Of a stretch of 64,000 nt of DNA, positions 1 to 64,000 are shown in pieces. Position 1 is the stretch's first letter, and each line of letters starts with the position of its first letter. A program made the position numbers and the translations under genes. Source of the stretch: Spongospora subterranea (lineage: Eukaryota > Endomyxa > Phytomyxea > Plasmodiophorida > Plasmodiophoridae); the NCBI GenBank assembly GCA_900404475.1, contig OUQQ01000082.1:1-64000 (forward strand), read 5' to 3'. Below the pieces are notes generated by a model that was not told the DNA's origin, did no database searches, and saw only the letters and a list, made by a program, of their open reading frames with translations.

Positions 1-404
1 AGAAATATACCTCACATAATCGGTCCCAGACTTCGTCGGGCGCCGTAGGGGTCTCTATCTCAGGATCCCATCCGAACCCGGAATTCTCTTTTATCGTTTT
101 GAAAAGTTTAAAATCTTTCTTCAGCTATAACAAGAGTAAACAAATTATATCTCTGCTGCTTTTGAACCTACGGAATCAACCCGGTGCTTTAACTGGGATT
201 TTTCAAAACCTGGGTATAAAGCAGCAAATTGTAAGCTCACTGCCACCCAGGCTTCCTTTTTCCATCCAGAGTCTGCATGCTTGCCGATGTCCGACTGCGT
301 CTGCAGCAACTCTATCAGGAACGTGTTCTTCGCTTAATCCCAGACAGCGCGAGTATTATCTTTTTTCGCCATGATTCTGTGCGAGGGTACCGGTGTTCAA
401 GACT

Positions 405-480
405 GTCTGGTAACTCCGCGTAATTGTACGCCAAACGGCGTTACGCCCTAACGGCGTTTTCAACCCCGTGGTTACCAGAC
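405..480. repeat. MITE-like palindromic element, about 76 bp
   Basis: The ends are inverted copies of each other: it begins GTCTGGTAAC and ends GTTACCAGAC. The interior is also nearly self-complementary, built round AAACGGCGTTA and its inverse. The trinucleotide ACT flanks both sides and would fit a 3-bp target-site duplication. It has no coding capacity. A small non-autonomous transposon is the simplest reading, but a single copy in one window cannot prove mobility. Confidence 0.5.
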
Positions 481-520
481 ACTCATTTGTATGGCGGGGC
501 CTCTGATTTAATTCGAATGA

Positions 521-557
521 TTGAATCCAGTCTTTTGAACGTCATGACTGGATTCAA
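521..557. repeat. Perfect 12-bp stem hairpin
   Basis: TTGAATCCAGTC at 521-532 is followed after 13 nt by its exact reverse complement at 546-557. Partial copies (GATCCAG, ATCCAGTC) follow up to about 600. It may be a repeat remnant. No neighbouring gene end supports calling it a terminator. Confidence 0.5.
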
Positions 558-620
558 AAACTGGCACGAACTTTTTGATCCAGCTTTTTGATCCAGTCTT
601 TTCTAGTGGCCCTTTTAAAA

Positions 621-1115
621 TTAGCCACCCTTGAAATTGCGTCGCACAGTATTCCATATATACAGTTCAACATTGTGTCGCAACCACTGTTGTTTCGTTT
701 GCACATCGGTTAGAGGCATTGCCTCTGTTATGACCAGGGATGCGTTGGCTTCCTCAATGGTCTTCAACGTGTTGATCAAACGTGCTTTTGCTCGTTTCTT
801 GGTATATTCTGGTGTTAACCGTTTCTTGACCCGTTGCCGATTTTTAGCGACAACCGGATGATCCCTGTCATAATGGCGTTCTTGAAACAAGGACGGCGTG
901 GTCGTCGCAGTCCAAGTTTTGATGTCTTCAGGATCCAATTCCGGATGCAGCAAGCGGCCCTTGCTCGTCAGCAGATGGCGCTTCAGATGTTGTAAGTCGA
1001 CGAACGACTTGCATGAGCACTTGAACACGCGCATAATGGTGTGTCCAAATAAGTGTTCACCTATTGTGAACGCCATTATGACAGGGATCATCCGGTTGTC
1101 GCTAAAAATCGGCAA
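621..1115 (-). CDS. Hypothetical basic zinc-finger-like ORF overlapping an inverted repeat
   Basis: This is an uninterrupted 164-codon frame. It has one possible C2H2-like motif (C-S-C, then H about ten residues later) followed by a Lys/Arg-rich segment that looks DNA-binding. I recognise no family. About a quarter of it lies in one arm of a perfect inverted repeat, so it could be a transposon-derived fragment rather than a cellular gene. The 60-80-codon plus-strand frames across it look like shadows. Confidence 0.25.
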   Translation of the reverse strand: MPIFSDNRMIPVIMAFTIGEHLFGHTIMRVFKCSCKSFVDLQHLKRHLLTSKGRLLHPELDPEDIKTWTATTTPSLFQERHYDRDHPVVAKNRQRVKKRLTPEYTKKRAKARLINTLKTIEEANASLVITEAMPLTDVQTKQQWLRHNVELYIWNTVRRNFKGG

Positions 1116-1183
1116 CGGGTCAAGAAACGGTTAACACCAGAATATACCAAGAAACGAGCAAAAGCACGTTTGATCAACACGTT
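766..1183. repeat. 116-bp perfect inverted repeat with 186-nt spacer
   Basis: Positions 766-881 and 1068-1183 are exact reverse complements over 116 bp. Both arms can therefore be read as the same basic peptide, rich in KNRQRVKKRLTPEYTKKR, in opposite directions. The minus-strand reading 621-1115 (164 codons) also contains a C-x-C...H-x(n)-H-like stretch (FKCSCKSF...LKRH). Identity this exact implies either a very recent inverted duplication or a fold-back assembly artefact. Confidence 0.8.
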
Positions 1184-1707
1184 TCCGTCAATTTTGCCCC
1201 AAAACGTAACTTTGTTCGTCTTGTCAGGACCTACCGAGTTACAATCATCTGGCCGCTTTCAGATTCAAACCATAGACCAGCATATTAGGAGAAATGAACT
1301 CAAACAAAACGTATACAATAGATCGACAGGTAGGATCATATCAGGTATGGTAGTACGGGGTAGAAATGTTCCTAGTGAATTCACAGAGGACACCAAGTCA
1401 TTCTGTCAGTCGACGAGGCCACGACATATCATTCTGATGGAGAAAGTAATATCTGATTTGTTCCATAATTTGAACAGATGGTATGACAGTTGAGTTGTTC
1501 TTTTCGTCGTCCATTTGGGACTCGGTTGAGCGGCCTCTTTCAGGCTCAGCTGAGCAATACGACGTAGAGCCCAGTGCAACGTAATCTGAACCCATATGCT
1601 GTTACGGTTTACAGTTGAGATTTCCAGTGCAGGTGAATGGGACTGCCGTATTAAACCGTTATATGGAGCTGTTAATCATATTACAGGTGGTGTTGGGTTA
1701 AGAGGGA

Positions 1708-3925
1708 ATGGCCATCAGACCCGAAGCCATTAAAAGCTCCTTCCTGACAGACCTTTACCGGACCAGGCTTCGCGCCAAAGTACACAATGACGATTCACTG
1801 TTTCCGCAAGTGCATGGAAACCTGCCGATGGAGCCAGAGGGAGAGCGTCATCCCGTTTCCCAAACCATCCCCGATGTCGCTATGATGCCATCATCGGTCA
1901 GACCGTACGGTCCAATTGTTAGCTCATTTGAGCTAATGAACACGTTCAGATTCAAAAGGCTGTTCCTTTAAGCAAAGCAATGACTGATGGTCCATCAACT
2001 GCAGCGTCTCAAGATTCGTTTAATATACCGCTTTCCTTTAACACTCCCTTGCAATCCATTACGGGTGGAAATTACGAGTGCGGGTCCCAATTTGGGTGCA
2101 GAGATTCAATCTCGAATGAGACCTATTCAAACTCAGAGCAATATGAGCCTCAACGGCGAGAGGATATATTTTTTTCGAAACTGGGTACTCAAAGTAACTC
2201 TTCAGATGTGCAGCAACTTTTAAATGCACTTCAAGTGGCCCATGAAAACGTTGCCGTTTGCCAGGAGGAGCTGCGGTCGTCTATTCGTGAGTTTTCTGAA
2301 TACAAGCTTCAAGCCGAAGCATCTGTTCAGCGTCTGCAGCTTGAGATCGAAACGTTAAGGGCTTGCCATATAACTAACGAAGGCCAAAGCCGATCGGGAG
2401 CGCTATCTTATGTCAAACTCTCAATTCCTATCAGGTTTTCAGATATGCGCTCTCAGCTTTCCAAACTCAAAGAATCAATACTTGTGGTACGGGAGTTTTT
2501 CGATATATCCCTTCGAAAACTTGCTCGTCGGCTACAACAGCAAGCACAAAAATCAGTGGAGACCGCTTTCCTGAATACAGCTCGTCTAACATACGATCTC
2601 GGAGAAGCACGTCGCGAAAAATCCCTGATGGAGGTTCGTTCATTCACAAAAGTTCTGAATCTCTTTAATGGAACAGTTCATCAGACTCTTTATAAAAAAG
2701 AAATGGTGCTGAGAAGGTTATTACATGACGAAGTTTTGAGATTAAAAGGCTCGAACCGGGTGATATCCCGTATTAGGCCCGTTGCTGATTGTGAGCGTAT
2801 GTCCCAACTGGCTCCAATACTGCATTGCGACACTCATGATTCAACATCATTGACTCTTACTAATCCTATAACTGGGTCGCAGTCACAACATGAGTTTGAT
2901 TTAGTTGTACGCGACAGGGAATCTTTACGATTGGTCATTTTTGTCTTACCTTTTCATAGATTGGTGATCATGGGTCTCAAGAATCGGTATTTGCCCCTAT
3001 CCGGGACCTCATTGTTTCCGCGTTAGACGGATTTCCAGTTTCTATATTTGCCTACGGTGCAGCAGGTATATAATTCATTCTGACTGCTTTTACAATGTTC
3101 AACGAGTGTTGATTTAGGAAGTGGGAAGACATACACAATGTCTGGTACTCCTGCCAACCCCGGTATGACCTTTTTGACCATGAAATCCCTTTTTGGCTTA
3201 ATAGATACTCGATCAACTACCCATCGTTATCAAGTATCTCTCAGCATTATAGAGCTATATAACAAATTAGTGTTTGACCTACTTTCAAATCCCGATCGCA
3301 CCGTGCATTGCGAACTATCACTTGACGCAGACGAAAAAGGTGTTGTTGATGTGAAAGGCGCTCTGGAAGTCGAAGTCAATACATGGACTGCAATGGAACA
3401 GGGTTTATGGAGAGGTCTACGAGCATCCATCAGCGACAGGAGTTCGCGATCGCATTGCATTGTAAGGGTTAAAATCGATGGTATCTGTCAAGCAACAGGC
3501 ACAAAATACCAGAGCCGTCTAAACCTTGTTGATCTTGCGGGAAGCGAAAATATGGATACGGCCGGGCTCTCTGGTGTTAGGATATCCGGAAACAAGCATA
3601 TTAACAAATCTGTAATATCCTTAGGTGGAATTTTTCGGGCGATGAGCTCAAAGCGCGCTCATATTCCTTTCCGGTACGTTGTTACCCATACCAAGCCATT
3701 AGTTTCCGATTTGCATTACCCAGGGATAACAAACTTACATATCTGCTCTCCGACGCTCTTTCTGGTGAGGCAAAGACAGTCGTAATCTTTTGCATGAGCC
3801 CATGCGCAACGCAGCTATCAGAAACGTTGAATTCAATACAATTTGCAACAATGCTTCGGTCACTTCGGCAACCTTCAGAGGATGAAGTCAGAAACGAAGG
3901 CAGCACTCCAGGAAATAATATATAA
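1708..3925 (+). CDS. Kinesin-14 (C-terminal motor, Kar3/Ncd type)
   Basis: Minus-end-directed microtubule motor, expected at spindle poles and on cytoplasmic microtubules. Exons: 1708-1896, 1959-2906, 2960-3065, 3118-3673, 3724-3925 (2001 nt, 666 aa). The introns are 50 to 62 nt, and one cuts the P-loop codon. Residues 1 to about 150 are Ser/Thr-rich and disordered, about 150 to 300 form a coiled coil, and the motor domain ends the protein, as in kinesin-14. Visible motor motifs: FAYG-AAGSGKTYTM (P-loop, with AA where QT is usual), SSRSH (switch I), LVDLAGSE (switch II), NKSVISLG and PFRDNKLTYLL. The first exon is an inference: a 62-nt intron at 1897-1958 joins it in frame. If that is wrong, translation starts at 1980. 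The stop lies 54 nt from the stop of the convergent bromodomain gene, so the 3' UTRs must overlap or be very short. Confidence 0.92.
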
Positions 3926-3979
3926 AACAGATAGTGGTTATTTATCAGTATGGATTATGCTAAATGAATATTAGTCTAT

Positions 3980-6900
3980 TTAGATCGAAATGCCATCAAT
4001 GGAAACTGCAAATGATCCTTGCATGCCAATGATATGTAAGGATGCTCGAGGGTCGACATTGCCGACAGATGACTGCGCCAAATAAAAACCTTGCTTGAAC
4101 CATTGCAGACTTGAGGCCGTTGGAAGCGCAGGCAACATGAGGGTTGTGTCCGCCTCGGTCAAAGGTTCACACAATGCATCAAACGCATCCCTGCGCTTCA
4201 ACATTGCTTGAGCATGTTCTAGATCACTTATGACCCTAATTAGCGACTGCCATTCTTTGCCGCTAAGAGGAGAAATACTAATCTGAAGCTGTGATGAAAC
4301 AATTTCTTCGGAGTGCAAGACAAGGTAAAGAACTTCCACAGGGATGCCCTCAATGTAAAAGTTCAGCCTCCTCAACTGATATGATACAGGAGTATCAGGA
4401 TGCAGACGTCGTAAACCGAGTGCCCTCCTTGTTGCTGAATCTATGGCTGATCTGGGCAATGCTAAAGTAAAGGCCATCGTAGAACATCCGTGCATGTAGA
4501 TATCGCGATTGGGCAATGCCAGAGGCAAATTCAAAGCAGAATCCTCGATCATCGATGTTGGAAAACATGGATCCTTTGAGCACACGACTACATCCTCAGG
4601 GACGTTGTTGGGGCTAGGATCGATATCCATAGCATCACTTTTAGCGAAAGAAAAAAAGATGGACGAATTCGATTTGCAGTTTCTGAATTTCGAGCCATTC
4701 GGCCTAACCTTAGACTGAGGACCGAAGCGAAGCTTAATTCCGTTAGATCCAGGGGCGAGGAGATCCGTAGATTGCTGAACGAGCGAACCGGAGTCGTTTT
4801 CCTTCTTCGACTCATCCGAAGAGCTGGTTAAAATTGAGGACGGAGTCAGCCGGAGAGCTTGAACCTTTGCGCGAATTACAGGCACAATCTTTCGACGCAT
4901 CATGGCTGACATCGGAACTCTAGGGGGTAAAGTTTTGAAGACGAGCTCTTCCCCTGGTGACGGATGAGGAGGCTTTTTGAGAAACTTCTTCGGCAACGAA
5001 GCAGGCATCTTCGAATGCTTTCCTAGGAGCGGAGAAGAGGACTCTAGCGTCAACTCCAACGACTGCGCTGGCCTGGGACGTTTCAATTCTGAAGTATTTT
5101 GCTTCGCAGCCTTTTGCACAACTTGAAGCCGCTTATCTTCACGTACTTTTTCCTTTTGCGCCTTAAGTTGTCGCTTGTGCTCGGCTTTTGCCTTAATTTC
5201 GTTCAGGGATGCTTGGATATCGACCTTTTCCAAATTCGCCTCAAAAATTACGCTCATCCTATCTCCCAACGTGCGGATCAGGGTCCCTTCTGCATTGTAG
5301 GCAGCACAGTTCGAAAAAATCAATCTGACATCAGCGACGTATTTTTCCGCAGTTTCATAGTAGCCGTCTAAAAGTCGCGCCTCCACAGTTCCTAAATCCA
5401 TGGGCTGAGGACAGAAATTCACATATTCCGGATACAAAGTTTGATCGACCGGAAAATGGAAGATCTGTTGACTGTCCATTTTCTTCAGGCGCCTGATAAG
5501 ATGAACACTGGGAGTCGGAGCTGGACGTTTTGGTGTAGGCTTCGTAACAGGAGCCGGTGCGTCAACAGAAATGGGCTCAACATGCAAATCCGAGAGAACC
5601 AAACGACTTGCTCGTTCAAACGCTTCGAGAAATACTGATCTGCAGTTTATGGCGACTTCCGAGAGTTCACGATTCGTTTCACCATGATAAGCACAGCAAT
5701 TCGCCCAGATGAGATCCACGTCGGATAAAAAATGCTCGATCGAAGCATATACACCAGCATCCAGCTTCCTGTTTATGGTCTGCAGATCTCGAGGAGAACT
5801 AACCCGGTCATAATATTCTACCAAATTAAAAATAATTGGATTAACTGGTTCCGCAAAAAGACGACCATAATCGAATACTCCGACTTCGGCTAAAGCTGAT
5901 TTTGCAGCACCTACCCATGGCTGATCCCGATTCGATTTTGCAAATTCACCGGGAAACGCCTCAAGAAATGAGGTTTCCACATGAAACAGCAGGAATCTTG
6001 ATGCAATCTTGGTCAAAATAGGGGTTCCTGGGTACCTCAATGCGTTGAGAAATACAAGATTGACGTCGCTGACAAAATCATTTGGAGTAGGATACCGATC
6101 CGCATCAAGGTTCTTTCGAACAGTCTTCAAATCCATCCGAGTTGAAACATAGTTATCGTAGCCTACATAATTGTACAACGCCGGGTCAAGCGGGTCCATA
6201 AAATCCCCTGATAACTCCAGGGCGCAAACCGACCGAAGAATGCCGGAACATAGACGAGAAGATGAGCGCGTCATTGGCATAGATGGAATAAATGATGCAC
6301 TAGAGTCTACAACTGCGGTTTGAGAGCGAGCTGGGGTCATCGGAGAAGAAGAAGGTACTGTCGAATTTGATAGAAGCGTTAAAGAAGGCAGTGCTGGGGG
6401 AAGAGCCGGGTCTTTACTTTCTGGAGCTGCAGCAGCTTTTATACCGAGTCCTTCCTTTACAGCGGAAACGTCTTCAATAGCAATTGGATCAGCAGATACC
6501 CTTCCCATATCATTGGCAGATGATAACTCGGCGACAGATTTTACCTGGACGCTTGCAGTGTCATCAGACTTGACGAAAACAGGAGACGAAACTTTTGTTA
6601 TCGGGACGCCTGCATCAGTATCTGCCAGCGACGGCGTTGCCGGAGGCGCCATAATCACAGGGGCCGAAACAGCTGGACCCAACAACGGCAGCAGATCGCG
6701 TTCAAATTTTTGCGACAGCGTGTTGGCGAGATCGACAATAGGAGAAGGCCCGTTGAAAATTCGACAATTCTCCCAGATTTGTGTAACGTCTGCAATAAAG
6801 TCATGATCCGAGATGTATAAGTCTTTTTGTATGTTGCTCTGCAAAAAGATTGAAAAAAGACCTAGAAATATTTTGAGATGCAGACCTTAACCGTGCGCAG

Positions 6901-8072
6901 ATCCATTGGCCTGGAAATCGTTTGTTTATAACCAACGACCGAATCAGGGACAGGATCGCGAAATATTTGGGACCGTTTATCCTTTATGAGCTTGTTAACG
7001 ATGTTTAAGCACACGGATTTTTGAATTGAGGTTTGCGGTATTGTTAACTTCAGAGTGATCGGTGTCGAAACTTCCTACAATACCACATTCAACACGCATT
7101 AGAAACTAACCACGAATATGATCACAATTGGTGATGAAATGGGCTTCGGATCCTGGGCCGTTGGAGGAATGAGAACAATAGGGGGAAGTTTCTGTGCAGA
7201 CTTTGGGGACACATCATCGATGACGACAACGCTGGATCCCATGTCCGAAAGCGCTTTAGAGAAGTATTTTTCGAATTTCGCACTCAGTTTTCCAGCCTGA
7301 CGAGACAACTTATCGTGGCCATTGTACAGGATGCAATTATTCCAAATACGGCGGACTTCACCTGCGAAATGTCCAGCGGTGTCATAGCCATGCAGTTCGA
7401 GCTTGGCCTAAATTAAGCAAAGCTAAATGACATTTTCAAAGAAAAACTCTGAGAAGCTCTCACTTCGACAACGGAGAGAGCAATGGGATCAGAAACGTTC
7501 TCATAATAATCGGGATATCTTTCGGGATCGACGCAATATATGAACGGTTCGAGAGCCTTTTCGAATTTCTTTTTCATTCGAGAGATCATGTCCATCAGTA
7601 TTGCAATATTCGCATCCGATAACGGAACCTTTTCATGTTCGGCAATATCGTTTGGTACATTAATATGAAACGAGACCCTGGGGGCATCTTCCTGAAATTT
7701 GCTCTTCCATTGCTTGCAGACAAGGCTGCGCATGCATTTTGCAGCTTTGTACACGTCGGATCCGGTCGACGCTGGACCATTGAACAGCAACGCATTGTTG
7801 AAACACACCATGATATCGATCCCAGCATCAGAGGCAGATGTATATTCATTAGAAGATAGTTTTGCCTAAAGCAATCCATGTTAACCGAGTGTTTAAATGA
7901 GGAAACCATTAGCAACCTCTACGGTTCCTAAGTCCATTGGCGTTCGAATCAGAAACGGATACAGTGGTATATGCAGTTCTGTCGGATTAACTGGGTACTT
8001 GAAGTAAACATAGCCAGGTTCCTTTTTCAAGCGCCCCAGGATGGATAGCAGTGTCTGCTTCCATGTCCCCAT
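3980..8072 (-). CDS. Six-bromodomain (polybromo-like) protein
   Basis: Bromodomains bind acetylated lysines on histones. Polybromo/Rsc proteins use several to target SWI/SNF-class remodellers. Six tandem bromodomains can be read. Domain 1 starts in the first exon (ending at about 7932) and continues to about 7700; domain 2 lies at about 7620-7240, domain 3 at about 7020-6660. Domains 4, 5 and 6 lie in the long last exon at about 6250-5960, 5890-5600 and 5500-5210. In domains 1, 2 and 3 an intron separates the ZA loop from helix B, a shared position that suggests internal duplication. The acetyl-lysine Asn is present in domains 1, 2, 3 and 6 (LFNG, LYNG, IFNG, AYNA) but is Pro in domain 4 (RYPG) and His in domain 5 (AYHG). 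The last 400 residues hold a basic coiled coil and an unrecognised globular tail. No BAH or HMG domain is visible, unlike animal PBRM1. The start at 8072 is the first in-frame ATG before domain 1. Confidence 0.88.
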
Positions 8073-8948
8073 TAGTATAAGAACATGCCCGGACCAAGAC
8101 TGCTCTGAGCCCTATCGGACAAACGTTTACTGGACTCCGATGGTTAGGTGCCCGCTGAGGACAGCTGTTGCACAAGTCTCGCCGTCGCCAGCTACTGGCT
8201 AATTTGGATCGCCGCCGAATTACAGATAATATCGGCACTGATGGTTTAGAGGCTGCGCATTATGCAGGCAGCCCCTCGGAGCATTGGTGGTGGTGCCTGG
8301 TGGTGCCTGGTGGTGCCTGGTGGTGCCTGGTGGTGCAACCTGTCTGACGTTCGTGTCGTTAACATAGGTAGCGCTTCAACCAGTCTTGCCCAGGAATGGT
8401 TCTTCAACGTCTGCTGTCTGCTGTATTCAACGAATTCGTGTGCCTTTGTCAGACAAGTGTTTCGTCGAGTATTTTTCCTTGCAGTCAATTTCAGTTCGGC
8501 GGTGCTCATAACGAATATTCATGACCCAGTCCACGAGGATGTCCTTCCTTTGTTTTTTCGATAAAATTTCAGTGTGGTTTGTCGTTTGATAACTTCCGTT
8601 GAAAGTTGGCGCTTCATGAATTCTCCTTCGAGTTTTGCTTTGAGCGTCAATTCTTGTCCAGGTTGCAGAGCAACGGCAAGTCAGTAAATAAAACCGGATT
8701 TCATGTGCAATAAACCAATCATGCTATTACACTCTGTTACTGATCGAACATCTTTTCATCCGCTTTCTTCGAGTGTTTGATCCGTTCCGGTTCTTAAACC
8801 ATGGGCGCCGCGTACAGTAATGAAACGAAACACTTCACTGGCTATCTCTTAATGCCAAATCGGATTGAACTCATTCTGCAATTGCTTCTGCGACATATCA
8901 TTATCAAAGGGCGTACGGCAGTTTGGGGCACTTCTTGCCGGGTGGGCA
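8073..8948. other. Divergent intergenic region between bromodomain and Aim32-like genes
   Basis: This holds both 5' flanks. Apart from a 10-bp tandem repeat near 8286 I see no convincing gene. The frames read here (8246-8509 minus, 8262-8564 plus, 8801-8983 plus) have no recognisable domain and cover the repeat or the 5' flank. Confidence 0.5.
8286..8336. repeat. Tandem repeat, five copies of a 10-bp unit
   Basis: The unit GGTGGTGCCT is repeated about five times without change, then breaks into GGTGGTGCAACC. It sits in the shared promoter region of two divergent genes. Such a short perfect array should vary in copy number. Confidence 0.85.
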
Positions 8949-10241
8949 ATGCTCTCACAACAGTCGCGAAAGATCTGGGTTAAACCAGTTGTTTGTGGCC
9001 TATCGGTGCTCGTTCCCGCTGCCGCTGCTGTGGGATATTACTTTTGGCGACGGCGATCGTCGCTGCCGCCATTGGACAAACTAGATGCGGAACCTGCACC
9101 ATTGACATTCACCCCTTATAGTCGTCACCTAATGATTGGGACAGGAATGAAAGTCGGCCTTTTTCTTCAAAACCATATTTATCTCAGTGTTTTCTCTTGT
9201 GAACGTCATGCACGAGATTTGTTTTTGATAATGTTTAAATTTGCCAACTGAATATGTTCTGTTTGATTTTGTCATGTTTATATTCCTTGTTTCATATTCA
9301 CCTCCAAGCTTAAAAAACTCTTTTATATTGTTTTATTAATTGAAAAGACAATGTTTTGTTGTCTCCCAGATCAGGGCATACGTATTTTATGGTGAACAAT
9401 AATGCACTCGTATTACGGTTTTCATTAGATTTTTATCCCTGGCACCTGGCACCATGTTTATCGGAACACCTAATCTGGTTATCTTCAGGCATCCGATTGG
9501 CCTGCCGACTGGAATACCACTGAACTAGGAACCAGATTCAAAGCAGCACTTCGTGAATCAAAAAAGGGCGATATAAAAGTAACTGCTTGTGACGCCCCCC
9601 TTGGAACCGTCAGTGATAACTCTCCATTCCCAATACATAACAATAATGTGAATATTCAGGTTTTTGTCTTTCCTGATTGTCACCTCTACGATTTTGGGCA
9701 TGAGGGTCCAAACATGGCACAAATTCTTCACTTAATGAACGTCGATACCGAAAAAACAAACAAACTTCCAAGTGTTTCGTCAATCGCATCAAAGTTTCAA
9801 ATCACGCAACCAATGCTTACAAATAGTATTTTAATCAATCATCCCAGGTTTACCATATTCGTCTGCTGCCATGCTGCGCGCGATGCCCGTTGCGGATCAT
9901 GCGGTCCTGTACTTGTCGATGCACTGAAAACTGAAATCGCGTCTCGCGGTATTTTAGCTAATGTATATTCCTGCTCGCATATCGGTAATGACTACTCACT
10001 GTTGTTCAACGTGTGCCGCTTAATGAATCTATTTTTGAAAGGTGGTCACCAGTTTGCTGGTAATCTGATCGTATTCGGTCACGGAGATGGAGGAAACTGG
10101 TTTGGTTACGTGAACCCATCCCGCATTCCTGGCATCCTTAACTGGATGGTAACTGGCGATCGGAGCGATCCCATTTTCGCCAAGACCTGGCGCGGTTGCA
10201 TGGCGACATCTGAAAGTTGTGATATTGAAGAGTACCCATAG
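8949..10241 (+). CDS. Aim32 / sucrase-ferredoxin-like [2Fe-2S] thioredoxin-fold protein
   Basis: Family members are thioredoxin-fold iron-sulfur proteins; yeast Aim32 is mitochondrial and linked to redox quality control of imported proteins. Exons 8949-9152, 9489-9984 and 10042-10241 give 900 nt (299 aa; yeast Aim32 is about 310). Residues about 13-33 form a membrane helix (VVCGLSVLVPAAAAVGYYFW) followed by RRR. The C-terminal domain carries C-x8-C (in FVCCHAARDARCGSC) and, across the second intron, H-x3-H in SHIGGHQFAGN, the 2Cys-2His cluster ligands of this family. YSRHLMIGTG...SDWP matches the usual central segment. The first intron (336 nt, donor GTCGGC) is weaker than the second (57 nt). 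The start is the first ATG in frame; an upstream ATG at 8801 is out of frame and I found no splice that joins it. Confidence 0.82.
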
Positions 10242-10489
10242 TGTGCATAAACCCTTTTCGTTTGCAGACACGCTTGTTCTCGAGTGAGGGTAAAATTTTC
10301 ATGCATCATGCAGCTAGTTGAGTCATGGAGTCGGCTAACAAATTTCTCTCAAGTGTGACGTCATGGTTTTCAATTCACCTCATAGCAGTGAAAAATGAAT
10401 GACTCGGCCTGCGCTACGTCTTTGTTATCCATTATACAATTAATCGGTCGTATTTGACAACAGTTCTCTTTAATTTACTCTAAGCCTCA

Positions 10490-10500
10490 ACGTTATATAA
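10490..10500 (+). promoter_or_regulatory. TATA-like motif just upstream of the repeat-protein ATG
   Basis: The string GTTATATAAC ends directly before the ATG at 10502. It resembles a TATA box, but it is closer to the start codon than expected unless the leader is extremely short, so it may be only AT-rich leader sequence. Confidence 0.2.
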
Positions 10501-10501
10501 C

Positions 10502-13181
10502 ATGTCGCGTTCAATGATTCGAAATATCATCCTAGGCTCTGCAGCGGTCGCTCTAGCCTCTGGTGGCATGGCTATGTCCGATAACCTATCCGGTATGGAC
10601 CTAACCACAGCTGAAGCAGTTCCCACAACTTGCACAGCCTCTCAAATGTCGGCAATGTACAACAACTGCCTGTCTCAATGCGAGCAGACGACGCCATCTT
10701 CGATGATCGACTGCAATGACGTCACTACACGCTATCAGATCGTGAAATGCGCCGCATTAGCTGACGAATGTGATAAGACCCCCGGTAAGCCGGTATCCAA
10801 CGTCGTCCGTCAAGCAGAAGTTGCACGCCTCAACGATGTCTGCTCAAACGCATCGACTTTCCGCATGGCTGATGTCACTCTGGTCTTCGCAACAGCGTCC
10901 GATGTCGCCAATTCTATCGCCGCACAAGAGCAAATTGGAATGCTTTCTCAGAACGGCAACCTTTTGGCCAACGCTACATCATTCGACAATTTCGGAGTCA
11001 CTGGCAGCACCTTGCCCAATCATGGCAACAAACAAGGTCAATACCGCTCACAACTGGATGGGTCTATTGCGTTCGGGCCAAGCGCAGGTCAAGATTTCGG
11101 CCTTGAACTTCGCGGTGCCAAGGGCGGTATGTTGTCTGACCTGGATTCTCCACGCCTGGGAAGACCACAAATGCCAGGCGTCACTAGCCAAGTCAGTCGT
11201 CGTGGCAATGGCAAAGGCGGCCTTTATGGAAGCACCGGTTCTACTCCAGATATGACCGGATTCGTTGACCAGAATGGAACTTACTGGCCAGTCGATTTGG
11301 ACAACAACGGTACTACTTCCTCCGAGTTTGGCGGCGACTTCGAACTCGTTAAGGGGTCAAGACCAACCATTGACCGTAAGACTCGCACAAACAATGGGGT
11401 TGAACAGATCGACATCGTTTTCGGTACCGGGTCTGGAGATGACGACAACAGCAACTCATTCGGAAAAAGCGAATACTACGAGAACGGCAAGATCAAAAGA
11501 GCCGGCAAATTCGGTGACCTCTTCGGGAAAGGCAATGGAGCTGGAAATGGCGAAACCTACGGCAGAGGCAATGGTGCTGAAATTGACCTTGATATCATTG
11601 TTACTAATGGTGGTAAAAACGGAACTGGTCAAGGCGTCGGGACTGGAACCGGAAAATATAACGGAAATGGAGGAGTTTACGGCAACGGCAACGGGTCTGG
11701 CAACGGCAACGGGTCTGGCAACGGCAACGGATCTGGCAACGGCAACGGATCTGGCAACGGCAATGGATCAGGCAACGGCAACGGGTCAGGCAACGGCAAC
11801 GGATCTGGCAGCGGCTACGGTTACGGATCTGGCAACGGCAACGGGTCTGGCAACGGCAACGGGTCAGGCAACGGCAACGGATCTGGCAACGGCTACGGCT
11901 ACGGATCTGGCAACGGCAACGGATCTGGCAACGACAACGGTTACGGATCCGGCAATGGAAACGGCAACGGTTCGGGCAACGGCAACGGCGACGGATCTGG
12001 CTACGGTTACGGCGTCGGGTCTGGAAACGGCAATGGCGTCGGATCTGGAAACGGCGTCGGATCTGGAAACGGCAACGGCGTCGGATCTGGAAACGGCAAT
12101 GGCGTCGGATCTGGCAACGGCGTCGGTGTTGGATCTGGCAACGGCAACGGTGTTGGATCTGGCAACGGCAACGGTGTTGGATCTGGCAACGGCAACGGTG
12201 TTGGATCTGGCAACGGCAACGGTGTTGGATCTGGCAACGGCAACGGTGTTGGATCTGGCAACGGCAACGGTGTTGGATCTGGCAACGGCAACGGTGTTGG
12301 ATCTGGCAACGGCAACGGTGTTGGATCTGGCAACGGCAACGGTGTTGGATCTGGCAACGGCAACGGTGTTGGATCTGGCAACGGCAACGGTGNNNNNNNN
12401 NNNNNNNNNNNNNNNNNNNNNNNNNNNNNNNNNNNNNNNNNNNNNNNNNNNNNNNNNNNNNNNNNNNNNNNNNNNNNNNNNNNNNNNNNNNNNNNNNNNN
12501 NNNNNNNNNNNNNNNNNNNNNNNNNNNNNNNNNNNNNNNNNNNNNNNNNNNNNNNNNNNNNNNNNNNNNNNNNNNNNNNNNNNNNNNNNNNNNNNNNNNN
12601 NNNNNNNNNNNNNNNNNNNNNNNNNNNNNNNNNNNNNNNNNNNNNNNNNNNNNNNNNNNNNNNNNNNNNNNNNNAACGGCAACGGCGTCGGAACTGGCAA
12701 CGGCGTCGGATCTGGCAACGGTGTCGGAACTGGTATCGGCAACGGAGTCGGAACTGGCAACGGCAACGGCGTTGGAACTGGCAATGGCAATGGCGATGAA
12801 ACCTATGGAAAAGGAACCGGCTCAGGCAAAGGTGTTGGAACGGGCAAAGGGTCAGGCAAGTCCGGCAAAGGAGCTGGTCGTGGTTCAAACGAGGAGGAAC
12901 GCGGTGACGGTAAAGGCGCGGGATCCGGTAAAGGACACGGCAAAGGATCCGGCGGCAAAGGATCCGGTGTTACCGACTACACCTGGGACAACGCAGGCAA
13001 GAAGCCGGCGACCACACCGTTCATCACTGTTGCAGGAACCGGCGCTAATGGAACTAGTTCTTATAACAACACCAAGTTCCATGGAAATTCGACTTCAGGA
13101 AAGCCAAACTCGGTCGCCCGTATGGTCCCTGCCATATCAGCTGTTGCTGTTATCGCATTGACGGCATTCTTCTCGTTTTAA
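10502..13181 (+). CDS. Secreted Gly/Asn/Ser-rich repeat protein, probable surface or wall protein
   Basis: Residues 1-25 look like a signal peptide (basic start, then [16 protein letters not shown]). A region with about eight Cys follows (residues 35-120), probably disulfide-bonded. Then come about 170 residues of mixed sequence and a long array of GSGNGNG and GSGNGNGV units that runs into the assembly gap. After the gap the array continues as [12 protein letters not shown], then a Lys/Gly-rich segment ([14 protein letters not shown]) and a C-terminal hydrophobic stretch ([19 protein letters not shown]), which could be a GPI-attachment signal or a membrane anchor. The frame after the gap differs from the frame before it. 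Because the gap size is only an estimate, this is probably not a real frameshift. AATAAA at 13233 may be the poly(A) signal. No homologue is recognised. Confidence 0.8.
11685..12760 (+). repeat. Intragenic tandem repeat array (24-bp unit) with assembly gap
   Basis: From about 12129 the unit GGATCTGGCAACGGCAACGGTGTT repeats essentially perfectly to the N-run at 12393. The earlier part (11685 on) uses shorter degenerate units based on GGATCTGGCAACGGCAAC. Perfect copies next to the gap imply recent expansion, and the true length is unknown. Confidence 0.95.
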
Positions 13182-13381
13182 ACGAACTTTAATCGTAACT
13201 GTGAGCACCATAATCTATAAATTTTGGAGCTAAATAAAATAGCGATTTAACGCCTTTTAACACGATAGATGGACAAATATAATTCGTTTATTGAGCAATT
13301 TTGTAGAGTCGGTATACATGGGCAAATCTGGGAGTTTGGATCTATTCCCATTCGGTCTATAAAAGCTTTATGAGAAATGTT

Positions 13382-16300
13382 TTACGAAATAACAGAGATT
13401 ATTACAGTCCCGGGAGGTTTCGCTGTGATGTCGTAGCATACTCGAGCGATCTCCGGCATGCCGTCAAGGATTCGCTCAACAATTTCGGTCAACCTATCGA
13501 CGATCAGAAAAATCGGTGTAAAAAGGGCGCGTCACCATACACAGTCTCTGGAAAATGTTGTCCAGGTACGGCCGGAATACCCGTCATGAAGTCGTCCGTG
13601 ATGAAGGCACGAACCGCGATACACCGTTTCCCAGGGATGCCGCAATTGGCAGGGAATAAGATCACGGGGACCTGCGATAATGATCGCTGCAGATTGTTGG
13701 AACAAAGAACATCGTTCACGCTGAACACAATGGCCAACCACATTCACCATCCAACCAACAACGGAATCGCAACCACGATTTACATTTTATCTGCAGCTCG
13801 GACGAGGGAAATCTCTTCGGGGGAAAGAGTCGATGGAGTGATGGTCAGTGGTAACGCTGCAATATCGGCCACGTTACCACGTGCCGGAAACATAAACACG
13901 ACCCGGTTTACACGGTGGACTTGTTTCGGAATAATTCTCGCAAGCGATATCAGCTAATGAAGTAAAGTTGTTGAAAACAAGATTTGGTCGCAACCGAAGG
14001 GACGTTACCGTGGGCCAATCACGAGAAGACGAATTACAAGTTAGAGCAACTGCTGAGGCGTATGAGCGACCATCGCCCTGAACTCCCACAGTCCGGATCG
14101 CCAACAGATGAGCCTGGACGCCTAAAACAGGTTCTCGTAAAAAACCAGTTCAACGATTTTTACAAGTGCGTAAAATTAAACGGAAAAGCAAACAAATAGC
14201 GACAGCGAATGCATCAAGGGATATGCGTTGGCATTAAATACCGTCTTTGGAGAATTGTGCAAGTTGAGCAATGACCTTCTCCGAATCCTGAGGAAGGAAT
14301 GGAGAATCTGTGCACAGAATGCGAATAGCCAAACCCGGTCCAGGAAATGGTTGACGCCAAACCTATGATTTGCGAGAATAAGTGCTTGCTGACACACGTG
14401 AAGTACAAAGTGATACGAGAGATTCTGGGAGTCCAAGTTCAAGACCCAAAGCGCGAACTTCGTCCTTGTGATAATCCTGTAACGGCTCTACGATGCGACC
14501 ATTGCGGCGTAGCTCGCGTACAATATGCGTATCATTGTGATGAGTTTTGATAACCTGGGATGCCGTACCAATAGCTGGACTGAACAAGACATGACAAACA
14601 TCGGCATCGTCGAAACAGAATACTACCAGTAAACCGACCTTCCTGATTCAATTAAATCAGGCCGCAGCGACCCTATGGGAAAAAACACAATCATTTAACA
14701 AGTTCCGATCTGAATTTGTACTAAATCATAGATGGAAAATCGGCTGGCCACAGTCAAATCAACGCTGTAGCAGTTTCGGCGGCCATTCAAAGGCAAAAAC
14801 AAAAAAAAAGCAAATATTTAAAGATGGAACGTTTCCGTTGATTTTGAACTCCTAAGTCAGATGATAAGAAGACGATACCTTGAGCGAGAATGCATTTATC
14901 TGAATCTAATCCAAGGCGCTTCAGTTCGTCGTCGCAGACGGCCATGAACGTGTCCCCGATGATCACGCGTTTCGTCTCTGGGTCGAGTGACAAGCGAAGC
15001 GGCCCGGTACGAACCCCATTGATCAGAGTGGTGGCGTTGGCAAAGCGTTCAGTTGCGTCGACGCAATGCAGCCGCAGGCCAAGAACCGATAACGCCTTGA
15101 CGACCGCTTCGCTCTCTTCATGTCTCATGAACCCGGTGTTCACGTGCAAGGCGTATATTCGTTCAGGAGAAATTGCCTAATCAAAAGATTCACCAACAGA
15201 TCCGGACCAGGAAACATAGCGATTTTGGAAAAGAAACAGTTTAATGGTGGCATGGCAATAGTAGTTTAATGGTGGCATGGCAATAGTAAGCCAGAGTTTG
15301 AAAACGCCGATTTGAATAAACTACAGGAATGAAAAACTGATCGTCGTCAACAGCAAAACCGCAATGAGAAAGCTTTGATCAGTTGTAAAGAATATATGTA
15401 TCATGAAAAACAAGAAATACAAGTGGAAAGGCTGGCGAAAAACTGAGTACAAATTACCTTAGAGAGTAGGGCACAGACGACAGTTGAATCGACACCACCG
15501 CTGGCCAGAACCAGTACGGGCAACGTATCGCCGACTTTGGCTCGGATATAGTCTATGGCCGTCAACTGCCGGCAGAGCGGCGTGTACGACTGGCGACAGC
15601 CGCAAACGTTCATCAAGAAGTTGGCAAACATGGCAGGACCGTGCGCCGTCAAGTTTACTTCCGCTGTTGGACAGATTCACAAATTAGCGAAGAGAGACGA
15701 TTTCAGATTTGCAACCGAATATTGAAAGATAATAACATTGAATAGAATATGGAAGCACAACATACTAATACATGGAATAACGTTGAACACCAATTAGCCA
15801 CGTGTTGATCTTGTAGAAAATAAAAAATTAAGCAGGCCCCATTTGAATTGGTTCGTCATCTTCTTGTTCGGCTCTTTGGGTAACCGATGCAAAACGATTT
15901 ACGAACAAAAATCAAAAAGGATATTGAAGATAGTGTAATATCATACGATGGAATTGTACACCGTATATGGGCAATGATCGATGAGCGATACCAACGATAA
16001 TGTGTGGCGGGTCTACCGATCGAGCAGTCACCTCATAATCATCGCTCAATTGTCCAATACTGTCCCCGTGTGTTAACAACACCGATGTTGGCGACTCAAT
16101 TCCGCTCCAAAGCTGACAGCTGCGTTCTGTAGATACACACATCAGCGCCAACGCTCGTGAAGACCTTTACAACATAAATCACACCTAAATCAATATTGAA
16201 TACGCCGTCTTCGCGAACCTCCTTACGCTCCTAAAAGTCCTTCAAGTAAATCTACAGCTTTCCATTGATCGTTTGAAATAATAAAACTAAATGTTTTCAG

Positions 16301-16876
16301 AACCAAATTCAGATCAAATTGCCTTGACGAGAAAAAAAATCAGGGTCAAACTCATGATGAAACTAAACAAATAAACAAGAAACGGAGTCGATTCATTTGT
16401 GATTTCCAGTTTGTGGAGACGGTCCCAGGAACTGACCATGGTGCCACCAGCAACTACATTCAGCAATTGCATTCCTGGAGCACACAGAATTGGTGATTTG
16501 ATGACCGGTCACCATACCGACATATGAATTACCATAACAGATGCCAAGGATTGGCTTACACTTGACGATGTCGGAATCGAATAATTGGGCCAGTGCTGGA
16601 TCATCAACAAGACTATTGGGACCACCAGATATGATAACTCCTTTATACCGATCAGCGCTGATCTCATTCAATCTCGTACCAAACGGCATGATCTCTGCAT
16701 GAAATTAACCGATATCAACCATGCTGGAATAATACTGAGGTCGTGTCAACGACAACAAACAGACCTGATCGAACATTGAGCTCTCTAACACGGCGGTCAA
16801 TAACTTTACAGTATTGAGCGCCAGCGTCCAGTATAACTATTATGTCCTCATCACTGTCGGACGATAAAGGGCCCAT
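13382..16876 (-). CDS. guaA/GUA1: GMP synthase (glutamine-hydrolysing)
   Basis: Converts XMP, ATP and glutamine to GMP, the last step of guanine nucleotide synthesis, in the cytosol. About ten exons. The class I amidotransferase half shows VILDAGAQY at the start, the nucleophile Cys in GICYGMQ (split by an intron between G and M), THGDS, and VQFHPE (split inside Pro). The synthetase half shows the P-loop [12 protein letters not shown], then [28 protein letters not shown] and REL. The dimerisation domain has [37 protein letters not shown] and KPPGT near the end. The last residues (after PPGT) differ from the usual EWE, so the last splice may be mis-modelled. The lack of a visible insertion suggests the shorter bacterial/fungal form of about 525 aa. 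The start at 16876 is the Met just before the Ser/Asp-rich leader; one at 16948 is also in frame. Confidence 0.93.
15238..15287. repeat. 25-bp tandem duplication inside a GMP synthase intron
   Basis: Two exact, adjacent copies of a 25-nt unit that starts AGTTTAATGG and ends CAATAGT. They lie in the intron between the P-loop exon and the HVNTGFMR exon, so they do not affect the protein. Confidence 0.9.
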
Positions 16877-17360
16877 CTCGAAATACCCAGGTCGAACAGC
16901 TGAGAATATTGACAAGGTGAACGGGAGCGCAGATCCCCAACAAGTCACTCCGACGCGTCCGGACGCCGCCGTCCCGCAACTGCCAACTGGAACTGGAACT
17001 GCACACTGTGCGCAGTCCGTGACCTGTTACACCTGTTACTGTCAATGACGATGGTACAGGATCAGCGATCCTTCATAATCTAATACACTTAGGGATGTTG
17101 CCCAAACAATCACATTATTTGGAGGGTTACAACCGTTTTTGTTGGAAATGAACGGTTTCTAAATCGAGACACGAACTCTCTCGGTTGGTGTATGTCTGCG
17201 TTTGCTCTTAGCAATTGATCATTCAAAACATCAGCGTCGACTCAAAACTCACTGTAAAATCGGTAAAACTTTCTAGTAGGTACCGGCAGGAATAATTTTG
17301 CTTGATTTATTTTCAAAAGTCCCAGTTGAAAGTGAATATTGTCTGACTGGTCTATTTTAT

Positions 17361-17603
17361 CTAAAACCACTTTAATACACTGTCAACGTTCACGAAAGTT
17401 GTCGTCGGCTCAAGTTTTTGTGCAATAGGAATCTGATCAATATTTCCTCTTTGGCAATGAGATAGTAAATTAATTGCTTGCTTTTTCAAAGCGATGAAAA
17501 CGTACGGGTCTCGGTACGTGCGAAGGGTCGCGTGCGAACAGTCAAGCCCCGACAATTCAACGGCTTCAAAATGCTGTCTTGTTTCGAAAACATAACTCGA
17601 CAC
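17361..17603 (-). CDS. Hypothetical 80-aa protein
   Basis: A single open frame starting MSSYVFETRQHFEAVELSG, with a balanced composition that reads like a real protein. I recognise no domain. It lies upstream of and on the same strand as GMP synthase. It could be a small gene or one exon of a longer one; no clear splice partner was found. Confidence 0.3.
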   Translation of the reverse strand: MSSYVFETRQHFEAVELSGLDCSHATLRTYRDPYVFIALKKQAINLLSHCQRGNIDQIPIAQKLEPTTTFVNVDSVLKWF

Positions 17604-18097
17604 GAACTTGTTTAATTAGTGTAAGCTGACGCGAATGCTTTCTTTATACAAAGGAAAATGTTGGCCAACATTTACGTTCTAAGGTCGATACGCTATTTGG
17701 CGATATCACCAAATGCAGCTGCACCTGTCTTCCCGTCACCATATATTACTTCGCAGCTATCGTTAAATCTCGTCTTCTAAGTAGTCGTTCTTGTTGGCAT
17801 AAATTGTGTGTTTATGTGTGTGTTCCTATGGTTTCAGTGGCCAAGGGTGTGTTACGATGTATTCTCTCTACGTCGGGATTGCCAACTGGTAACGTTTAGG
17901 TTGACTCACTGGCGTTGAGTCAATGAGTTGATCAACACATAGAGCGGATGAAACATATCTAGTGGAAGTCCAGCCGATGGCGTGACATCACTGCCAATTA
18001 AAGTTTCGATCATTATTCTATTGACGCTTTACCGTCGTCGTTCTCGTTCCCAATTATATTTTTATACGTGCTCATAAGACACTGATCGTTCTCCATA

Positions 18098-18631
18098 ATG
18101 CCGAGCACCGCCCTATCCAACGCGGCTTTGGTCGCATTACACCGAGATTCTCGCTGCCGCATTGGCGACCAAATAAAATCGCCATCAAACCCACCCACCC
18201 AGAACGGGAAATACAAGACGGAAATGTGTCGTCTATGGTCAGAGCATAAGCAATGTCCATATCAGCTGAAATGTCAATTTGCACATGGGCCAGAAGAATT
18301 GCGACCTGTTATAAGACATAATCTATACAAAACCGAAAAGGTAATCCAATCCACACGTTGGTCAATTCGCAAATTTTGACGCGACGATTAGTGCAGGAAA
18401 TTCCATGAAGAAGGCGTTTGTTCGTTTGGGTCACGATGCGTATTCATACATAAGGAGGCGGTCGCATTGCCGAACATCGCGTCACGGGTTGCGTTGCCAA
18501 CCGTGCCGCCGTTCCCCAACACGATGTCGCCGCAGGAATTCCTGGAGACATTAAAACTCGGGTCAATCAGACTGGACACCCTCCTTCGTCCATCGGTCTT
18601 CACGTCCGATTTATATCCACAAAAACACTGA
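18098..18631 (+). CDS. Tandem CCCH zinc finger protein (TIS11/tristetraprolin type)
   Basis: Proteins with this double finger bind AU-rich elements in mRNA 3' UTRs and promote decay. Exons 18098-18340 and 18392-18631 (51-nt intron) give 160 aa. Finger 1 is YKTEMC-x8-C-x5-C-x3-H (about residues 45-63). Finger 2, split off by the intron, is YKTEKC-x8-C-x5-C-x3-H. The linker between fingers is 18 residues, the canonical spacing, and both YKTE leaders are intact, so RNA binding should be preserved. The remaining N- and C-terminal parts are short and disordered, and the protein is much smaller than animal TTP. Its stop lies 58 nt from the convergent WH2 protein stop. Confidence 0.9.
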
Positions 18632-18689
18632 TAAAACTCGCGTTTTCTTTTTTAATTTTTTCCTTTTATGAAATGGAGTCGACGACCCT

Positions 18690-21600
18690 CTATTTAGCAT
18701 TTTCGTTGACGCGTTTCTTCCTGGCTTCGGCCTTCTGCGCCACAATCTGTGCCTGTTGTGCCAGATAATTTCAAGGATGATCAAGCGGCCGGATACGATG
18801 AGCTTACAATATTCATCATTCCCATTAAGCCCATCGGTCCCTTATCCGAAACGGTGCTGCTGGACGAATTTTGGAGCGTTCGCTCGCTGGCTTTCTTGAG
18901 CTTGGGTCTGTCTCGTATTGCAGCCATCAGATCAGCCTGACTATCGCCATGAATTAGCTCTGGTCTCACACCAGGGCCGTCCGTCTTCTGTGCTCAGTTT
19001 ACGGTTGGTCAATAAAATCGGCCAAAACCGAATTAACATCACCTTCAGCGCTGGTTTGGCGCGTAGCGCCGCCATGAGATCGACAGGTGAAGATGACGGT
19101 GGAGGAGCCATCGCAATTGGAGGCGGAGGTGGAGGTGGGACGCCAAGGGACGGCGGAGGTGGAGGTGGGATGCCAAGGGGCGGCGGTGAAGGTGCAGCAG
19201 GCAGAAAAGAAGTAGGTGGAGGCGCCATGGTTGAAGGTGACTGAACATGAAGGGATGGCGTAGCCGATAAGGTCAACAGCCTTTGTTCAACGGACGATAG
19301 TTTCTCTTCGGCGAGTTTTCGTTGGTTTCTTTCATTCGCTAACTGCAACTCGTATCCGGCGATAATTCGGGCCTTTTCATCTTCGTGGGTTTTCGTAACG
19401 TCCGACACGGTGTCGACTGACGAGAGTTTCTGTTCGGCGTTGATCCGTTGAACTCTCTCATTGTCAAGCCTTAGTTCGTAATCCGCGATCATCTTCACCT
19501 TGTCGTTTTCGTATGTTTCCGTCACAACATTGACAGCTGTGGAAGCGGTGGCGGCAGAATTGGCATTAGCCAGACGTAACTCATACTGAGCGCGAACCAG
19601 ATCGATGGCCTTCGACAGCTCCTCACTGAACTTCGCTTTCAATGTAGCGACGTCTCGAGCATGCGTCGTGGCCATGTCAGTGATATTCTGATGGCAGGGT
19701 TTCAGTTTCCCTAGGTGTAACAAAAAGTATCGCCATTCCAACAACCTGTTGTAACGCACTCATGGCGTTACTATCACACGTGGCCCCTCCCGATTTTCTC
19801 AGATGAGCGATCTCCGCTTTGGCGTGTTTCAGCGATCGATGTTCTTGTTCTAGTTGACCTGAGGACAACATTGTTATCCAAACGAAGATGGGATTGTCGG
19901 TCAATGAGGGAGGTTTGAACAACTTTGTAGCGATGATAAGCGCTCCTCATATTCCTGGCGTAAGCGGCCCTCAGAGTTGATCACCTCGGCCTTCAACCGC
20001 TCTCGCACATCCACTGATGACCGTTTGATCATCGCTTTCTGATTATCCTGTTTCAGGCGCGCTATCTCGTCTTGATATTCTCTCAGCGTCGCCTCTTGCG
20101 ATTCACGAAGAATCCGTAGATCTGTTTCATGTGCGCTATCACGGTCAACAAGTTAATCACTCAACGAATGAACACCAAACCCATCTCAGATTACCTTCTA
20201 TTCGCACAGGGATCTGTAATCATGTTCAGTTCATCGTTGGATTTCTGTTCCAGCTCGATCTGTAGTTTGCTCAATGCGGTGCGCTGCTTCTCTAGCTCTT
20301 CTGAGGTTTCCCTGCGATAACGCTGAGCAGTGGAATCGACGGATCTCGATCCTGTACCTGATCCGTTGCTCATAAATGGCGTCCGATATTCGTTTGGCGT
20401 CTTCTAATTCTGCCACCTGAACGATATTGTCAGAATGACAACCGTGGAACTTGGCGGTTTCCAACTTTTTTCATAAAACGATCCCGTTCTGCCTCAACGG
20501 CGGCGCTGATTTGGACGTCCTCTTCAGACCTTTTCATGGCTTTCTTCAGTTCAACTATGGTGTTCTCCAGGGCAGCTCGCTCTTCCATTCTTGCTTCGTT
20601 GAGCACTCCTTGAATCTGTAATACCGATCAGAACACCATTGCGTTGATTTCCTCTGATCAAAACAATGAACAGGTACTTTGAGCAGTTCTTTATGTTTTC
20701 GATTAAATTCTTCAGTTTCCTCCTTATGACGCTCTTTGATTTTATTCTGTTCTTCTGTCCGTTGTTTCTCCTCGGATCTCAGTTTCTGTTCGAGCACATG
20801 ACGCATATGCTGCAGTTCGGTCTCGAACTCCCTTCGAAGATGTTGCTCTCGTGACGACTGCTCATCAACCTGAAACTCCACTTGAGGATTCGTGGTCAAA
20901 CCTGTTTCCTGTGGACCAACCTGTTGGTCTCGAGCTTCGGCGCTATTGCGTTCAAGCTCTTCCCTCACGGTTTTCAGTTCGACTTCAAATTTCTGACGTA
21001 GTGTCGTCTCCAACTCCAAAGAATTACCTATTATGTACTTATAACTCATCGATGATGTTGATTAACGTATAGGCATTACCCAACGATTGAACTTTCGCCA
21101 CCTCAGATTCAAGCGTCAATCTGAGCTGATCTTCACGCTCCAGCGCTTCCGATTGCAACGCCGCCGCCTTCGACGCCAGATCAAGTTCGAACTGTCTCTT
21201 GAGTTGATCCAATTCTAATTGGCATTGTGCAGTGACCTGATCTCTGTCAAAACCGTTAAAATCATCCCATTCCATTAACTGAAGATTAGGAGGTTCCTAC
21301 GATATTTCTTTCTTTGCAATCTCGGTTTGCGTGCGAACCTGGTCAATCGCGCGTTGGTCAGCTTCTAATCGAATTCTGACACGACAATTCAACGGCAGCG
21401 CTGACGCAATGATCGCGACATTTACCGCTCCTTCTCGACGGCCAGTTGCATTCGCGTCTCTTGCCGTACCCGGTCAAGATCATCGTTCTCACGAGCGTCA
21501 CGACTGCTCCTAGTTTTGGACTCGAGCTCGGCGATCCTCGCTAACGCCTTCTCCAGATTACGACTTCGCTCCGCTTCGATCTGTTCGCTCTCTAACTGCA

Positions 21601-23176
21601 TCTGCCGTTTACGCTCTTTCAACGCGACCTGTCATCCCGTTCGTCAATATTCCATTTCTGTACAGTTCTAGGAAAGATTTCATCTGAAACGTAAAGCGAA
21701 CGAAATTACATTACATTTACGCTGGTTCGTTACAGTGTTTGGCCAGCGATGTATCAAACTGACTCAATTGTGACAGCCCGATATTTTTAGTGTGCGTTAC
21801 TGGGCCAGTCGTATGTTGAATGCAAGGTAACATGTGTGACGCTGATGAAAGCGTTGGACAAAACTGTGCTGGTGGTGTATATTTACATCGGCAGCGGTGG
21901 ACAACTGCAACAGTTCCGCCTGGTGCTGGGAGCGGAGCCGCTTCTCCAGCTCGGCGTTGGACTGGGCGATCGCCCTCTGCTGTTCCGTGATGGCATTCAG
22001 TCGAGCTGCTTCAACCTAAATTGACGTCGTGGTTCAGTCTATCCTTATACGCCCGTTGCAGTTGTCCAACGTTTTTCAACTCAATGGCGTTTTCCAATTC
22101 GATGCGTTTCAATGCAGATCGTGCCTCGTGCAACTCCAACTGCGATTTTTGCTTCTCTGTTTGCAACGCGTTCAGCGTGGACTTGTCGGCCGCTTGCAGT
22201 TTTTCCAATTCAGTGATGCGCTCGGCGCTGGCTTTCTCCAGCAAAACCTGTTCCCGTTTTAATTCATATACTTGCCTGAAATCGATTCACAATCAGGTTT
22301 TCTCAATATTCCACAACTTTGGCCAATCTACGTTTGTAAATTGATTGACGATTGTCTTCTTCGCGCCTGTTGTGCTGATTGCATTAGTGATGAATCCAGC
22401 GGTTCTCCACCGTGTTGAGGCTCCACCAAGACAATCGCCATCTTCGCTGCGACATTATCCAGTTCGAGTTTGGCCAGATTGCTCTGCTCGATACTGGAAT
22501 GGTCAGTAATGGGAACCGCCGTCTGCAATCGTGGCAGATGCGGCGCGATCACCGCCGAGTACGACGCCAGCGACGACAGACATGCGACCACGCGACTAGG
22601 ACGTCGATTGTCAAACAGGTCAGCGGCTTGAATAACCTATTATTGATCACGATCGGCAACCCAATCTGCAATACAGCATACGACAGTTCACCTCGTGTTT
22701 CGGAACTCCCAGAGCTCGTGCTCCTAAAACAAACCTGGACACCAGACAGTTGTATTCAACATGAGTCAATTTCTGGAACAAACTCAGATTCGCCAGCTGA
22801 AAATCAAACAAATGGTTTGAAAGTTGTGGTTTCAAATAGATTCACGTGAAAAAAACTCATTGGCAGACCAAATGAGGCGAACTCAGCTCGAGTTTGAGAA
22901 CGTTACTGACCTCCCGATGTTCTCGAGTTCCAGAAACGGTTGATTTGCTCGATTGATTTTTTTTATCAAATCCGGTCGGATTTTGTTCAGTAATATACAG
23001 AGATCAACGCCGCTTTTCAGAGCGGTGCAGATATCGTCATGTGCCAGTTTCGTGCCAAGGACCGATTCGACCCAGGCGCGAACAGCGGCGACCTCGGTGG
23101 GGTCCGCCTTGTCTGACACGCTGGAGGAAGCCGCCGCATGTGGAACAGGAGGCATCGCCTTAGCTGGACCTCGCAT
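18690..23176 (-). CDS. Calponin-homology / coiled-coil / polyproline / WH2 actin-binding protein
   Basis: Probably an actin organiser that links filaments (CH) with monomers (WH2). A type-3 (SM22/calponin) CH domain spans the first exons (23176 to about 22560): AVRAWVESVLG, LKSGVDLCILLNKIRP, then LGVPKHE and ADLFDNRRPSRVVACL. About 700 residues of Glu/Lys/Arg/Gln-rich coiled coil follow in many exons (22560-19270), then a polyproline block (PPPPPSLGVPPPPPPP) and two WH2-like motifs: DLMAALRAKPALK just before a 58-nt intron and DLMAAIRDRPKLKK just after it. A short last exon (GCACAG..., stop TAG at 18690-18692) ends in a basic helix, AEARKKRVNENAK. Internal exon borders in the coil were not all resolved, and one CH-domain junction near 22800 appears to add about 20 residues. 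Confidence 0.75.
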
Positions 23177-26100
23177 CTGGTTGTTTTGGCGAATTTCCCC
23201 ACAATGCCTAATGAGAACCGGCGTTATTCCCCCACGAAAACGGCGCCACGAGACGCAAAACCAACTCGCAGAATCTATGTGTGGGTTGTAAGGTGTGGTG
23301 GCATAGTGTGCAATCGGTCATCTACAAAGGATCAATGATGGATGTGGCAAATAGGGCAGTCAATATTTGAAATATCCAGTCAGCAGGTGGACTTGGACGA
23401 GATTTCCACGAACGGATGACACGCGACTCCTCGGGCACAGGTCGTCAGTGGACGGTTATGATCGGATGGGATTGGATGTCCTCGATATATCGTATGTCGA
23501 GGGTTAACCTGTTAACCCATTGGATATCAACGAGCACCCTTTCGGGAATCGCAATCATCGAGATCGTTCCAAATTGATGGGTATTTTAAAGCGATATTCC
23601 CAGATGTTGAAATTATGGCAACATTTCACAGAAATCTATGTGTTTCACTTTCTGTCTCGTGGCGATTAAGTAAAAGTGGTAGACTGTTACGATAACCCCC
23701 ATCAAAATATCGACAAAGGCCTACAAATGACGCAATGAGCATGATAATCGATCCGAACATACATCACAAAACAGTGTCGCCAAAGGATTGTGACATCATC
23801 CTGAACTTCGGGACTAGGCAAGACGGGATCCTACAGCAACAGAGTGAGGTCGACTTTAGGAAACCGGAGGAACATGACGAAAGGCAGGATCCTCAGGAAA
23901 AATGACAGTGAAACTCACCGCAATTACATTAATATACGATTCTGTTGATGTATTGAAAACTGGTTCTGGACGACATTCCAAACCCTTAAAATATTGACTC
24001 TCTATTGAAGCACGAGAATGCTGCTTTAGGTGTACACTACAAAACAACGCCCAAAAGGTTAACCGAATCTGGGTCCAACACGTTTTCTGCTATAGCAATA
24101 TGCCTTAAACAATAACCATTGCCTATCTGTATCATCGGTTTCGACAAGCGGTTTAATGAGGACCAACGTATTGGCTTCTACTTTTGCAAACGTCTAGCAA
24201 TTTCGATGATGCTGAATCTGCTTACTATAGCATAATGGGGAGCAAACCCAAGCCATTCCTGGCTACTTTCCTGTCCCAGTGGCACAACCAGCATTTGTAC
24301 CAACTACCTGTAGCTCGAAAGATTGAGACTGGTGCTGAGATTGTGGATGTTATTGGGGACTTTATATTCCGGGTCAGAAATCCGTTTTATTAGCACTTGA
24401 TCTCTGGCTTTAACGCTAATTTAGTGGCCTTTAATCTCTTCACATAGAAAAGCCGAAGAATGTCTAATGTCTATTCAGTTTTGTGTCATATGATCTCTTG
24501 ACTTCACAATAGACGATATTGTAGTTGATCACAGACCCAACTGCCATAATAACAGATCAGACCAGACAAACCAGAAGACTGGAACAACTATTTTTATCAC
24601 CACCATAGACTTAAATAATTGCCATCTACAGTACCCAACATATCGGGACTTCTGCCCCAACAATGATTATCACTGAGATTGATTTCGACGTAGTTCGTCG
24701 GTGCGACGACATGACGAAATTGAAATTGATGGCTAATTTACTGAAGAGTGAACAATATCATCATGATCTATTAACCTGTGTTAGATCAAAGATGAATGAG
24801 ATATCTCTTGGAGCTATACAACATTTAGGGGATATTCAGATTTGGCGACACCAACAACAGGAGAGGAGCGGAACTCAATGTACCAATGGGCAACGGATAG
24901 GAATGCCCTGGACCAATCGTATGGGGGATAAACTTATTGGAATCCGATATAAATTGCTCGCTCATTTCTCGTTCGTTTTGTAGAATTAAACTGGATGATC
25001 CCGTTGGTTCATCGACAACAACTGAAATCCGATTGAAATCTGAAAAAGGGAGTCGTCCAATATATATCTGATATCCCTGATAACAAAGGTTGTAGAGCAA
25101 TAATTACAAACTACGTCCCTCGTCGAAGACCAGTCAAGATATTGTTATCCAGGGCTGCCAAGTTGATGGCGACATGGATTTTCGAGGAATCTTTGGGATT
25201 CTGCCTTGACAATAACCATGCCGATAATGAGGCGGCAATTGCTGCAATATTCAGGGGTCGCCCATGCAGTTGAAATGCGATTCCGGCCGGTGAGTTGGCG
25301 ATGACGCTCAATCCCATCTGCCTTAGCCAACCCTTCTGACAAGAACTTGACATGATTTTTCAGTTATCGCGATATAATCTCCCTCTGTGCAAGGTTGGTT
25401 CAAACATTAACAATCACATGACTGTTTTCCTAATGTCATCTTGTTACAGATTCGCGAAATTCTCGAAGGCTCTCATCCTGGCCGAACATATTCCACCGGG
25501 TTATTGTCTAGAACGATACGACGCGGAACAGAGATGCATTTTGGATCCGATCCGGATTGTATGACAAAATTTATGGAAGCAGGCTATGCAATCCGTAAAA
25601 ACGGCGGTGCATTCCGTTTTAGCATGGACATGTCACAACGCATTTCGACATTATACATTCAGGTACGCTACCTTTCTTTCTTCCAAGGAATTCTTATTCG
25701 GGTTGCTCGGCCATCGTAGACTTTGCAAATGGTATCATATGCTCAGTTTGTCACTGTGGTTTGTTTCTTGATTATAATGTTGAGCATTGTATTCTCGCTC
25801 TAAGGCACCAGTGCATTGCGTATTGCATAAACGGGTTTTACTACATCAATGTATGTATTAGGGGTTTTCGGTCATGTTGAAGCATTAAAATGGCATCTGG
25901 AGCTTCCAGCACGATGATTGTTGATTGGACTTGCACCAGCCTTGATACAGGCCGAACATTTACCCTTGCGCCGAACTAACGCTGATCTATTCAAAGTCAA
26001 TTGCTTAAAAGAAGGACAACTTAGCTTGTTAACAGTTCAATACCTATCAACATCGTCTGCACTCGTGCCTCTTTTCCTGGGTGGCAGTACCGGAACATCG

Positions 26101-26861
26101 ATAAGAGACTCGATTTGAGTGTTATTATTTTCAATCAAGGCCGGACTCCCCATCTCCGTGTAGGCTATTTCGAAATGAGATTAGATTCATTGTCAATAGC
26201 TTGTACGTGTGCTCATTGTTGATGGCATGTGGTTCGACCGTCTTCCCAAGATTGTTGATTTTGTTGTATCGAACATCTGCTTTAGCTGGGTATATAAGTA
26301 GTGTTTTGATATATTACCGTCATGTCCAAGTGAGTTTGAGCAGGATTTGGAAAAAAAGGCCGCGCGCATTCTTTTTACACTTCAGTTTGGTAAAATTCCG
26401 CACCGCGTCGGCGTGTATCCCATGGTGTATTCTCTCAAATGTCGCCTCTGAGGCTCCTAGCGACGATGAGATTGAGCAATATTTGATGATGTTGATGGCG
26501 CTTGATGAGTTAGATCATCAACAGGGAACGTTTGGACCGAACTCCTTCTCATGGTGGGCACACACTCGTTTGATGCAAGATTACTTTGAGTGCGCACAGT
26601 GTTGGATCATTTTGGATCTTTGGATCAATTTGGATCCAAATTGATTCCTCCCGTGTCGATAGATTTGTAGATCTCGCCAATATCTACAGAAATATGTTTC
26701 GATATATTTCTACCTCTGTTGGTCTACTCTGCATTAAAATTGGCAGTTTTTCCGCGGGCAAATTGTCGGGTTAAGTTGTCCGGGACCGCAAAATCAAGGG
26801 TTTGTCCAACTTTGAGACCCCATATTCATCAACAAATCGGACCCAGACGCTCCTTAACACG
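23177..26861. other. Gene-poor region of 3.7 kb without a supported gene
   Basis: Frames of 60 to 147 codons occur on both strands but none carries a motif I recognise. The most protein-like are 24663-24983 (+; TKLKLMANLLKSEQYHHDLL), 25441-25719 (+; REILEGSHPGRTYSTGLL, faintly like MULE transposase N-termini) and 25111-25353 (-). They cannot be joined with consistent splice phases. Decayed transposon DNA is likely. Near 26615-26645 there is a short palindrome around TTTGGATCCAAA. Confidence 0.4.
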
Positions 26862-28467
26862 ATGTCGGCCACCGCCATTCCTAGCTCAGCACCTCGCGTA
26901 ATCAGCCAGGCCGCATCATATGGGGGTGTGGTCATCAAGTATGAGCATGAATCCACGAGTACAGGTTGCACGATGCGGCTGAACGTGTTCCTGCCACATC
27001 ACCAGGACGAGGATTTATCTGCCCGTTGGCCGTCGCTCTACTGCCTAGCTGGCCTGACGTGCACTGAAGACAATTTTATGATGAAATCAGGGGCCATTCA
27101 ATACGCCGCCAAACATGGTGATTATTTCATGTATGCTCAACGATAGTTTGTAATGCATTATAGGAATCGCTTTGATTTGTCCCGATACCAGCCCACGCGG
27201 CCTTCAATTACCGGGCGAATCCGACGTTTGGTCGCTGGGCGAATCAGCCGGTTTTTACGTCGATGCTGTGAAGGTTTACAGTGATTGAGTTCACTCGATG
27301 TTATCAGAACATTCATTTTTTTTCAATGATTTAGGAGCCCTGGTCAGAAGGTTATCGAATGTATTCCTACGTCACTGACGAACTCCCAAAGTTATTGGAG
27401 GCGCACTTGCCCTTAAAACCTAATTGTCGCTCCGGTAAGCCACATTGATATCTGCAAAGCCGCATTGGACCATCGTCAACACATCATCTCCGATTCTATG
27501 AAGTCTCTTCATCAACATTTTCCAGTCAACACGGTTCTTTTGGCTTCTTCGTTCCCTGATTTCGTCATTTGTTTTTAATCGACATGCTCTCGCATCTGAA
27601 ATGTCGTTCCTTCTAGTGACCGGTCATTCAATGGGAGGTCATGGCGCCCTAATTTGTTTTCTCAAAAATCCGTCAGCATATCGTGTATGTAGAAAGAATA
27701 ATCAATTGTATCTGGTTTTTGGTCTCAACGTCAGCTAACAGTCTGTTTCGGCTTTTGCCCCGATCTCGCATCCATCTGCATCCCCATGGGGAATTGACGC
27801 ATTTTCAGCGTATCTTGGAGATGATAAAACTCTCTGGGCTCAGTACGATGCCACGGAACTCGTTAGCAAACTGCAAACAAAGGCCTGCATCCTCATTGAC
27901 GAGGTACGGATTTTCAACTTTGAAGCAGTTGATGTTTTCCAAAATTTCTCACTCAGCATACTCGTGGGTTTAGAGCTGATTTAAGCTTTTTCAAATTAAA
28001 GGAAATGCAGATTGCTTCCGCAATCTTTCCCAGTTGTTTCGAATTTATCGAAAGTATCTGATTGTACTTCTCGATGTTGTTTTTTTAGTTATATCTGGTG
28101 TTGACATTATCTGTTATCAGGGGCTAGATGACCCATGGGCCCACAAAGGGCAACTGTTGCTGAGCGATTTTGAGGCGGCCGCAACACGAGCTGGTGTCGA
28201 TACAAATATTCGCCGTCATCCGCGTTATGAACATGGGTTTGTTATTTGCAATGTTCCCTTATCCTTCGGTCACCTTCAACCATTTTAGGTTTTTTCTTAT
28301 CAGCGCACTCTTCAGTTTTTTTTTGGGTTGCAAGTTGTGATTTACATCATTTTCTCCACAAAGTTTCAAAGTGATTCATTATATCTCTTGTTGTTATCAG
28401 GTACTATTTCATCTCAACTTTCATCGCCGATCATATAGCCTATCATGCCAAATTCTTGCATGACTGA
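26862..28467 (+). CDS. S-formylglutathione hydrolase (esterase D)
   Basis: Hydrolyses S-formylglutathione to formate and glutathione in cytosolic formaldehyde detoxification. Seven exons: 26862-27117, 27164-27273, 27335-27434, 27617-27684, 27742-27903, 28121-28236 and 28401-28467, totalling 879 nt (292 aa; human ESD 282). All junctions are GT-AG. Family signatures in order: YCLAGLTCTEDNF, ICPDTSPRG, GESAGFYVDA, the nucleophile Ser in TGHSMGGHGAL, SVSAFAPI, PWGIDAFSAYLG, Asp in the LIDEGLDDPW segment, and His in YEHGYYFISTFI. The catalytic Ser-Asp-His triad is complete. The start is the ATG closest to the usual N-terminus; no formaldehyde dehydrogenase gene is nearby. Confidence 0.95.
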
Positions 28468-29146
28468 GACTTTTGCTTAACTTTGAGGTTGTCCTTTCGG
28501 GTAGTGTCACTCAGTAAACTCCTTTTTGTTGTACGATATTCCATTTGCCTCACAAGAGTATTCGGACCAATAAATTCGCAACATCGGATCAGTTAAGCGT
28601 ACGATTTTGTTCGAACACAAGGTATTGCTTGTCGACTACTCGAGCAGCCGAATCATCCCTAGCCTGATGGCTTCATACGGCAACGGCAATGACAATAATC
28701 CTTAGTGTGTTGTGGATCACATAGGTTGCTTGTCGATGCAACAGGCGTCACCTCGTATTGTATTTTTTCATGCTATTGTAGCAATGATAAAATCGACTTG
28801 CGATTAGTATATTTTTTTTCAGTAATGTGTATGACAATGGTTGGCCGCGTGATCAAGAGTTCCGCGGAAAGGAGTTGGGGATTGGCACTACAATCAACAA
28901 AGCGATCCCAGGGTTTTGATGGCGCGCACGTCGTCCACTCCAAACTCGCATGTCCGTATTTCAGGGCACCGTGTGCACAATGCCACTCCAGTGTATGTCT
29001 GCCAGGTTTGGCGCCAGAAAATTTCGCCAGTCAAACGAGGTTGCTGAGTGAGAGTTGGGCGGCGCTACCAAACAGGCTATTGGTTTCCGCTACAGTTCCG
29101 GCAAAGAATCGACTTGGGTGCTCACGGCGCCTACTTATCAAGGATC
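28468..29146. other. Intergenic region upstream of EB1
   Basis: A 209-codon plus-strand frame (28705-29334) runs through here and into the first EB1 exon in a different frame. Because the EB1 reading is certain, that frame is at least partly a shadow. The stretch 28850-29100 is relatively GC-rich and could hold a leader exon, but I cannot support one. Confidence 0.4.
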
Positions 29147-30091
29147 ATGTCGGAAGCAATTGGAATCATGAACGAGGCGTATTTTGTCGGGCGCCACGAA
29201 CTAATCGACTGGGTAAATACGTTGTTGAAGCTGAACATTCAAAAGGTAGAGGAGTGCTGTACTGGCGCCATTCACTGCCAGATATTCGACGTCCTTTATC
29301 CGGGCAAAGTCAATATGGGAAAAGTCAATTATGAAGCCAAACACGAGTACGAATATGTTAAGGTAGCCTACTGAGTGGGGTTTTATCGAGAATCTGTTGT
29401 TTTTCTTACCCTTCCTATCTGCATTTTTATTTCTCAGCATCTCGCTTTCTGACACTGTTTGTAGAACTTCAAATTGCTTCAGGATCTTTTTGGACGAGTC
29501 GATATTCATCACTACGTTCCTGTAGATCGAATCATCAAAGGCAAATACCAGGATAATCTCGAATTGTTGCAATGGGTCTACGAGTTTTTCAACCGCAATT
29601 ATAATGGTCTCGAGTACGATCCAGTTAAACGTCGTGCCAAATCGAAAGGCGGTTCCTCAGCTGGTGCTGGTGCTGCTAAGCGCCCAACCTCCAACGCTAT
29701 GGCCACGAAATTTTCATCATCGCTGTAATGGGATTAATATTTTGTTATACTAGGTTTGAACCGGTTTTGCTTCAGGAAAACTGGAGCGAAACGGATTGTC
29801 GGCAAAGAAAACACGCAGATTCCAACGCAAGAAGGGTCGGCACTCACTAAGAATATGCCAGCGCGTGAGGACGCAGCTTTAGGTAAAGCGAAGAAAGAAA
29901 TTGCCGAGCTAGCCATCGTACTCAAGGAGCTCGAGAAGGAGCGGGACTGGTATTTTAGCAAGATATTAGAAGTGGAGAAGCTGTGTAAGAATGCTCCCGA
30001 ATCTCCCATTCTCCAGTCCATACTTGATGTCCTATATGCGACCGATGGCGACCAACCGGTCGCCGCCATTAGCGGAGAAATTAGCGTCTGA
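29147..30091 (+). CDS. EB1 (MAPRE/BIM1/mal3 family): EB1 / Bim1 microtubule plus-end binding protein
   Basis: Tracks growing microtubule plus ends and recruits other tip proteins. Exons 29147-29362, 29465-29724 and 29776-30091 give 792 nt (263 aa; human EB1 268). The N-terminal CH domain reads ELIDWVNTLLKLNIQKVE, GAIHCQIFD, KVNYEAKHEYEYVKNFK and KGKYQDNLELLQW. A Ser/Ala/Lys linker follows, then the EBH coiled coil and four-helix region (LKELEKERDWYFSKILEVE, ILDVLYATD). The C-terminus is ISGEISV rather than the EEY tail of animal EB1, so CAP-Gly partners would not be bound in the usual way; yeasts also differ here. The gene converges on the Furry gene with 167 nt between stops. Confidence 0.96.
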
Positions 30092-30258
30092 TTATTTTTA
30101 TATTTTATTGTATCATCACTCTTTGATTGACAACCAGATAAACAAGTATACACAACGTGGAATTATTAATCCATCGTTCTTTAGAATAGTCTAAGTTACA
30201 AATCGTCAAATATCGGCAACAAATTCTCAAATTATAGATCACATTTAGATTTAGCTTT

Positions 30259-33200
30259 CTACCATCTGAGCTCTCTTCTTGTTCTGTTCGAGCCGTTACC
30301 GGCTGCGTATTGATGGTCGGGCGTAGTTCCGAAAGCCTTCGTTCCTGCCGGCATCGGTGGAGTCCGCGATGGTCGGCCAAAGACATTACGACGTGCGCGT
30401 GTTGCCAAGTCATCAGATCGGACAGAGGCCGGCGACTCTAAGCGAATATCGCGAATCGATGTGTTCCTACCAATGATGGCGCTTACTGGACCCCAGCTTT
30501 GCGTGCTTTCTAGGTCAATCGATGACCTCGTTGTTTCCATGTTCATGATCGTCATTGAGGGTGCAGATGGCATATGGATCGACGATCGGCGTCGTAAAAA
30601 TCCAAAACTATCCCCGTTCCGCACGTTCCAATCCGATGGCCGGGGAGTAACCTCATTGGAACTGGGCTGTTCGCTTTGCTCGCTGAGCTGTCTATATAAA
30701 GCCGGATAAAGCAATGATGGAGCGCGCGCCAATCGAGGTGATTGAATGGCCTCTTTTGTTCTCGGTGAAACCTGTTCCGATACTTTATCCATGTCTCTCC
30801 ATCGATTTGATACAAGAGATAATCGCCGAGAATGTGTCGAATAGACGTGACGTCGGCGGCGAGCCCAGTCTCCGCTCCATGTCAGGCTTTGATGCTCGTC
30901 GTCATCTTCGGCTGGAATACGAGGGAATTCTTCCTCATCAATATGTAATCTCGGAGGGGATACAGGGTGAGGAGGGGGCGCATGTGTAGGGGAAGTAGCA
31001 GGGCATGGATTCGGTGGAGGACCTGGAGAAGCAGCAGGAGTGGTTACATGCGATTGGGCAGTAGGATCAGTTTCTGGAGAGGAAGAAATCTGATGCTGTG
31101 GCCAGTTCAGGCATGTCCCCATTCCGCAAGTATGCTGTAGTACAGCGCACATCACGTTCATAACTTCATGTCGCTGGGTGCTGTTGTGAAGTGCCATGAT
31201 GGCGTCAAATATTGGGCGGCCTTCGTTGCGTAAAGCAGTTACACCCCAATTGAGATGGCGGAATAGAGCGCCAAGAATAATCAAGATGTTTTTTTGATGC
31301 TCGGATGATCCCTCGTTCAACATTGACACCAGCGTTTGGAACGCCTTAAAATCGCCAAAACGTCCCATCCAAACTGAAAGACACGGTGCAATCGCATCGG
31401 CAAATTTGATTGCAGAACTGAAATCACGTCGCTCGTACAGCGATAATACTCTAGCCATGACCTGATCATCCAGATGCGTTTCGCAGAGACGGCGTAAATT
31501 TCTTGTGGCTGCCGCCACGGGAGCAGGAATAGTTGAGTCTGCGGCATGTTCGCACAGCCACGGCAGAAGACCGACGAAATTCATAAGAAATCGCGATTCG
31601 TTTGGATCAACAAACGTCGAGAACCGTGATAATGTGAGTTTCGTAAGAAGAATGTACGCTGGTTGACGAGTGACCAAGGTGGAAAGACCGCGCAGCACGT
31701 TTGGTTGCAGGCCATGGAACGGACGTTTGCGTAATCCCATGATGTGGGTACGAGCTGCTTGATCGTCAACTGGTATTTTCTCCAGAATTTGAATTATTAG
31801 AGTCGCCGCATGAACGAATACATGAGCGGTAGCCTGACTGTGACTAATGAGATCCATACATCGCCAAAGCAGTTGCGGAAAATCGGCGAGGTTGCCACCG
31901 GTGGGTACCACCGGTAGACGATCGATGATAATAACTAGAGTGGCCAACACTTCACTTGTTATGGATGCATGCGCTTTGGAAGATGCCAGACTCGGCTCCA
32001 ACTGATGTACTATTGCTGGGAGCTGATCAACGGCTACGCGTTCTGCCAAAATACGAAAGATTTGATGCGATCGGCATGCTATAAATGGTGATCGGTTCGT
32101 AAAACGGAGTGCCCATTGCAGAGCGTAGCGAACCCATTTCGCGGACATCAACCCAGTCCCAGCGAAATCACACACCTTGATTAGGGAATCGACAACAATG
32201 GCTATCTCGTCCGTACTTTTCGTCACTAAATTCGAGTCGGATATCATTTCACGATGCCATAAAGGCTGCCCATCTCCAGACATCAAATGGTCCTACACAT
32301 TTGTTTAGAACAACAGCACATTAGCATTAACTTTTCTACCATGAGCTGTCGAGCCTCATTGCGCCTTGCAACGAGTTGACGATGACGATTCTGATCAGTA
32401 GTGGTGTTATCAGAATCGTCGATCCCGCGAAACGCTAAGGCGTGCAACAGATTCAAGAGCAAAAACTTGCAAGTCTCACGGATATCGAATATTCTATGAT
32501 CAAGCCCGAGCAAAGCCGCATGCATCATCAAAATTATGTAATCGTCCAACTGTTCAAGATTCTTTGCTTCTAGTTCATAAGCGACTTCAACCAGAAGCAT
32601 TAACGCAATGTGCGAGGTTGATGGCCGGCGTTCAATCGACGAGTTACCCAGGTTACCCTTCGTGGATAATACTGGACGACGCCTGCGAACTGGCGACATT
32701 CCTGATTCGGAAGGCGGATAAAGGCCTGGCGACTTGAATAAATGACCCTTAACGGCAAATTCTTCACCGGATCGATCTAATCTATGAAGCCGTTCCTCTA
32801 ACTTTGAGATTGGTTTCCAGGCAGAGCTAGGCGATTCGACAGGCATCTCACCCAAAATCGGGTCACTTTCTTGTTCGATTTCTCCGACCAGTTCCTGGAT
32901 CACTTCTTTGATTGCAACGCTGCTGAGATACAGCGTAATGCGTTTTGCAGTTTCGAATATGATTAAAGCATCCTGGCCCGGCTGCTCGACTTCGCACAAA
33001 CAACATTTCACCAAAATAAATTTTAGCGTGCAACGGATGTTGCTATGGCCTGGCTGCGCAGCAGCCAACTCGCGCCATATTCGCTGCAGCTCGAACTCGA
33101 ACCTAGCGCCATGTTCGACAGTCACGCGGAACACTGAATTCGCCAAAACGATTTAATAGTTGAAACGAATTGAAACAAACTGGATTCTTACAAAGTTCTA

Positions 33201-36200
33201 ACATTTGGGAACCGACTTTTCTGTTTAAATCGATGTCTTTAATCCAACATTCGCAGTAGCGTAGCATGATGATTTGGTCATAAGAAGGAACTGACGGCAA
33301 GTATTTCCAAAGGGTGGATATGAAGTCGTCTGCACAATCCTTGTATTCACGAGCAAAACGAGCAGAGAGCATCAACTGCGTCTGTAAATATGTGTCCGGT
33401 AGGCGACTCGTTATAACCATGTGAGGAGCCTGGTTCCCATGGTATATACCAGGGCGCTATACACAAAAAACACTATTATATTGCAATTGTCCGATTACAG
33501 TTGGGAGCAAAAAAAGTTTGTTCAGTTTTCGTTAAAAAATCCGTTATCAACCTGTCTTTTAATACAGAGCAGAAATATTCACCCATACGCACGAAAAGCG
33601 TTTCAAACATAAAAACACCAAGAGTAGTAACCTTCTCCGCTAAAACTGGGATCATGTCCATGGCCATGGATCTGACTGTAAATGACCGATCGCCAAGTTT
33701 ATAAACAATTAGATGAAGCAGCTCTGCCAGCGCCACTTTTGGACGATGGTCACTCATCCAGAACTCCCCAAACACAAGGAAATATCGCCTGGACAGTGGG
33801 CCTTCAGCGTAACATTGTGACAGATAGTAATCAATGATGGCCGGCGAAATATTCGACGTTAGCAAGTTGTTCAAGGCAAGAGAACCGATATCTCGAACTC
33901 CTGGCCTACGACATAACGTGACTTCGTTTAGATCAAAATCGTTCACAAAAAAGACAGATTTGCATGCAGAAAGTAAACCTTACAAGTTCCACGTAGACAA
34001 GCATTAGGAAAGCAAAAGTATGAAAATATGGAACATGTCCAAAGATGCACTGACAACAATGCCCGAAATGGAATCAGTTATTGCAGTACATACTTGGCAC
34101 TTTGCAGAATGCTGTGAATCCATGGGAAAATCGTGGAATCCGGAACGACGCCTGACGGGTCTAGATACGGTCCTAGAACCAACGCTGACATGGCCGCCAT
34201 AACCGCCATCTCGTGCGGGGGAACTCCATCGATAGCCAGTGGGCCACCCCCACCTGGGCGAATCCGCCCTGAGCGCACCTGACGTGGAGATCTAGTCGTC
34301 CCGCTGCGTCGCCAGCGGAGGAGGACGCTAAACACGTGGGATCGAAGCCCTTGATCCAACGGAGATGAACATGGCTCAGCGAACGCCTCTTTGCAGAGTC
34401 GGTCAACGACTACTGAAAAATGGTGCTTGAATTCGACGTTGTTTGAGTCTTTTTCCAAAAACGAGCATGTTTTTTGAATAAACGCAATCAGCCGCATTCT
34501 GATGTGTTCGTTGTCCCGCAGGAATGAAGAACGAAGCCCTTCACATATTAGTCGATGAATGTGTCCGATGCGAACACGTAAGACTTCGGGTTCGTGAAGT
34601 TCTGCCTGGACTGGAATGGCGGTGAGAACAGCACCGATTGCAACAGAGGAAACATTTCCCAATGCAGTAACGGCGATGCAAATATGAGGACCATCAGGCC
34701 CGCCCCCTTGAACAACTCCTGCACATCGGGCAATGATTGCCTCTGCTTGTCTTGCTTGAGGGTGATGAACGGCAACCGAGGATGCAATCAGTGCTAGCAC
34801 CCCAATATTACGGTAATGATAATATAGAGGAAAGGCTAATTTCAGATCGCGATCTGAGAGAAATGTTGCCAGACGTGACGCTGCTTCTGCAAACACGGCT
34901 TGTAACGTTTCCGTTAAGCCCCCAGTTCCGTGAACAAGCCTCTGCATCATCTCAGCGTAGCAAATAGTCCACCGATCCTCGTTAACGATGCCTGTTTGAC
35001 ATGTTCCAGCATGCACAAATCGAACAGCTGACGTTTTCTGACAAAGTGCCACAACCAGATGGCGATCTGCAGCCTCAGTCTCCCAGTTAGCGTCCCAAAC
35101 TCGATTACAAGCAGCAACACAGCATTCCATCAAATCTGGTACAGTGTGCTTTTCGAAGGCTCCAATAATCACGTCCTCATTAGCTTCAATCAGGTCTAAA
35201 ACTAGTCCACGGCGGCTACGTGGGGACGAATTCTGTTCAGGATGCGGAATATCCCCGGGATCACCTTCGGCAACTGGTGGGATTGCAGGAGTGTCTTCGG
35301 CTCCGCCGAGGTTTGCATGACAGCGCACCGAGTCCAAAATATGGAAGCACAGGATTCGTGTTCGGGGACATAAGCTGGTAAGCCAAAATAAGGCGGATGC
35401 TTGAACGTTGGCGATGCAAGAAGACGAAAGACCATAAGGGGACGTCCCAGAAATTGAATTACTAGTCCGACTCCTCAAATGCGTTTCCAAAACTCTGAAT
35501 AAAACAGAGAGCAAATGTAAAGCGACATCGCCGTATATGACTGGAATGTGACAAAGAAGATATTCGGCGAAATGCGAAAGAAAACGGCAAACCATCTCGG
35601 GTTGGTCGTATTCGATGCTCTCGATAGCAAAACCAGCCGCGACTCTAATCCCCTCATTCTGATGAATCGAAGCTCTACAAATTATTCGCAATAGTTCACC
35701 TTCTGGAATTGCTTGAGTCCAAATAAAGGGCAGCGCCGAGAGCGCAAACCTGCGATTTCTTACTAAACTTGTATTTCAGAATCACTCATTCTTACCTGTA
35801 AATGACCGTTGGCAAATGCACAGATTCGGTGAGAGCCTCTGCAGCGCTATTATTTGAAAATATGCAAGTAACGTCGGTTAGTACGACCGGTTTAGCGTAT
35901 GGCGTAGTCAAAAGTGTCATTCCAACATTGTCATCGCATTGCCTCAAAATTTTTCCAAGAAGGCCACTGAGCTGGTGCGAATACGGTCCAAGATCGGCGC
36001 TATGGAACGGTTGTAAGACGCAAAGACGGTCAGTAATCGTCTCCAGCATTGTTGCCACCGAGGGACCGTAATGAGTCCGGAAGCCTGGCGGGAGATTTAA
36101 ACGTGCAACAGAGCTCGTAAATAAACGTGTCCTGCGTTCACCCCGATTCAGAATCGCTATCAATGCTCGCAACGACAGCTGAACATGTTCGTTGAATACG

Positions 36201-37621
36201 ACTCCTTCTTCTCCATTGGCACTGTTCAGCATTCGGAGTATCACTTCTGACAAGCAGAAGTCAAACTTGCCCTCAGCGACTGTCAAAATTAATCCAACAA
36301 GTCCATCATGCTCCATTTGATGGGACCCGTCAATGTAAGGAAGCCGCTTATGCCCACCGAAGAGGATGCGACGCACCACAGTGTCGAGGTTGTTGGACGT
36401 TGCATTTTTTCTGAACGCCACCTGTTCGAGGTAGACATGGAACAGGCGCTGAATGCAGGAAAGAGCGATCAAACGCGACTCAAAATCCTCGTAAAAAACG
36501 ATCAGCGACTCTAAAAGGACACCAAAATTTGTAATGAAATGCTCCGGTTCACAAACGCATAAAATAACCGTCATTAAGGGATATGCCAATGAGCGATGCT
36601 TCGGTTTTCTCGCCCAACGTCGCACGGATACGTAAATCTGGGTCATGAGCGCGTACCATGACGTGAGATTAACCGAAGCAGTGGTCGGCTGTACCGCAAT
36701 GGGGTAGATGATGCATGCCAATGTTTCGGCTAGCGCATCCTTGACCATTGGCTTTCCAGAAATCGTCTCGAACGTGCGAAACAACGACATGATGAATCTC
36801 ATAGCGCCTTCGACGGCAGCGTCCGAATCGAGACGCAGATCTAATGAACGCAGGCCGCGTAAATAATAAACGGCTACGGTCGGGCTCTCTTTCATGATCC
36901 CGTCTGAAAACAACTTGGATATTCCGGCGAGATGGAACGGCGACATTCTTCCAAGCAAAATGGACCACAGATCGAACAGATATTCTCTGATTGTCCCTGA
37001 CGGCAGCGATTGAGTACTTGGACAGGACGACCCGAAAAACTGCAACGCGATTTGAGAGACAGACCGGCTAGCGGCGTCGAGTTTAGCGGCGCGAGCCGCG
37101 TGTCGTCGGAAATATTCCATACTTGCGGATTCGATCACATCTGTGAAATTTCCTGGAATTGTAGCACCATCATAACATGATAGCGCAGCGATACAGGTTT
37201 CGACGAAGACGATATCGACGGTGACATGACGCTTATCATAGCCATGATCCCCAGGGATAGCAGTGTCCTGAGCGGGACTAGCTGGTGTATGGGTTCCGTA
37301 TTCGGTCATCAAACGCAAGTGTTTAGTACTTCGCCAGGCCATTAATTCGATTAGGACTCGATTCAAGCAGTATTGGCAATATCGTGCAAATGCCTGGAAT
37401 ACACGATCGATCGCTGTGTCAGGATAGAACGCGACGGCTTCCGACTCGCTTTGCGCGCACAGAAGCTGCAAACGGTCAGCACTAGCCAGTTCGAATTCGC
37501 TCATCAGGAAGCCTGCCACCAGCCCGCAAGCGCAGTGCACAGGCTGCTGTGGAGGTGGCTGAGATCGGCTTCGTGGTACATGTCCCCGACGAGGAGATGA
37601 ACTCCTTCCCGCCACCGCCAT
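30259..37621 (-). CDS. Furry / Tao3 / Mor2 cell morphogenesis protein
   Basis: Large HEAT-like scaffold of the NDR kinase (RAM/MOR) pathway controlling polarised growth. Main coding blocks: 37621-35796, 35749 to about 34095, about 33950-33476, 33420-33103 and 33146-32283 (joined by splicing), and 32286-30259. The protein is about 2,300-2,400 aa, the usual size. The first intron (35750-35795) splits an Arg codon in phase. The N-terminal region matches the family: FLMSEFELASADRLQLLC, then ELMAWRSTK, FVETCIAALSC and LTVILCVCEPEHF...RLFHVYLEQV. The C-terminal region has FLMNFVGLLPWLCEHA, followed by a Ser/Pro-rich disordered tail of about 300 residues with many RRRS-type basic/serine sites. The start Met precedes a basic Pro-rich leader. 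Some middle exon edges are approximate. Confidence 0.85.
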
Positions 37622-38339
37622 TACTCGCCCAAATGTTGAAATGGGGAATATATCCCGGAATGGGTAACGGTATTATGGGATAATGTAATATGGGACTGTA
37701 GAGGGTTACTTCATAAACAGTCAGATTACGTCACCTCTGATCACGATAATATATCACCCGATCACTTTCACAATCGCATATTGACCCAATGTCTAATGGG
37801 TCAGGTACACGATGGCGAACACGTCATGGATCGGAGTACACTTCTCATTTGCCCTTTCTTTGATGGGCATCGGGGCGAAACGTCTACGTCCTGATAAGAA
37901 GCGTCAATCCAGATATTGATGCAGATTATCGCCTATTTGACGCATCTGACCGAATTGACGTACTGATAAACGCATCTACGCCTCAAAGATCGCAATAATT
38001 TACCAGGTAACCTTTTGTAAGAAAGGAAAATTGCAACTTACAACGATCGCATGTATGTATCGTGCTCAAGAACCCGGATTTGAAGTTTGTTCCCACGAAT
38101 TTGGAACGATGAAGCCACCCGTATTGGTTGAAGAATCTGCGTATATTCAATAGGTTTAACATATAATTATCGCCCTGCTTCCGGCACATCTGTTTGTTTT
38201 GCTACCAAATCAAACACCAAAATCAAATATTTTCTCAACATCAACCTTCGCAGGAAGGTCATAAATTGACAATTCCATTTAGTGTGTCTCGTTGGTGGAA
38301 GAGCCAGTTCCCATATATTATGTGTATTTTTTAGCGTTC
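37622..38339. other. Intergenic, Furry 5' flank and WD40 3' flank
   Basis: Both neighbours are on the minus strand. I see no supported gene. A 68-codon minus frame at 37983-38189 has no recognisable content. Around 37880-37985 a loose series of TGACGCATCT / ACGCATCT-like words recurs, possibly upstream binding sites for the Furry promoter. Confidence 0.35.
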
Positions 38340-40265
38340 CTATATAAGTCTAATCGCGTCGGAATCGGTTTTCAGAATATCAAGTGGCTGAAGATTCAGA
38401 TCAATTTCGGCTTGCTCCTCATAGATCCATTCTGGCAACGGAAAGATTGTGATGCCGCCTTGTTCTGAACCGATGCAAACTTGCCTTGCGACTGGATCCA
38501 GCAGTAGGCATCTCGGCTGATCGCGATGCGTGAACCGTTTTTGTACAGCCTGCTTGACGTAATCCCAGATCAGAATCTCGCCATCAAACGAGCACGATAC
38601 CAGCGAACCACATTCCGAGATGAATACAAGGTCACGAACAACATCTACATGCTCCTCAAAAACCCATAAACACTGTCGATAGAACCCGTCCCAAATTCGG
38701 ATCGTGCGATCTTCCGATCCCGAAAAGACGATGTTCGCATCGAACGCCAAACATGTGACAGCATTTGTGTGCCCAATCAGAGTACCACGTGGTTCATAGG
38801 AATCTAGATCCCATATATGGATTAAGTTATCATTTCCGCCTGCGAAGATGGCTCCTGAAGATGGATTGTAGGCGACGACGATGATCTCTGACGTTCTCGA
38901 AGTGCCCCGGTGCAACTCCCGTTCCACACACGGATTGATGGTTTTTCTCTTGGAGATGTCCCAAACTAGAACGCGCCCGTCGTACCCGGAGCTGATCAGA
39001 AAGTCACGACGACGAGTCACCGCAATCGCCAGCGTCGATACTGTGTTCGTATGCGCCTTCATGACGAGAACGCTTCCGGTATCCACATTCCACAGATGGA
39101 TCTGGCCATTATCAAGACCGGTGAATAACAGGTTGGATTCGGGAACTTGAGAAAAACTACTGATCTCGGATTCTTCCTCTTTGAGCACAGCGATGCAGAC
39201 CATGGCGCCATTCCAGCACCGTACCGTGTTATCCAATGAGGCCGAACATAATATTCGATCATGATCATAGACCATCCCGACAATGGCGCCACTGTGTCCC
39301 GTGCACTCTTTGGAGTGCACTTCTCGCTGGACGCGCCAGACTTCGATGCATTCCGGGGCGCCAACCACCAGCAGGTCGGAACCGTGCAAGGTAATCTGAT
39401 GTAACTCACCCCGACGTAATCGCTGTACCTTCAGACATTTCTCCAAAAACACGTTCCAGATTTGAAGATATCCCATCGCATCCACCAGATTGAGTTCTTG
39501 GCGTTTTACATCCCAGGCAACACCGGTATACCTGCAGCGATTTGGATTTTCGACGGCGAAGAAACCGGTTCCGTTTACGGCGTCATGGACTTGAACTGTA
39601 AAATCGAACGACAGAGTCACCACAAAATTCTCCTGAGGGACCACGATGATATCCGATATTCCACGATCGTGTATAGTTTGACGACGTAGAGCCTTCAAAC
39701 GCCCCGAAGACGTTGCAGAATACGTCGAGACAACACCCCGTCCATCGCCCAGAAATATAGTCGTGGGGTCGCCGAGCTTCACGAACACCGCCAGAACCCA
39801 ATCCCCGAAATCAGATACGACTTGCAGACAGACGAAGAAAGGGTATAACGCCACGCCTCGAGCATCATCACGTCGCCAAACCCGCAAGGTCTTATCGGTA
39901 CTTGCAGTTAACAGTGTTCCTTGCGAGAACTCGATACTGGTGATGGTTCCGTTGTGACCAATCAAGCTTTGAATGCCGGCTCGATCGGCGTCAGGAACAA
40001 AGGGATCCCACACTCGGATGGTGCGGTCTGCGCTTCCCGAAAATAAAAGCTCAACATTGGGGGCAATCTCGGCGCAGCGCAGGCAATAGATTCGACCTTT
40101 ATGTCCAGATAGAAGTCTAAGCTGGACGAGGGCTGTTTGCGAGTAGGTTTTCTTTGACTTCCATATGATGATAGCGCCCGTGCTCATTCCGGCAATCAGA
40201 GTATTGTGCTGTTCGATCAGGACGTGACATGTTAGAGATACCTGGAAGAAGACCATACTTAGCAA
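38340..40265 (-). CDS. WD40 repeat protein, about 640 aa, probably two beta-propellers
   Basis: Scaffold of unknown pathway. At least ten WD-type blades can be read, with classic GH...D...W(D/N) endings: GHKGRIYCLR...ADRTIRVWD, GHNGTITSIEF...TDKTLRVWR, GHSGAIVGM...LDNTVRCW, LDNGQIHLWN, YDGRVLVWD, NDNLIHIWD, GHTNAVTCLAF...EDRTIRIWD and FDGEILIWD. No F-box, LisH or other extra domain is visible, so it cannot be assigned to a named orthologue. The 1.9-kb body is a single exon. The Met at 40265 sits just upstream of a possible splice acceptor (CTTCCAG then GTATCT), so a further 5' exon beyond 40270 is possible. Confidence 0.85.
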   Translation of the reverse strand: MLSMVFFQVSLTCHVLIEQHNTLIAGMSTGAIIIWKSKKTYSQTALVQLRLLSGHKGRIYCLRCAEIAPNVELLFSGSADRTIRVWDPFVPDADRAGIQSLIGHNGTITSIEFSQGTLLTASTDKTLRVWRRDDARGVALYPFFVCLQVVSDFGDWVLAVFVKLGDPTTIFLGDGRGVVSTYSATSSGRLKALRRQTIHDRGISDIIVVPQENFVVTLSFDFTVQVHDAVNGTGFFAVENPNRCRYTGVAWDVKRQELNLVDAMGYLQIWNVFLEKCLKVQRLRRGELHQITLHGSDLLVVGAPECIEVWRVQREVHSKECTGHSGAIVGMVYDHDRILCSASLDNTVRCWNGAMVCIAVLKEEESEISSFSQVPESNLLFTGLDNGQIHLWNVDTGSVLVMKAHTNTVSTLAIAVTRRRDFLISSGYDGRVLVWDISKRKTINPCVERELHRGTSRTSEIIVVAYNPSSGAIFAGGNDNLIHIWDLDSYEPRGTLIGHTNAVTCLAFDANIVFSGSEDRTIRIWDGFYRQCLWVFEEHVDVVRDLVFISECGSLVSCSFDGEILIWDYVKQAVQKRFTHRDQPRCLLLDPVARQVCIGSEQGGITIFPLPEWIYEEQAEIDLNLQPLDILKTDSDAIRLI

Positions 40266-41300
40266 TGATGATCACACTACTGAGGAATAAAGTATGATGA
40301 ATGAGATAAACAGCACGTGTGACATTTCGTGAATGAACAGGTGGTCATTTACGGTTTTGTGACGATCGTCCATTAGTTCATCAGAGAATGTTTTCCTACG
40401 CTTTCATTACTCGCTGTCAACCATAATCCTCATCAAGCGAATTCTCACTACTTTCACAACGGCCCCAACTGTTGTGTGTTACCGACTGACAAACGCAGCC
40501 GACTCAACTAACATTGGACCGACACCGTAACGTGGCACGAGTAGCGCCATCAATGTTCCATAGTCGACGTGAGTGTAACGTCATAAAACCAATTGTCCCA
40601 GTCACGATTAACGGAAATGGAGGAGGGACGGTTCCTTTTGTGATTGGCTAACCGCTGGGGTCTTTGTCCCCGGGGCGTGATTAGTGAGATGGGTGGTCGT
40701 GAACGATTGAACATGGGATATGTTCAGGGTCAACTCCATAAACAAGAAAACCTTTCCCTCTCTAATCTGGACCCGACAGGACCAAGTCACTTGACACTAA
40801 GGTACTGCTATTTGATCACTCTTTTACGGGGCGTTTTGTTCCATTGAAATGGTATGTATTCTGTAAAGACCGGGATGGCAATTATGTGAACAATTAGCCG
40901 ACACATTTTCAAGCAACCATAAAACCGCATTGTGGTGAAAAAGCTAATTAACCTTAACGAAATTATACCAAATTTGTCGATCTACGACTGAAAAAATTTC
41001 TGTGTTCAACGTTGCAATTGATTTTTTCTTTTCATTGAAGGTATCGCATTGAAATAAGGAAGCGATATTATGCGGAAGTCAATCATATTGAACGCATTCG
41101 GAGCGAGTTAATCGAATCGTGCCGATATGATAGAAGTCATTCCCCAAGGACTCTTTTCCTTGCATGTGATCACCTCAGCTTTCCATTCCTGTCCACTGGA
41201 GATCAAATCATTTCAGGCAGTTTCCTGTTTCTGCTGTGTTGACCGCATTCAAGAAAACAGTCATGAAAGTGTAAATTTCCCCCGAAACCCTAACTCATTA
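40266..41300. other. Intergenic, no supported gene
   Basis: 5' flank of the WD40 gene. Short frames only, none with a recognisable domain. The composition becomes AT-rich towards the repeat that follows. Confidence 0.4.
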
Positions 41301-41307
41301 TTAAAAC

Positions 41308-41985
41308 GAAATTTCCAAGGAAATTCAAAGTATATTCCCAACAAAATTCAACGCAATTCAGTCAATTTGATCGTTGACCGTTTAATTTTGAAATCCCGAA
41401 TCTGTTTTGTCAATTCCTCGAATTCTTCGTCTAGAACATTGGCGAAGAAAAAACAAGTGAGATGCAACGTTCAAGAGCATTCCTTTCACGGTCGAGACAG
41501 AGAAGGTAAATTTTACTTCTTGTTGTTTATTTTTATTTTACTTGAAACAACTTCTCAGATGATTGAGAGGAATCCAAAGAGTGGGAGACAGTTAGTTGTA
41601 TCGGAATTTGTGTCAAATGCGGAACATTCAAAACTGTCGGAAAATGAGGGACAACAGGTGAAGAAACAACATATAAGAGAAAGGAAGAAATATGGAGCNN
41701 NNNNNNNNGACATATACAGGAAAAAAAAAGAACTAAAAGAAAGGCAGAGAAGTTTGAAAAAACTCGGACGAGTATGAAAATTGTGGAATACAAACCACGC
41801 CCTCGACATTCCAACAAAGACGACAAATACGAGGAATTGACAAAACGGATTCGGGATTTGGAGATTAAACGGTCCAAGATAAAATTGAGTAAATTGCGTT
41901 GAAATTAAGTGGGAACGTTCTTATTGGGAGTGTTTTGAGAATATACTTTGGGAGTTTTGGTGGAAATGTACTTTGGGACTACCGA
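41308..41985. repeat. Imperfect inverted repeat, two head-to-head copies, with small gap
   Basis: The left arm (about 41308-41432) matches the reverse complement of the right arm (about 41806-41985), clearly similar over about 95 bp and with insertions beyond. Read outward, both arms end the same short peptide: EELTKQIRDFKIKRSTIKL on the minus strand at the left, EELTKRIRDLEIKRSKIKL on the plus strand at the right, each followed by an xxLR stop. They look like two diverged copies of the 3' end of one repeated ORF. Ten N lie in the spacer. Confidence 0.6.
41559..41777 (+). CDS. Hypothetical Lys/Glu-rich ORF fragment within an inverted repeat
   Basis: An open frame (starting MIERNPKSGR, containing KKQHIRERKK and KKKELKERQRSLKK) crosses the 10-N gap. 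It is highly charged and probably coiled coil. It lies between two inverted repeat arms and is more likely a repeat-family fragment than a cellular gene. Confidence 0.2.
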   Translation: MIERNPKSGRQLVVSEFVSNAEHSKLSENEGQQVKKQHIRERKKYGXXXXDIYRKKKELKERQRSLKKLGRV

Positions 41986-42167
41986 CAAATGTCAATTTTT
42001 GAAATCAGGATTGCCATTGCCGATTCGAGAATCGTTTCGCCCATTTTCACGTCACGCCGGGATAGAATTCAGGTCTGACGGCACACTCTCTATCTGGCAA
42101 ACGAACAATGCATTTTTTAAATCCATTTAATTTAATCTGAATGTTCATCACGTTTATGATGGGGATT

Positions 42168-42638
42168 TCACGCCTCTGGTGCCAAGGTGACGTTGGCGCT
42201 GACGGACGAGCTCATGAAGAATGTTACCATGGTGCCGATGAACCAGACGAAATCGAAGACAACGAGCGACATGAGCGAGACGAGCGAGATCGCGCCGGTC
42301 GTCAGGCAGATTCGGTGCTGCAGGGAATCCAGCGGGAACTGTTCCGACGTCAGCCCCAACGCGATACTGGTTACGAGCCAGGCCAGGATCAGCGACAGCG
42401 ATCGCTTCATGTCGCCACCGAAGAAGCGGTTCATCGAGGGGAACTGGTGCCGCTGCTGCATCACCAACTGAGTTAGAGAACGGCTAAGAATGGCGCCTCG
42501 ACTGTTGATGGTGTATAATGTGTTATGGGCAATTGATCTCGGATGAAGGAATTCGGCCGGATTCAACCAGAAATACCGCCACCCGAAATTGTATCCAATC
42601 ACCGCTGTTGTTGAAACTCGCCCAAGGCCACGAGACAA
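42168..42638 (-). CDS. Small multi-spanning membrane protein, unknown
   Basis: A 156-codon frame. Three hydrophobic segments occur near the C-terminus: SLSLILAWLVTSIALGLTS, CLTTGAISLVSLMSLVVFDF and FIGTMVTFFMSSSV. An internal Met (MNRFFGGDMKR) just before the first helix is an alternative start and would give about 90 aa. No family is recognised. It follows the Rtr1 gene on the same strand. Confidence 0.45.
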   Translation of the reverse strand: MSRGLGRVSTTAVIGYNFGWRYFWLNPAEFLHPRSIAHNTLYTINSRGAILSRSLTQLVMQQRHQFPSMNRFFGGDMKRSLSLILAWLVTSIALGLTSEQFPLDSLQHRICLTTGAISLVSLMSLVVFDFVWFIGTMVTFFMSSSVSANVTLAPEA

Positions 42639-43207
42639 TCACGAAAACAGGAATTTGAGGTAATAAATATGTATTGATTAGGTTGGACGTTGGAAACATA
42701 CACGAGATTATGGGTGTCGTGATGGATGGCGATAATGAATAAACCGTTTTTCGGAGTTACAGTAGTAGATAGCGACTATGAGTCATTGACGAAGCCTTTC
42801 CAGAAAGCACTCCGACAAACATTCGATATGGTGAATCGTGAAACTCGTCAACGACAACAGGCCTGTACGAACGAGCTAAACAGGAAGAAAAGCAAGTTTG
42901 GGCGACAAGACGACGTACTTGGGAGACATTGATCATTACGGTGATCACATTCTCTGTCGCTGCATAGATCCGACCCGTCTTCATTGTCGAAATGTCGACG
43001 CAATCTGATACATCACAATCAATAACCCAAATACTTCGGAACGCCTCTGCAAATGTTGAAAATCATCATGGAGTTGGAAACAAGAAACGGCGCTAAAACG
43101 TTCTTATTGACGAGAAACACAACAAAACTGACGTAGTACAGCGATAGGGGTATTAGGTTCAATGGCATAAATTAGTGTGCGATGGTAAACGCGAAACAAT
43201 TTTGAAC

Positions 43208-44326
43208 TCACGATAATACAATGGCGCATTGAACAGCGATCCAATCCTCATCTGTTAGGAAATCGAGATCACCTACATTAAGGTAATGAACCAGGTTAGT
43301 CAGGCGCCGATCGAGAAACGGATCCCATTCGCTAGGGACAAAGTGCTTCCGTAATTCCACGTCGTGATCATCCTGCGTCGAGCGCGTCTTGCACCATTCG
43401 GATACGATCAGGAACAGCCTAGCGAACTCGGACAACTGCTCGACCCGATCGCGTATCGCCACGCGACACGGATTGGGACGCACAACCTCGACCTCAACAG
43501 ATTCGTCCTGTTCATCGTGTCCGTCTAATTGGCGTCGTGCCACTCGCCCGAGTTCGAACAGCATATCGGCAAACGAAGAGTCTTCATTCGGTTTACTGAC
43601 GACTTTAGCGCGAACTGAGGCGTCATCACGAACAGAGGAAACGTCGTCGAGAAGGCGGTATTGTATATGAAGATCGCTGAGCGAGGCTGTGTATCGGGCG
43701 CTGTGTTCAGCACAATCCAGACAGCAGAAATCGGTGACAGCGGATGGACGAACGACCTGACGAGCGGCGAGATTAATGCGGTATTTAGGAAGGTGATCAT
43801 CGGGAGGAAGATGTTTATTGCACGTTGGGAAACCACAGCGGCGCGAATGAGCACGTTCATTAACAACCGCCTCATATTCGGATGGGCGAATTACACGAGC
43901 CTGCGATCATTTCATCAAACTGAACAGGGAAATAAAAAAACACGAAAAGCGACGAAACAAACAATATTGGAAGAACTAAAACGGACTCTATTGATCAATA
44001 TCAATGTCCATTAGTTAGTTTCTGTCAAAACAACTGAAATATATATAAAGAGAACAGTCAATTTGACAAAAAAACCGACAAAATTCGTTACGACTGAACT
44101 TGCCATTCGGTTTATGATACAGATTGCCAATTAACGTAACGATATTGACGTGAATAAAGTGGGAACTGGAATCACTGACCGCTTTGCGCATATCAGTTTG
44201 TGTAACGTGATCAGCGAGAAAACGATCTTGGACCGATATCACAAACCCAGCAAGGTATCGCAGACGCCTCTCTTTGCTGGCGTCGCCATCACCGATGTCG
44301 CCGACATTCACGGCATCGGTTGTCAT
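43208..44326 (-). CDS. Rtr1 / RPAP2 RNA polymerase II CTD phosphatase family protein
   Basis: Family members associate with RNA polymerase II, dephosphorylate Ser5 (and Tyr1) of the CTD and help pol II nuclear import. The N-terminal exon (from 44326) reads MTTDAVNVGD then a helix with VQDRFLADHVTQTDMRKAV. After an intron the second block has the zinc-binding core: EAVVNERAHSRRCGFPTC (C-x4-C), then KYRINLAARQV and FCCLDCAEHSARY (C-x3-C), then the LSDLHIQYRLL helix. These match the family order, including the Glu-Arg before the first Cys pair. The C-terminal part (WCKTRST..., LDRRLTNLVHYL) is less conserved. The 3' end is uncertain: a GT donor near 43208 suggests one more exon downstream. Confidence 0.82.
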
Positions 44327-44558
44327 TTGCGCAATTAAGAACAGCACAAAATCGGCGCACTTTTGCTCAGAAAAATCGCAAAAAAAAACTGAGCGGTTAT
44401 TGAAAACATGCAATTTTGGTTATCACTTTTATATACAAAAACATCGGAACGAACGAGCCGATCAGAAGAGATAATCACTGAGAGGTTCGCCAATCCGACT
44501 GGTGGGCAACACGTTCATAAAACATATCATCTTTTGATGTGCGGCTTTGGAACAGGAA

Positions 44559-47500
44559 TCAGGAAGGCATAAACATATCATGATCAGTGATCTCATTAAC
44601 TAATGCGATCACAGTCGTATGGCAAACCGACAATATGCCCATTGTTTCTTCGAGGAGTTGGAATTGCGCCAATGCGTCTTGAGAGTTTGCCTGAAACAGA
44701 CTCAGACACTAGACCAATATAAATCTGAAGAAAAATGGACCAAAGGAAAAGACAAAGAAATACAACTGGAAATAAAGAAAAGGCGATATAAGGTTCGAAA
44801 ACATATGACAAAAGATTGATGTACTTTAGGGTGAGAAATCCACTGCAGACCACCTCGTACGAATCGGATTACTGATATGCCAGAAACGTGAATATACTGA
44901 ATAGGCAAACTGAAAGAAGCATGTCAGCAAATTCATCATGTGGCTACACAGGTTCACATTCTTATGAAAAGAATCTGGCACGAATCGGAACCGTAAAAGG
45001 TAAGTACGGGCTAATATAGAAAGCGATGGTGCAACAAGTGGTATTAGCGCCGCTGCACGAAATGGGCACGATACCGAGGGCAGAAACCATCGGTTGGTTG
45101 GGACGTAATGACACGCTGGCAACTGGGAAATATATATATAAAAAAATAGATGTGATTGTATGATGAAAACAGCGTTGAGGATGTTAGTACCTGGAGTATC
45201 GAAAGAGATCGTTCCTTCACTGATTGTTTTAATTGATCAGTGACCCAACGGCTAATTGTAACGCCGGTTGCCATCATCCATCGAACTAAATTAACAAAAA
45301 CACTCGACGGGTCAGAAACAAACAGACCTTTAAACTACAATAATGGAAGATAAAACATCGGGGACTTGCCGACCTCAAACAACACGATGAACAAAAAATG
45401 CATGACCATGTCTAAGTACCTTCGACATGAAAACACGCGCTAGGGTCAATATCGGTATCGTAATACACACTGAACGACTGATGGCGATCGGCGCCGTCAA
45501 CGAACCCGGCATCGAAGGGGATGAAGCTGCCAAGCAGGATCGGCCGATTGCGTCTGCCAATACCTAAATCCGCCAGCGACTTGCCGAACAACGATTCGAG
45601 ACAGTTTCCAAGTCGCTGGCTATGAGAGACATGTTCCTCCATCGTTAACGGCGGGACAATGGCGAACCTAAATAGCAGAAAATACATGTTTGAAAAGATT
45701 TTTGCGGATAAGAAATAAACGGACTGGCTTCGTCGACATGAGCAAGCGCAAGGTGCAAAAAAAAAGACAATGAAAAACACGAAGTACGTAATGATATGGT
45801 AAAAGTATTGAAGAACAAAATGGAAGTTTACCGAATACGGCGATATTTGAGGCTTGGTCCAGCCATATTGTCTTGATGGCCAGCTGTGAGCTGATCAGCG
45901 TAGTTCCAATTGAACGGCGTATCATAATTGGCACGTATCATGCCGTCGGTTGGTACCAGTGACGAACTCGTATCGCTCCACAAAAAATACCGATATGGGA
46001 ACGCTGCCTACATAGTTTAGAAAAAGTCGAAAGTCAAAGCCGGATACCTTACTTGTTCTTGCGGATCCCATTGCGAGTCTGTTGAGACATTACCATGACG
46101 AAAATACCGATGAACCTATGAACAATAAGTCCGACGACAGTGTTTCAGTAACGCTCAGTTTCATGCTAAATATTGAACCATGGAGACGCGAAAACCATGA
46201 TTGCTGAAAACTGCTGGGCATAAAGAGAAACAACCGAGGAGAATAAACCTGTATATTGTCAGCCTGTCGGTCGAGCAATATCTGATGGTGATCGCGACCG
46301 AGACTCAGTTGGAACTTCACCGTCTGCTGAGAAGGAGAAAACTCATCGCTACGCAGCAGCGCTGAAGATGACACCATGAGCTGAAAATCGTTTGTTAGAC
46401 GCTGAGTTATTAGTTCCGATACAAGGTTTTCAGCCCTGAAATTGTGAAATCAGCGTAGAAATTGAGGGTGTCGAGTCCCCACCTGTCATGATAACGATGG
46501 TCGTTGGGAATTAACGACAGTGTATGAACAGTGTTGCGGAATTCGTTCTGGAGTTCGTCAGGTGAGGGAAAATAGTCGGTGGTTAGGGGCAGGATTGCTG
46601 GCATACATAATGACCTCATATTCAACTGCGTCAGAGGAGCATCTACCAGAGAGGTATTTCCAAGATCATTATTCACGAAAACCGACCAACAGCTAATGCA
46701 AACCTGTTTTAGGAAACAAATGCACCCAGCGACGGCGATTGTTGGCGATTTTGATGACAGGTATCTACATATAGTTTAAAATTCTGCTTTACTGAAGCAA
46801 CAAAAACAAGAAAAAAAAACAAGGTTAGAAAGCCTACAACCGGCAACTTTTTCGGTAAAACGTGTTCATTTTAGAAGTCATGATCATGACGTACATGAGC
46901 ACTGAAGGGATTCTGCTCCGTTGCATGAAATACTTGATATTGCGTTGAGGATGCAATATGAGACGAATTGCCACAATCATTAAGCGACCCAGGCAACGCT
47001 AAGCTATCCATCGAGGTCGATTCAACCAAGATTGAACGGCCGTTCGCCTCTTGACCTGGCGCCACATGAAAGAGCGTCTGCTGGCGACGGCCCGCTACAA
47101 ATGCATGAGTGCATGGCCCATATTAAATGGTGTCGAAAGTTCTGAGTCTCAATAGCAAAAAATATTGATGACGCAATGAGCACAACTAGAACAATAAAGC
47201 AGTTACATACTGCGATCGGAGTTTTCGATCGATGTCGATAAACGGATCTTGTGCATGGACATGGACGAAGCTGGAGAATATGGGGATGATGTAGGGGATG
47301 CCCAACGACGCGGAATCATATCACCAGGTGATTCCCCAGCAGATATTGAGTTGTCCTGAAATAAACGATTAGTGAAACGGCGTAGTAAGGCGACGACGAC
47401 GATACCTTGCTGGCGTTGAACTGTAATGCAGAAAGAGACAGTGTTTTAACTAAAGGGGACGGAAGGAAGACCGACTCCGACCGCTCCACTAATTGCTTAG

Positions 47501-50500
47501 CGAATTAGCAAATGTTTAAAAATCCACATTGGAGAAGCAAAAACACAAAAAAACAGTTTGAAGGGAAATGACAGAGCCTGAAATGTCAGCAGAAAATTTT
47601 CCTTATTGTCGAATGAAACAAAACATTCAAAGCGATATTAGGAGCTTGAGAATCAAAGTCAGCGAATTTGACGAACTTACAAGAGTTTGACGCCGATGAA
47701 TTTGCAACACCTACTTTAGAAATGATCTGTGGGTTCAGCGTGGGGAACGATCCAGATTGATGTAAACCAGGAAAAGGCGCCAGAACATCACTGAAAGCAG
47801 GTACACGGGAGCTGCCCGCAAATGAAAAGACGCCTTGATCATAGCTTTCGTAAAACGAGGGAACGAACTCCTGGTATGGATTCATTAAAACACAGGATCC
47901 AATGACACAAAACCAAAAATCCGTACACCAGTTTTCTAACGTCACTTACAGCGAAAACGCAAAATTGGCTGACACAAAAACCAAATTCAGAAAATAATGT
48001 AATAGCCAGCATAGAAGATTGAAGAAAAAAATATCGCTGGAAGACGCAAAACATAAACAATGGCAAACAAAAAATCCAATTAGACAGAGGATTGATATTT
48101 ACCGTGCAGTCTGAGGAAAAAGGAGTTATGGGGACGACGACTTGTTCAGCAGAGGGTTGTGGCGGAGGAATGCCAGACGGGAACATACGACATAAAGGAA
48201 TGGGTACAAACCGATTCCGACTTCCCTATCGGTAAGTTACTAGATGGAGATGTAATATTCAGAGTGATACCGGCTCGTCTTGAGAAACATCCCACGACAA
48301 ATCATTGGCTGACGCCCAGAACTTCATATCGAGCCAATCATCTGCTATCAAATATGTCTGATTGCTGATGAGACATATTAGACCTTACACACTTTGACAG
48401 ACATGTTTTGAAACGAGACGAGGTATTTTTGATAGTGGAATTATAACGTTTGAGAGTCGAAACGAGGAAGTTGATAAAACTGAAGTTTCCGATGAAAAAC
48501 AACGAACGAATTTGAATGAACGTGGAACGCTAAACCGCAGAGTCGTGATTAAAAAATGTACATAAAGCGAAATAAACGAAACAACCCTACCGGTCAGGTT
48601 GTTTGAAAATGAAGAGCGGAACTGCATGTAAAGGAGGGCGGACCATCGACAAAATATCGCAACCAACACCATTATCGACCATCCGTTCTTTGGTCAACTC
48701 CACCAATGACTTATCGACTTTCCAGACACCTACCCGAAATTACGACATGAACTCCGGCAAAGAAACGCGGGACGGTAGTGAGAAATAAAGATTGCACGAA
48801 ACGAAGATTGCAAACAGAGCCAACACATTGGAGACTAGGAAAAAATCAAACCAAAACGGTGCTGAGACTATCAGTGATCTCAAAAATATCGACATTTCTT
48901 CTACCTGTTCCAGCAGTGACAACGACCACGGCCTGCCCGGTATGATAAAGGTCGCGGTCAATAAAATGTCGATCATAATTGTTAATGGCAAGGTTGATCG
49001 CTTCGAGCATATTGCCGTCAGTCGCCGAAGATGGAATACCCTAAACCAGATAAAATCAGCCCACATGGGGTTATGCAAAACCCTGATTCGTATTCCCGTG
49101 AAAAAGGTGATTCATTGGCATAACTACAGCAATCATATTGGACAGAATCGCAGCGCAACATAACTTGACATTTAGCAAAACGACGGAGCGCAGAAATATT
49201 TGAGAGGAATACACTAACTTTTAGGCCTGTGGCAATATCTCGGGTGCCCCAACGTAAATCCTGACTGAACCGGTTGATCTCACGCATCAGCAGCGACCGT
49301 AATGAAGGCCAGTCTCGACGCGTTTCGCATTCAATTACGAGCTAAAACCACCATGACCAAACAAATAAACATGATATGCAAAGGCAATACCTTGTAGAAA
49401 TCCTGGTAGAGGCGCTGTTGTTCGTCCGTCTGGAATACGTTTGACACATCGGCAAGAAGCCTATATAAAGCATCATCTCAACCATGAATAGAACAAGCCA
49501 TGGGTAAATTACGTTTCCGGTTGTACGACCGTTTTCTTGCCCCAAGAAGTGAAGTGCTGGTCATCTGGGACAAAATAGGTCCGGCCGAAGAGGACAATGG
49601 TCAATTTGTGGTTGACAGATAATCGCTGCCATTCTTTGAACACAAACTGTACGCAGATATCAACTCAAGCAAAACAGAAATCGGAAAATTAGGTAATTCA
49701 CTGTTCCTCAAGAGAATAGAACAATTCCTTGTGGCAATTTCTTGTGGCTACTGGCACAAGAGTTTGATAAATTGAGTAATACCAGCTCAAACTGAAATAT
49801 TGAAGAAAACTGAGTTTCTCTGAAATTGAGTGGAACAATCACCTTGAAAAGGCCGGTGACTACGTTTTCCTCATACAACTGCCCATCATCACCATAATGC
49901 CACATTTCCTGGCTTAGTTGGATGAGCCACGTTATCTTAGCTGAACGAGAGCGATAAACAAATTTGGTGGCCTCAGTAATCAATCCACACATTACAGCCT
50001 AAAGCGCAAGTAAAATCAAACGGGAAGCCACGATATTGGGTTTAACATGAGCAACGAAATAAAGATAATAATGTAAAGAATGTTGAATAACCAATCCTCC
50101 AAATAGGGCTACGTTCAGCGAAAACAGTTTGACGAAACACCTTTCCGTTTACTAGAAGTTCGTCAGCGCGAGCAACTATGCCCATGGCCGTTGTGCTCTG
50201 GTTGGAATACAAGCAGCTACCAACGACCTGTTGCTTGAATCGCCACATATCCCCGCTATTGCAAAAACAAATCAGCGAACCGAAGGAGCTGAGACCAGGA
50301 TATCACACCGCGATATATATTGCTCTGAGAAGCTGAGCTGGACAAAATCCAACATTATAGCTTCGGAATTGGGAACCACGCGTACCAAGACTTGACCGCG
50401 GTTCTTGAGCTCGAATAAATCGGCAATAGACTTCCGTATGCTTATTTGTATATTGCCTACCGTCAAAGCGAATCAGTATCGGGCCATGGCGATAAACGTT

Positions 50501-51076
50501 ACTGTGACAATTGTGAACGAGATGAATAGAGGTTGATCATAGAGCAAAGATAATCTGGAAAATCAGTCCATTTGAGAACTCGATATCAACACGATGGCAA
50601 TGACGAACAATATGAAAACAGTGTGCCCATAATTTACCTTTGACAGGTTTCATCTTAGTGATACGGATTTGTAACTGGTTATCATTTTGTCGATCAACAT
50701 CGCTGATCGTGACCAGGTCGTTCTGTTTCAGGCCTTGAAAGAACTCCGGATTAACTCTCAGATCATCATTACTGGATGCCGTCGAGCCGCGATATCGATC
50801 ATCATGTACGACCTAGGATGAGAAATTAATGAAAGTGCAACGCTGCTCTTCTATGGGACAATCAATGGTTCAAGGAAATCAAGCAGTGAATCTCACTGGT
50901 CAGCATTGATGATTTCATAATAATTTGAATAAAGTTGACGTTGATAAAATACACAGCAAATATATGCAAAGTACCAATATGCGATTATAGGTGAGAGAGC
51001 CATCAGGACAGTTTGCCGAGGAATTTATGCCACTCTGTCTCCACCGTCCAACGCGGCGCTGACCGGAGGTGGTCAT
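44559..51076 (-). CDS. IML1: Iml1 / DEPDC5, GATOR1 (SEACIT) subunit
   Basis: GTPase-activating complex subunit that restrains TORC1 at the vacuole/lysosome when amino acids are low. Many short exons span 6.5 kb. The first exon (Met at 51076) joins in phase to VVHDDRYRG...[16 protein letters not shown], the conserved N-terminus. Then [19 protein letters not shown] with [12 protein letters not shown], and the [19 protein letters not shown] segment. Middle exons include the [12 protein letters not shown] region, [13 protein letters not shown], and the hallmark [14 protein letters not shown] near 45850-45920. The C-terminus has [27 protein letters not shown]...WISHP, and a last exon ending [13 protein letters not shown] at 44559. 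A clear DEP domain could not be traced because the exon borders around 45200-45500 are unresolved. A Ser/Pro-rich disordered linker lies near 47200-47400. Confidence 0.85.
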
Positions 51077-52421
51077 TCCCCGATAGTATTTGCAATCACG
51101 GGGATCGCAATCCCATTGAGAAATGCAGTCGCCACGGCAACTTTATACCGTAAAAGGCTTGAAAAAAATCGACAAACGACGACATCGACAACCAACATTG
51201 AGACTAACACCGATCGCTTATTGGTATCATAATGAAGTCCGATATTGTAACGTGTCACTCTGTGAAAGTCTGTGATAATGTCCCAGTACCGGTCTGGAAT
51301 GGATCATGATCTCGTGAGACCACAATTGATTGGCTGAAAGACACGCCATGAGTCGTGCTGTAAAACTCAACGCAATGACGGAAAGGGAAAGTGCCATCGC
51401 AATGAGCAATTTGACTACTATAGCGATCACTCAGGTGGATTATCATTTGCAATATCATTGTATTCAATCGGGACAATGGAAACGGCAATATTGAAGTGCT
51501 CTCTGTGCAAGGACAGAAGGTGTTCTGTAGAATTGGCACCGCAGTTGAATGCCATTCTCAATGAACAACAAGAAGACGGTGTTGCCATTTCGATCGACCA
51601 ATGTGGTCAGGATCCATTGACCCGTAGTGAACAGTTTCACCTCTACTTCACCCTGCGTAACAGTCATCTTCACCCAACGATAGCAGATTCAACCCTGGTT
51701 ATTCTGTAGCTTTCAATTTCACATTTTGCATTTTTCACTGGGGTTGCATTGAACAAAGCCAGTCGATACTGTCGTAGGTTTATTTGAAATTCAACAGAAA
51801 CAACCTCCTGAAAATGCCATTGACTAATGTATAAACGGATATATGAAGTCAAAGACTAAAGCACAACAGGTCATTGAGAAGTATCAAGTTGCGGCTCGTT
51901 ATCAAGACAAGCTCCACAAATCCGTCACGCTACCGGAAACCATTTTGACCAGAAATTGTCGATAACGAAACCAATTGGCGATTTTATGCAACGGCTTCGC
52001 TACAAGAAAAATATGACGTTCCAAGGTGAGAAGCCAACTTCATAAAAATATGTGACAACAAAATGTTCCAAATTAGGCCCCAAAAGACCCCTCATAAATT
52101 GAACCATATTATGGTGTATCCGGCGATTATACCTTAGCCGCCACAAGTCTCATGTACTCGGTTTTTTTGGTTTCTGAAATTTGGCAATGCTCTTTTCGAG
52201 CGACGCAGTTTTTTGACTCGTGAATTTCAACGCCGTTAGGATTCGTTACACGCTCTCGCAACGACTACACACAGGCGAGGTCGATCTGCTTCAGGTGATC
52301 GCGTCTCTCCTGCTGTTTTATCTGCTGAGATTGATTGTAACGGAGGAGGAGTTACAATCAATATCAGTGTTCAGTTATATTGGGTCTAAATATCATAACG
52401 GGTTTTATCTGAGGAGTAATA
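51077..52421. other. Divergent intergenic region between IML1 and ELP2, with possible small gene
   Basis: It holds both 5' flanks. Two minus-strand frames, 51670-51852 (MTSYIRLYISQWHFQ) and 51464-51673 (MKMTVTQGEVEVKLF), look protein-like and could be exons of one small gene, but I could not find a phase-consistent splice and recognise no domain. Confidence 0.35.
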
Positions 52422-54675
52422 ATGGAGGTCGAACCCGTATTTATTGCTGGTGGATGCAATCGCTCGTCGTCGGCGATATCATGGCAAAAGTCACAAAACG
52501 CAGCGATTGCCTTCTGTTGTTCGAATCTGGTCCTGATCGGCAATGCGGATTCTGCAACCATCGAAAGCAGTTTGGTGGGTCACGGTCCGGATGTCACTGT
52601 CAACGCTGTTAAATGGGTCCAAGATGGTTCGGGACGTCTTATCTCTGGAGATTCTGACGGTTCCATCAATATCTGGACATATCATTCAAATCGCTCATAT
52701 TCCTTGGTATTTTTCTGCAATCAATCCTGTTTGGTTTGATACTCAGATTGAATTCAGAACGCGACGTTGACTGGTCATTTAGCTAGTGTCACTAACCTAT
52801 CGGTAATTGTCGCTTTGGACGGGCATTTGCTAATTTCGTCTTGCGCTTCTGATGGAACGGTCCGTCTTTGGCGGGATGGAAAATGCGTTCAGACCATTGA
52901 ATGCACTGCTTTACCGCTGTGTTCTGCTCTTGTTATCTATCAAGACCGTGTATTCTTGGCCGTTGGAGATGTAGATGCACAAGTTATTTTATATCGTTTG
53001 GAAAGGGATGAACAATTTGCCAGGGTGGCCGTGCTTAATGGCCATGGCGACTGGATTCGAGGTTTGGACTTTATGGTTTCTGAAAAAAAAGAGTGCGTTC
53101 TTGCTAGTGCTGCCCAAGATCGGCTCATTAGGATTTGGGTGTTTTCTGATGCCGAATCAGTACATGTCAGTCTAGAATCTGTACTTGCTGGTCATGATCA
53201 AGGTGTCCTGAGTGTTCGATGGGGTCCTGACCAACAATTACTCTCCGCGTCAATGGACAAAACCATGATTATCTGGTAAATTATTTGTCACTGGTCTATT
53301 CTGATTGGTAATTAATCGCGCGTTACTTATCCACAGGTCCCACGACAAAGATAGCGATCTTTGGATTTCCATGGCGCAGACCGGAGAAGTCGGTGGGCAC
53401 AATCTCGCCTGCTATTGTGCAGAATGGTCTCCGGATGGAAACAGACTAATTTGCAATACCTACAATGGCGCGTTCTATCTTTGGAGTAGAACCAATGATG
53501 GGCGTTTCACCTCATCTCCTATTTTCTCTGGTCATTCTTCCCCTGTTGCTTCTCTTGCCTGGAATCCAGAGGGTCAATACATTATTTCTGCTGGGGAAGA
53601 AGACCAAACTACTCGTATTTTCTCTACCTGGACTCATGGGCCTGGTTTATCTCCAACATTTCATGAAATTGGCCGACCTCAAATGCATGGTTATGACATG
53701 TCATGTGTCTGCCCTATCGCATCCGTTGCGCATCGATTTGCCTCTGGAGCTCAGGAGAAAGTCATCCGAGTCTTTGATGCACCAAGAAATTTTATTCAAG
53801 ACCTTCATCAATTATCTGGTGTTGACAGTATTGAGAAATCTGATATTGTACGGGCTGAGAACGTTTTTTGTCCTGAGATAGGCCTTTCTAACAAAGCTGT
53901 TTCCGAGCGAGACGACCGATCATCTATGACAGGTCCCCCCGATGAAAGTCTTCTCATGCAAGATAAGCTTTGGCCTGAGGTGGCAAAACTTTATGGTCAC
54001 GGGAACGATGTGTTTGCAATGACCTGCGCTCATGACGGTACTACATTGGCTTCGTCCTGTTCCTCCAAAGAACCTAACCAGGCTGCAATAATTTTATGGT
54101 CTACTTCAACGTGGAAGCCAAAACAATCCCTGCCAATTCATTCACTTACAGTTGTTCAGATAGAGTTCTCACATGATGATAAGTTTTTGCTTTCTGTTTC
54201 CCGCGATCGCAGCATCGCAATCAGCATGCGTGTTGACGATGTTTGGAAAACAACAATGTGTTTGGAAAAAACCCATCATCGTATAATTTGGTCATGCTCT
54301 TGGTCTCACGATGACCTATACTTCGCGACCGGGTCTCGTGACAAGAAGATCCACGTCTGGAAAGTGGATAGATCGAACGGATCTTTCTCACTTGATTCGA
54401 CTATTGCGACGAAATCGGCGGTGACTGCTGTCGCATTTACAGATGATTATTTGTTGGGAGTTGGCTGCGAAGACGGTAGTATATATATATACAAAGGTCA
54501 GTTTGGTTCGGAAAAGATTCTTGTTTGGGAATCGGCCGTGGATTTTCCCAAGGAAATATGCCATTCCAGAGCCGTCCGGGCCCTGAAATGGAATCCTCGG
54601 CAAGGCGTGCTCACATTGGCTTCGTGTAGCTCTGATCATACTGTACGCCTTTTCAGCATACAGGAGAGGCCATGA
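52422..54675 (+). CDS. ELP2: Elongator complex subunit Elp2
   Basis: WD40 scaffold of Elongator, which makes the 5-carboxymethyl side chain on wobble uridines of tRNA. Exons 52422-52706, 52758-53275 and 53337-54675 give 2142 nt (713 aa; relatives are about 790-830). Introns are 51 and 61 nt. The N-terminus VFIAGGCNRSSSAISW matches the family start, followed by GHGPDVTVNAVKW...DGSINIW, LTGHLASVTNL, LNGHGDWIRGLDF...QDRLIRIW, LAGHDQGVLSVRW...MDKTMIIW, then the second propeller with CYCAEWSPDGNRLI, FSGHSSPVASLAW, YGHGNDVFAM, SRDKKIHVW and SCSSDHTVRLF at the end. The first AG in the 52707-52757 intron (TACTCAG) would lead to a stop, so the second AG (ATTCAG) is used. ATG at 52220 is out of frame with the protein. 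Confidence 0.95.
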
Positions 54676-56726
54676 ATCCGTACTGACCACTTTTCAATAC
54701 ATATATGACATCACTTGTTTTGACAACGTGGCACGTGCTTATCACTGGAATGGTTCATATAATCATTAATTCCCCACCGAAAATGCTCTACATTTTGCTG
54801 AGATGGAGACAATTGAATGAAATACTCAAATGTACGTGCGAAGAAATAGCAAACGGCAATTGACGTAATGAGGTTTATGATCAACCACGTTACGATTGGC
54901 TTGAATCATACATTGGGAGAGACACTAATTTTTGTGGTAAGGGAGAAGACAACAACCATTGATGGCGTTTATGCTATGAGCTGTATCTACTTTTGTCTCA
55001 GCAGAGTATTATGATAAGTAGTATTAAAAGCTGAGTTATTAATAATTATTCCTAGACAATCATGTAGACTTTGTATATGCTGAAACATGTTGTGATGAAA
55101 TATGATACTCCTATTTTGGTATGAAAGTCTATTGATATGGGGTGATACTTGTCTTATTCGTCTTGGCAGAAAAATTTGGTCATCCCTCATTTGATTTTCG
55201 AACTTCATGAAGAGATTTCTTGGTCATTGATGCCAAAAAAGGACAAGCTTACTTTTTTGAAGAATCTTTAAACCCTTTGAGCTTATGTGGGAGTTCAAAC
55301 AAGTTCCGAGGTTTCGCTAAAAACTAACGAAAAGACAATTTCGAGGTGAAAAAATCAGCTGGTTTCTGCTGAAGCGACGTCAGCGGCTCAAAGGTGTTCC
55401 ATCAGGGAATTCCCCCTATGTCCCAATGGGTTTTCGGGGCTCCCACCTCACACTACCATTGAATTGGAACAGACTGCTGAGCCACTTATGGCGAAGGTTC
55501 ATATCACGAACGTATGAGTTTGTGCCCGGATGACGAGCGATCGTCAGATGATGGCCTAGTTAGCGTAGATATGGATGACACAGACTTAACACGAAAGTGT
55601 TGAACGCAACCAGACATCAACCAACCCGGTAGAAGAATAGCAAAGAATTTTACTAGTTTTCCTAACCGATCATATGCACTGATGAGGCTGCGACTCAAGT
55701 CAAAACATGAGCTTGAACGTGCTGATGGAATCACCTACCTACGCTGCATTCACGTTTGTCCAAAATCGGCATAGATATCTTCTTTCAAATCCTTTTGAGA
55801 ACAAATCGTCGTCCAGGGCGTACGACTTTGCGGTGGAAGTAACCGCGTGCAAGCGGTTCTCTAATTTTGTCCCACCGTGATACTTGCCTCAGTTGGACCA
55901 GGAAGTTGAAGACACTTTGTTATCCAATGCAGCTTTGTCTAAAAAAGGTCAAGTCGCCTTGGTTATCTTCGACGATTGCAAGCTATTCGTCGGAAGAAGA
56001 CAATGCCCTCTTGTCAATATTATGTTAATCTGACAACCGTTATGCGTGTTTTGAGGCGGAAAAGGAGTGATTATTATAACTTGCATGACATTTGTTAGAC
56101 CTGTAAACAATATGATTATAGTGTTAGAATACGTGCAAACACCGCACGCTGTGATCGACGATGAATCGATCACCGCTTCATCCACGGAATGATAATCCAT
56201 CATGAACAAATTGTGGGCGTTCGCTCCATACTCGAACGATGGTTTTGTGGGGGTAAAATACTTCTGCTGACACAAAAAGGAATTAGGACTAAGAACGTCA
56301 GCTGAAGCAAAAATGTCAGGTTTAAAGTGAACGAGACTCCAGAGTTAGGACCCAAAGGCAACACCCAAAAGTCTGTTTGGGTCACATCAGCCAAAATAAA
56401 AAAACACATTCAATGTAAAAATCGTCGACGTACTCCCTTCTGTATTATCGATTGTAAACGAGCATCAGTGATAGGTTGGAACGAAACTGGACACTACTCC
56501 ATGAATCATGTGGAAGGTGCTCTTGGATACAAGTCACTCTGAACCTACAAAACAGTTCTAGTATCAGCTACTGTACAGCACACCAGGAAAGAACGGTGCT
56601 CTTATTGCAGATTGATTGAACCGGCAAGCCTTTATGGCAAAAACCCATTCAAAATCAATAAAAGCTACGAATAATTCTAGTACAAGGTTCCATACTACAA
56701 TCGTTTGAACTTAGGTCGAAGATGAC
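54676..56726. other. Intergenic, no supported gene (2 kb)
   Basis: Frames are at most about 110 codons on either strand, with no recognisable motif and no consistent splicing. Contains the 3' flanks of ELP2 and PIG-F. Confidence 0.45.
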
Positions 56727-57751
56727 TTACTTATAAATACTGGTGAAGAAACGCGCACCGAAGGGCACACATTGCGTTTGTTGTCCATTTACAGTCGCTT
56801 TCTGTTGGACTCTGGAACGGAAAGTACCGAATGGATTGACAAAATGGTGATGGCGATTGTAAACGCCCCGATGGCGGCGATTACATTCGGGACTGGATAC
56901 GTCTGGATCGGGTAATCCCAATCCATAACCAGCATAACACACGAGCACCATGAGCACGATATTGCCGAATATGAGCTCAGAACGAACATAGACTCAACGC
57001 GATTATGGAAACTGGAGACAATGTAAGAAATCTCTAGGAGGAACACAAAGAAACGGGTGTAAATACTCAAAGAGAATAAAGGTACGGCGCCATTCTTCCA
57101 TTCGCAGACCGAAAACTATGGACGGGGCTACGACAACCAAGGCTGAAAATAGACACGATAGAATTGATGTTGAAACCAGGTTTGAGAAAGGAGATGCGCC
57201 GATCAGTATGATTGTTATCATAGAGATGACTAAGCCAATAAGAAACAATCATCATTTTTCGGCATTTTCGAGAGACACGTTGACATGATAAAACATCGCA
57301 CCCCATTTAAGTAAGGTCATTTTGCTGAATTGAAGTGAAACCTATTTAAAGCAAAAAAAAACGTCATAAATCATAATGCGAAAATAATCTGATTAACATT
57401 TGAAAAGGTAATGGTTCAGAAAATTACTATTGTCTTACCCGATCCAACGCAAAACCCAGAAATTGCTCTCCGCACAAAATAGAGATCATGATAGAGATCA
57501 GGATGTATTGTTTTCACGTGTTGAATAGATGTGGGAACAATGCCGACTAGGCTGACGATGACAAGAACGACCATGGCGAAATGAGTAGCGGGCGGGGCCG
57601 TCTCAAGAACATTGAACCCGATCAGGAGCGGGTCGTCTTCATCGCTGAAAGAGTAGGAGGATGGGGGAGGAATCAACGGCGCGATACTATTCCCGATGAT
57701 GACCCATACGATGACGGACCATAACGCCACCAGGATGGGGTTAGGATTCAT
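56727..57751 (-). CDS. PIG-F / Gpi11, GPI-anchor ethanolamine-phosphate transfer subunit
   Basis: ER multi-pass protein that partners PIG-O (Gpi13) and PIG-G (Gpi7) in adding ethanolamine phosphate to the GPI precursor. The first exon (57751 to about 57437) starts MNPNPILVALWSVIVWVIIG with two hydrophobic helices. Middle and last exons show the conserved pair: IGASPFSNLVSTSILSCLF (compare the family GAP-E-TF motif) and LVMDWDYPIQTYPVPN (compare LDW-RPWQ-WP), the latter followed by the last helix, AAIGAFTIAITILSIHSVL. The total would be near 220-260 aa. The junction around 57240-57330 could not be solved. The 3' end is either the stop at 56789 or, with one more exon, near 56727. Confidence 0.72.
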
Positions 57752-58053
57752 TCATAATAATGATCTGCTATGTGATCTGCTATGTATTGACTATGGTGTG
57801 ATTGGTGTCGCCAAGCGCAACCTCTTTACTTGATCCCCATTATCTGTGGAGTGGAGTGTGGTGCAATGCGCACACTGTTATCTGGTCGAGTACGGAATCC
57901 AATGGCGATTGATCGATATTGCACTGGTGTCGTGCCTTCTCGATTCTCTCACCACTAATAAAATCATTCTTGTTTTCGTGCCCCTGTGTTTCATGTTCCC
58001 TTTTTCGTGTACTCTTTCGTGTTCTGTACTCTTTCGTGTTGCTTTATTTGGTT

Positions 58054-58547
58054 ATGGGCCCAGACGCTCCAGTCAATGTTGAGGAACTTCTAGTCGCGCT
58101 CAGGACTCAGCAGCAACAACAACTTCAGCAATTCCAGGAACAAGTCGCTCAGCTGGTGCAGGAGCAGTTACAACAGCAGCTGCAGCAGCACCTACAGCCA
58201 CCACAACCACCACAACCAGATACCTCACGTCAGTCAACAGTCATTACCGACAGTTGATCATCAGGTTGTTGTCTCTGCACCAAAGGAGCCAAAAGTGCAT
58301 TATCCACCTGCATTCCATGGCGACCGTGACTCTCTTCGAGGTTTCATTAACCAAATCAAGTTGATCATCTGGCAAAACCTTCTACATACTCGCTTGACGC
58401 CCGGAAGGTGGCCCTTGTGGGACAACTTCTCGGTGGGGACGCCCTGAAATTGTTTAACCCGCTATTTGAACGCGACGACCCTTTGCTCACCGACTTCAAG
58501 GGCTTCGTCAAAGCCCTTGACGGGCAGTTTCCTGTGATAATCGACTA
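58054..58547 (+). pseudogene. Ty3-like gag fragment with poly-Gln stretch
   Basis: Starts MGPDAPVNVEELLVAL, then a Gln-rich coiled coil (QQQLQQFQEQVAQLVQEQLQ). Frame changes near 58250 and 58377 are needed to follow KVHYPPAFHGDRDSLRGFI into ALVGQLLGGDALKLFNPLF and LTDFKGFVKALDGQF. That pattern is typical of Ty3/gypsy gag. It is broken, so no functional protein is expected. Confidence 0.75.
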
Positions 58548-58992
58548 AAGGAGCGGCGTCGTGAACGTCGTGGTCAGACCGCTGCACCAGCCTGCTTGAA
58601 TTCGCAACCTACTGTTGATCCGATGATAATTAACACGGCGAGGTCTGTCGGCACTCGTGTCCCTTTGTCGCAGACCGAAAGGCACCGGCGTTTGACAACA
58701 GACTTTGTCTCTATTGTGGAGATGGAGGTGACATTGCAAATGCGTGTCCTATTCCTGCCAAGCGGCAGGGAAATGGCTCCAGGCGGGACTGAACATGTCG
58801 GTCGTCACCCCAAAACTGAGCAATACAGAATCTGATGCTCATCTAACATCCGACTCCTGCAACATTATGACTATTGGAAATCTAAAATTTGACCATAGTA
58901 TCAACTCTGATCAGTTAACGAGTTTTCCCTTCTTACCTTTCGAATCGATCTGAAACTACCTACTACCAACCTACCCTCCTGTATCTCTGGTG

Positions 58993-59300
58993 TCCATGTT
59001 GGACAGTGGTGCTAGTAATAATTTCATTCATCGCGATACTGCAGAACGGCTGAACCTAGAACTTGTCAAAAAGACCAGGGCAGTATCACTGCAAGTTATC
59101 GACCCGTCTTCTTTCACCAGTAGAACACGAAACTGTCTTGCTGAACGTCGCTATAGCCGGACACGAAGAATGGATCTCCTTCAACGTGATCCAGTCACCT
59201 CATGCGGAGGTTATTCTAGGAATCCCCTGGCTGAGGAAACACAACCCAGATATTGATTGGTGCCGGGAGAGCATCAACTTCAGCAACTGCCCCTGGCAAA
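58993..59300 (+). pseudogene. Ty3-like retroviral-type aspartic protease fragment
   Basis: The active-site motif LDSGASNNFI is present at the start and VILGIPWLRKHNPDIDW at the end, as in Ty3/gypsy proteases. A frameshift near 59105 separates the two halves. Confidence 0.8.
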
Positions 59301-59499
59301 TGTTGTCAAATTCCTGTAACAGCAGAGTCCAACATTGAACCTGAACATGTTCTCGGTAATGTGACAGCCACTCATAATTCGTGCGATCTCGTCCTTGCAG
59401 CCTCAAGATGACCAGGAACATACGACCAGAGGATGAGCAGCATATCAAGCACAAGCCAGCGAAATCCCCATTTGCAGTTTCAATTCCGGGGAATTTCAA

Positions 59500-60620
59500 T
59501 TGCTCTCATGACCTCGCGCGATGGCATCATCGACTGTGCCACCGCAATCTAAGAAATATCAAATGGATGGCCGCCCATGAACTAACGGAAGGCATGAATG
59601 TATTACCAACTAAGGTCCAGCATTTCTGTGAGGACTGTGCAGTTGCCAAATCTCGTGAACAGCCATTCCCAACCAGAGCGAAGGAGAAATATTGGCACCT
59701 TCTTTGAGCGGATTAATGTAGATGAATGCGGTCCACTACCCACACCGTCCTTAGATGGAGAGCGATAGTTTATAACATTCTCTGAACACGCTTCCAGGAT
59801 GAAGTTTACCTTTCTTTTGCACCAGAAGAACGAAGCTTTCGAAAGGTTTCGCGATCTGAAGACTCGACTTGAAACCAGACTGGACAGACAGTCAAGATCC
59901 TCTTTGGCGACAACGACAATATGTTTTTGTCAACACCAAGTTCATGNNNNNNNNNNNNNNNNNNNNNNNNNNNNNNNNNNNNNNNNNNNNNNNNNNNNNN
60001 NNNNNNNNNNNNNNNNNNNNNNNNNNNNNNNNNNNNNNNNNNNNNNNNNNNNNNNNNNNNNNNNNNNNNNNNNNNGATTAATGTAGATGAATGCGGTCCA
60101 CTACCCACACCGTCCTTAGATGGAGAGCGATAGTTTATAACATTCTCTGAACACGCTTCCAGGATGAAGTTTACCTTTCTTTTGCACCAGAAGAACGAAG
60201 CTTTCGAAAGGTTTCGCGATCTGAAGACTCGACTTGAAACCAGACTGGACAGACAGTCAAGATCCTCTTTGGCGACAACGACAATATGTTTTTGTCAACA
60301 CCAAGTTCATGAATTATCACGTCAAAAATGGAATTGAATGGCAATCTACTGTGGAGCACTTGTCAGAACAAAATGGGGTTTCCGAGAGAGGCCATATTAC
60401 TCTCATGGACGCGGCCCGGGCAATGCTTGTTCACGCCCGATTACCCAAATCTTTCCTGGGGACCTGCGGTCTTGACAGCATCTCATGTTCACAACGTCTG
60501 CCCGCATCGAAAGGACCCTAACATCACTCCACACAAAGTTCTGAGGAGATCCAAGCCAGACATCCGCTACTTGAGAACGCCGGGAACGAGCTTCGTAAGA
60601 AACTGGATCCACGAGCTCGC
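59500..60620 (+). pseudogene. Copia GAG-pre-integrase and integrase core, broken, with gap and duplicated flank
   Basis: The zinc-binding domain reads WHHRLCHRNLRNIKWMAAHEL...FCEDCAVAKSREQPFP (H-H-C-C). The catalytic core follows as INVDECGPLPTPS, FLLHQKNEAFERFRDLK, FGDNDNMF, then TVEHLSEQNGVSERGHITLMDAARAML in another frame and PNITPHKVLRRSKPDIRYLR. Frameshifts separate these. The stretch 59711-59946 is repeated exactly at 60076-60311 on either side of the N-run. Confidence 0.8.
59711..60311. repeat. Exact 236-bp duplication flanking an N-gap
   Basis: Positions 59711-59946 and 60076-60311 are identical, separated only by 129 N. The likely cause is two contig ends that overlap but were scaffolded with a gap. 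Confidence 0.9.
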
Positions 60621-60992
60621 AAAGGAATTTTTATTGGCTATGCGAATTATCAGAAGAGGGACATTCTCTTTCACCCTGATCTTGGAATGTCGAAGGTGTA
60701 CCGTAGTGTTGTTTTCAACGAGGACGGATTTGGGAGAGAACGGCACAAGATGTACTGGCGGACACTCCAGAAATTGAAGAAACTTCTGCTTTCGATTATC
60801 TGCCGGAGCAAAAGATGGTTCAACAAGCAGAAATCGTCGAAATCGATCAGGAAAATGATGAAGTTTGCTCATTGAAGCGGTCTCGAAAAACACCGAATAG
60901 GTTTAGGAGATTCAGTTCACCACTCGTGGATTAACCTTGTCAGACAATCAGAGGTCGATAGTTCACACACTCCTACGACATACGAAGAGGCT

Positions 60993-62254
60993 ATCGCCAG
61001 TCCGGACGCTCAATGTGGACAGCAGAAATCAATGAAGAGCTTAACAACCTTTTAGATCACAAAACCTGGCAAGAGGTTGACAAAGTTCCAACAACAACGA
61101 GATCGATCGGTTGTCGGTGGTTGCTCAAAATCAAGAAATTAGGCGAAACCAAATTCCTTCTGATTCCAAGTGGGTGCTACGTTATCTCGATGAGCAAATT
61201 ACTCTTCGGTTCAAAGCCCGTCTCGTAATTCAAGGCTTTCGGCAACGCTATGGAATTGACAATACTACCACATATGCACCGGTGATGCGCTGCGATATCC
61301 TACGATTGATGCTTGCATTGTGTTCACAGGACAAAGAAATTGTGGCCGAGCAATGCCAGCTTATCAGAGGAGATCTATATGAATATTCCCAAAGGAATGA
61401 AATCCAGGCAAAGGCTCTCAAACTGCTTCGGTCTATATATGGACTTAAGCAGGCTACTCACGGTTGGGATACTGTTATTGACAAGTATCTTGTTGAGGAA
61501 CTGGGGTTCATCCGCACCAGATCAACTCCTTGTCTCTATCATAAGCGAACAGCTGTTCACCGCTTTGTTATTATTGGCTTGTATGTGGATGACATGTCGA
61601 TATTCGGCCACCCTGGGTTGGTCCACGACGTCAAAGCGTCTCTCGCTGCACGCTTTCAGATGTCAGATCTGGGATCTCTTCAATTGTGTATTGGAGTGGA
61701 GATCATGCGCGATCCCAACATTGAAAATATTTTCTTGTCGCAGTCTCGTTATCTTGAGGAGATATATGTTATGGCCGACTCGCCAGCTACTCCAGACCTG
61801 AACCTGTCGACCGACATGAACCCCCAAACAGACATGGACCAGGAGCTTGTAGCCATTGAACAAGTTAGGATCAACTATCGCTCTGCAGTTGGTCATCTGA
61901 TTTGGCTTCTTCATACGCGACCGGATATTGCCTATGCAGTTGGAGAAGTTTCGCGGTATGTGCAAACTCCTGGTCTTCAACATTTCGTGGCCCTGAAGCG
62001 CATTGAATGGAACGCGGGACATCGGACTGTTATACCGTTATGATGACAAAGTTGGCGAGAAACATGTGCTTCTTGGCAATTCTGATTCTGATTGGGCGGG
62101 AGATCTGGATACTCGACGCTCTCCTTCTGGATATGTGTTCCTTCTGAATGGATGTCCAGTGTCATTTCGTTCAAAGAAGCAAACATCCACCGGCTTGTCG
62201 TCCTGTGAGGCTGAGACGATCGCATCTTCACTGGCTGCTGCGAAAGCAGACTAG
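60993..62254 (+). pseudogene. Copia reverse transcriptase and RNase H
   Basis: The longest intact frame is 61111-62043. RT motifs: RFKARLVIQGFRQRYGIDNTTTYAPV, QLIRGDLYE (usual D-V-K-A-F changed), LKLLRSIYGLKQATHGW, the catalytic LYVDDMSIFG, and YRSAVGHLIWLLHTRPDIAYAV. After a frame change near 62010, RNase H reads GNSDSDWAGDLDTRRSPSG and SSCEAETIASSLAAAKAD, where a stop interrupts it. The codons before 61111 carry TWQEVDKVPTTTRSIGCRWL in another frame. Confidence 0.88.
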
Positions 62255-62390
62255 ATGGCGAAAGGTACTTGACAGCAACAATGGGATCTTTGTCAGGTAC
62301 TATACACTACGGCAGTTAAGGTGTATTCCTTCTGGCCCAAACGCATCAAAGCGACCGCCTCAATCAAAACGACTGTCGTGATGAAATAAT

Positions 62391-62993
62391 ACAGATATTC
62401 CGTTGATGGTATTAACTACCGATGGGCTACAGTACATATTCTGTTGCAGGCGAAATGTGTTGCCAAGACAAATAGCTTTTCCAGGGACACAGACCTTATC
62501 GAAGTGTGGTACAGCAATAATCGATCTGTATTTTCCCCGTTGATCACCAGTTGTTCATGCCTATGCACAACTGGCCGTTTCCTCATTCCATCTCACGTAA
62601 TCGGTACTTGTGCTGCGATTCGCTCGTGCATCAATGATGGATGGGATTATATCACCCAGGGCAAGTCGATATAGATCATCAGGTTATAAACCCTTCTGGA
62701 CCCTTTTATTCACCTCACCAGCATATTCCTGATTTCTGTTGCCTTTTGTATTTCTTTCTTAATATATCAAGACCGACAACGACGGAAAACACTTTTTGAA
62801 GTTCTTCAACGTGGCCCAAGTTGATTGTGATATTTGGACCAATATCATAATCCCGTTCTCGTCGTTCCATTAGGCTCCCTTCAAAACCTGGACAAATTCC
62901 AAATTAATTAGTGTGTTGCCGTGCCTCTGTATCATCTGCTGACAATATTTACTTGCAGCGGTCGATATTCTCGTTCGACTCCGAGAGGGAATC
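62391..62993. other. Intergenic, no supported gene
   Basis: Flank between the retroelement and the next gene. Any 3' LTR should lie here, but no matching sequence was found upstream of 57919. Confidence 0.35.
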
Positions 62994-64000
62994 ATGAGCC
63001 AACCCGATTATGGACCTATCGCATTTGAACATAATGGCACCGCATTCACTATATCGGCACTTCAGTCGGACACCGCTGTGCGTTTGGCCTTTGAATCTTT
63101 ACGTATGTTATCCCATATCGAACATGTTCCTTTTCTGAACAGCGAACGAAAATTCTCTGCCGCTTTTTTTGCAGCATCTCACTGACCTTCAACAATCGCA
63201 AAAGGAATATGTTTTCCGTAAATTTGGTTTTCATAAAGCCCAGATATATTGGGGTTTGCTGTCTAATTTTGGTTCCTGGCATTTTTGAAACAGGTTCCAT
63301 GCAATAAGGGTGATTGTGTTTACAGATCAGATAATGACGTTGCCAATGGCATCGACTTCGCCTGCATTGATGGATGTATTTCAGACTGTTATCGCCGTGA
63401 TGGATTCAGCCGTCTTCAAACCAGTTGACACCCTTGATCAAATACCTCATATTCCTTCTAAACGAACCTATCTCACTCTATATCACGAGATATTACAGTT
63501 TGCGTCAGATCCAACACTGTTATCGCCACACAATTTGTTTTTCCCAAATATGTTTACCAGTGCTCAGATTTCTGATTCTCGCTCTGTTGGCCAACAACGA
63601 TCTAGTATAATTTCAATCAAAAACCGGCAATGTTTAATGAAACACTTTCGATTTACACTAAACAGTTATATTGTAGTTATTTTTATTTCGATGTCGTTGA
63701 TAATCCTAAAAGCTGATGATGACAGTGAGAAGGCCGCATCTGGCGAACAAGCTGATCTGACACAACAACGCCAAATGGTCGCCACCATCGACCAGCAGAC
63801 CAGTCTAATCACGGGACTTCGGTAATCCTGTACCCACGCTCATACCGTTACAGTCAACGCTCGTCCGATCGTACATTGTTACAGACTTATCGGTTATCAT
63901 GCAGGTCGCAAATCAACGCCGACGCCATTTCGATACGAACATTGACGGCTGGTACAATCGGTGCCGAAAAGACGATTGCTACGTTACGGGCCAATATCGT
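62994..64000 (+). CDS. Unrecognised split gene, partial at the window edge
   Basis: The first exon starts MSQPDYGPIAFEHNGTAF. A GT-AG intron (donor GTATGTTATC near 63102, acceptor TTTTTTGCAG near 63177) would join ...AFESL to HLTDLQQSQKEYVFRKF in phase. A longer frame at 63310-63825 (IMTLPMASTSPALMDVFQTV, ending in a Gln-rich coiled coil TQQRQMVATIDQQTSLI) probably belongs to the same gene, which would run off the window. The junction between the second and third parts was not solved. No domain is recognised. Confidence 0.4.

What the first reader, a model, noticed from the sequence alone, without database searches (positions are those of the whole stretch)
18690..23176. Actin protein combining a calponin-type CH domain, long coiled coil, polyproline and tandem WH2 motifs
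The sequence directly shows an N-terminal SM22-type CH domain, about 700 residues of coiled coil, PPPPP runs, and two WH2-like motifs (DLMAALRAKPALK, DLMAAIRDRPKLKK) separated by an intron. CH domains of this type are known to bind or bundle F-actin, polyproline binds profilin and SH3 domains, and WH2 binds G-actin. Having all in one dimeric protein would couple filament attachment with nucleation or elongation. I do not know a described family with this order. Inference: a lineage-specific actin nucleator or elongator for amoeboid or zoospore motility.
Basis: partly seen in the sequence, partly recalled or inferred. Interest (0 to 1): 0.75.

Follow-up and report, generated by a model that had tools for sequence, protein, structure and literature searches.

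The report
Four-module actin-assembly protein
One gene of a probably zoosporic fungus appears to encode a single protein that joins a calponin-like head, a long coiled-coil rod, a profilin-type proline stretch and two actin-monomer-binding motifs, which suggests a filament-anchored actin-assembly factor built from known parts in an order I did not find described.

Summary
On the minus strand, 23176 down to 18690 splices (16 GT-AG introns, 17 exons) into one open frame of 1092 aa: a calponin-type (type 3) CH domain (Pfam E 9.9e-17; best solved match calponin 1, E 1.3e-19), an interrupted coiled coil (aa 209-940), IPPPPPP/VPPPPPPP runs, and two WH2-type motifs. Splicing completes the first motif (PALK becomes PALKKT). 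The qualification: Pfam's WH2 model reports neither motif. Yet motif 2 finds Spire's WH2 first among 177,635 PDB sequences (E 0.01), and in a scan of 128,219 six-frame positions with a profile of known WH2 cores only training motifs and motif 2 reach 11 bits. No transcript is at hand. The genome search found one copy. No relative with the same order was found, but the searches were weak. Best reading: an oligomeric elongator/nucleator working like Ena/VASP or the proline-WH2 half of WASP, anchored by CH, without the acidic Arp2/3-binding end. F-actin binding by a single type 3 CH is disputed. Known parts, apparently new order: a new variant of a known kind.

The parts
18690..23176 (-). whole gene model: 17 exons, 1092 aa; exons 23176-22911, 22734-22692, 22636-22332, 22275-22071, 22015-21887, 21628-21426, 21375-21301, 21243-21080, 21027-20678, 20615-20466, 20416-20358, 20311-20195, 20135-19924, 19858-19746, 19687-19043, 18987-18808, 18752-18690
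   Evidence: spliced by hand at GT-AG sites keeping one frame; in-frame codon score best in 16 of 17 exons
22559..23089 (-). calponin-type CH domain, aa 30-129, split over exons 1-3
   Evidence: PF00307 E 9.9e-17; calponin 1 (1wyp) E 1.3e-19, no gap at either exon junction, aa 89 and 103
19259..22265 (-). interrupted coiled coil, aa 209-940
   Evidence: COILS-like calculation with 10 shuffles
19097..19222 (-). proline-rich stretch, aa 953-994, with runs of six (971-976) and seven (981-987) prolines
18982..19090 (-). WH2-type motif 1, aa 997-1014, SPVDLMAALRAKPALKKT; the intron 19042-18988 lies after PALK
   Evidence: own WH2 profile 14.5 bits, 12.5 without the Spire C core; no PDB match at E<=10; no Pfam match
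18880..18942 (-). WH2-type motif 2, aa 1028-1048, SQADLMAAIRDRPKLKKASER
   Evidence: own WH2 profile 25.4 bits, 17.4 without the Spire C core; Spire WH2 (3ue5) first of 3 matches among 177,635 PDB sequences, E 0.01; low-confidence AlphaFold2 model has a helix over QADLMAAIR; no Pfam match
18690..18831 (-). C-terminal tail GLMGMMNIAQIVAQKAEARKKRVNENAK and stop, no acidic DDW end; its last exon is the least certain part of the model
   Evidence: sequence; weak coding score of exon 17

Best explanation
The gene encodes one actin-assembly protein of a zoosporic fungus. The coiled coil makes it a dimer or oligomer, so that at least four WH2 motifs and several proline tracks lie together at one end. 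The proline tracks collect profilin-actin, the neighbouring WH2 motifs take over monomers and hand them to a barbed end, and the calponin-type CH domain at the far end of the rod holds the molecule on an existing filament or on the cell cortex. It would thus work as a tethered elongator, with some nucleating ability, in the way of Ena/VASP or of the proline-WH2 part of WASP-family proteins. It would not activate Arp2/3, since the acidic end is missing. Shown: domains, their order, a single reading frame after splicing. Inferred: the transcript, oligomerisation, all binding events, the activity.
For: CH, coiled coil, a seven-proline run ending about ten residues before WH2 motif 1, WH2-type motifs. 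In WASP-family proteins a WH2 and a proline-rich sequence together give polymerase activity, profilin-actin being passed from one to the other (PMC5753033, abstract and section 14). A single type 3 CH domain, that of GAS2, binds F-actin by co-sedimentation and cryo-EM (PMC12084551, passages). WAML and WAWH proteins are precedents for joining a bundling domain or a long coiled coil to proline-rich and VCA regions (PMC3298513, passages). The host has other actin-assembly genes: WASP, WIP-like and SCAR-like genes (my names) and formin FH2 on three contigs.
Against: Pfam's WH2 model reports neither motif. Motif 1 has no PDB match at E<=10. Calponin's own CH did not bind F-actin in a classical experiment (Gimona and Mital 1998, seen only as cited in PMC7240100 and PMC12084551), and this CH is nearer to calponin than to GAS2 (GAS2 at E 0.086). 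Profilin and ARPC2 were not found in this genome by exon-wise search, which the tool says does not show absence. No transcript, no relative, no measured activity.
Confidence: 0.45

Rival explanations
1. Tandem-WH2 nucleator of the Spire kind: the oligomer lines up four or more monomers into a seed; the CH domain only places it.
For: Motif 2 is most like Spire's WH2, RPxLKKASxR; two motifs with a linker of about 15 residues.
Against: No Spire domain besides WH2-type motifs: CH is the only Pfam match; proline runs shortly before WH2 fit elongators better.
Confidence: 0.22
2. Filament bundler or cortex linker: CH plus a long rod cross-links filaments, while WH2 motifs only buffer monomers or cap ends. 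CH need not bind actin at all and could bind another partner.
For: Long interrupted coiled coil; the only hits of the CH region among proteins of 600-1911 aa were LMO7 isoforms (5 of 706 candidates), CH proteins with a coiled-coil part (recalled); type 3 CH domains are described as functionally diverse (PMC7240100, passages).
Against: LMO7's PDZ and LIM domains are absent; a plain linker does not need proline tracks and WH2 in WASP order.
Confidence: 0.2
3. Two genes or a mis-spliced model: the CH part and the WH2 part belong to different transcripts, for instance split at the 258-bp intron 21886-21629.
For: No transcript data; that intron is the longest; junctions were chosen by hand; codon scores separate introns from exons only weakly.
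Against: The frame stays open through all 16 junctions; in-frame codon scores are best in the exons on both sides; 258 bp would have to hold the end of one gene and the promoter of the next. The residues just after the junction (aa 317-439) are, however, not predicted as coiled coil.
Confidence: 0.1
4. The WH2-like motifs are chance or decayed sequence in a proline-rich tail.
For: Pfam WH2 negative; motif 1 is reached by 4 of 3,000 tail shuffles and 5 of 300 whole-protein shuffles.
Against: Motif 2 is reached by 0 of 3,000 and 0 of 300 shuffles and stands alone with the training motifs among 128,219 positions; the Spire C core, which by recollection is part of a solved actin complex (3ue5), scores only 7.9 by the same profile.
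Confidence: 0.08

Closest known systems
Ena/VASP proteins
   Same: Proline-rich sequence next to a WH2-like G-actin site (GAB) that takes profilin-actin (PMC5753033 section 14); F-actin site and coiled-coil tetramer (recalled).
   Different: No EVH1/WH1 domain; CH at the far N-terminus; coiled coil before the proline tracks, in Ena/VASP at the C-terminus (recalled); two WH2-type motifs.
WASP family, especially WAML and WAWH (PMC3298513, passages)
   Same: Proline-rich region then WH2; type II WAWH has a long coiled coil, WAML an IMD domain (membrane-deforming, actin-bundling) in front.
   Different: No GBD/PBD, WH1 or IMD reported by Pfam, no acidic end; CH instead.
Spire
   Same: Second WH2 motif is most like a Spire WH2.
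   Different: No other Spire domain; long coiled coil and CH.
LMO7 / LIMCH1
   Same: N-terminal calponin-type CH (34% identity over 83 aa to LMO7), followed by coiled coil (recalled for LMO7).
   Different: No PDZ or LIM domain, which LMO7 has (Pfam list); has proline runs and WH2-type motifs.
Calponin / transgelin and IQGAP/Rng2
   Same: CH sequence is nearest to calponins, then Rng2/IQGAP and Vav-3.
   Different: No calponin repeats and no IQGAP domains reported by Pfam.

Membership tests
WH2 motif | score above the Pfam PF02205 cut-off | tested here: not met
WH2 motif | amphipathic helix, then LKKT/V-like core at WASP spacing | tested here: met
   LMxxLRxxxxLKKT and LMxxIRxxxxLKKA; own profile, Spire match of motif 2; helix only in a low-confidence model of motif 2
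WH2 motif | binds G-actin | not testable with these tools
   none
type 3 (calponin-type) single CH domain | CH sequence nearest to calponin, Vav, IQGAP | tested here: met
Ena/VASP | EVH1/WH1 domain (PF00568) | tested here: not met
   only CH in Pfam at E<=1
WASP-family Arp2/3 activator | acidic C-terminus with W after WH2 | tested here: not met
   model ends KKRVNENAK (last exon weakly supported), while the host's WASP and SCAR-like frames end in DDWD and DDWKE
Formin | FH2 domain | tested here: not met
Spire | KIND domain and four WH2 (recalled) | tested here: not met
   no other Pfam domain; only two motifs above 5 bits
LMO7/LIMCH1 | C-terminal LIM domain | tested here: not met
Calponin | calponin repeat PF00402 | tested here: not met

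The most novel reading that the evidence does not exclude
A family of CH-anchored, coiled-coil actin polymerases with tandem WH2, found in crawling zoospores of early fungi and not described so far, that builds unbranched filaments beside the WASP/SCAR-Arp2/3 system.
Probability: 0.27. Interest if true: 0.6.

Novelty: new variant of a known kind. Interest (0 to 1): 0.42.

Why it matters
Chytrid fungi keep crawling motility: WASP and SCAR genes correctly predicted pseudopods in a chytrid (PMC5461030, passages). A lineage-specific elongator anchored by CH would add a piece to that machinery and show once more that new actin regulators arise by re-ordering old modules, as WAML did (PMC3298513, passages).

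Tried and rejected
Homologue searches. CH region: 5 hits, all LMO7 isoforms of one mole rat, among 706 candidates. C-terminal region: none of 308 candidates at E<=1. Profile of the CH domain with the coiled coil masked: swamped by calponins; the best 120 of 1,660 hits were listed, none of those 120 with PF02205; only the 7,985 candidates sharing most words were scored, so nothing follows about the architecture. I had expected the length filter to keep calponins out; it did not. These searches say little, since candidates must share exact five-residue words.

Species: not named. Chitin synthase, WASP and a CFAP-like gene suggest a zoosporic fungus; integrin beta was not found, but that search is exon-wise and rang nowhere. 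The rRNA search of the genome did not complete.

Relationship to host CH genes: nearest is a calponin-like gene on contig C410, 44% over aa 38-93; of 15 matches of the whole protein in the genome 14 lie in this gene and one in C410. The other CH places were looked at only in part (translations of four loci).

AlphaFold2 on exon 16 alone, without relatives: mean pLDDT 63.8, too low to lean on. Direct repeats in the gene: one family of three 28-nt copies, nothing of note. tRNA and Rfam families in the window: none.

Considered and dropped, by eye only and not tested: a WASP-type C region in the tail (resemblance to MSMMNHIKTLLDARR of the host WASP) and a formin DAD-like reading of motif 1.

Full report
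The gene. Reading the minus strand from the ATG at 23176 to the TAG ending at 18690, 16 introns with GT-AG ends can be removed so that one frame of 1092 codons plus stop stays open. Fourteen introns are 46-65 bp long; two are 176 and 258 bp. The first long one lies inside the CH domain, where the protein aligns to calponin 1 without a gap at either exon junction (aa 89 and 103), so those junctions are well supported. A codon score prefers the predicted frame in 16 of 17 exons; the last exon, 63 bp, is not supported, and the score separates exons from introns only weakly. Whether one transcript covers everything cannot be decided here.

CH domain. Pfam PF00307 matches aa 30-129 with E 9.9e-17; it is the only Pfam match of the protein reported at E<=1. 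Among solved structures calponin 1, calponin alpha and calponin-2 come first, then Rng2/IQGAP, Vav-3 and transgelin-2; GAS2 appears only at E 0.086. The sequence is thus a single type 3 CH. The literature is divided on whether such a domain holds F-actin: calponin's did not (cited in PMC7240100, passages), GAS2's does, with a cryo-EM structure (PMC12084551, passages).

Coiled coil. It is a broken rod, not a continuous one. Oligomer state is unknown.

Proline and WH2. The stretch 953-994 holds runs of six and seven prolines, the latter ending at aa 987, about ten residues before the first WH2-type motif. This is the neighbourhood that WASP-family polymerases use to pass monomers from profilin to WH2 (PMC5753033, abstract and section 14). 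The first motif is cut by an intron after PALK; the next exon starts with KT, so that splicing makes LKKT. Pfam's WH2 profile reports neither motif, and this counts against. For a test of my own I took ten WH2 cores, five from PDB chains and five from the host's WASP-, WIP- and SCAR-like frames. Motif 2 scores 25.4 bits, within the leave-one-out range of the training motifs (7.9-36.5); motif 1 scores 14.5, also within it. Of 3,000 shuffles of the tail, none reaches motif 2 and 4 reach motif 1; of 300 shuffles of the whole protein 0 and 5 do. With the Spire C core removed the values are 17.4 and 12.5; in 128,219 six-frame positions of window and loci only four training motifs and motif 2 reach 11 bits. 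Motif 1 is split by its intron and is not among those positions. Searched alone against 177,635 PDB sequences, motif 2 finds Spire's WH2 first (E 0.01; three matches in all at E<=10, one of them a ribosomal protein at E 2.6) and motif 1 finds nothing.

Host. The genome G000 has 20.6 Mb in 679 contigs. It has 11 Chitin_synth_1 matches on 6 contigs, a WASP with WH1, PBD and WH2, a WIP-like and a SCAR-like gene with WH2 over Pfam's cut-off (names mine, not confirmed by the pieces scanned), formin FH2 on three contigs and a CFAP-like CH protein. Profilin, ARPC2 and integrin beta gave no match in exon-wise searches that do not show absence. I read this as a zoosporic fungus; the species is not known. 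WASP plus SCAR correctly predicted crawling zoospores in a chytrid (PMC5461030, passages).

Relatives. In the genome search 14 of 15 matches are the gene's own exons and one is the calponin-like gene on C410. The protein database gave LMO7 for the CH (5 of 706 candidates), nothing for the C-terminus (0 of 308) and calponins for the profile. The tool needs shared exact words, so absence of relatives is not shown.

Mechanism. The anatomy fits a tethered elongator: CH as anchor, rod as spacer and oligomeriser, proline tracks and two WH2-type motifs as the delivery end. The acidic end that WASP-family proteins use on Arp2/3 is missing, while the host's own WASP- and SCAR-like frames have it. A Spire-like nucleator and a bundler with monomer buffering remain open.

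Novelty. In print I found WAML and WAWH proteins, which join other domains to the same kind of C-terminus (PMC3298513, passages), but no CH-coil-proline-WH2 order; the searches were made, open-access papers only, and most of the papers listed were not opened. I call it a new variant of a known kind.

Noticed in passing
window 29147-30088, +: EB1 (end-binding protein) gene with an intron in its CH domain; Pfam CH E 1.5e-10 and EB1 motif E 7.6e-11 on pieces. It is the second CH gene of the window.
   Followed up: partly
window 3983-6886, -: 968-aa open frame with four bromodomain stretches.
   Followed up: no
window 30262-37672, -: Furry/Tao3-type cell morphogenesis protein: MOR2-PAG1 N-terminal, central and C-terminal matches in two of several open frames; whether they form one gene was not tested.
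   Followed up: no
window 10484-13181, +: Secreted-looking protein with a long Gly-Ser-Asn-Gly-Val repeat, broken by a run of N, and a hydrophobic end like a GPI signal (by eye).
   Followed up: no
window 18086-18379, +: CCCH zinc-finger exon (PF00642 E 3.3e-5) on the opposite strand, converging on the 3' end of the gene.
   Followed up: no
window 61081-62043, +: Copia-type reverse transcriptase fragment (by eye).
   Followed up: no
window 19289-19513, -: Two tandem copies 42 residues apart inside the coiled coil, aa 856-888 and 898-930: YENDKVKMIADYELRLDNERVQRINAEQKLSSV and HEDEKARIIAGYELQLANERNQRKLAEEKLSSV (seen by eye, placed).
   Followed up: no
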